The notes under the pieces were generated by a model. It ran no database searches. It was not told the DNA's origin and saw only the letters and a program-made list of their open reading frames with translations. From positions 1 to 35,119 of the forward strand of contig CACZYK010000026.1 in NCBI GenBank assembly GCA_902785295.1: a stretch of 35,119 nt of DNA. Reading direction: 5' to 3'. Source of the DNA: an uncultured Clostridium sp. Its GTDB lineage: Bacteria > Bacillota > Clostridia > Clostridiales > Clostridiaceae. The translations under genes were made by a program, and so were the position numbers. This document shows, piece after piece, positions 1-35,119 of this stretch (its first letter is position 1; each line of letters begins with the position of its first letter).

Positions 1-83
1 AGAAGAATAACCTTATTATTCTCATATTTATATATTGATAATCTTATAGTATTTGAACCTACGTCAATTATTCCATATATCAT
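1..83 (-). CDS. Ppx/GppA family phosphatase, N-terminal fragment
   Basis: The first 27 codons of a gene that runs off the left edge. The translation starts MIYGIIDVGSNTIRLSIYKY. This matches the opening strand-loop of the ASKHA-fold exopolyphosphatase/pppGpp phosphatase family, where the D-x-G-S-N-(T/S)-x-R segment contacts the phosphate of the nucleotide or polyphosphate. The ATG is preceded by GGAGG at 91-95 (minus strand) with 7 nt spacing, which fixes the start. The rest of the protein lies outside the window, so Ppx and GppA cannot be told apart. Confidence 0.8.
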   Translation of the reverse strand, partial: MIYGIIDVGSNTIRLSIYKYENNKVIL

Positions 84-270
84 TTCTATCCCTCCAAACG
101 TTCCTTTTTAATTTTAAGTTTATTTTTAATTTTTAACTACTATATTATTGTAAAATTTGTGTTATTTTTTTGTAAAATTTTTTTATATTAATATTTTAGT
201 TCTCAATTATATTATTGTCAAATTTTAGTTTATATTGTAACTTAATTTTATATTTAGTATATTTTTTGAT

Positions 271-310
271 ATTAAAAAAATCGAGAGTTAAAAAACTCCC
301 GATTTTTCTA
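271..310 (-). terminator. Rho-independent terminator of the thr/pheB operon
   Basis: Arms 278-289 and 294-305 form a 12-bp stem. Read on the minus strand the only mismatch becomes a G-U pair, and a run of T follows the stem, so it works as a terminator for the minus-strand thrC-thrB-pheB operon. The stretch 84-270 between it and the ppx/gppA start is very A/T-rich; no gene was seen in it, and it presumably holds the ppx/gppA promoter. Confidence 0.75.
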
Positions 311-335
311 TATTTAAAAGCCCTCTTTTATTTTA

Positions 336-742
336 TTACTCCATTGCTATAAATTCTACCTTCTCCATTTTATCAATCTTAGATAAATCTTGAAGAAGAG
401 TTTTTATATCCCCTTCTAATGTAGACATGTTAAAGGGATACCTTGATTTATTGTAAGTATGCTTCCTCCTTTAGAAGAAATATAATTTAAGATATTTGAT
501 AAAACGCCCTTTCCATCAATTATCTTCAAACTAAAGGTTGCTTTTCGCCCCTTTTGACTTTCAGAAAATTCAAATATAAAATCTTTATATTTATAATAAA
601 CACTTCTACTTATGCCAACCATTTTAGTAGCCTCTGTAACTTCTTTAACCTTTCCTTCTCTTAAAAGTTTTTTAGCATTTACTACTTTTTCGTATACATC
701 TGGTAAAACTCTTTTATCAATAAGATAATAATTTCCGCTCAT
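336..742 (-). pseudogene. pheB: PheB-like ACT domain protein (UPF0735), frameshifted
   Basis: Residues 1-104 match the UPF0735/PheB family: an N-terminal helix-turn-helix-like half (EATKMVGISRSVYYKYKDFI) and the start of an ACT domain ending at NQGIPL. The frame then runs through four foreign residues to a stop at 416. The missing C-terminus lies in another frame at 336-428 (MSTLEGDIKTLLQDL...VEFIAME, stop at 336-338). Compared with B. subtilis PheB (about 147 aa), roughly 13-14 codons are absent at the junction, consistent with a deletion of about 40 nt. The ATG (740-742) overlaps the thrB stop by one base (TAATG), so translation is coupled. The family often sits beside thr/phe genes and is thought to be a regulatory ACT protein. 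Whether the deletion is real or an assembly error cannot be seen here. Confidence 0.8.
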
Positions 743-1638
743 TACTTTTCTCCCTTGATTATAGATGCCCCCTGTGTATCTATTGACAATTCATGAACTG
801 CCCAATTAAATGATTCTTCTTTTAAAAACTTTTCTATATTAGTTTTAAAATTTTCTTCTTTTTCTGAAATAATCGCCATTATTGTAGGGCCTGCACCACT
901 AAGATAAGTTGCTAGAGCCCCCACTCTATATGCCTCTTTCTTAACTTCATCAAAACCTTTTATAAGCTTACTTCTATAATTTTCATGGAATGCATCCTTA
1001 CATGCAAACTTTAGTAAGTCATAACTTCCATTACTTAATGCCGTAACCATTAACGCAACTCTTCCTACATTATAAACCCCATCTTTAATTGAAATCTCAT
1101 TTGGAAGCACAGCTCTTGCTTCCTTAGTAGATAATTTAAAGTCTGGTATCATTGGAACAAACTTAATACCTTCCTTTACCTTTACTATATCATGATAGCT
1201 TACTCCTTCATCCATAATAGACACAACCATTCCCCCAAACATAGCTGGTGCCACATTATCTGGATGTCCTTCTATTTCAACAGCCATCTGAAATAATTCA
1301 TCCTTTGTAAAAACATTGCCCATGATTTCATTAGCTCCAACTAGTCCCCCAACTATACAGCTAGAGCTACTTCCTAACCCTCTTGCTATAGGTATATTTT
1401 GTTCTAGGCTACATATTTCCAAGCCCTTTGGAGTATATCCAGCCTTTTCAAAACATTTCATCATAGATTCATATACTATATTATCTTCATTGCAAAATTC
1501 TTCTGGAAATCCAGAGAAACTTAAGCCCCCTTCAGTTTCTCTAAATCCAAAATAATTATATAAGCTTACTGCTATTCCAAGAGAATCAAATCCTGGTCCC
1601 ATATTTGCAGATGTAGCTGGTACTCTTACTTTTATCAT
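742..1638 (-). CDS. thrB: Homoserine kinase
   Basis: GHMP-family kinase that phosphorylates homoserine to O-phosphohomoserine, the substrate of threonine synthase; cytosolic. The N-terminus MIKVRVPATSANMGPGFDSLG is the family opening. The phosphate-binding GHMP loop is PIARGLGSSSSCIVGG (about residues 86-101), and the C-terminal GHMP motif is seen in LSGAGPTIMAI. The 298-aa length is normal. It lies 11 bp downstream of thrC and overlaps pheB by one base, so the three genes are one operon. The start ATG has an AGAAGGTG ribosome binding site. Confidence 0.95.
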   Translation of the reverse strand: MIKVRVPATSANMGPGFDSLGIAVSLYNYFGFRETEGGLSFSGFPEEFCNEDNIVYESMMKCFEKAGYTPKGLEICSLEQNIPIARGLGSSSSCIVGGLVGANEIMGNVFTKDELFQMAVEIEGHPDNVAPAMFGGMVVSIMDEGVSYHDIVKVKEGIKFVPMIPDFKLSTKEARAVLPNEISIKDGVYNVGRVALMVTALSNGSYDLLKFACKDAFHENYRSKLIKGFDEVKKEAYRVGALATYLSGAGPTIMAIISEKEENFKTNIEKFLKEESFNWAVHELSIDTQGASIIKGEK

Positions 1639-1649
1639 CTCTACACCTT

Positions 1650-3104
1650 CTATTTTAAATAAGATAATAGGGCTTTTTTCATGTCATCTTTATCCCAAAC
1701 TTCATTATGAAGAATTTCTTTTTTATCTAAATCTCTTAAGTTTTTAGGAATTTCAACATTTGTTTCTTTATTTAATTCTTTAACAACTTCAAAGTCATTA
1801 AGATTTTCAACATTAATACCTAAAGCCTTACATATACTTCTTGGGAATTTGTATGGACTTGCTGTTGATGCAATAAGAACCTTTCTGTCATCCCCAGTTT
1901 CTTTCTTATACTTGTTATAAACTACCTTTGCTACTCCAGTATGAGTATCCATTAGGTATCCTTCTTTAGTGTACATTTCTTTTATTTCTGCATATACTTC
2001 ATCAATATTTGCATAGTTTCCATAGAATTCATTCATGAAAGAAGCTATTTTTTCAGAAACCTTATATACTCCACCATTGTTTAATGATTCCATAAGGCTC
2101 TTTACTTCTTCTCCATTTCTTCCACAAGCTTCAAATAATAATCTTTCAAGATTTGAAGATACTAATATATCCATAGATGGTGATTCAGTTAAAACTAATT
2201 CTCTTCTCTTATCATAAGTTCCTGTTTGGAAGAAATCAGTTAATACCTTATTTTCATTTGAAGCACATATAAATTTATGTATTGGAAGTCCCATTTCCTT
2301 AGCATAGTGAGAAGCTAATATATTACCAAAGTTTCCTGTTGGTACTACAACATTTATTTCTTCTCCTTCTTTTATTACTCCTTGTTCAACTAGCTTAAAG
2401 TATCCATAGAAATAATAAACTATTTGAGGAACTAATCTTCCTATGTTGATAGAATTTGCAGAAGATAATCTTATTCCATCCTTAGCTAATTCTGCTTTAA
2501 ATTCTTCATCTCCAAAAATTTCTTTTACTCCAGTTTGAGCATTATCAAAGTTTCCATTTATTCCAAATACTTTAACATTTTTACCTTCTTGAGTAGCCAT
2601 TTGTCTTTCTTGAATAGCACTTACTCCATTCTTTGGATAGTATACAACTACTTTAAATCCTTCAACATCTTTAAATCCTTCAAGAGCTGCTTTTCCTGTA
2701 TCTCCAGAAGTTGCTGTTAAAATAACCACTTCATCATTTACTCCTAGTTTCTTTCTTGCTCTCTTCATTATTTGAGGAAGGAATAATAATGCAGCATCTT
2801 TAAATGCACATGTTGGACCATGATATAATTCTAAAAATCCTTTTTCTACTTTTACATCAAAACGGTTATTGTATGCATCATTTATAGCACTCATTAAGTC
2901 ATTTTCATCAATATCTGTAAAATATTCTTTTATTACCTTAAAAGCTAATTCTTCATAAGATAATCCTTTTTCTTTTTTTAAAGAATCATAAAGATTTGGA
3001 AAACTTTCTGGAACATATAATCCTCCATCCTTTGCAATTCCTCTTAAAATTGCCTCTGCTGAAGCCACCCCTTGTTCTAATCCTCTTGTACTTTGAAATT
3101 TCAT
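1650..3104 (-). CDS. thrC: Threonine synthase
   Basis: PLP-dependent enzyme converting O-phosphohomoserine to threonine. The long form begins with the Thr_synth_N domain (KFQSTRGLEQGVASAEAILRGI) and carries the PLP lysine in HGPTCAFKDAALLF (K103 when counting from the upstream TTG). The phosphate-binding loop is TSGDTGKAA and the C-terminal region is complete. The open frame extends one codon further to a TTG at 3107, but the ATG at 3104 sits 5 nt after GGGGTG and is preferred, giving 484 aa. First gene of the thrC-thrB-pheB operon. Homoserine dehydrogenase is not in the window. Confidence 0.95.
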   Translation of the reverse strand: MKFQSTRGLEQGVASAEAILRGIAKDGGLYVPESFPNLYDSLKKEKGLSYEELAFKVIKEYFTDIDENDLMSAINDAYNNRFDVKVEKGFLELYHGPTCAFKDAALLFLPQIMKRARKKLGVNDEVVILTATSGDTGKAALEGFKDVEGFKVVVYYPKNGVSAIQERQMATQEGKNVKVFGINGNFDNAQTGVKEIFGDEEFKAELAKDGIRLSSANSINIGRLVPQIVYYFYGYFKLVEQGVIKEGEEINVVVPTGNFGNILASHYAKEMGLPIHKFICASNENKVLTDFFQTGTYDKRRELVLTESPSMDILVSSNLERLLFEACGRNGEEVKSLMESLNNGGVYKVSEKIASFMNEFYGNYANIDEVYAEIKEMYTKEGYLMDTHTGVAKVVYNKYKKETGDDRKVLIASTASPYKFPRSICKALGINVENLNDFEVVKELNKETNVEIPKNLRDLDKKEILHNEVWDKDDMKKALLSYLK

Positions 3105-3162
3105 CAAATCACCCCGAAATTTATTTATATTATAAATTAATTATCTTTTAATCACAATTAGT

Positions 3163-3191
3163 ATAATATCATGTTCGTCTTTAAAACACAA
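3163..3191 (-). promoter_or_regulatory. Putative promoter of thrC-thrB-pheB
   Basis: On the minus strand TTGTGT (3186-3191), a 17-bp spacer and TATTAT (3163-3168) make a good sigma-A promoter 60 bp before thrC. The -35 lies inside a near-perfect palindrome, AAACAC-AA-GTGTTT on the plus strand (3184-3197), which could be an operator. No T-box or attenuator was seen in the short leader. Confidence 0.5.
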
Positions 3192-3223
3192 GTGTTTATA
3201 TGTTGAAAACAATTTTTTTCTAT

Positions 3224-3793
3224 TTAACAACCTCCACTTGCAAATAACATCATCACTAAAGCATCTCTTGCTCCAACATTTTCATTTTTCACAAGATTGT
3301 TTATTTCTTCTTTTTTAAATTTAAATATTTCTATTTCTTCATCATCTTCTGCATGTTCATTTGTAGTTGTTCCTTCTACTAAAACTTTAACTGTTACAAT
3401 GCTTTCATCAGTCATTCCACCTGAAACATAACTTGGTTTAAGAATTACTTCACAAGATAACCCTTTAAGTCCTGTTTCTTCATAAAGCTCTCTATAAGCA
3501 GCTTCTTCTATATTTTCTCCTTTTTCTATAAGTCCTGCTGGTAATTCAAAAACATTATCTCCTATAGCTGGTCTATATTGTTTTATTGCTACAATTTCTC
3601 CATTCTTAGTTACTGGAAGTATTAATATTCCATCAGCTCTTTTGTGGTCTTTAGTTACACAAGCTAGTTCATCTTTTTCTCTTCTACTTGCTACATAATA
3701 ATCCTTTCTCTTTCCTACTTTATTTATTAATTTTAAAGTATACAAATTCAAGAATTTATTGCTAGTTTCTTTTTTAATATCAATTAATTTCAT
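3224..3793 (-). CDS. nudF: Nudix hydrolase, ADP-ribose pyrophosphatase type
   Basis: Predicted to hydrolyse ADP-ribose to AMP and ribose-5-phosphate. A complete Nudix box fits G-x5-E-x7-R-E-U-x-E-E-x-G-U at about residues 87-109 (GLIEKGENIEEAAYRELYEE, then TGL). It is preceded by the family's AIKQYRPAIGDNVFELPAGL segment, typical of the ADP-ribose subgroup. The 189-aa length is normal. The ATG is 8 nt from AAGGAG, but that site is one arm of a 12-bp inverted repeat (see 3800-3848), suggesting translational control. It follows the DUF4272 gene on the same strand. The only other ADP-ribose enzymes here are the NADAR/PARG pair near 23-24 kb. Confidence 0.9.
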   Translation of the reverse strand: MKLIDIKKETSNKFLNLYTLKLINKVGKRKDYYVASRREKDELACVTKDHKRADGILILPVTKNGEIVAIKQYRPAIGDNVFELPAGLIEKGENIEEAAYRELYEETGLKGLSCEVILKPSYVSGGMTDESIVTVKVLVEGTTTNEHAEDDEEIEIFKFKKEEINNLVKNENVGARDALVMMLFASGGC

Positions 3794-3799
3794 AGGCTT

Positions 3800-3848
3800 A
3801 TCTCCTTAAAATAATATTTTATTTATATTATAAGTCTTTTAAGGAGAT
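3800..3848 (-). promoter_or_regulatory. Inverted repeat able to hide the nudF ribosome binding site
   Basis: The arms 3800-3811 (ATCTCCTTAAAA) and 3837-3848 (TTTTAAGGAGAT) are a perfect 12-bp inverted repeat with a 25-nt loop. In minus-strand RNA the 3' arm contains the AAGGAG of nudF. No T-run follows, so it is not an ordinary terminator. The loop holds a TATAAT (minus strand, 3827-3832). RNA started there would lack the 5' arm and leave the site open, while readthrough RNA from the DUF4272 gene would fold and block it. Confidence 0.6.
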
Positions 3849-3871
3849 TTATTAAATATTTTTTATGAATT

Positions 3872-5056
3872 TTAAGTATTTATAGTAACATTGTCCCAGG
3901 ATGCTCTATTATTAACACCTATAAGCCAATTTAGTGCATAGTGTCTTTCCTTTACAACCCCTTCATTTAAACCTGCTGGCATTTCTTCTTTTTTAATTCT
4001 TGCTTCTACGCAAGCCCAATCATAACGAAGAATTAAATTAGCTTCATCAAGTATTTCTTTTTTTCTTCTAGGCTTACTCTTTTTTACAAGCTCATCTACA
4101 TCATCCATTGTCCACATTATTTTTGCAATTTTCTCCACATCACATATTTTATCTGGATAAGGTAAGTCTACATACCCTAAAGCCCATAAAAGCACATTAC
4201 AACATTCATATCTCCAAGATTTATCTATACATACCCATTCTGGTGGATTTTCACTTTCCACATATTTTTTCTCTTCTGGAGATAGATATGGCTTTATATG
4301 ATAAATTTTATCTACCATATCATAAAATTTTCTAGCATCTTTAATATTGTGCCTACTACACATAACCTCTGAAAAAATGCATACACCAAAAAGAGCTGAT
4401 AAACGCTTTGCTATTTCATCTGGCTTTCTTAATATTGCTTCTTCTTCCATAATTGAGCTTTTTAATTTAGGAATAAATGGAATATTTTTTTCTTTTAGTT
4501 TTTCTATAGATTTTTCTCTTCTTTCTATATCACATTCCTTTTCCTCTACATCTCTATCTAAAATGTCTGAATTTGCTATTGGAAAGTATTCTGTAAATTC
4601 ACTTTTTCCTGTAGGAGAAATAAGCATTTTTCCTTTTCCATCATAAAGACAATTATCTGGCATAAATAAAAATCCATTAAGCTTTTGAGCTACAATAAAC
4701 ATTGAACTTACAATAAAGTTTGTACGTTTTTCTATGCTATTTGGAGTAAAACGACATCCTATACAACAATTAAATATTGCTATTTGCTTTAATATTTGTT
4801 CTTGAAGGTTTTTATCTTCCATAGTATCTTGAGAATAAAAATTTATCATAGATTGTAAATGTTCCTCAATAAATGACTTTTCCATATTAATAAAAAACTC
4901 CATGGTTGTGTCATCTTTAAAAGTTATTAAAAGCCTTTTATTATCTCCATTTGAACCTAATTCTGCTTTTTTAAGGACTTGAGAAAATGTATCTGCTATT
5001 ACCTGTGCAATGTCTCTATCTCGTCCTATAGTTGTGTATAATGTAATATCCATCAT
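3872..5056 (-). CDS. DUF4272 domain-containing protein
   Basis: 394-aa cytosolic protein of unknown function. The C-terminal half has the DUF4272 pattern: a leading segment AKRLSALFGVCIFSE, a central WRYECCNVLLWALGY, and the closing segments EANLILRYDWACVEARIKK and GVVKERHYALNWLIG followed by WDNVTINT. The N-terminal 180 residues are less conserved and include a short cysteine patch (FNCCIGCRF). No signal peptide or membrane segment. The start ATG has AAGGAG 7 nt upstream; a second ATG follows at once. No function can be assigned. Confidence 0.8.
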   Translation of the reverse strand: MMDITLYTTIGRDRDIAQVIADTFSQVLKKAELGSNGDNKRLLITFKDDTTMEFFINMEKSFIEEHLQSMINFYSQDTMEDKNLQEQILKQIAIFNCCIGCRFTPNSIEKRTNFIVSSMFIVAQKLNGFLFMPDNCLYDGKGKMLISPTGKSEFTEYFPIANSDILDRDVEEKECDIERREKSIEKLKEKNIPFIPKLKSSIMEEEAILRKPDEIAKRLSALFGVCIFSEVMCSRHNIKDARKFYDMVDKIYHIKPYLSPEEKKYVESENPPEWVCIDKSWRYECCNVLLWALGYVDLPYPDKICDVEKIAKIMWTMDDVDELVKKSKPRRKKEILDEANLILRYDWACVEARIKKEEMPAGLNEGVVKERHYALNWLIGVNNRASWDNVTINT

Positions 5057-5230
5057 ATAATTACTCCTTAATAAAATGTTTCAGTAAATGTTTTCATATA
5101 TTATACCATACTTTTATATTATTTTTAATTTAAATTTAATTTTATTTTTATACACAACCTCTGGAATATTAATCCTCGTTTCCCATAAAGATTCTAGTTT
5201 ATAAAAAAATCTTCTGCACATAATAATAGT

Positions 5231-5286
5231 GCAAAGCAAATTAGCTTAACAAAATAATTTTTGCAAAGCAAATTTACTTAGCAAAA
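5231..5286 (+). repeat. Imperfect 24-bp direct repeat in the SASP leader
   Basis: GCAAAGCAAATTAGCTTAAC at 5231 (unit 5231-5254) recurs as GCAAAGCAAATTTACTTAGC at 5263 (unit 5263-5286), 21 of 24 bases identical, period 32. It fills the space between a possible forespore promoter (CATAATA at 5219-5225) and the SASP ribosome binding site. It may be a binding site or leader-RNA element; no function is known. Confidence 0.6.
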
Positions 5287-5318
5287 AAAATATTTATTTA
5301 GTAGAGGAGGAATTTATT

Positions 5319-5504
5319 ATGTCACAACAAAAAGCAGTTCCAGAAGCAAAAAATGGTTTAGCCAAATTTAAAAATGAGGTAGCTAGTGAAATGGGAGTTC
5401 CTTTTACTGATTACAATGGAAACCTATCTTCAAAACAATGTGGAAGCGTTGGAGGAGAAATGGTTAAAAGAATGGTAGAACAATACGAACAAAATATGAA
5501 GTAA
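5319..5504 (+). CDS. Alpha/beta-type small acid-soluble spore protein
   Basis: 61-aa SASP that coats and protects spore DNA and is degraded by the Gpr protease at germination. Both family blocks are present: the N-terminal block ending KFKNEVASEMGVPF, which contains the Gpr cleavage region around E-V-A, and the C-terminal block CGSVGGEMVKRMVEQYE. It closely resembles the C. perfringens SspC proteins. Strong AGAGGAGG ribosome binding site 10 nt before the ATG. Monocistronic, closed by the hairpin at 5514. Forespore (sigma-G) control is expected from the family; a CATAATA -10-like element is at 5219, but no convincing -35 was found. Confidence 0.95.
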   Translation: MSQQKAVPEAKNGLAKFKNEVASEMGVPFTDYNGNLSSKQCGSVGGEMVKRMVEQYEQNMK

Positions 5505-5513
5505 GACAGTAAA

Positions 5514-5546
5514 AAGGTAATGACATTTGTCATTACCTTCCCCTTT
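5514..5546. terminator. Bidirectional terminator between the SASP gene and the 132-aa gene
   Basis: Perfect 11-bp stem, AAGGTAATGAC (5514-5524) and GTCATTACCTT (5529-5539), loop ATTT, followed by CCCCTTTTT. A further outer arm (GACAGTA before, TACTGTC after) extends the pairing and overlaps the last codons of the convergent gene at 5547, so it probably serves both genes. Confidence 0.85.
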
Positions 5547-5945
5547 TTATACTGTCCATTCCATTTTAACATCAGTTAAAATATTATCTATTCCATAATC
5601 ATAAATATTTAGTTTAATATCTTCTTTTAATAATTCAGATATTATTTCATCCTTTTCACTTTGAAAGAAATCTGTCTCCCTTACTTTTTCAATAAAATCT
5701 TCTAAATCATATATTTTACATTCTCCTTCATCAACCCCTGTTATTATTCCTAAATCTTGTTGGTCCTTTTCTTGATATAAATCAAAAAACTTTTCTGCAT
5801 TTTCAGCAATTGGAGAATTTTCAAGTATATTATTAAGATTATAGGTACTTATAAAACTTCTTGCATCAGATAATTCCTTAAAACCTATTAAATCTCCATT
5901 TGGCTGAGCTACTACATAATTATTAAAAGCAGTTATATATTCCAT
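5547..5945 (-). CDS. Hypothetical acidic protein, 132 aa
   Basis: Not recognised. The protein is soluble and rich in D/E, with no signal peptide, membrane helix or catalytic motif seen. It opens MEYITAFNNYVVAQPNGDLIGF and alternates predicted beta and alpha segments. Real coding is supported by a strong AGGAGGT site in front of the ATG and a shared terminator at its end. Probably monocistronic. Confidence 0.75.
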   Translation of the reverse strand: MEYITAFNNYVVAQPNGDLIGFKELSDARSFISTYNLNNILENSPIAENAEKFFDLYQEKDQQDLGIITGVDEGECKIYDLEDFIEKVRETDFFQSEKDEIISELLKEDIKLNIYDYGIDNILTDVKMEWTV

Positions 5946-6030
5946 AAAATTTTACCTCCTAAATAATATATTTTCAAATATATCTTCTGCTTTTATAAGA
6001 ATTTATATGTATGTCTTTTTTAAATAAAAA

Positions 6031-6150
6031 TATTAGGCTTCTTATCTTAGGGAAGCAAGACTACTTTGTTAGCTATATAAGTAAGAATTATTAAATTCTT
6101 TACAGTTAACAAAGTAAGTCAAACTTTTTTAGAAGATAAAAAGCCTAATA
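6031..6150. repeat. 120-nt nested inverted repeat downstream of clpB
   Basis: Three concentric inverted repeats share one axis: outer arms 6031-6048/6133-6150 (17 of 18 bp), middle arms 6059-6071/6107-6120 (13 bp with one bulge), inner arms 6083-6089/6094-6100 (7 bp). The whole could fold into one long rod. It starts 14 bp after the clpB stop, and T-rich DNA lies on the far side, so it can act as the clpB terminator, but it is far larger than needed for that. Confidence 0.7.
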
Positions 6151-6164
6151 AAAGTCTTATTTTT

Positions 6165-8762
6165 CTATTTAGTTGTAATAATTATTTCATCATTTTGTCC
6201 ATCTATTACAGCTGTTGAACCATAATGAATATCACCTTTAATTATTCTTCTTGCTAAGTTATTTTCTAATGTATTTTGAATATATCTCTTAAGAGGTCTT
6301 GCACCATAAACTGGGTCATATCCTTCTCTTGCAAGTATTGTCTTTGCATTTTCAGTAACCTCAATATTTATGTTCTTATCTTTTAATCTTTCTTTTAATT
6401 CTCCTAAGAATATATCTATAATCTTCTTAATTCCTTCCTCTGTTAATGGCTTAAACATTATAATGTCATCTACTCTATTTAAGAATTCAGGTTTAAATTT
6501 CATCTTTAAAGTATTCATAACTTGTTTTTTAGACTCTTCACTTATAGTTTCTCCATTTTCATTTAAAAGATATTGAGAACCTATATTAGAAGTCATTATG
6601 ATTATTGTATTTTTAAAGTCTACTGTTTTACCTTTATTATCTGTTAATCTTCCATCATCTAATATTTGAAGGAACATATTAAATACATCTTCATGAGCCT
6701 TTTCAATTTCATCAAAAAGAATAACACTATATGGTTTTCTTCTTACAGCCTCAGTTAATTGACCACCTTGTTCATATCCTACATATCCTGGAGGCGCTCC
6801 AACTAATCTAGATACGGCATGCTTCTCCATATATTCAGACATATCAATTCTTATCATAGCATCTTCACTATCAAACATTGTTCTTGCTAATGTTTTTGCA
6901 AGTTCAGTTTTACCAACACCAGTTGGTCCTAAGAATATAAATGAACCTATTGGCTTGTTTTCATCTTTAAGACCTGCTCTTGCTCTTAAGATAGCATTTG
7001 ATACTGCTTTTATTGCAGTTTCTTGACCAATTACTCTCTTTTCAAGTTCATCATCTAGTCTTAATAATTTTTCTCTTTCGCTCTCAAGAAGATTAGCTAC
7101 TGGTATACCAGTCCACTTAGATAAAACTTGAGAAATTTCTTCTTCAGTTACTTCTTCTTTAAGAAGAGCACCTTCATAGTTATCTTTTACCTCTTTTTCC
7201 TTTTGCTTTATTTCTTCTTCAATTTTAGGAATTTCAGAATATCTTACTTCAGCTACTTTATTATAATCATATTCTCTTTCATATTTTTCTAATTTTCCTC
7301 TTGCTTCATCAAGTTTTGTCTTTAATTCTTTAATTGATGAAATATGTTCTTTTTCTTTTTCATATTTAGCAGTCATTTCATCATTTTTATCTTTTAATTC
7401 TGCAAGTTCTTTTTCTAGGTCTTTAAGTCTTTCAACTGAGCCATCATCTTTTTCTTTTTCTAGAGCTTCTTTTTCAATTTCTAATTGGAAAATCTTTCTT
7501 CTTATTGTATCAAGTTCTGTTGGAAGAGAATCTATCTCAGACCTTATCATAGCACCAGCTTCATCTATTAAATCAATTGCTTTATCTGGAAGAAATCTAT
7601 CTTGAATATATCTATCAGAAAGCTTTGCTGCTGCAACTATAGCAGAATCATGAATTCTTATTCCATGATGTATTTCAAATTTTTCTTTTAATCCTCTTAA
7701 AATAGAGATAGTGTCCTCTACTGTTGGCTCATCAACAATAACTGGTTGGAATCTTCTCTCTAATGCCTTATCTTTTTCAATATATTGTCTGTATTCATCA
7801 AATGTTGTAGCACCTATGCAGTGTAATTCTCCTCTTGCAAGAAGTGGCTTTATTAAGTTTCCTGCGTCCATTGCACCATCAGTTTTACCAGCACCAACTA
7901 TTGTGTGAATTTCATCTATAAATAATATTATCTTTCCTTCACTGCTTTGAACTTCTTTTAAAACAGCTTTTAATCTCTCTTCAAATTCACCTCTATATTT
8001 TGCACCAGCTATTAATGAACCCATATCAAGAGAGAATATTATTTTATCTTTTAATCCTTCTGGAACATCACCTTTTACAATTCTTTCAGCTAATCCCTCA
8101 ACAATTGCAGTTTTACCAACACCAGGTTCACCAATTAAAACTGGGTTATTTTTTGTTCTTCTTGAAAGAATTCTTACAGTTCTTCTTATTTCTTCATCTC
8201 TTCCTATTACAGGGTCAAGTTTATGTTTTTTAGCTAAGTCAACTAAATTTGTACCATATTTAGCAAGAGCATCATAAGTTCCTTCTGGGTCTTGAGTATC
8301 TACTCTTTGATTTCCACGAACCTCTCCTAATACTTTCATAAATTTATCTTTATTAATTCCATAATTCTTTAGTATAGCTCCTGTTGGACCATTTTTATCA
8401 ACATCAATAATTGCAAGCATTAAATGCTCTACACTTATATATGAATCTTTAAATTGTGTTGATATTTCTTCTGCTTTAACTAAAACACTTTCTACTTGTC
8501 TTGTTATATAAACTCCACCACCATCAACTCCACTACCTGAAACTGTTGGCATAGATTTTAATTTTGTATTTATTGAATTTTTTAATGCTTTAACATCAAT
8601 ACCCATTTTAGTAAAGATATTTGGAATAAGTCCATCTTCTTGTTCTACTAAAGCGGAGAAAAGATGTATTACTTCTATTTGCTGATGATTATATCTTACA
8701 GCAGTTGAATTTGCATCATTTAAAGCTTGTTGAACTCTTAATGTCATTTTTTCTACATTCAT
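6165..8762 (-). CDS. clpB: ATP-dependent disaggregase ClpB
   Basis: Hexameric Hsp100 chaperone that with DnaK pulls proteins out of aggregates. The 865-aa length is typical. Order: N-domain (about 1-145), first AAA domain with Walker A GEPGVGKT and Walker [10 protein letters not shown], the coiled-coil M-domain (about 400-530, rich in E/K) that marks ClpB rather than ClpA/C, and a second AAA domain with GPTGVGKT and [11 protein letters not shown], ending in a normal C-terminus. No IGF loop for ClpP was seen, as expected. ATG with AGGAGGG 6 nt upstream. The promoter carries a CtsR box (8801-8830). Monocistronic. Confidence 0.97.
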
Positions 8763-8800
8763 ATTTATCCCTCCTGGATATTAATTTCTTCTATGTTTAT

Positions 8801-8830
8801 ATAATAACACTAAAGTCAAAGAAAGTCAAA
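8801..8830 (-). promoter_or_regulatory. clpB promoter with CtsR operator
   Basis: On the plus strand AGTCAAA-GAA-AGTCAAA (8814-8830) fits the CtsR heptad repeat (A/G)GTCAAA-NAN-(A/G)GTCAAA exactly. On the minus strand the same bases supply the -35 TTGACT (8824-8829); with a 17-bp spacer and TATTAT (8801-8806) they form a sigma-A promoter. A bound repressor would cover the -35 and spacer, giving heat-inducible clpB. Confidence 0.85.
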
Positions 8831-8926
8831 GTAAAGTTTAAAATTTTTTAAAATTTTTTTTGAATATTTAAAATATTTTTTTCTATTGTAATCATATTAT
8901 TTATATTCAATGTAAATAATTTCCTA

Positions 8927-8955
8927 TTGTACTTTTTTGTCTTTCTTTATATAAT
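8927..8955 (+). promoter_or_regulatory. Putative promoter of mscS
   Basis: TTGTAC (8927-8932), 17-bp spacer, TATAAT (8950-8955), about 28 nt before the ribosome binding site. It is divergent from the clpB promoter and about 100 bp from it, so the CtsR box should not affect it directly. Confidence 0.6.
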
Positions 8956-8989
8956 ATAATAGTTATTTTAACAAAAGGAGGAATTCATT

Positions 8990-9847
8990 ATGGAAGTATC
9001 TTTAGAAACTGCTACTTCTTCTGAAGTTTCTTTATCTTCAATAGAAAAAATAGCAGACAAACTACTAGACTGGGCCATGAGTAATGGCGTAAAAATACTA
9101 ATTGGATTAATAATTTTAGGAATAGGATGGAAAGTTATAAAGAAATTAATGAAAATATTTAATAGCTTTTCAAGTAGAAAAGAAATAGATTCTACTCTTC
9201 ACTCATTTTTAGGTGCTTTTTTAGAGTTAGCACTTAAAGCACTTTTAATAATATGTGTCCTAGGTTATGTTGGTTTTGAAATTACTGGACTTGCTGCTTT
9301 ACTAGCTTCTGCTGGTTTTGCTATTGGTTTAGCACTACAAGGAAGCTTATCTAATTTTGCTGGTGGTGTTATAATTCTTGTCATGAGACCTTTTCAAATT
9401 GGAGATTATATTGAATCTTCAAGCCACAGTGGTACTGTTGAAAAAATTGAATTGTTCTATACTCATCTTATAACTCCTGATAATAAAGCTATTATGATTC
9501 CAAATGGTGCTCTTTCAAATAGCACTATTGTAAATTATTCTTCTAAAGATACAAGAAGAGTAGATTTAGTTTTTGGAGTTGGATATGAAGATGATATTCT
9601 TCATGTTAAAAGAGTTTTATCTAATATAATTGATAGTTGTGATTTAATATTAAAAAATCCAGAACCATTCATAAATATATGTGAACATGGAGATAGCTCT
9701 GTAAATATTGCTGTAAGAGTATGGACAAAAACAAGTGATTATTGGAATGTGTACTTTTACCTAATTGAACAAGCAAAAATTAAATTTGATGAAGAGAATA
9801 TTAATATTCCTTATCCTCAAATGGACTTACATATTCAAAACAAATAA
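8990..9847 (+). CDS. mscS: Small-conductance mechanosensitive channel MscS
   Basis: Homoheptameric membrane channel that opens under membrane tension and releases osmolytes on hypo-osmotic shock. The 285-aa protein has an N-terminal amphipathic stretch, TM1 (about 34-52), TM2 (about 70-95) and the pore-lining glycine/alanine-rich TM3 (AALLASAGFAIGLALQGSLS). This is followed by the family signature GGVIILVMRPFQIGDYIE and the cytosolic beta and alpha/beta domains (IPNGALSNSTIVNYS). The ATG follows AAAGGAGG by 7 nt. Monocistronic; a long hairpin lies just after it. Confidence 0.93.
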   Translation: MEVSLETATSSEVSLSSIEKIADKLLDWAMSNGVKILIGLIILGIGWKVIKKLMKIFNSFSSRKEIDSTLHSFLGAFLELALKALLIICVLGYVGFEITGLAALLASAGFAIGLALQGSLSNFAGGVIILVMRPFQIGDYIESSSHSGTVEKIELFYTHLITPDNKAIMIPNGALSNSTIVNYSSKDTRRVDLVFGVGYEDDILHVKRVLSNIIDSCDLILKNPEPFINICEHGDSSVNIAVRVWTKTSDYWNVYFYLIEQAKIKFDEENINIPYPQMDLHIQNK

Positions 9848-9871
9848 ATCTGATAAATTAAACTTGATTCA

Positions 9872-9956
9872 AAAATATTAGTTTCCTTATGTTATTCAGT
9901 CGTTCCGCCGACAGGCTCCAAGTCACGCCTTCATAAAATAAGGAAACTAATATTTT
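9872..9956. terminator. Long hairpin after mscS with a 47-nt loop
   Basis: A perfect 19-bp stem (9872-9890 with 9938-9956) ends in TATTTTAT, so it can terminate mscS. The loop is unusually long and locally G/C-rich (CGTTCCGCCG, then GGCTCCAAGTCACGCC at 9914-9929). GCTCCAAGTCAYG recurs in the loop of the hairpin at 12576-12659. Confidence 0.7.
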
Positions 9957-10114
9957 ATGAAGCAAGATTATTTATATTATTAGCAGTAATCTTTATATTA
10001 TAATATAATTAATTAAGATTTTTGGGAGGAATTTACTGTAAAAAATAATCTGCAAAATACTATAAAAATATGTTAAAAAAGGAGGGAGTTGTTAGTTCTA
10101 TAAAAATATAAATG

Positions 10115-10142
10115 TTTAACTTAACTTGTTTTATGGTATAAT
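10115..10142 (+). promoter_or_regulatory. Putative promoter of the structured RNA
   Basis: TTTAAC (10115-10120), 16-bp spacer, TATAAT (10137-10142). Transcription would begin near 10149, at the edge of the folded region. The stretch 9957-10114 upstream is A/T-rich with two GGAGG-like strings (10025 and 10081) that are not followed by a usable reading frame. Confidence 0.5.
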
Positions 10143-10143
10143 A

Positions 10144-10360
10144 AGATTAACTATTGTGAATCCCATACATTGCGAAAGTGATGTAGTCATAGAGTAGAAT
10201 CTTGGGGGTGTTAGTGTTAATATAAACCTCATTTCGTTGAGGTGCGAAAACCAAGCAAAACAAAGTAATATAGGAAGTTTCAACTAAAAAGAAAACCTAT
10301 ATATGTAGGATGCGTTGTATCCGAATTTAAGCCCTCGGAGAGTTACAGCAAACAAAAGTA
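10144..10360 (+). ncRNA. Candidate structured RNA of about 210 nt (class unknown; raiA-like in size)
   Basis: A 290-bp gene-free stretch, less A/T-rich than its neighbours, with several well-formed helices. These are an outer AAGATT/AATCTT (10143-10148/10198-10203), an 8-bp stem capped by a GAAA tetraloop (TACATTGC, 10166-10173, with GTGATGTA, 10178-10185), CTTGG/CCAAG (10202-10206/10251-10255) enclosing ACCTCA/TGAGGT (10226-10231/10238-10243), ATATAGG/CCTATAT (10268-10274/10296-10302), and GGATGC/GTATCC (10308-10313/10317-10322). Conserved-looking single strands such as TTGGGGGTGTTAGTG and GTGCGAAAACCAAGC lie between them. Its own promoter precedes it and no clear terminator follows, so it could be a free RNA or the leader of the AraC gene. 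6S, tmRNA, SRP, RNase P, T-box and common riboswitch cores do not fit. The raiA class is a guess from size and host only. Confidence 0.5.
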
Positions 10361-10451
10361 GATTGCTATTTATAGTTTTCAAAATTGAACTCGTAGAACA
10401 GGGAATGAAACAAGATTTATAAATATTTATAGATTATTGGCAACGGGTGAA

Positions 10452-12518
10452 ATGAGGAAGGAACATATAGTTTATAATTCTAATATTCCTGTTAAAATAA
10501 CGTATGCTTCTGTGAGGGAATATCCTCTTCATTGGCATAATTCTGTTGAGATAATTTATGTTCTTAGGGGTATGGTGAATATTTCTATTGATACGGATAA
10601 TTATTCTATTTTTGAAAATGAAATTGAGATTATAAATGTTAATGAAAGTCATAGGATATATTCAAGTGAGGATAATTTTGTTCTTATTTTTCATATAGAT
10701 TCTTCTTTTCTTGAAAAATATTATAAAGATATTGATAATATTTTCTTTTATACCAATACTTCTAAAGAAGGCTCTCAAGAAAGTGAGGAATACTTGGTTT
10801 TAAAGACGCTTCTTGCTGAGATACTTTGTGAAATGGTTCAAAAACAAGAGGATTATGATGAGGAAATTGAATCTATTCTTATAAAGCTTCTTTTCCATAT
10901 TATAAATAATTTTCACTATTTAATATCTGGAGAAAATGATTTAAGTGCAGAACAGTTTGATAGATATCATAGAATTTCAAAATATATATTTAATAATTAT
11001 AATAACAATATTACCCTTCAGGATATAGCTAAAAAAGAGTTTTTAAGCCCAGATTATTTATCTCATGATTTTAAAAATGCTACTGGTTATAGTTTTACTG
11101 ACCTTCTTAATTTAACAAGAGTTGAAGAAGCTATGAAACTTTTATTAGATTCAAATATGAGTTTAACTGAAATTTCAGAGGAAGTAGGCTTTTCTCATAC
11201 AAGATACTTAAATAAGCACTTTAAAAATTATTACCATCTTACTCCTCTTCAATTTAGAAGAAAAAATAAAGTTGATGATAAAACCTTAAATAAATTAAAG
11301 TCTATAACTGAATATCATTTAAAAGATTCTATTCCTCTTTTATCTTCATACTTAGAAAATTACGAAAGATTTAATTATGAAAATAAACTTTGGAGTATTG
11401 ATGCTGATATGTCATCATCTTTAGGAAATTATACTGAAGATTTTAGAGAAATTATAACACTTGGAGATGCTTTTGATTTATTAATAGAAGATAATAAGGA
11501 TATTCTTGAAGAAATTCAAAAAGAAATAGGTTTTACCTATGGAAGATTAGAAAACTTATTTCATAGTGATATGGGAGTTTTTAAGCATGGTCCATTCTTT
11601 AACTGGAATAGAAGTAAATCAGTTTTAGAATTTTTAAGCTATCAATATATTATTCCTTTAATTGTTTTAGATAATGTAGAATTTACGCTTGATGATTATA
11701 AAAGTGCATTAAAAAGCTTTTTTTCATATTTTTCAGACTTAGAATATGACTATCTTGATGATATAATGTTTCAAATATCTTCTTCTCTTTCAGAAGAAAT
11801 TAAAACACCTTTAAAAGACTTTATAGAAAAAGAGCTTGGTCATTCTATTTTAGATAAGGAATTTGTTCAAAATAGAGAGCTTAATCCAATTTATGATACC
11901 TCTTATATGATTCCTTATATAATTCATAAAGAACTTTTCACAAATGAAGATTTAAGTTTTTTAAAAGCCTTTGATGTCATAGAAAAAGAACCTAGATTAA
12001 ATAATGAAGTTTTTATTGGTGCCCCTGGTTTAGTAAATGATATGAATATAAGAAAACCGTCTTATTATGCATACTACCTTTTAAGTAAGCTTAATGGCAC
12101 CATAATTTCTAAAGATGATGGATATATTATAACTAAAAATGAAGATGGATATTCTATACTTTTATACAATTATAACACCATTATAGATAATATTTTAAAA
12201 TCAAACTATTCATCAAATAAAGTTTTTTTATCAAAAGCTTCAGTAAAAAAAGTATCCCTTAATTTAAGGAATATAAATATGGATTCAAAAATTACCATAT
12301 ATGAAATAAATGAAAAAATAGGTTCTTCCTATAACTATTGGATTTCTATGGGGAGTCCAGATAGATTAAGTAAAGAAGAAAGAGAGATTTTATCTAAAGC
12401 ATCTTTTCCAAGAATTGAATTTAGATATTCAAAGAAAAGCCCAATATTAAATATTATAACTAAACTTAATGGATATGGTGCCACTTTGATTCTTATAACT
12501 CCAATAAAAAAGTATTAA
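10452..12518 (+). CDS. AraC-family regulator with degenerate GH39-like C-terminal domain
   Basis: The protein has three parts: an N-terminal cupin (about 10-95, PLHWHNSVEIIYVLRG), two AraC helix-turn-helices (about 175-271; ITLQDIAKKEFLSPDYLSHD and MSLTEISEEVGFSHTRYLNK), and about 400 residues resembling the GH39 beta-xylosidase fold, ending in the family's APGLVNDMNIRKPSYYAYYL block. The usual catalytic N-E-P and nucleophile glutamate segments were not found, so the C-terminal part may bind sugar without cutting it. Probable activator of a carbohydrate system, target unknown. The open frame begins at a TTG (10437), but the ATG at 10452 starts the conserved MRKEHIVY segment. Its ribosome binding site is weak (GGGTGA immediately before), which together with the upstream RNA suggests control at the leader. 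Confidence 0.8.
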   Translation: MRKEHIVYNSNIPVKITYASVREYPLHWHNSVEIIYVLRGMVNISIDTDNYSIFENEIEIINVNESHRIYSSEDNFVLIFHIDSSFLEKYYKDIDNIFFYTNTSKEGSQESEEYLVLKTLLAEILCEMVQKQEDYDEEIESILIKLLFHIINNFHYLISGENDLSAEQFDRYHRISKYIFNNYNNNITLQDIAKKEFLSPDYLSHDFKNATGYSFTDLLNLTRVEEAMKLLLDSNMSLTEISEEVGFSHTRYLNKHFKNYYHLTPLQFRRKNKVDDKTLNKLKSITEYHLKDSIPLLSSYLENYERFNYENKLWSIDADMSSSLGNYTEDFREIITLGDAFDLLIEDNKDILEEIQKEIGFTYGRLENLFHSDMGVFKHGPFFNWNRSKSVLEFLSYQYIIPLIVLDNVEFTLDDYKSALKSFFSYFSDLEYDYLDDIMFQISSSLSEEIKTPLKDFIEKELGHSILDKEFVQNRELNPIYDTSYMIPYIIHKELFTNEDLSFLKAFDVIEKEPRLNNEVFIGAPGLVNDMNIRKPSYYAYYLLSKLNGTIISKDDGYIITKNEDGYSILLYNYNTIIDNILKSNYSSNKVFLSKASVKKVSLNLRNINMDSKITIYEINEKIGSSYNYWISMGSPDRLSKEEREILSKASFPRIEFRYSKKSPILNIITKLNGYGATLILITPIKKY

Positions 12519-12575
12519 TTATTAACTTAGCAAGTTATCCATACTTTTCAAAATATATAATTTCCTATAGAATAA

Positions 12576-12659
12576 AAAGAAAAGATTGAATATATTATTT
12601 TGCTTCTCTTCCCTTTTTGCTCCAAGTCATGACAAAACAATATATTCAATCTTTTCTTT
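12576..12659. terminator. Bidirectional long-hairpin terminator
   Basis: A perfect 21-bp stem (12576-12596 with 12639-12659), extended inward by five more pairs after one mismatch, encloses about 30 nt that include GCTCCAAGTCATG (12619-12631). It lies between the converging AraC and XRE-TPR genes and carries T/A runs on both sides. Confidence 0.85.
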
Positions 12660-12669
12660 AACTAAATTT

Positions 12670-13935
12670 TTATATAGTATTATCTTTTTCCATATCTAAT
12701 GAAAAATACTTTATTGATTCCTTAAATTCTCCTAAATTATAATACATATTTCCCATTTCCATATATCGTTTTCTTCTTTCTTCCTTTGAACCATATTTAA
12801 GAAGTGAATCTAAAGATAAATTCATATAAAGCTCTGCTCCTCTATAGTTACCATCTTTCTGAAGTACTATTCCTTTTAAGTAGTAAGCTCTTTCTACTAA
12901 TTCTATTTTATTAGTTTCTATCGCCATATTTAAAACTTCATCAACTAATTCATAGGCTTTATCAATCTCAGAATTATCTAAGAATATCTTTATACACCTA
13001 TTTAAGAATCTAACATAATCTTCTTTATTTTTCTTTGGAAATATACTAATTCCATCCATTATTTCATTTACTGCTATTATATTTTCGCCAGCTTTAAAAT
13101 ATGCTTCACCATAATCACCTTTTGATAATGATACTAACACATCATTTTCCTTATTACATTGATAAGCCTTTTCTATATATTCTTCTACTTCTGACTTTCC
13201 TAAAACAATACAAGATAAAGCATATTGATGATATATTCTTCCTCTTTGAATTTTATCCTCAACCTCATTAGCATATGTTACAGCCTCTTGCAATAATTCA
13301 TAAGCCTTTTCTTCCTTAGAAATTTTACTATAACATATAGCTTCATCATAGGCTATATTAGAGTAAGAATTTTTATCTTTTATTCCATTATTTTTTAAGA
13401 TTTCTCTAAGCTTATTGTAATAAGTTATAGTTTCTAAATATTCATTGTTTTGGAACAAATATTGAGCCATATCTCTAAAGTAAATAATGATATTTTCTTC
13501 TGTGTTAGTTTTTTGGTATAAATCATAATATTGAGATATTATCAATTGAATTTTTTCATACTTTTTATCATTTAAATAGTATTCAAATAATATATGTACA
13601 AGCTGAAAAGATAAATCATAATATTCATAATGATTTGCATAACTTAAATTATATTCTATATTCTCTTCAAAATCTTCTTTGTTTTTTCCTATATTTGATT
13701 TTATCTTCTCTATATTATCCTCTATTTGTTCATAAACATCTTGTATTAAATATTTAAAATCAATACCCATTTTATCTGCTATATATTGGATTATCTCTTT
13801 ATCTGCCTTAACTTTACCGTTTTCAATACAACTCATTTTTGATATTGATATTTTATTTCCACAAAGTTCTTTTAAAGTTATTCCTTTATATATTCTAGAC
13901 CTTTTTATTTTTTCTCCTGTAGATAATATTTCCAT
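12670..13935 (-). CDS. XRE-family regulator with TPR repeats (second of pair)
   Basis: 421 aa. An N-terminal XRE helix-turn-helix (about 7-65, LKELCGNKISISKMSCIENG) is followed by about 340 residues of helical tetratricopeptide-like repeats (for example EKAYELLQEAVTYANEVEDK and GAELYMNLSLDSLLKYG). The layout is that of regulators that sense a peptide or protein through the TPR groove (RNPP/Rgg-like). No signal-peptide gene was found beside it. It opens MEILS-x-GEKIKR like its upstream neighbour 19 bp away, so the two are duplicates in one operon. Its DNA-binding half is the more divergent of the two. Terminated by the hairpin at 12576. Confidence 0.85.
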   Translation of the reverse strand: MEILSTGEKIKRSRIYKGITLKELCGNKISISKMSCIENGKVKADKEIIQYIADKMGIDFKYLIQDVYEQIEDNIEKIKSNIGKNKEDFEENIEYNLSYANHYEYYDLSFQLVHILFEYYLNDKKYEKIQLIISQYYDLYQKTNTEENIIIYFRDMAQYLFQNNEYLETITYYNKLREILKNNGIKDKNSYSNIAYDEAICYSKISKEEKAYELLQEAVTYANEVEDKIQRGRIYHQYALSCIVLGKSEVEEYIEKAYQCNKENDVLVSLSKGDYGEAYFKAGENIIAVNEIMDGISIFPKKNKEDYVRFLNRCIKIFLDNSEIDKAYELVDEVLNMAIETNKIELVERAYYLKGIVLQKDGNYRGAELYMNLSLDSLLKYGSKEERRKRYMEMGNMYYNLGEFKESIKYFSLDMEKDNTI

Positions 13936-13954
13936 AACATTTCCCCTAACAACT

Positions 13955-15256
13955 TTAGTTTTGTAAGATTCCCATCTTTCTAAAAATTTCTACACCTTCA
14001 TCCAAATACTTTTTAGCCAAATCATCTTCTTTTTTATCTAAATAGAATTTTGCTATAGCAATTGCCAAATTACTTGCTTCTTCATTTAAATTAAATTCTT
14101 TTGCCATATTGTAAGTGCTAACTAGAACATCCTTGGCTTCTTCTGATTTTTCTTCAATTGTAAGTACCCTATGCTTAAGTAAATTAACTTCTATGATACT
14201 TTTTATATTGTTTCTATCTAATCTTAAATCTATTTCTTCAAGTGTTTCTTTACACTTAGGTAAATCTTTAATCTTAATATAATTTTTACACAAATTTATT
14301 AATGTATCTACTAACTCATCATCATTATTTCTTACTCGTATTTCTTTAGATATTTCAAAATGTTTAAATGCTTCATCAACTTCATTAAAATCATAAAATA
14401 GCTTTCCTAAAGTATTTTCTATACTTGAAATGGTATTTGATTTTTCAATTTCTTTATAAACTTCTAAGGCTTTTGTAGAATATTTTATAGCATTTACTGA
14501 ATCATCTTTTCTATTATATTCATCTGATAAAGAAATAAGGCTACTTGCATATTGTTTTTTGTTTTGAATTTCATTAAATTTATCTTTAGCTAAGTTTGCA
14601 TATTTTTTAGATTCTTCTACTTGCTCTATTGTAAATGATACTTTTGCCATATTATAATAGATTTCTCCTAGTAAGAAATCATTTCCAATGTTGTTATCAG
14701 TATAAACTTTATCTGCTTGCTTTAAATAACTGCTTGCAGAATGATATGCTTTAAGATGTAATGTAATTTTAGCTAAATTTAAAAAACTTTTTATTATTTC
14801 TTCATATTTATTATTTTTTATAAATATTACATTGGCAGACATTAGTAATTGTTGTGCTATTGCAAATTCTTCTTTATTCATATTAATTTCTGCTCTTAAG
14901 AAATAACATTTTGCCTTTTTATACTCTAAGTTATATTTCTCAGTATATTTTAATGCTTCATCTATGTAAACTTCGCTTTTTTCATATTCTCCACTAATTA
15001 TGTATGACTCAGCTAATTGTTCATAATAAGTACAAATTTTTTCAGCCTGGCTTTCTTCTGATTCCATTAAATACTCTACTGTAGTATTTAAACTATTAGC
15101 TAAATATTCAAGTAAATCCATTGAAGGATTAGACCTACCAGACTCCACTAGACTTATTTGCCCTGGAGTAATTCTATCCTTTGCTAAGTCTTTTAAAGTC
15201 ATTTTCAGTTCTTTTCTTTTTCTTTTTATTTTTTCTCCTAATGATAGAATTTCCAT
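13955..15256 (-). CDS. XRE-family regulator with TPR repeats (first of pair)
   Basis: 433 aa. The XRE helix-turn-helix (about 7-65, LKDLAKDRITPGQISLVESG) is closer to the consensus than in its paralogue. The remainder is a run of TPR units (YIISGEYEKSEVYIDEALKY, YYNMAKVSFTIEQVEESKKY and others). Cytosolic DNA-binding regulator, likely ligand-controlled; target genes unknown. The start ATG has only a weak site (AAAGAAG). A possible -10 TATAAT lies at 15302-15307 (minus strand) with no strong -35. The rest of 15257-15463 is A/T-rich and empty. Confidence 0.87.
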   Translation of the reverse strand: MEILSLGEKIKRKRKELKMTLKDLAKDRITPGQISLVESGRSNPSMDLLEYLANSLNTTVEYLMESEESQAEKICTYYEQLAESYIISGEYEKSEVYIDEALKYTEKYNLEYKKAKCYFLRAEINMNKEEFAIAQQLLMSANVIFIKNNKYEEIIKSFLNLAKITLHLKAYHSASSYLKQADKVYTDNNIGNDFLLGEIYYNMAKVSFTIEQVEESKKYANLAKDKFNEIQNKKQYASSLISLSDEYNRKDDSVNAIKYSTKALEVYKEIEKSNTISSIENTLGKLFYDFNEVDEAFKHFEISKEIRVRNNDDELVDTLINLCKNYIKIKDLPKCKETLEEIDLRLDRNNIKSIIEVNLLKHRVLTIEEKSEEAKDVLVSTYNMAKEFNLNEEASNLAIAIAKFYLDKKEDDLAKKYLDEGVEIFRKMGILQN

Positions 15257-15463
15257 ATTTCACGCTTCTTTCTTATAAATTTTATAAAAATATTTATTTT
15301 AATTATAACATAATTTTAAATAAAAGAAACAACAAAATTCACGATTTATAGTAAATTTTATCAATTAATTTATATTTTATACCATTATTATTATATATTT
15401 TTTAATTATTATAAGAAAAAATTCTTTTTAATTTATTAATAATTTAAAATTTTCACAAATTAA

Positions 15464-15502
15464 AATGCTGTAATGTCTTTTGTTTTTAGACTTTACAGCA
15501 TT
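15464..15502 (-). terminator. Terminator of the YtxH-like gene
   Basis: A 15-bp stem with one mismatch (15464-15478 with 15488-15502), followed on the minus strand by TTTTAATTT, 9 bp after the stop of the gene at 15512. Confidence 0.8.
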
Positions 15503-15511
15503 CTTCTTTTG

Positions 15512-15682
15512 TTATCTCATGCTTTTCATACCCATAAATGTATCTTCTGCCATATCTAATACCCTATTTCCAGCTTTTTTCATACTTCTTTGAGTTCTTC
15601 TATCAAGCTGTGGAAATATCATCATACCTAATGCAACACCTAAGACCATTCCTCCAACTAAACAGCAAGGATATTTACACAT
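15512..15682 (-). CDS. Small YtxH-like membrane protein
   Basis: 56 aa. One hydrophobic helix (CCLVGGMVLGVALGMMIF, about residues 6-23), then a basic amphipathic tail (RRTQRSMKKAGNRVLDMAED), the pattern of the YtxH/gas-vesicle-like family of small single-pass proteins of unknown role. The frame is open upstream to 15733, but the ATG at 15680-15682 has a GAGGTG site 9 nt before it and begins at the membrane segment, so it is preferred over the longer form. Two neighbouring cysteines precede the helix. Confidence 0.7.
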   Translation of the reverse strand: MCKYPCCLVGGMVLGVALGMMIFPQLDRRTQRSMKKAGNRVLDMAEDTFMGMKSMR

Positions 15683-15744
15683 AAATATACACCTCTTCAA
15701 ATTTAAAATTCTTTTCAAGTATATTATGTGCAATAAAAAATATT

Positions 15745-16497
15745 TTATACTATTTCTATATTTTTTTCTCCATTTGGTGCAATTGAAACTATTTGATCTT
15801 TTACTTCTTTTGATATAACTTTAATTTTTTTATTCTTTAACCATTTTTCTACAACCTTATCTGATTCTATATCTAATACTTCCTTACATTTTTCATCTAC
15901 AAGTTCATTAAATAAATCTCCTGTATGGCTATCTACCTTAACAAATATTATTTCCATACCATTTTTCATAAATTCCTGCATTTTATCATAATATTTTTTT
16001 GAAGATTCTTCTTTTCTTGCCCAATAACCTGTAGCATGATAGCATACACCCATATAATCATGAAATATTACAATCTTTTTTCTTCCAGTTTTAAGTGCAT
16101 ATTCTACTCCCTTAATAGCTCCTTTAAGCTCTCCTGCTATTTGTCTTATATTTTTAGAAGAAGAACTTTTTCCTTTGCCATTTTCTATATATAAAACAAC
16201 TTCATTTTTTACAGCTACAACTCCATAAGAATATTCTTCTGTATCTATGCTATAACTTCCATCTACATATATATGAAGACAATTATCTGGATAAGTTTTA
16301 TCAGATTTTTTTAAGCCATCAGTAGAATTATTTAAAAAATCTTCTGCTTCTTTTAAAGTTTTAAAACTTTTATATTTTGCTCCCTTTACTCCTTTTACAT
16401 ATTTTAAACACTCATCCCATGTCTTAACAATAACATTTTCTATTTTTTCTTCACTGTTTGAATCATATCCTTCTTTTATTGCATAAAATTTTGCCAT
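15745..16497 (-). CDS. rnhA: Ribonuclease H1 with N-terminal hybrid-binding domain
   Basis: Cuts RNA in RNA-DNA hybrids. Residues 1-55 form the caulimovirus-type hybrid-binding domain (MAKFYAIKEGYDS...KYKSFKTLKEAEDFLNN). Residues 72-215 are the RNase H fold with all catalytic acids visible: D79 in YVDGS, E123 in AGELKGA, D147 in FHDYMGV and D201 in ELVDEKC, plus H191 in VDSHTGD. About 35 extra residues follow the catalytic domain. ATG with AAAGGAGAG upstream. Separated from the DUF1232 gene by its terminator. Confidence 0.92.
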   Translation of the reverse strand: MAKFYAIKEGYDSNSEEKIENVIVKTWDECLKYVKGVKGAKYKSFKTLKEAEDFLNNSTDGLKKSDKTYPDNCLHIYVDGSYSIDTEEYSYGVVAVKNEVVLYIENGKGKSSSSKNIRQIAGELKGAIKGVEYALKTGRKKIVIFHDYMGVCYHATGYWARKEESSKKYYDKMQEFMKNGMEIIFVKVDSHTGDLFNELVDEKCKEVLDIESDKVVEKWLKNKKIKVISKEVKDQIVSIAPNGEKNIEIV

Positions 16498-16524
16498 AAT
16501 TCTCTTTTCTCTCCTTTAAGTTAG

Positions 16525-16574
16525 AAAGTGTGAATTATTACTTATAGCTAAAGCAAAGTAATAATTTACACTTT
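16525..16574 (-). terminator. Long-stem terminator of the DUF1232 gene
   Basis: A 19-bp stem with one mismatch (16525-16543 with 16556-16574) begins next to the stop codon at 16575-16577. No strong T-run follows on the minus strand, so efficiency is uncertain, and transcription may continue into rnhA. Confidence 0.65.
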
Positions 16575-17525
16575 TTATAATGTTGACATTTCTTCTACAA
16601 TATCATAAAGTTTTTCTACATTTTTAACTCCAAAAATATCTTTAACATAATCTATTCCTACTTTTAAAATTTCTATTAAATCATCATTTCCTGCCCAATT
16701 TTCCAATATAACATTAGATGGAACATCTTTAGCAATTCTATCTAATGCAAAAAATAAAACTGCAATATCATCAATTTTACCTATAAAAGGTATTTTATCT
16801 GGTATTAAATCACTTGGAAAACATGTATATGCTAATGAGGCTGAAACAGTTAATTTGGTTTTTATTGATACTCTATTATCTTTTAAAAGTCTATAAATTA
16901 ATGTGATTAAGTCTGGAACAATAAAAAGATAATCAGATATTCCTTTTACCTTTTGAGGAAGTTTTTCTTTAATAACATTTCTTCCTTTGTTATATGCTCC
17001 TTCTATTTTATTTATTTGTATATCTTCTTTTACCTCTTCTTTATTTTCCTCTTTTTCTAAAGTCTTTATAAGCTCTCCTTTCATAGAAAATTTTATGTCC
17101 TCAATTTCAACTTTAACCATATTTCCTTTTATATATACATCAGAAATATTAAAATCAACAAAATTAATATCTTTTAAGAGTCTTTCTAAATCAATTACTA
17201 TTTTATCTCTATCAGAAAAAAGACCATCTAAATTTATAAATTTAAAACCCTTCTTTAATATAAAGCTTCTTATTGGTCTAAATACCATAAGCTTGGACAC
17301 TTTAACCTTACCAAGTCTTAAAACAAGTTTCTTTTCCTTAACTTCAGTAATTTCTAATATTCCTTCAAAATTTATTTTTATTTTATTTTCATATGTTCCT
17401 TTTATTATTATATTTTGCTCTACAGTTAGCTCAGTTATTTTGAGACCTTCTACATTTAAAAATTCTTCAATTATACTCAATATATCTTCATTAGAAATAT
17501 CTACCTTAACACTAGAAATTCTCAT
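16575..17525 (-). CDS. YkvA/DUF1232 domain protein
   Basis: 316 aa. The N-terminal 160 residues are beta-rich and repeat the theme of a lipid-binding-like barrel (no family named). A charged E/K linker follows (about 162-180). The C-terminal DUF1232 domain at about 205-265 has the family core FPSDLIPDKIPFIGKIDDIA within hydrophobic helices that may lie on or in the membrane. Function unknown. Good GAGAGGTGG ribosome binding site. Monocistronic or read through into rnhA. Confidence 0.82.
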   Translation of the reverse strand: MRISSVKVDISNEDILSIIEEFLNVEGLKITELTVEQNIIIKGTYENKIKINFEGILEITEVKEKKLVLRLGKVKVSKLMVFRPIRSFILKKGFKFINLDGLFSDRDKIVIDLERLLKDINFVDFNISDVYIKGNMVKVEIEDIKFSMKGELIKTLEKEENKEEVKEDIQINKIEGAYNKGRNVIKEKLPQKVKGISDYLFIVPDLITLIYRLLKDNRVSIKTKLTVSASLAYTCFPSDLIPDKIPFIGKIDDIAVLFFALDRIAKDVPSNVILENWAGNDDLIEILKVGIDYVKDIFGVKNVEKLYDIVEEMSTL

Positions 17526-17623
17526 ATTCCACCTCTCATATACCTTTAAATAATAGACTAACTAAATTTGTTATTTAATTTATCAAGCTATATTTAATAA
17601 AAAAAGTATATATTTTTATATAG

Positions 17624-17660
17624 AAAAAAACAAGTAAGAAATTATCCTACTTGTTTTTTT
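17624..17660 (-). terminator. Terminator of the pheA-lepB-hisS cluster
   Basis: A perfect 13-bp stem (17624-17636 with 17648-17660) whose arms end in A7 and T7, so it is functional on both strands. It lies 9 bp after the hisS stop. Confidence 0.9.
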
Positions 17661-17668
17661 ACTATACT

Positions 17669-18967
17669 TTAAAGCTCTTCAAATTTAATTTTACTTTGCT
17701 CTCCACTTTCCATATCTTTAATTGTTACTTCTCTAGCTTCTGCTTCATCTTCACCAATTAGTATAACCTTAGTCATATTAAGTTTATTAGCAAAATTCAT
17801 CTTTTTCTTTATTTTATCATTTTCTAAATAAACCTCAGCTGTTTTTCCACTTTGTTGAAGCTTAGCTAAAACTTCCATTGAAAATTCAAATGTATCTCCT
17901 ATTGGAACAATTAAATATTTTTCATTATCCTCTAATTTATAGTTTTCTAAAAATCCTATTTCACCAAGTACAAAGAATAATCTTGTAAGTCCTATAGACA
18001 TACCAACTCCTGGTAAAACATTGTCAGTGTAGTTTTGTGCTAAATTATCATATCTTCCACCAGATGATATTGAACCAAATTCTTCATGTCCTTCAATAAG
18101 AGTTTCAAATACAGTTCCTGTGTAATAATCAAGACCTCTTATTATCTTTAAATCAATTTTAAAGAAGTTTTTATCTACTCCAAAAAGAGCTAAATATTTT
18201 ATAACTTCTTCAAGCTCAGCTACACCTTTTTTATAAAGCTCATTTTCAATAGTTAAAGCTTTAAGTTCAGCTATTATTGATTCATTATCACCTGAAAATT
18301 CCATAACCTTATTAATAAAGTTGCTCTTTTCTTCTCCCACAATCTCAATTAAATCTTCTGTGAATTTTTCTTTTCCTATTTTGTCATACTTATCTATTAA
18401 AATCATTACCTCAACATCATTTTCTACATTTAATTCTTGAAGTATTCCTTTAAGTATCTTTCTATTACTCATTTGAATTTTAAACTTTCCAAGACCAATA
18501 CTCTTTAAAGCTTTATAAACTGTAGATACAACTAAAGCATCATTTTTTATATCAAGTTTTCCATTTCCAACTACATCAACATCACATTGATAAAATTCTC
18601 TATATCTTCCTCTTTGATTTCTTTCTCCTCTATAAACCTTTCCTATTTGATATCTTTTAAATGGGAAAGTTAAATCATTATAATATTGTGCTACAAATCT
18701 TGCAAAAGGTACTGTTAAATCAAATCTTAAGGCTAAATCCTTATCTCCTTTTTTAAAGCTATAAACTTGCTTTTCTGTTTCCCCTGCAGATTTTGCAAGA
18801 AGGACAGAAGCTTTTTCTATTATTGGAGTATCCATTGGAAGGAATCCATTTTGTGAATAAACATTAGTAACTTTATTTACTATATCATTAAATATTAATT
18901 GTTCCTTTGGTAAAAGTTCCATAAATCCTGGCAAAATTGATGGTTTTATTTTATTACTCAAAATCAT
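17669..18967 (-). CDS. hisS: Histidyl-tRNA synthetase, archaeal/eukaryotic-like type
   Basis: Class II synthetase charging tRNA-His. Motif 2 is YRGERNQRGRYREFYQCDVD; the HisRS-specific segment is IRGLDYYTGTVFET; motif 3 lies in PGVGMSIGLTRLFF. A C-terminal anticodon-binding domain follows (about 345-432, KYLIVPIGDTFEFSMEVLA), so this is a full synthetase and not the shortened HisZ. The motif 2 wording (QCDVD rather than the bacterial QFGIE type) and the GSISSGGRYDNL block resemble the archaeal/eukaryotic branch. It may be a second hisS or an acquired replacement. AGAGGT site before the ATG; 74 bp after lepB. Confidence 0.88.
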   Translation of the reverse strand: MILSNKIKPSILPGFMELLPKEQLIFNDIVNKVTNVYSQNGFLPMDTPIIEKASVLLAKSAGETEKQVYSFKKGDKDLALRFDLTVPFARFVAQYYNDLTFPFKRYQIGKVYRGERNQRGRYREFYQCDVDVVGNGKLDIKNDALVVSTVYKALKSIGLGKFKIQMSNRKILKGILQELNVENDVEVMILIDKYDKIGKEKFTEDLIEIVGEEKSNFINKVMEFSGDNESIIAELKALTIENELYKKGVAELEEVIKYLALFGVDKNFFKIDLKIIRGLDYYTGTVFETLIEGHEEFGSISSGGRYDNLAQNYTDNVLPGVGMSIGLTRLFFVLGEIGFLENYKLEDNEKYLIVPIGDTFEFSMEVLAKLQQSGKTAEVYLENDKIKKKMNFANKLNMTKVILIGEDEAEAREVTIKDMESGEQSKIKFEEL

Positions 18968-19041
18968 TACCTCTCTTCAAATCTTTTCTAAAATCATTAT
19001 TTCTAGTATATCAAAAATAAAAAGTTCAATCAATTATTCTA

Positions 19042-19611
19042 TTAATATATTCTTGAAAATGAAGATAGACTAAATATTGCTTTTCCAACAACTTCTTTCT
19101 CTACATTTATAAGACCTATTTCATTGCTTCTACTATCTAAACTATTATTTCTATTATCTCCCATAACAAATAAATATCCTTTTGGCACTGTTATTCTTAT
19201 ATCCTCATTTTTGTTCATTGGTTCATTTATATAAGGTTCATCTAAAACTTCATCATTAAGATAGACTTTGTTATTTTTAATCTCTATTTTATCTCCACCT
19301 TGTCCAATAACTCTTTTTATTATATAATCTCCATCTTTTACTTTCTTCTTTATTACTATAATATCTCCTCTTTCAGGAATATGCTTTTCTGAATATGCTT
19401 GTTGAAAAAGAAGAAGCTTTTCATTATCATATAATGTTGAATCCATAGAATGTCCATCTACTACTACTACGCTAAAAAAATGTAATATAATAGCAGATAT
19501 AATAACTGCTATTACTACTGTACTTCCCATTTCTTTTATAAAAGAAGTTATCTTTCTCCTTCTTTCTCTTTTTCTTTTTTTCTTTCTTATTTCATACATA
19601 TAATCATTCAT
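19042..19611 (-). CDS. lepB: Signal peptidase I
   Basis: Membrane serine protease (S26) that removes signal peptides outside the membrane. A very basic cytosolic start (RKKKRKRERRRK) and one membrane helix (about 28-50) precede the catalytic domain. The catalytic serine is S55 in DGHSMDSTL, the general base lysine K99 in YIIKRVIGQGG, and the conserved box GDNRNNSLDSR is present. The 189-aa length is normal for the Gram-positive short form. It lies 14 bp after pheA, in one operon. The start ATG has AAAGGATG upstream. Confidence 0.95.
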   Translation of the reverse strand: MNDYMYEIRKKKRKRERRRKITSFIKEMGSTVVIAVIISAIILHFFSVVVVDGHSMDSTLYDNEKLLLFQQAYSEKHIPERGDIIVIKKKVKDGDYIIKRVIGQGGDKIEIKNNKVYLNDEVLDEPYINEPMNKNEDIRITVPKGYLFVMGDNRNNSLDSRSNEIGLINVEKEVVGKAIFSLSSFSRIY

Positions 19612-19625
19612 TTATTCATCATCCT

Positions 19626-20447
19626 TTATTGATAAAATCCCAATATTTTTATCACATGATTTTTTCTTATTAATTTTAACGTATTTAATATCTTTTCCTT
19701 ATCCTCTACCTTTCCACTTATTTCAATAAAAAAATTATATTTTCCAAGTTCTTTTTTTGTAGGTCTTGATATTATTGATACTAAATTTATATTGTTTATA
19801 GCAAATTCTTTTAATAAATCATAAAGTACACCTGGTTCATTTTCTGCATTTGTTACATAAATTGATACATTTATATCCTTATCAGAATTTAGTTTTATAT
19901 CATTTTTATCAGAAGATAATAATATAAATCTAGTTCTATTATTTTCTGAGTCTGTTACATTTCTTATTCCAAATTCATGCTCTGAAGAGTCATATATATA
20001 TCTTGGAATAATTGCTGCTGCTCCTTTTTCCCCCTCCTTAAACTTATTTAATGATTCCATATTGCTTTCTGTAATTACAATTCCTGCATTAGTCATTTTT
20101 TTAATAATGTTTCTACATTGTTCCTTAGACTTAAATTGTACATAAAGCTTTTTTATATCTTGAAGTTTTTCTACATTATACACCAAAGAAAATTGTACTG
20201 GTATAGAAAGTTGTCCTATTATATATACATCTCTTTCTAAAAGCAAATCTAATGTTCTTTGTACAAAACCTGCTAATGTATTTTCTATTGGTACAATGCC
20301 TAAACTATGTGTATCTCCTATTGAATAAAAAACATCATCTATTGTGTCAAAAAAATCTTTTTTTCTTTCACCTTTTTCTTTTATGTACACCTCTGCTGCT
20401 GCATCACTAAAAGTTCCTGCAGGTCCTAATACTGCTATCTTATCCAT
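19626..20447 (-). CDS. pheA: Prephenate dehydratase
   Basis: Converts prephenate to phenylpyruvate in phenylalanine synthesis. The PDT domain spans about 1-180 with GPAGTFSDAAA at the start, IVPIENTLAGFV in the middle and the catalytic T172 in NNRTRFILLS. A C-terminal ACT domain (about 190-270, NAENEPGVLYDLLKEFA...SIISRPTKKELGKYNFFIEI) is the usual phenylalanine feedback site. No chorismate mutase domain is fused. AAGGGG ribosome binding site; first gene of the cluster, diverging from the gene at 20598. Confidence 0.95.
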   Translation of the reverse strand: MDKIAVLGPAGTFSDAAAEVYIKEKGERKKDFFDTIDDVFYSIGDTHSLGIVPIENTLAGFVQRTLDLLLERDVYIIGQLSIPVQFSLVYNVEKLQDIKKLYVQFKSKEQCRNIIKKMTNAGIVITESNMESLNKFKEGEKGAAAIIPRYIYDSSEHEFGIRNVTDSENNRTRFILLSSDKNDIKLNSDKDINVSIYVTNAENEPGVLYDLLKEFAINNINLVSIISRPTKKELGKYNFFIEISGKVEDKEKILNTLKLIRKNHVIKILGFYQ

Positions 20448-20597
20448 TGTTTATCCCCTTTTTATAAATACTTTCTTAACTTCTATTATTTCATAATATT
20501 AACCTAACCTCAATACTTCATGATATAATTAATATATAAATATTTTTTATTTTCATATTAAAATTTAATATTATTTACAAAAGAGGAGTTGATTTTT

Positions 20598-21149
20598 ATG
20601 ACACTACTAAGTAAATATCTTGCACTTTATATGTTGGAAAATAAAGATGAACTAGAAGGAATTCTTGATAAAATTGATATTATTAAAGGTAATATGACTG
20701 AATATCCTTGGGTAAATGAAATTAACTTTGAAGACGTAGCAGAAATCTTTTATGAAAATTATAATACTAATGTCATGGTTGTTGATACTATGCTTCATCA
20801 CATACACTTAAAAGATAACTCCCTTAGAGAAAAAACTTACATTTTTGTTGGAGTTTATTTAAATAAAAGAATTAACTTTTTTACTGGTATAATGACTGAA
20901 TGGGGCTCTAATAAAGATATAAACTTTGTAAATAATCTTCTTAAAAATAATAATATCATACTTCCTAAACTTCGCATATGTCAAACTCATGGAAATACAT
21001 TAGACGCTCGTAGCAGAGGCTGTAGCATGGAAGCTATATATATTTCTTTTTTAAAAATTGAAGATGAAATTGATGCAAAGAATATACATAAGCTTAGAAA
21101 AATATTTTTTGATGGCTATATAGAAGAAACTAATAAAATTACTTATTAA
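20598..21149 (+). CDS. Hypothetical protein, 183 aa
   Basis: Not recognised. No signal peptide, membrane helix or known motif. Notable segments are the mid-protein VVDTMLHHIHLKDN and a conserved-looking CQTHGNTLDARSRGC near the C-terminus, with two cysteines and a histidine that could bind metal. The open frame begins at a TTG (20589), but the ATG at 20598 has AGAGGAG 9 nt upstream and is the start. Followed by a small-RNA candidate on the same strand. Confidence 0.75.
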   Translation: MTLLSKYLALYMLENKDELEGILDKIDIIKGNMTEYPWVNEINFEDVAEIFYENYNTNVMVVDTMLHHIHLKDNSLREKTYIFVGVYLNKRINFFTGIMTEWGSNKDINFVNNLLKNNNIILPKLRICQTHGNTLDARSRGCSMEAIYISFLKIEDEIDAKNIHKLRKIFFDGYIEETNKITY

Positions 21150-21158
21150 TTTTTCATT

Positions 21159-21300
21159 TTGACATAAAACTGTCACATTACTACTTTATAATTAACCTTG
21201 TTAAGTAGTTAAACATAAATATTATTATCCCTTATAAAATATTAAACTATCCCCCAGATAGTAAATAAAACCACTACATTCCCCATGTAGTGGTTTTATT
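21159..21300 (+). ncRNA. Small-RNA candidate A (promoter dyad, three C-loop hairpins)
   Basis: TTGACA (21159-21164) and TATAAT (21187-21192) are 22 bp apart, and a dyad TGACA-N6-TGTCA (21160-21175) lies between them. RNA would start near 21199 and run about 100 nt with no reading frame. Three hairpins each show C-runs in the loop: AATATT/AATATT around TATCCCTTATA, ACTATC/GATAGT around CCCCA (21246-21262), and the terminator AAAACCACTACA/TGTAGTGGTTTT (21267-21278/21286-21297) with loop TTCCCCA. The terminator can also end the convergent MATE gene. The promoter-region sequence and layout repeat at 24211. C-rich loops are typical of Gram-positive small RNAs that pair with G-rich ribosome binding sites. 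Role inferred. Confidence 0.5.
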
Positions 21301-21304
21301 CATT

Positions 21305-22648
21305 TTATCTTGTTATGTTATTAAGCCATTTATAAGTTTTAAATCTTATTGTACATAGTGGTATTTTTATGATTTCATCACTCATTAGTATAATATAAAC
21401 TATTGGCACACTCCATTTAAATACAAATGCTGCTAATGCACTTAAAAGTATTGAGCAACCCCACATTGTTGTTACATCAATAAATAGTCCAAATTTAGTA
21501 TCTCCACCTGCCCTAAATATTCCAACAATCATTGTAGTGTTATATGCTTGACATAAGACAAAATAAGACATAACAAACATCATACTACTAAGATAAGAAA
21601 CTGCCAAAGGTGAAAGAGTTAAATTGTTCATTGCAATTGGTCTTACAATTAAAACTACAATTGAACCCATAAGTCCAGTAATTAAACTTAATTTCACAAA
21701 TTTTTTTCCATATATTTTTGCTTCTTTAATTTTATTTTCACCAATAGACTTTCCAATAACTATAGAGGCTGCTGTTGCCACTCCAAAAGTTACCACAGTT
21801 GCTAGTTGCCTAGTTACTTGAACTACAGAACTTGCAGCTGCTGCTTGACTTCCAAGTTGCCCAAGTATAGCTGCATTTGCAGAAGTCCCTAAGCCCCACA
21901 TCATTTCATTTATAGTTACTGGTATTGAAAATTTTATAAAATCTTTAAGTAAAGCTGAATCTAATTTTATAAAATTTTTAAATCTAAATTTAATTATATC
22001 ATTATATTTATGTGCATAAATTCCTGTAATAACAAGTTCAATGATTCTTGCTATTACTGTTGATAATGCCGCTCCTTGTATTCCTAAAGCAGGTAAACCA
22101 AATTTTCCAAATATAAAAATATAATTTAAAATAACATTTACCACTAAAGAAATAAAATATACCACTGTTGATATTACAACTTTTTCAACACTTCTCATAA
22201 TATTTAAATAAATCATAGTTATTGAGGAAAATATATATGAAAAGCATACTATCCTTAAATATTTAATTCCTTCTAAAATAACATCCTGCTCTGATGAAAA
22301 AATCATCATTATCTGCTTTGGAAATATAAATGTTACTGTTGTAAATATGACTGCAACAGTTAAAGAAAATCTTAGTGCTATCCCTAAGACCTTTTCAATT
22401 GTCTTTGTATCCTTCTTTCCCCAATATTGAGCTGTAAGAACTGCTGCCCCTGAAGTCAACCCAAAGAAAATCAAACTCATTATAAATTGAACTTGATTTC
22501 CAAGAGAAGAGGCTGATAAAACAGTTTCACTTACTTTTCCAAGCATAATTACATCTGCTGAAGTTACTCCAACATTAATTAAATTTTGTAAAGCTATTGG
22601 AACAACTAATGCAAACACCATCTTGTAAAAATTTTTGTTATCCTCCAA
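21305..22648 (-). CDS. MATE family efflux transporter
   Basis: 447-aa cation-coupled multidrug/toxin exporter with about 12 membrane helices in two similar halves (VFALVVPIALQNLINVGVTS starts helix 1; DFIKFSIPVTINEMMWGLGT starts the second half, about residue 232). Belongs to the NorM/DinF-like group; substrate unknown. The start is uncertain: the frame begins with TTG at 22648 behind AGGTG at good spacing, while the first ATG (codon 10) has its GGAGG too far away, so TTG is preferred. It has its own promoter (22684-22711). Confidence 0.9.
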   Translation of the reverse strand: MEDNKNFYKMVFALVVPIALQNLINVGVTSADVIMLGKVSETVLSASSLGNQVQFIMSLIFFGLTSGAAVLTAQYWGKKDTKTIEKVLGIALRFSLTVAVIFTTVTFIFPKQIMMIFSSEQDVILEGIKYLRIVCFSYIFSSITMIYLNIMRSVEKVVISTVVYFISLVVNVILNYIFIFGKFGLPALGIQGAALSTVIARIIELVITGIYAHKYNDIIKFRFKNFIKLDSALLKDFIKFSIPVTINEMMWGLGTSANAAILGQLGSQAAAASSVVQVTRQLATVVTFGVATAASIVIGKSIGENKIKEAKIYGKKFVKLSLITGLMGSIVVLIVRPIAMNNLTLSPLAVSYLSSMMFVMSYFVLCQAYNTTMIVGIFRAGGDTKFGLFIDVTTMWGCSILLSALAAFVFKWSVPIVYIILMSDEIIKIPLCTIRFKTYKWLNNITR

Positions 22649-22683
22649 CTTTTATCACCTACACCTTTCATTCATTCCATATC

Positions 22684-22711
22684 ATTATAATGAAATTTCA
22701 CGATAAAACAA
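22684..22711 (-). promoter_or_regulatory. Putative promoter of the MATE gene
   Basis: Minus strand TTGTTT (22706-22711), 16-bp spacer, TATAAT (22684-22689). The -10 sits in a TCATTATAATGA palindrome. It lies in the 84-bp gap after the PARG gene. Confidence 0.55.
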
Positions 22712-22732
22712 GGCTTTAACAAAAATTTAAAC

Positions 22733-23491
22733 TTATATTATTGCAAAAACTATATCTATGCTATTAGCTGGAATTATATCATTAATTGCATCTTCAAAAG
22801 TTTGTAAAACAAATTCTCTATTATTTCTAAAAACTCCACATCCATAAGCTCCTAAAACTGCACAATCTGGATTTTTTTCTGCTATTAAAGAAACTATTTT
22901 ATATATTCTTTCTTTCATAACTTTTTCAATTTCACATTCCTTAATTCCTCTACTTCTAGCAACTCCTGCATTAGGAGCTGGTGAAGTTATTATAGAACAA
23001 TTTATAGGTTCTTCTAATGTTTCTCCATTAGGAAACTTCTTAAAAACTTGAATGTCTGGAGAATAAATTATTCTATTACTATATAAAGGATTATGTTCTA
23101 ATCTATTATATCCATAATAAAAATCCATTGCCTTTATTTGAGAAAAATATAAAGTAGAAACATAAGAAATACACTCTTCTTGAGCTACTGTTCCTCTTAA
23201 AAAGCCTCCTCCAGGATTTTTAGCAGATGCAAAATTTAATACTGCCATTGTTTTTTCAGGGTTTTTAGTTCCATAACTTTCTATAAAATCAGTAACGCCT
23301 ATTTTTTCTATGTTGTCCTTAACACAAAACCATTTATCTTGATTTAGCTTTTCTTTTATAACCATATCTTCAATACATTCTGGTTTTTTAGGAATTCTTA
23401 ATTTTTTTATCTCACCTTTATAAGGGTATTCCCCTTTTTTTGTACATTCTACTGTATTTTCAGCTAAAATTATTCTATCTTCTCTTTTCAT
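22733..23491 (-). CDS. Bacterial-type poly(ADP-ribose) glycohydrolase (TIGR02452 family)
   Basis: 252-aa macrodomain-fold hydrolase that releases ADP-ribose from modified targets. The PARG signature is complete: GGG (94-96) and QEE (104-106) in NPGGGFLRGTVAQEECISY, with the catalytic glutamates. The second conserved block, PDCAVLGAYGCGVFRNN, lies near the C-terminus, and the adenine-site segment SPAPNAGVARSRG is in between. No PARP or other transferase is seen nearby. It lies 21 bp downstream of the NADAR gene, forming one operon. AAGGAG site before the ATG. Confidence 0.9.
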   Translation of the reverse strand: MKREDRIILAENTVECTKKGEYPYKGEIKKLRIPKKPECIEDMVIKEKLNQDKWFCVKDNIEKIGVTDFIESYGTKNPEKTMAVLNFASAKNPGGGFLRGTVAQEECISYVSTLYFSQIKAMDFYYGYNRLEHNPLYSNRIIYSPDIQVFKKFPNGETLEEPINCSIITSPAPNAGVARSRGIKECEIEKVMKERIYKIVSLIAEKNPDCAVLGAYGCGVFRNNREFVLQTFEDAINDIIPANSIDIVFAII

Positions 23492-23512
23492 AAACCTTCA
23501 CCTACTCCTTAA

Positions 23513-24036
23513 CTATTTTATTATTTCAATAAGCTTGTCTCTAACTTCCATTAAAGCAAAGCCTAATAAATTTTCTCCTTTCCAATAAAATGGATTTTCT
23601 ATATACTCATCCTTATATGACATTTTTATTCCCCATACAGAATCATAAGTACTAGCTTCTACTAAAATTCTATCTTTAGTATTTATTAAAAAATTCTTTA
23701 ATTCTTCATTTTGAGAAAACTTTTCATAATTTCCTCTTAAAACAATATCATACTTATTGTCATTCCATATATCCTGATTAAAATTTTTCACTTCTCTCCC
23801 TAATGCTTTTATCTTTTTAGGATATTTACATTCCATTATTTTTTCTTCTATTTCTTTATCTTTAAATAATCTTGCTTTTTCTGCCATCATATATTGTACT
23901 TACTTTGCCACCATTGGCTGAAACAAGCTTTTGTTATACTTCCATCTTGAGAAGGTGTGTGTCCATAGAAAAAAATATATTTCATTTTTTCCTTTTTATT
24001 AAATTTATCCTTTAATATACTTACTGAATATTTCAT
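23513..24036 (-). pseudogene. NADAR family ADP-ribose glycosidase, frameshifted
   Basis: NADAR proteins cleave ADP-ribose from modified guanine bases or related N-glycosides. The N-terminal part runs from an ATG at 24034-24036 (AGAGGT site) through YIFFYGHTPSQDGSITKACF and SQWWQSK, then stops at 23887. The C-terminal part continues in another frame from QYMMAEKARLFKDKEIEEKI to 23513 and includes the family ends ILVEASTYDSVWGIKMS and NLLGFALMEVRDKL. About 12 codons between SQWWQSK and QYMMAEK are missing, which removes part of the active site and shifts the frame. A 125-aa protein could start at 23890 but would lack the N-terminal domain. First gene of the operon with PARG. Confidence 0.82.
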
Positions 24037-24066
24037 TTTAATACCTCTAAACTTACTCTCTTAATA

Positions 24067-24091
24067 ATATTATCATATTGATATTATCATA
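24067..24091 (-). repeat. Two perfect 11-bp direct repeats at the NADAR-PARG promoter
   Basis: TATGATAATAT on the minus strand occurs at 24081-24091 and 24067-24077, period 14, overlapping the -10 and transcription start. The position suits a repressor operator; the binding protein is unknown. Confidence 0.5.
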
Positions 24092-24117
24092 ATAATTCTA
24101 TTATATTTTTTTGTCAA
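24089..24117 (-). promoter_or_regulatory. Promoter of the NADAR-PARG operon
   Basis: Minus strand TTGACA (24112-24117), 17-bp spacer, TATTAT (24089-24094): a near-consensus sigma-A promoter about 50 bp before the NADAR ATG. Confidence 0.7.
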
Positions 24118-24210
24118 TACTTTCTATATTTATTTTTTATATTATTAGGAAATAATATTACTTGCTAAGCTAATAATAAAGTTTAATAAATTTATTCTAC
24201 TCTTTTTATT

Positions 24211-24358
24211 TTGACACATATTTGCCACAGTTCTCTCTTATAATAAAAGCATAAAGTAATTCACATCCCCCAAAAATTAATGTAATTACTGAAAATAGAT
24301 ATTTATCCCCCATTTAAAAAAGCCAATGCTTACTCCCCTTAAGCATTGGCTTTATTTT
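24211..24358 (+). ncRNA. Small-RNA candidate B, look-alike of candidate A
   Basis: TTGACA (24211-24216) and TATAAT (24239-24244) are again exactly 22 bp apart, with TGACA-N6-TGCCA (24212-24227) between. RNA would start near 24251 and run about 105 nt without a reading frame. A hairpin AGTAATT-C-ACAT/ATGTAATTACT shows CCCCC in its loop, a second TATCCCCCA is unpaired near 24305, and the terminator AAAGCCAATGCTTA/TAAGCATTGGCTTT (24319-24332/24340-24353) has loop CTCCCCT and a T-run. The terminator also contains the last codons and stop of the acyl-CoA ligase gene on the other strand, so it may serve both. The stretch 24118-24210 upstream holds no gene. Confidence 0.5.
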
Positions 24359-25646
24359 TTAATAGCTTCTTATTTACTTTTCCAGAATCATTTAAAGGAA
24401 TTTCATCTAAAAAAATTATTTTTTTAGGTATTTCACTATTCATGAGCCTCTCATTTAATTTAGATTTTATCTCAGCTTTAGATATTTCATCATTAAGAAC
24501 TATATAAGCTATAATCTCTTTTCCTTTATTTTCATCTTCATATGTATCTACAACTGCATTTTTTATTTCTTTTATCTTTTTTATTTCATTTTCAATTTTT
24601 AAAGTGCTTATTTTTATACCACCTTTATTAATCACATCATTTTTTCTTCCTTGAAAAATTAAATCTCCATCTTCATCTATATATCCCACATCATATACTG
24701 TACAAGGACTTTTCATTCCTTCTACATGATATTTGGTATCTATATAAATATATCCATCCTTTATAAAAACATTAACATCTTTAAAAGCTTTTCCTAAGCT
24801 TAAAGGCTTTTTCTTTAAAGTTTCTATGTTAGTATATGTAATATAATTTAACTCACTTGCTCCATAATAAATAATTATTTCTGCATTTTTAAAACTAAAT
24901 CTTAATTTTTCTGATAAATCTCCAAATAACTGTTGTGAACCTGTGAAAATATTTTTTACAAATAATAAAGGACTATCAATTACTTGAACTAATGCCTTTA
25001 ATTTTGCTGGTACTAAATAAATATTAGTAACTTTAAACTCTTCTAATGCTTTTAGCCACTTTCTTGGATTAAATCCTGATACAGAAATTAAAGTTCCCTT
25101 TGCATAAATAACTCCTAATATGCTATTTAAATTTCCTGTAAAGCTTAATGACCCATTAAAAAACACTTTAGAGTGAGAATTTATATTAAATACTTCATTT
25201 TGTATAGGGAAAAATTCTGCCCAACTTTCATAAGTTCTAAAAAGTACTTTAGGTATTCCAGTTGAACCAGATGTCAAAACTCCCACACATATTTTTTCAT
25301 TTTCTATTACATTTTTAAAATTATTAACCTTTTCAAATTTTATATCTTCTTCATTTTTACATAGCAAATAATTTATATTATTTTTCTCCATTATTTCATC
25401 TATACTTTCTTTTGAAAGATTAGGATGAAATATTACTGGTACATTTCCACATCTATTTGCTGAAAAAAAACTTATAAGCTGAAAGTATATGTCATCACTA
25501 TATATTGCTATAATCTCCTTTTTTGATGTTTCTATTTTATTACTTAAATCTAATGCATCATTAAATAGTTTATTATATGAATAGCTTTTATTATCTAAAA
25601 TTAAAGCTATTTTATCTTCTTTTACTAATAAATCAAAATAATTCAT
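24339..25646 (-). CDS. AMP-forming acyl-CoA ligase of the biotin-regulated operon (YhfT-like)
   Basis: ANL-superfamily adenylating enzyme that activates a carboxylic acid to its CoA thioester. The phosphate-binding loop is VLTSGSTGIPKVLFRT, the A5 region is IIYYGASELNYIT, the hinge block is VYDVGYIDEDGDLIFQGRKN, and the catalytic lysine region near the C-terminus is PLNDSGKVNKKLL. At about 435 aa it is short for the family. The frame overlaps the thiolase stop (ATGA at 25652-25655), but the ATG at 25646 is better spaced from AGAGG and is preferred. The fatty-acid or pimelate-like substrate is inferred from context only. Last gene of the operon. Confidence 0.85.
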   Translation of the reverse strand: MNYFDLLVKEDKIALILDNKSYSYNKLFNDALDLSNKIETSKKEIIAIYSDDIYFQLISFFSANRCGNVPVIFHPNLSKESIDEIMEKNNINYLLCKNEEDIKFEKVNNFKNVIENEKICVGVLTSGSTGIPKVLFRTYESWAEFFPIQNEVFNINSHSKVFFNGSLSFTGNLNSILGVIYAKGTLISVSGFNPRKWLKALEEFKVTNIYLVPAKLKALVQVIDSPLLFVKNIFTGSQQLFGDLSEKLRFSFKNAEIIIYYGASELNYITYTNIETLKKKPLSLGKAFKDVNVFIKDGYIYIDTKYHVEGMKSPCTVYDVGYIDEDGDLIFQGRKNDVINKGGIKISTLKIENEIKKIKEIKNAVVDTYEDENKGKEIIAYIVLNDEISKAEIKSKLNERLMNSEIPKKIIFLDEIPLNDSGKVNKKLLKNKANA

Positions 25647-25651
25647 TTTTA

Positions 25652-26779
25652 TCATCCTCTTTCAATTAAAATAGCTATACTTATACCTCCTGAGGCAGCA
25701 ATAGATGTTATTCCATATTTTCCATTAAGCTTTTCTAATGCTTTTAATAAATGTAACATTATTATTGCTCCAGAAGCTCCATAAGGATGTCCATAAGCTA
25801 ATGCTCCTCCAAATATATTGTATCTATCTATAAGAGAAGGATTTTTTCTTTGAAACATAACATCAATAGCTGCAAATGCTTCATTAAATTCAAAAGCTGA
25901 AATATCCTCATAAGATAAATTTTCCTTTTCTAAAAGCTTATCACATGCCTTTAAAGCTCCTTTAGGACTTACTAAAGGATTAATTCCTATAGTTTTTACT
26001 GCTTTTATTTTATATTCTGATTTTAAATTATTCACTTTTAAGTATTTTTTTGAACATAAAATTAAAAAGGCTGCTCCATCATTAGTTAATGATATATTCC
26101 CAACATTTGTTTTTCCATCCCTTATTATTTTAGGGAGTCTATTTAAAAGCCTTTCACTCATATTTTTTCTTATACCTTCATCTCTTCTGCTTCCATTAAC
26201 TGATACAACTATATCTTTTAATATATCTTTACTTTCAAATGCTCTTTTATGACTTTTTATACTCCAATAATTTAATTCTTCTTCAGTAATATTTTCTTCC
26301 TCTACAACTCTTTCACCAAATTTAAAAGTTGTATCTTCCCCAAACTCCTCTGGTGAAAATTGTGCTACATTATATTTTCCTTCATTGATACTACTTCTGT
26401 AATCTTTGTTATTATATATTCTTGAAGGTTTCATTGAAGAGCTTTCAAACCCACCTGCAATAATTATATCTGCTTCATTACATTTTATTTTATTATAAGC
26501 TATTTCAATGGCTTTACTTGCTGAAGCACACTGCACATCTACAGTAAAAGCAGGAACTTCTTCTGAAATTCCTGCTTTTAAAGCCATAAGCCTTGTAATG
26601 TTTCCACCTGTTCCTATAGTATTTCCACAAATTATCTCATCAATATTTTTAATGTTATATTTATAAATCAAGGACTTTAAAACCTCTGCACCTAAATCCT
26701 CTGGTAAAGTATTTTTATATACTCCATTTTCAATACCTATATAGCTTCTTAATCCACCTAAAATATAAACTTCATCCAT
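25652..26779 (-). CDS. Thiolase family protein lacking the second catalytic cysteine (YhfS-like)
   Basis: 375 aa. Thiolase fold with the nucleophile C84 in VDVQCASASKAIE, the NEAFAA segment and the oxyanion block GGALAYGHPYGASGAI. The C-terminal C-x-G motif, which supplies the second active-site cysteine, is replaced by IAASGGISIAIL, so alanine or serine occupies its place. This may change the reaction from thiolysis/condensation to something else, or reduce it. It overlaps the ligase frame by 4 bp and follows bioY by 23 bp. GGAG ribosome binding site. The operon resembles B. subtilis yhfUTS. Confidence 0.88.
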   Translation of the reverse strand: MDEVYILGGLRSYIGIENGVYKNTLPEDLGAEVLKSLIYKYNIKNIDEIICGNTIGTGGNITRLMALKAGISEEVPAFTVDVQCASASKAIEIAYNKIKCNEADIIIAGGFESSSMKPSRIYNNKDYRSSINEGKYNVAQFSPEEFGEDTTFKFGERVVEEENITEEELNYWSIKSHKRAFESKDILKDIVVSVNGSRRDEGIRKNMSERLLNRLPKIIRDGKTNVGNISLTNDGAAFLILCSKKYLKVNNLKSEYKIKAVKTIGINPLVSPKGALKACDKLLEKENLSYEDISAFEFNEAFAAIDVMFQRKNPSLIDRYNIFGGALAYGHPYGASGAIIMLHLLKALEKLNGKYGITSIAASGGISIAILIERG

Positions 26780-26802
26780 TATTTTCTCCTTATGGCTTTA
26801 TT

Positions 26803-27336
26803 TTAAGCTTTAACTAAAGATAATCTTTTATTTAAAGCTACAGCTATATATGAACCTAAAATACATTTTAATATATCCCCTGGTATAAACGGAAATACAC
26901 TTGCTGTTAATAATTGAATTAAATTTCCTTTCATATATATTTTCATTGTTGTTAATCCACATAAATAAATTATAGGAATTCCAACTGCCATTGTAATTAA
27001 AAGGTATCTTTTTATATTTACCTCTTTTCCCTTTAAAATACTTATAACCACAGCAGCTATTAAATAACCTAAAATATATCCTCCTGTAGGACCAAAAAGT
27101 TTTCCAAAACCACCTGTTCCTCCTGAGAATACTGGAAGTCCACAAGCACCTAAAAGTATATAAACAAACATTGTAATAAAAGCTTCTTTTGGAAGCATTA
27201 TTAATCCAATTAAATTGATAACAATAGTTTGAGCTGTAATGCTTGCTAAAGAAAATGGTAGTGGAATAATTATATATGATGAAATACATAATAATGCCAC
27301 ACATAATGAAATTTTTGTTAAATCTTTTGTTTTCAT
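26803..27336 (-). CDS. bioY: BioY biotin transporter substrate-binding subunit
   Basis: 177-aa S-component of an energy-coupling-factor transporter that captures biotin in the membrane; it would use the shared EcfAAT module encoded elsewhere. Five to six hydrophobic helices and the BioY hallmark ACGLPVFSGGTGGFGKLFGP followed by TGGYILGY are present. The ribosome binding site is AAGGGG. It lies 15 bp after the MaoC-like gene and is under the BirA-boxed promoter. Confidence 0.95.
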   Translation of the reverse strand: MKTKDLTKISLCVALLCISSYIIIPLPFSLASITAQTIVINLIGLIMLPKEAFITMFVYILLGACGLPVFSGGTGGFGKLFGPTGGYILGYLIAAVVISILKGKEVNIKRYLLITMAVGIPIIYLCGLTTMKIYMKGNLIQLLTASVFPFIPGDILKCILGSYIAVALNKRLSLVKA

Positions 27337-27351
27337 TGTTTAAACCCCTTT

Positions 27352-27906
27352 TTATTTAAATATTATTTTAACGCATAATTTATTGTTGCTATAAGCCAAA
27401 ATACTTTCTTCACTTTTTTGTAAAAATATTTCTTCATCAGCAAATATAGGATTGATAAATTTAATTTCTAATTCTTTAAAATTACCAATCTCCTTTATTA
27501 TTTCATTTAAAAGAAACATTCCCTGAACAACAGGCTTATTTGTTAAATGTATATAATTTTCATCCCCAGTTAATTTGCTAAATTTATAAACTTCCTCTTT
27601 GCTTATTTTCCTCCAAAAGGAAATATTTTTTTCTAAATTAATATCCATATTTTCCTTAACAAAATCCTCTACACATAAATTATTATTTCTTTTCTTAACC
27701 AAATAAATATTTAGCTTTTCTAAAAGTTTTTCTTTAAACTTCTTTTCTATTACAATTATCACTAAATTTTTATTTTCCTTTTCTATGTATGAAAAATACT
27801 CTCCATCTTTTTCTTTACAATAAATTTCATATTTAATTTTCCCAATATATGCTCCCTGAAAGCTATCTTTATTAAGCTTTGACAAAGAAATTCCAAATTC
27901 TATCAT
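27352..27906 (-). CDS. MaoC-like hotdog-fold dehydratase-type protein
   Basis: 184 aa. The C-terminal half has the (R)-hydratase signature FSKLTGDENYIHLTNKPVVQ, with the catalytic D and H five residues apart, then a GMFLLNEII helix. The N-terminal 90 residues are not recognised and may be a degenerate second hotdog half. Predicted to hydrate or dehydrate an acyl thioester, or to bind one. The frame is open up to 27957, but the ATG at 27906 follows AGGGTGG by 7 nt and the mapped promoter's start site lies near 27922, which excludes the longer form. First gene of the biotin-controlled operon. Confidence 0.75.
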   Translation of the reverse strand: MIEFGISLSKLNKDSFQGAYIGKIKYEIYCKEKDGEYFSYIEKENKNLVIIVIEKKFKEKLLEKLNIYLVKKRNNNLCVEDFVKENMDINLEKNISFWRKISKEEVYKFSKLTGDENYIHLTNKPVVQGMFLLNEIIKEIGNFKELEIKFINPIFADEEIFLQKSEESILAYSNNKLCVKIIFK

Positions 27907-27928
27907 ATTATTACCACCCTTAGTAAAA

Positions 27929-27957
27929 ATTATAATTGCTAATAAGTTTATTGTCAA
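27929..27957 (-). promoter_or_regulatory. Consensus promoter of the biotin-controlled operon
   Basis: Minus strand TTGACA (27952-27957), 17-bp spacer, TATAAT (27929-27934): a perfect sigma-A promoter, giving a leader of about 16 nt. Its -35 is inside the BirA box. Confidence 0.9.
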
Positions 27958-27983
27958 CCATCATTATTTTTATAGTTTACAAT
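27950..27983 (-). promoter_or_regulatory. BirA operator (biotin box)
   Basis: On the minus strand ATTGTAAAC, 16 bp, then GTTGACAAT. The consensus is TTGTWAAC-N14-16-GTTWACAA; one base differs. The right half covers the -35, so biotinyl-AMP-loaded BirA would shut the operon off when biotin is ample. Confidence 0.85.
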
Positions 27984-28001
27984 TAATCGTTTTCCAAAAT
28001 A

Positions 28002-28037
28002 ATAAAAGCCAAGGAATCTAGAACCCTTGGCTTTTAT
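28002..28037. terminator. Bidirectional terminator after the L,D-transpeptidase gene
   Basis: A perfect 13-bp stem (28002-28014 with 28025-28037) followed on the minus strand by TTTTATTATTTT. It insulates the BirA promoter from upstream transcription. Confidence 0.85.
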
Positions 28038-28108
28038 ATGATTAAGAAATTATATTATTCTTTAAATTTATAACTTGTCAGACTAATAATATATTTACTC
28101 TTTTGTTT

Positions 28109-28600
28109 TTATTTGATTATCACTTTAGAATTTACAGGAATATTATCCCATATCCATTTTGCATTTACCTTTGTTAATCTAATACATCCATCTGATAACG
28201 CCATACCTAACCTTCCATCTCTTACAGAACCATCAAGATTATAAATTATGCTATGGAAAAGATAATTTCCTTTAAAAGAAGTATAATACCAACACCTATA
28301 GCCCTTATTCTCTCCAAAATATAAACCCTTTACTCCAACTTTAAAAGTACCCTTAGGAGTAGGCGTACTTGCTTTTCCTATTGTACAAAGAAAGCTTTTT
28401 TCAAAAATCCACTTTCCAATACTACCTTTAAATACATTTACCCTAAAGTTATCAAGCTCTACATATATAAGAAAACTAGTTGTACTAGAATATCCATTAT
28501 CATTTACAATTTTAGTAACCCTTTCAATATAACTATCATCAGCTTCTCTGTTATATTCCTTTATAAAATTCTTTTTAAATAACCTTGATAAAAATCTCAT
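28109..28600 (-). CDS. L,D-transpeptidase (YkuD domain)
   Basis: Forms 3-3 peptidoglycan cross-links or attaches anchors, in the cell wall. The YkuD domain spans about 40-163, with the catalytic block FHSIIYNLDGS...LSDGCIRLTKVNAKWIW giving the H, S-x-G-C and R residues. The frame is open to 28651, but the ATG at 28600 follows AAGGA at good spacing and gives 163 aa. No clear signal peptide; the basic start (RFLSRLFKKNF) has only a short hydrophobic patch, so export is unclear. No LysM or other wall-binding domain. Confidence 0.85.
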   Translation of the reverse strand: MRFLSRLFKKNFIKEYNREADDSYIERVTKIVNDNGYSSTTSFLIYVELDNFRVNVFKGSIGKWIFEKSFLCTIGKASTPTPKGTFKVGVKGLYFGENKGYRCWYYTSFKGNYLFHSIIYNLDGSVRDGRLGMALSDGCIRLTKVNAKWIWDNIPVNSKVIIK

Positions 28601-28651
28601 ATATTTTTCCTTATTATTGATACATATAATATATTTATTCAATAATGACAT

Positions 28652-29044
28652 CTTTGAAAACTATTTTTTATTAATTATCATGATTTAATATGTCTAACAA
28701 GATATCCTTAATCATATATGTCATAAAAATCTAATATTTTATAGTAAATGTATAAATAAAAAAACTCAAGATACACTTTTTTAGCATAATTATTTTTTAC
28801 CTTGTTCATTCTACTTACTTTAGAACTTATTCATATTAAGTATTATTATACATTAATAAATTATATTAGTTAACATTAAAAAATATAATTAAACTAAAAA
28901 AGTTTTACTTGAAATATCATATTTGAAAACTCACATAAAATTTTCACATAACTTTTCTAATCTTCTTCCTCTAAATAGTCCTTTTAATTTAATCTTTTAG
29001 ATTCTAAGATAATTATACAAAATTAATTTCAAATATTTTTAATA
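28652..29044. other. 393-bp A/T-rich intergenic region
   Basis: No reading frame, RNA gene or strong hairpin was seen. It separates the housekeeping part from the defence-like genes and may mark the edge of an island. A weak AATCT/AGATT hairpin near 28990 is the only candidate terminator for the TOPRIM gene. Confidence 0.6.
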
Positions 29045-30958
29045 TTACAAGTCATTGATAGTTACTATATAGTCGATTAATTTTTGTAAACTATTAATTA
29101 AATTTTTCAACATATCTTCATCTGGTTTTTCCATACCATCTATTTCTTTTTCAAAGTGTTCTATTGTTAAGTTATTGTACACATATCTAGCCAATTCATC
29201 TTTATGCTTAATCGTACCACTAGCTTTATCTACATTGGTTATTCCTCTTGATGCTAAAATTTCTCCTACTCCTTCTTTTTTGCTAAATACATTCCAATCT
29301 GTACAAGTATCTACTCCTTTAATTTTAGATGCTTTTTGCTCAGCTCTATTTGTATAAAATCTCTTTAGTAAATCAGGATGGCAATAATTTTCCAATTCCT
29401 TTCCTTCCATAATCCAAAAATTCGGTATTTTATATATTTTATCTTCTATATCTTCCACACTTAAAACTTTGTCTTTTAGCTTATCATTTAGTTTATTTTG
29501 TGAATTCAATTCCTTCGCAATTCTAATCATTCGATTATATTTCTCATTTCCCTTTTTCATATTATCTGAATCAATGATAACGAATGGATTTGGATTTACT
29601 TTTAATACTTTTAATAAATAATCTTCCTCTATTGAACTAATTTCCATTTCCTCTTCTTCAAAAGATAAGTGTGAAATATTACTACCACCAGTCATTAAAA
29701 TAGAATAATGTAATCCTTCAACTATTCTTAATTTCTTGTTATTTTTCTTTAAATATTTTAAATATTCTCTAATCCATGCTCTAATCCAAAAAACTTCTGA
29801 TGGACCTTCTACCCATACAACGCAATTGCTTAATAATACATTTCCTGGCATTATTCCTAAACTATTATATACATCTCTTAAAATTTTTGCACTTTTGCTT
29901 CCATTTTCATATGTTCTAAAAAAACCCTCTAACTTACATTCTGAACCAATCTTATAAAACTTATATATATAATCATTCACTTTAGCTGCACCTATAACAG
30001 TTGATGAATGAGTTGATACTATAAATTGAATACTATCTTGCTCTTGTATAATATTCATTAATACTCTTATAATTCCTGGTTGTAAATGACTTTCTATCTC
30101 ATCTATTATTATAAGCCTCTTGTTATTTCTACATATCTCCATTAATAAAATATATAACATGGTATAACCAGTTCCAACTTCTGATGAATCTAATTTCAAT
30201 TGTCCATCAAATACAAAACTCAATTCATTTTTATTGATAGATGATTCAACCGACAAAGGTGCTTCTAAATTAAACTCATTTTTTATCCATTCTAAAACTT
30301 TCTGTTTACATCTTTGTTTATTACCTTGATCTCCACTTGTTTTTAACCACTCAATGATTTCAGAACCAGACAATCTATTAGAATAACCTACTCTATCAAA
30401 GGATCTAATAGAATCAAATACCAATATATTTTTTATAATCTCTGTATATAACACCTTGCTAATAACTTTAATATCTATCTCTTCCATTTGATAATTAATT
30501 TTTAGTTCATCTATACTATCAGCTTTAATTTTATTCTTATTTTCGGATACAAATAATTCCATCTCAAATGTATTATTTACTTTTATAATATTAATATTAA
30601 GCAATACCAACTTGAACTTTTTTATCCATGTTATATATTCATCTTTATTTTCAAAAATATTTTTATTTTCTTCTATATATTCTTTATTTACATCAAAACA
30701 TACTTTAATTTCTTGATTTGTATCAAACATATAAAAATCAGTATCATCAACTTCACTTAATTTATAATTGTTGTTCGCTTTTTTACTTTTCTCTAAACTT
30801 CTAGGTAAAAGAGATAATAAACGTGTTATTAATGATTTACCTGTATTATTACATCCAATTAGAAATGTAATATGCCCATTTTCAGACAAACTAAGTTCTT
30901 GTTCATCTTTAAACCCCCTATAATTTTTTATATATATAGAATTTATAAATCTACTCAT
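29045..30958 (-). CDS. ABC-type ATPase with TOPRIM nuclease domain (OLD/GajA-like)
   Basis: 637 aa. The N-terminal SMC/ABC-like ATPase has Walker A GCNNTGKS (35-42), signature-like SSEVGTGYTML (258-268), Walker B RLIIIDEIES (281-290) and H-loop STHSS (316-320). The C-terminal TOPRIM domain has the catalytic E384 in VVWVEGPSEVFW and D463-x-D465 in FVIIDSDNMKK, with a later conserved-looking ELENYC. This is the layout of OLD-family nucleases and of GajA of the Gabija defence system. Its ATG lies inside the end of the HerA gene (8-bp overlap), so the two are made together, probably as one complex. No UvrD-like GajB partner is present. The likely role, ATP-gated DNA cutting against phage or plasmids, is inferred. 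Confidence 0.88.
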   Translation of the reverse strand: MSRFINSIYIKNYRGFKDEQELSLSENGHITFLIGCNNTGKSLITRLLSLLPRSLEKSKKANNNYKLSEVDDTDFYMFDTNQEIKVCFDVNKEYIEENKNIFENKDEYITWIKKFKLVLLNINIIKVNNTFEMELFVSENKNKIKADSIDELKINYQMEEIDIKVISKVLYTEIIKNILVFDSIRSFDRVGYSNRLSGSEIIEWLKTSGDQGNKQRCKQKVLEWIKNEFNLEAPLSVESSINKNELSFVFDGQLKLDSSEVGTGYTMLYILLMEICRNNKRLIIIDEIESHLQPGIIRVLMNIIQEQDSIQFIVSTHSSTVIGAAKVNDYIYKFYKIGSECKLEGFFRTYENGSKSAKILRDVYNSLGIMPGNVLLSNCVVWVEGPSEVFWIRAWIREYLKYLKKNNKKLRIVEGLHYSILMTGGSNISHLSFEEEEMEISSIEEDYLLKVLKVNPNPFVIIDSDNMKKGNEKYNRMIRIAKELNSQNKLNDKLKDKVLSVEDIEDKIYKIPNFWIMEGKELENYCHPDLLKRFYTNRAEQKASKIKGVDTCTDWNVFSKKEGVGEILASRGITNVDKASGTIKHKDELARYVYNNLTIEHFEKEIDGMEKPDEDMLKNLINSLQKLIDYIVTINDL

Positions 30959-32741
30959 CTATTATTTCCCACCATCTATTTACTACATTTTTTACAGAAT
31001 AATCATGTATTTCTTCATTCCAACGTTCTCTAAAATTTATATCATTTGAATTTGGTTTTGGGTTTGGCTCATCTATTAATACCTTACTTGGTATTCTTAC
31101 ACATTCTCCTACTACCAAGCATTCTCCATTTTCAAAAAATGGAATCATATTAGTTAAGGAACTAAGATGATCTGGCATAACATTTTTTACAAAATTTTGA
31201 TCACTAGGATTTGTAAGTCTTAATACAAAAAAATTAGAACACTGAGATATAATAGAATCATATAAATCCGAAGGTCGTTGACTGATTAATAATTCACTAA
31301 TCCCATATTTTCTGCCTTCTTTTGAAATCTTTGAAATTGAATTTATAGAAAATTTTGTTAAAGAATTTTTTTCTTTTGGAATATAATTTTGACATTCTTC
31401 AAATATTAAATATAATGGTAATTTACTAATTTTATTATCCCAAACTTTATACTCTAGACAAACTCTTGATAGTACCCCCACTATTACAGGTATTATTTCT
31501 GACGGTAACGTAGATAAATCTAATATGCTCATTTGTTTTTGTTCTTCTTTTATCTTTACACATAACAATTCTTCTAAATATGTATATAATGTAGTAGATT
31601 TATCAAACTCATTGCCAAATAAAAACTTATACCTTCTATCTTCCTTTATGCTCTCTATCCTCTGAATAATTTGTGTGCATTTTCCATAATATGAGTCTAA
31701 TTTATTTACTTTATCGTTTTCACCAGGCTTGTCTGTTCTTTCTACATTCTTGTTTCCTTGTGGTCTTATAAAATTTCCTTTAGAATCTCTTGCTTCTGTG
31801 TTATCACTTGCCCAAATAGTTGCTTGATTTTTATCCTTTAATTTCTCTATTAATTTTTCTATAGAATATTTTAATGGAGCATTAATATTAATTTTATCTA
31901 TTTTACCTACTTCTTTTTCAATTAATTGATGCTCTTCCCTTTTTAGTTCTAATATTGTTTCTTTAAGTATTCTGATACCATCTGAATTATGACTTTCATT
32001 ACTATCTCCTAAAAAAATATATACAAACTCTTCAAAGTTTAATAACCAATATGGTAGCCTAAAATCATTTCCACTAACCTTATTTACTCTATATTCCAAA
32101 TCCTTGCTAATAAATGCTGACGAATACTCATTATGTAAATCAAAAAATACAATGTGGCTATAAAAACATTGCTTTAAAATCTTTTGAATAATGCTTGCAA
32201 CTGTACAAGACTTTCCAGAACCAGTAGAACCAAAAATAACTGAATGTTTATTTAAAAACTTGTTAGTATCAATTGCTACCTTTTCGCTATTAACTCCTGA
32301 AGCTGTCCCTATTTCAGTTCCATTATCAGAATCAATATGAAATAATTCACTCTTTTCTTGAGAAGATAATAAATAGCAATTTGAATTAAATTTTGGATAA
32401 TGACCTATACCTCTTCTAAAACATAATTTTTCGCTTGTTTTATCTTGATATCCTATGACTTTAGCAACAATCACAGCTTTGCTATTATTAACATCATTTA
32501 CATCAGTAACCAACTTTACTTCTTCAAATATTCCATAATGAACAGTATCTTTTAATTCAGGATCTCCTATTAAAAATATATCACCAACAGTTCCTACATA
32601 TAACTTTTTAACTTCATTATTTATTGTAGCTTTTTGTTCTAATTTATTTTTATAGATATCTTCTTCAATTGATATAATTATTTCAATTCCTGATATTGAT
32701 ATTATACTACCAAAGGATTTATTTTTCATAATAATTCCCAT
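30951..32741 (-). CDS. HerA-type DNA translocase/ATPase
   Basis: 596 aa. An N-terminal HAS-barrel-like beta domain (about 10-120) is followed by a RecA-like motor of the HerA/FtsK class: Walker A GSTGSGKS (171-178), IVFFDLHNEYS (about 197-207), Walker B PLYLIFEECQNYI (442-454), and the sensor/arginine region KEGRKYGISELLISQRPSDL (474-493). An insertion of about 80 residues (about 265-345) is low-complexity and charged. Such proteins form hexamers that pump DNA and in defence loci pair with NurA, SIR2 or DUF4297 nucleases. Here the partner is a TOPRIM ATPase, translated through an 8-bp overlap. ATG with AAGGAG 6 nt upstream. Confidence 0.9.
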   Translation of the reverse strand: MGIIMKNKSFGSIISISGIEIIISIEEDIYKNKLEQKATINNEVKKLYVGTVGDIFLIGDPELKDTVHYGIFEEVKLVTDVNDVNNSKAVIVAKVIGYQDKTSEKLCFRRGIGHYPKFNSNCYLLSSQEKSELFHIDSDNGTEIGTASGVNSEKVAIDTNKFLNKHSVIFGSTGSGKSCTVASIIQKILKQCFYSHIVFFDLHNEYSSAFISKDLEYRVNKVSGNDFRLPYWLLNFEEFVYIFLGDSNESHNSDGIRILKETILELKREEHQLIEKEVGKIDKININAPLKYSIEKLIEKLKDKNQATIWASDNTEARDSKGNFIRPQGNKNVERTDKPGENDKVNKLDSYYGKCTQIIQRIESIKEDRRYKFLFGNEFDKSTTLYTYLEELLCVKIKEEQKQMSILDLSTLPSEIIPVIVGVLSRVCLEYKVWDNKISKLPLYLIFEECQNYIPKEKNSLTKFSINSISKISKEGRKYGISELLISQRPSDLYDSIISQCSNFFVLRLTNPSDQNFVKNVMPDHLSSLTNMIPFFENGECLVVGECVRIPSKVLIDEPNPKPNSNDINFRERWNEEIHDYSVKNVVNRWWEIIDE

Positions 32742-33183
32742 TTTGTACTCCTTATATACTTTATCTTTATATTACATTTATAATTATACAATATTTTTTA
32801 TATTTGTGAAACTAATATAGTGTACATTATAATGTCTACTATTATTCTCTTACAAGTCAAAATTATATGTACAAAAAGTAACTCTCCATTCATATAATTA
32901 TCATCCTCTAATATTTAATTTATAATAATTTTATATATATACATAGAGATATGTTATAGAAAAATAATAGATAAAATTACATATTATATAATAGAAAAAG
33001 CTACAAAAGTATTGGTATCACTAACTTTGAAACTCTAAATTTTTTATAATTTTCTATAGATAAAAAAATAACTATTCAATTTAATTCTTATCTATTTCTG
33101 CTTTAATATCTAATATAAGCACATCTGACCTACAGACAACTTATATACAAATATTTACTTTATTCAAATTTAACAAAAAAGAC
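32742..33183. other. Intergenic region before the HerA operon
   Basis: About 440 bp, A/T-rich, no reading frame of note. It contains a putative minus-strand promoter, TTTCAC (32806-32811), 17 bp, TATAAT (32783-32788), which gives HerA-TOPRIM its own transcript. Nothing else was recognised. Confidence 0.5.
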
Positions 33184-33206
33184 TTTTAACCTGATTCAGG
33201 TTAAAA
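33184..33206 (-). terminator. Terminator of the methylase/specificity operon
   Basis: A perfect 11-bp palindrome TTTTAACCTGA-T-TCAGGTTAAAA (effective loop ATT), followed on the minus strand by GTCTTTTTT. It ends the transcript of the specificity gene 60 bp after its stop and separates it from HerA. Confidence 0.85.
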
Positions 33207-33266
33207 ATCCTTTTTCTAGTTATGGGTTATTTCATTGCTCCTAACTATTTGTAAGTAAAATAAGAA

Positions 33267-34385
33267 TTATGAAACTTTTTCATTTAATTCTTTAATATTA
33301 TTTACAATATTTTTTATAGATAATTTCTTTTGTGCTTTTATAAAATTATCCATAAAATCAAAATCCACACTTCCATTTGGTAATACTGGTAATTTAACTA
33401 ATAAATTTTCTGCTATTTGTCTATTAAATTTTATAGAATAATCAAATTGTTTATCTGCTGATTTTCTAAATACAATCAAAAAATATAATAAAGTATTTTC
33501 TCCCCAAATTGAAGTATCATAAGGATATAATCCTTGTATATGTGAATATCCAATAAAATCATTAGGTTGATAAAAAATTGTCTTTGCACCACTTGTTGTA
33601 TCGCTAAATGTAATAATTCCACCTCTTTCTGTTGCTGGTAAATTTACATATCCACCTATTCCATTGTTTATAGATGAATTAGCTAATACCGGAACTTTCC
33701 CCTTTGTTTTATATAATACTTTATTAGTATATTTATATGCTTTTGTAGGATGTATATCAAAAAATTCTTTAATTTTAAATTCTTTATATTCTACCTTACC
33801 TCTTTTGTACAATTCAATAGTATATTGTTCTTTTGGTGATAATATACAAGTATCTAATCCATTTTTCTTTAGATAAACTGAAATTAAATTCATTTTAACA
33901 TTTTCAATTTTAGTTATGATTTTCTTCATATAATTATAATCAATCTCTCCATTGTCTCTTATTGGTAGACTAATTATGGTATTTTTTAATGCAATCTTAG
34001 TTGCTTTTTCATTATATGTAAACTTCTTCTTTATTACCTTTTTTATACATGCCATTATATATAATGCTATTTTTTCATCAATAAAATCTGATTGTAATAC
34101 ACTTGTTGCACCATGTCCATCTTTTAAGTAAAAAGGTGTCTCCACATACACTATATTTTGATTGTTAGAATGAATAAGAATTGTTGGTTTACTATCTTTA
34201 TTATTTAATACCTCGTCTTTTAAACTTAAATATGAAATAATTCCATTATTATTAATTGCTTGTCCATAAAAAGGATACTTATTTGAATTTTTTACTGTTA
34301 ATTCTTTTATTGACAATGGATTTATTTCTATTTGAGGTTGCCAATTTAATACATCTGAAATTTTAAAATTTTTAAACTTAACCAT
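33267..34385 (-). CDS. Type I-like DNA specificity subunit (HsdS-like)
   Basis: 372 aa. Two target-recognition halves are visible, each opening with a strand-rich domain and closing with the same pattern: ISLPIRDNGEIDYNYMKKII (about 133-152) and VKLPVLPNGSVDFDFMDNFI (about 335-354). Both are followed by a coiled helix. This is the arrangement of HsdS and of the BcgI-type S subunits that direct an adenine methylase to a two-part site. It begins inside the methylase gene (8-bp overlap ATGGTTAA) with an AGAGGTG site, so it is co-translated. No HsdR restriction gene is in the window. Confidence 0.87.
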   Translation of the reverse strand: MVKFKNFKISDVLNWQPQIEINPLSIKELTVKNSNKYPFYGQAINNNGIISYLSLKDEVLNNKDSKPTILIHSNNQNIVYVETPFYLKDGHGATSVLQSDFIDEKIALYIMACIKKVIKKKFTYNEKATKIALKNTIISLPIRDNGEIDYNYMKKIITKIENVKMNLISVYLKKNGLDTCILSPKEQYTIELYKRGKVEYKEFKIKEFFDIHPTKAYKYTNKVLYKTKGKVPVLANSSINNGIGGYVNLPATERGGIITFSDTTSGAKTIFYQPNDFIGYSHIQGLYPYDTSIWGENTLLYFLIVFRKSADKQFDYSIKFNRQIAENLLVKLPVLPNGSVDFDFMDNFIKAQKKLSIKNIVNNIKELNEKVS

Positions 34386-35058
34386 CTATATCACCTCTTA
34401 TAATTGCAGACATTTTCCAACTTAAATATTCATCAATTACTTCCGTAAAATCATTTTCTTTTGGAATTGTCTCTATTTTTAAATGTTGAGAAAAGAGCCA
34501 ATCATTTCCTTCAAGAGATATATTATCTTCAATATATTCCTCTTCTGTGAAATATTTAAGATATTTCCTTCCATAAAGAACCAAATTTACAATTTCTTCA
34601 TATCTTTCAATTGCATTATTTGTATTTCTAAGATTAGCATCTTGACTTGATTTTTTTCTATTTTGTCTTGTATATCCATCATTTGAAAAATTAATAAACT
34701 TAACTAATTGTTTTTCATTATGTGGTTTTCCAATATCAAATACATATATTGCAGTTTGAACACCAGCTTTTCCTTTAAAAATATCAGCCATATGTATACT
34801 TGCAACAAGAGTATTATTTTTTAATAATCTTTTAGTATAAGGCAATCCACTTCCACTGCCTGCATTCTCTTGTATTAAAACAACGGCTCTGCCATTATCC
34901 ATTCTACTTAAAGCTTTTTCTACAAAAACGAATCCTTTTCCAGCAGCAGAATATGGAGGATTAAGTAAAAATACATTTGCTGGATATCTTTTTCCTTTTA
35001 ACTCACCTTGTTCATATATTCGTAAGCGTAAAAAAATTGATGTATAGAAATTTAAAAT
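34378..35058 (-). pseudogene. N6-adenine DNA methyltransferase (HsdM-like), N-terminus missing
   Basis: C-terminal part only. The catalytic motif IV is intact as NPPYSAAGKGF (NPPY at 34951-34962), preceded by IYEQGELKGKRYPANVFLL and followed by DNGRAVVLIQENAGSGSG and the rest of the methylase core and tail. The SAM-binding motif I is absent. Upstream of about 35030 the translation stops resembling a methylase (FYTSIFLRL) and meets an in-frame stop at 35059-35061. The break lies at or near a junction followed by a strong inverted repeat. It may be a deletion, an insertion, or one phase of an invertible locus. A 174-aa product could start at 34902 but would lack the catalytic motif. Confidence 0.82.
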
Positions 35059-35072
35059 TTATGATGATAAAA

Positions 35073-35117
35073 TTAACCCATCAAAGCGTAATATATCGTA
35101 TTGCCTTGATGGGTTAA
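35073..35117. repeat. Perfect 12-bp inverted repeat at the right edge
   Basis: TTAACCCATCAA (35073-35084) and TTGATGGGTTAA (35106-35117) with a 21-nt loop. It looks like a terminator stem or the end of a mobile or invertible element, just beyond the point where the methylase gene breaks off. The window ends 2 bp later, so its partner cannot be seen. Confidence 0.7.
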
Positions 35118-35119
35118 AG

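Follow-up and report, generated by a model that had tools for sequence, protein, structure and literature searches.

We asked what a HerA-type motor and an OLD-type nuclease encoded side by side in an uncultured Clostridium might do together, and whether they form one system. HerA rings in defense are known with NAD-consuming SIR2 effectors and with PD-(D/E)XK-type DUF4297 effectors, and OLD nucleases occur on their own, beside UvrD-like helicases, and within retrons and PARIS. In the window, by which we mean the whole 35,119-nucleotide stretch of DNA analyzed, a gene of each family lies on the minus strand, with the following features.

30951..32741, minus strand: HerA-type hexameric-motor ATPase gene (P0001), first gene of the pair; open reading frame of 596 amino acids
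29045..30958, minus strand: OLD-type ABC ATPase and TOPRIM gene (P0002), second gene of the pair; open reading frame of 637 amino acids
30951..30958, minus strand: 8-bp overlap of the HerA and OLD reading frames, from their positions
32208..32231, minus strand: HerA Walker A, GSTGSGKS, residues 171-178; intact in the sequence
30833..30856, minus strand: OLD Walker A, GCNNTGKS, residues 35-42; conserved in the alignment
29807..29809, minus strand: TOPRIM glutamate E384 of WVEGPS; invariant in 41/41 and aligned with GajA IEGPS
29564..29572, minus strand: TOPRIM D463-S464-D465; invariant in 41/41
29390..29404, minus strand: G519-K-E521-L-E523, candidate second metal site of OLD nucleases; G519 and E523 invariant, E521 conserved in at least 90%
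29201..29203, minus strand: K586, candidate catalytic lysine; at least 90% conserved
32748..32753, minus strand: ribosome-binding site AAGGAG before HerA; a good site by sequence
32783..32810, minus strand: promoter-like site TTCACA-16-TATAAT, 11/12; best upstream match, with no enrichment over shuffles
33175..33215, minus strand: predicted terminator-like hairpin between the upstream specificity gene and HerA

Sequence features of the two genes

The first protein of the pair carries the HerA central domain (Pfam DUF87, 1.9e-30) and intact Walker motifs, which place it among the HerA ATPases, and its phmmer E-values against HerA-type ATPases of solved structure run from 1e-70 to 1e-61 (1.4e-70 at best). 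Residue 172 is serine or threonine among the seven paired HerAs that we aligned. Of the PADLOC models matched by the protein, HerA scored best (454.6 bits); NCBIfam HerA_antiphage_2 scored 334.6 bits, under its cut-off of 850. By sequence, this protein is a defense-type HerA. Its structure prediction was poor (pLDDT 54.7) and was left unused.

The second protein matches Pfam AAA_21 (4.2e-16) and AAA_15 (7.7e-15). Because the Pfam model for the OLD-like TOPRIM domain (PF20469) was not reported on it at E 0.01, the TOPRIM call rests on motif conservation, profile alignment with GajA and the predicted fold; the same model matched three of nine close-family members (best 4.3e-4). All 41 of the aligned relatives share G35-x-N37-N38-x-G40-K41-S42, E287, E289, E384 and D463-S464-D465. 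The WVEGPS motif aligns with LIEGPS of GajA, and the predicted fold matches GajA (8x5i) over residues 2-633, a second structural check having covered little past residue 371. In the OLD nuclease of B. pseudomallei, T506 and E508 belong to the second metal site and K562 is the catalytic lysine (PMC6755086); by analogy, the G519 to E523 motif is probably equivalent to the former and K586 to the latter. An N-terminal ABC ATPase and a C-terminal TOPRIM domain with its glutamate and DxD lie in a single chain, the plan of the OLD family, and the family profile matches the OLDs of Retron-Eco8 (4.1e-16) and T. scotoductus (2.6e-13). We regard the protein as a putative TOPRIM nuclease with an intact catalytic set. 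The first-pass annotation had called the key motifs intact, and the Walker A motifs of HerA and OLD, E384 and D463/D465 are indeed all present. It had also called for a PADLOC search, which matched the HerA protein best to HerA and returned no full-length family for the OLD protein (best NsnB, 3.3e-20, over the ATPase part only).

The 8-bp overlap described at first pass was recovered exactly, both frames sharing 30951-30958 on the minus strand. Judged by eye, the frames likewise overlap, or OLD starts a few bases from the HerA stop, at ten of the 12 further loci; at L038 a gap of some 80 separates them, and L134 is ambiguous. Overlapping frames and recurrence of the pair agree with the earlier view of the two genes as a single unit, and in the sequence HerA and OLD make up one unit of two genes with overlapping frames.

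Recurrence of the pair

The pair occurs at 13 loci in Clostridium, Desulfosporosinus, Tumebacillus and Paenibacillus and its order, where its presence is patchy (9/392, 2/225, 1/82 and 1/14 genomes) and its insertion sites vary. The 392 genomes of the Paenibacillus order hold 33 HerA genes, nine of them high-scoring, and all nine adjoin an OLD gene. No OLD relative lies near the other 24, or near 11 of 11 HerAs sampled from Bacillota (0/35). This is the adjacency count that the first-pass annotation had suggested. The 82-genome set further gave five lower-scoring HerAs, and the 225-genome set three weak OLD matches. All except one of the 35 lower-scoring HerAs lie after a SIR2 or DUF4297-like gene: 24 of these 34 neighbors match SIR2 models, one is a shown DUF4297 (540.8 bits), and the remaining nine were labelled DUF4297-like from 20-48% identity to that proven one. 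HerA therefore precedes OLD, yet follows SIR2 or DUF4297. The partners at L097, L147 and L159 are fragments, and the weakest HerA (L161, 213.6 bits) is accompanied by a transposase and lacks a partner.

Identities of HerA and OLD rise and fall in parallel across 12 pairs (r = 0.975), and any third gene is shared by at most 2 of the 13 loci. In these sequences, members of the same two lineages, one HerA and one OLD, recur side by side and diverge in step, with no third gene in common. Restriction or Fic genes adjoin four of the 13 loci, those at which the neighbors were scanned for defense families; one open reading frame at L136 and several at L133 and L134 gave no match in such a scan. L043, considered as a further pair, was rejected: it holds a SIR2-HerA unit, with a distantly related OLD in the vicinity.

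In a HerA tree that left out L161, all the paired HerAs form one group weakly (83/91, and 64/39 without the long rows L043 and L097), so the HerA-OLD pairing may have arisen twice separately, in groups A and B.

Carriage of the pair by phages or other viruses was considered and rejected, as no scanned viral locus held both genes. Two family-alignment scans of viral contigs found 36 OLD and 46 HerA loci, 0/82 with both in the fetched DNA, and two earlier viral-contig scans found no relatives. Distant OLD matches occur in ten plasmid records and one phage record; no HerA lies near them at seven of the ten plasmid places (three near-identical Burkholderia places were left out) or at the phage place. 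A group B OLD, used as query, returned eight records from the same organisms, and HerA matches on plasmids came to 116 records.

A putative defense role and its alternatives

We consider it fairly probable that the pair is a two-gene defense module acting against phages or other invading DNA, in which the HerA ring would load or activate the OLD nuclease. HerA would form a hexameric ring on which OLD dimers or larger assemblies would dock, probably at the N-terminal barrel, the part on which DUF4297 docks in HerA-DUF4297. Once DNA ends or invader DNA had entered the ring, the HerA ATPase would drive or signal assembly. The TOPRIM site, inactive by itself, would then cut DNA, and the cell would probably arrest or die. 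The ABC ATPase of OLD itself may act as a nucleotide-gated switch.

An alternative that we hold to be unlikely, though worth weighing, is that OLD works autonomously as a class 1-like nuclease, with HerA as an accessory that widens or adjusts its activity and no need of a single machine. Class 1 OLDs work as single genes (PMC10568477), and 49 of the 56 loci in a wider OLD scan show no HerA. The first-pass annotation had proposed that homologues lying usually apart would tell against the pair; this is so for the wider OLD family and not for the HerA side, where the paired lineage was never found without OLD (9/9 in the survey). Three close OLD relatives (L023, L024 and L072) have no neighboring HerA, so HerA is not strictly needed by the OLD lineage: the L023 OLD sits between uvrB and uvrA, that of L072 is flanked by unrelated genes, and the L024 genome contains no HerA of the paired lineage's kind. 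A first OLD tree left out L134, whose OLD frame is split in two, and the fragment L070. In a second, from which the long-branch L014, L012, L015 and L073 were dropped and the remaining HerA-less rows thinned to 21 of 49, the 12 paired OLDs with L023, L024 and L072 make up one branch side (100/98), and AU tests rejected the 12 paired OLDs alone on one branch side (p 6e-67) and the 12 with L023 and L024 (p 0.0058). The L023 OLD groups beside the paired OLD L137 (86/90 and 82/94), consistent with loss of HerA, and both the overlapping or nearly touching frames at most loci and the divergence of the genes in step speak against an independent OLD.

Less probable again is a role for the pair in DNA end processing or repair rather than in defense, as a module resembling HerA-NurA with OLD replacing NurA. 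HerA-NurA likewise couples a HerA motor to a nuclease, it resects DNA ends, and an OLD nuclease could fill NurA's part. Unlike that system, however, the window has no NurA, its HerA partner being an OLD, and the paired HerA is closer to defense HerAs and their models. The patchy distribution and differing insertion sites described above, and the restriction or Fic genes beside some of the loci, also argue against a repair role.

The flanking DNA raises a further possibility, to which we give very little credence: that the pair belongs to the neighboring restriction-modification locus, for example a MADS-like one with the ATPase MAD3 and the HerA-like MAD8. The two nearest genes upstream of HerA encode a restriction specificity subunit, 525 bp away (Methylase_S, 7.4e-21), and a partial type IIG-like methyltransferase (1.2e-45) whose frame has a stop upstream; on the OLD side the adjoining gene encodes a YkuD transpeptidase, with a MaoC-like gene next. 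OLD matches mad3 (4.1e-10, 37.7 bits) and HerA matches mad8 (1.1e-20, 72.4 bits). However, the MADS3 model reaches 27.7 bits against a cut-off of 420, the HerA model far outscores mad8, the 525 bp with its terminator-like hairpin separates the pair from the specificity gene, and no methyltransferase recurs over the pair loci. Model scores, hairpin and non-recurrence led us to reject membership of a MADS or restriction locus. The adjoining DNA-modification genes pointed out in the first-pass annotation are thus real, yet no conserved part of the pair. A promoter of the pair's own, also proposed there, gained no support: the upstream region has 40 promoter-like sites versus 42.8 (sd 6.8) in shuffles. 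Terminator-like sites number two, versus 0.4 in shuffles. The contig end sequence matches eight other places in the genome. Finally, chance adjacency of unrelated genes has a negligible probability: each family also occurs apart, but the survey's 9/9 versus 0/35 refutes it, and 13 loci and co-divergence stand against it as well.

Relation to known HerA and OLD systems

The defense module that we favor shares its HerA family, and its plan of two genes, a HerA and an effector, with DUF4297-HerA and SIR2-HerA systems (GAO_19 type). It differs in that its partner is an OLD ABC ATPase-TOPRIM protein, HerA comes first rather than second, and the paired HerAs form tree groups of their own; no SIR2 or DUF4297 gene lies directly upstream of the window's HerA, where the specificity subunit gene is found instead. 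Gabija (GajA-GajB, a class 2 OLD) resembles the pair in its ABC ATPase and TOPRIM and in the aligned EGPS motif, and PADLOC GajA matches to the OLD protein were partial (best 52.7 bits). Gabija's partner is a UvrD-like helicase, whereas here it is a HerA-type motor; no UvrD/PcrA/Rep-like GajB lies beside the OLD gene, which adjoins HerA and the YkuD transpeptidase gene.

Class 1 (single-gene), class 3 (retron) and class 4 (PARIS) OLDs share the domain plan, and the close OLD relatives without HerA resemble class 1. Among the four flanking genes closest to the pair, two per side, none encodes the reverse transcriptase of a class 3 retron, and the TOPRIM domain is fused in one open reading frame, unlike the usual separate ariA and ariB of PARIS. 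None of the four OLD classes, as described in PMC10568477, has a HerA partner. BREX- and Dnd-related ‘HerA/FtsK capture’ systems are also nuclease systems that have captured a HerA/FtsK motor; they differ in having many components, and the covered parts of PMC12839542 and PMC10853773 describe no two-gene unit of HerA and OLD-TOPRIM.

The first-pass annotation knew of no named system with this pair, and the literature that we found neither names nor describes one; key works on ABC ATPases, FtsK-HerA and OLD classes lay outside that search, and we make no claim of absence from print. The pair looks like an undescribed anti-phage system made from two known kinds of parts. More tentatively, the pair might add a fifth kind to the OLD systems and a further kind to the HerA systems. 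In this picture OLD dimers would cap a HerA ring, so that two ATP-driven machines, a six-fold DNA pump and a two-fold ABC clamp, are stacked, and DNA threaded by the pump would pass into a TOPRIM site that stays closed until the two machines have engaged. The reversed gene order relative to other HerA pairs would then reflect independent recruitment.

A lineage in which precisely the HerA and OLD parts are swapped would make the HerA ring a general platform for unrelated effectors and would mean that a DNA motor can control OLD nucleases. The silencing and activation of a TOPRIM nuclease become open to test, as does the way in which a six-fold ring could work with a dimeric ABC nuclease. For defense-finding tools the pair offers a rule that they seem to lack: a HerA of the paired lineage, followed by an OLD gene.

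Layout and recurrence of the HerA-OLD unit

The window pair comprises two genes:

30951-32741, minus strand: HerA gene, 596 aa
29045-30958, minus strand: OLD-type ABC ATPase-TOPRIM gene (OLD), 637 aa

The pair has an operon-like layout, intact motifs and partner specificity. Its frames overlap by the 8 bp that the first-pass annotation had reported, and HerA is preceded by a good ribosome site. The promoter attributed to the pair found no support, as promoter-like sites upstream were no more frequent than expected from shuffled sequences. A terminator-like hairpin separates HerA from a restriction specificity gene upstream; this gene and a type IIG-like methyltransferase frame bear out the claim that DNA-modification genes lie near the pair.

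Including the window, we counted 13 pair loci, and HerA precedes OLD in all of them. This order differs from that of SIR2-HerA and DUF4297-HerA systems, in which HerA comes second, after the effector. Over 12 pairs, the pairwise identity of HerA tracks that of OLD with a correlation of 0.975, and of 0.97 and 0.92 inside two groups. A cross-locus comparison of the 117 ORFs lying no more than 5 kb from any of the 13 pairs yielded five matches, each gene joining at most two loci: a Fic protein (pair loci L132 and L134, 96%), a McrB-like protein (L133 and L134) and three that were weaker or short. Since no neighbour gene joins more than two of the 13 loci, the unit consists of two genes at sites that vary from locus to locus. 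Restriction, McrB-like or Fic genes lie beside 4 of the 13 pairs (window, L132, L133 and L134); the scan for defence neighbours covered these four loci and one ORF of L136, which matched no defence family.

L132 5029-6153 and L134 4953-6074: SoFic-like Fic genes, 96% identical, divergent from the pair
L134 7832-9743: OLD frame in two pieces after an intact HerA, reflecting either a damaged gene or an error in sequencing
L136 3237-4439 and L037 9429-10472: two ORFs with weak similarity to each other (27%, E 1.9e-7), each close to a HerA-OLD pair; one resembles, by eye, ORF L142 1717-2907 near a DUF4297-HerA pair

Partner adjacency seen from each gene

Surveys centred on HerA are free of bias from OLD as a starting point. 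The survey of 398 Bacillota genomes gave 11 non-self HerA genes with E-values of 1e-60 or lower, scoring 302 to 389 bits; every one of them followed a SIR2 or DUF4297-like gene, and none had an OLD relative nearby. The 392 genomes surveyed from the order of Paenibacillus held 33 HerA genes. Nine scored at least 694 bits, all with OLD next door; of the 24 scoring 394 bits or less, 23 followed a gene of the SIR2 or DUF4297-like kind, and the DNA fetched around all 24 contained no OLD relative. Models scored 24 of the 34 upstream neighbours of lower-scoring HerAs as SIR2 and one as DUF4297, the other nine being called DUF4297-like from identity. The query profile was built from paired HerAs, which explains their high scores; it does not account for the lack of unpaired high-scoring HerAs.

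Searching species genomes with OLD motifs gave 56 loci. HerA adjoins OLD in six (L021, L022, L026, L037, L038 and L053), in one (L043) the HerA is part of a SIR2-HerA unit and the OLD close by is a distant relative, and DNA fetched around the remaining 49 contained no HerA at E 1e-5. Adjacency, which the first-pass annotation had proposed counting, thus holds from the side of high-scoring HerAs but mostly not from that of the wider OLD set.

The pair is present in 9/392 genomes of the order of Paenibacillus, 1/398 of the Bacillota sample (the window itself), and 1/82 of the class of Desulfosporosinus and 1/14 of the order of Tumebacillus, both already known loci. Strong OLD matches occurred in 2/225 genomes of the window's order, and 0 of 82 viral loci had both HerA and OLD. 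The pair was not found in the literature searched, whose coverage was partial. The available portions of an OLD review (PMC10568477) distinguish class 1 (single genes), class 2 (Gabija), class 3 (retrons) and class 4 (PARIS), and do not contain the word HerA.

History of the pairing

Among the paired HerAs in the HerA tree, the window and five Paenibacillus-order loci form group A and seven loci form group B (support 100/100 each); the groups unite as a single clade at 83/91, or 64/39 after leaving out two long rows. In the OLD tree, both groups together with loci L023, L024 and L072 make up one side of a branch (100/98). Paired OLDs by themselves were rejected as one clade, because those three loci have no neighbouring HerA. 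The L024 genome has no HerA of the paired kind at E 1e-30, and the sole such HerA in Tumebacillus flagellatus is the one in that genome's separate group B pair. One pairing event with later losses of HerA is the simplest reading; groups A and B may instead reflect two independent pairings.

L023 5965-7950 (T. flagellatus): HerA-less OLD that falls in the window's group, between uvrB and uvrA; this genome also carries a separate HerA-OLD pair (L038)

Proposed mechanism and window flanks

HerA would assemble as a hexamer, and OLD would dock on the HerA N-terminal barrel. The available portions of two reports describe, for HerA-DUF4297, an assembly of six HerA and twelve DUF4297 that activates both enzymes (PMC12198126) and death or arrest of infected cells (PMC11291478); by analogy, HerA-OLD would be switched on by assembly, with TOPRIM cleaving DNA and infected cells probably dying or arresting. 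The window HerA shares 20% identity with group B in the barrel region versus 34-39% in the core, but within group A the barrel is no less conserved (0.52 versus 0.54), so its divergence offers weak support for docking there.

The window spans one entire contig from a draft genome, which shares its genus with the genome that holds the contig of Clostridium sp. C2-6-12. Given a stop in frame and contig-end sequence repeated in the genome, the methyltransferase gene is cut by a repeat or by the assembly end.

34378-35119: type IIG-like methyltransferase frame, interrupted by a stop
Contig end: sequence with matches at eight other genome places (81-100% identity, partial)
22733-23890, minus strand: microbial PARG-type gene (PF10021) with a NADAR-domain gene (PF08719) directly after, a possible ADP-ribose or NAD-linked pair
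24339-27957, minus strand: row of AMP-ligase-like, thiolase-like and BioY-like transporter-like genes (named by eye) and a MaoC-like gene (sub-threshold Pfam match), which looks like a bioY-type operon
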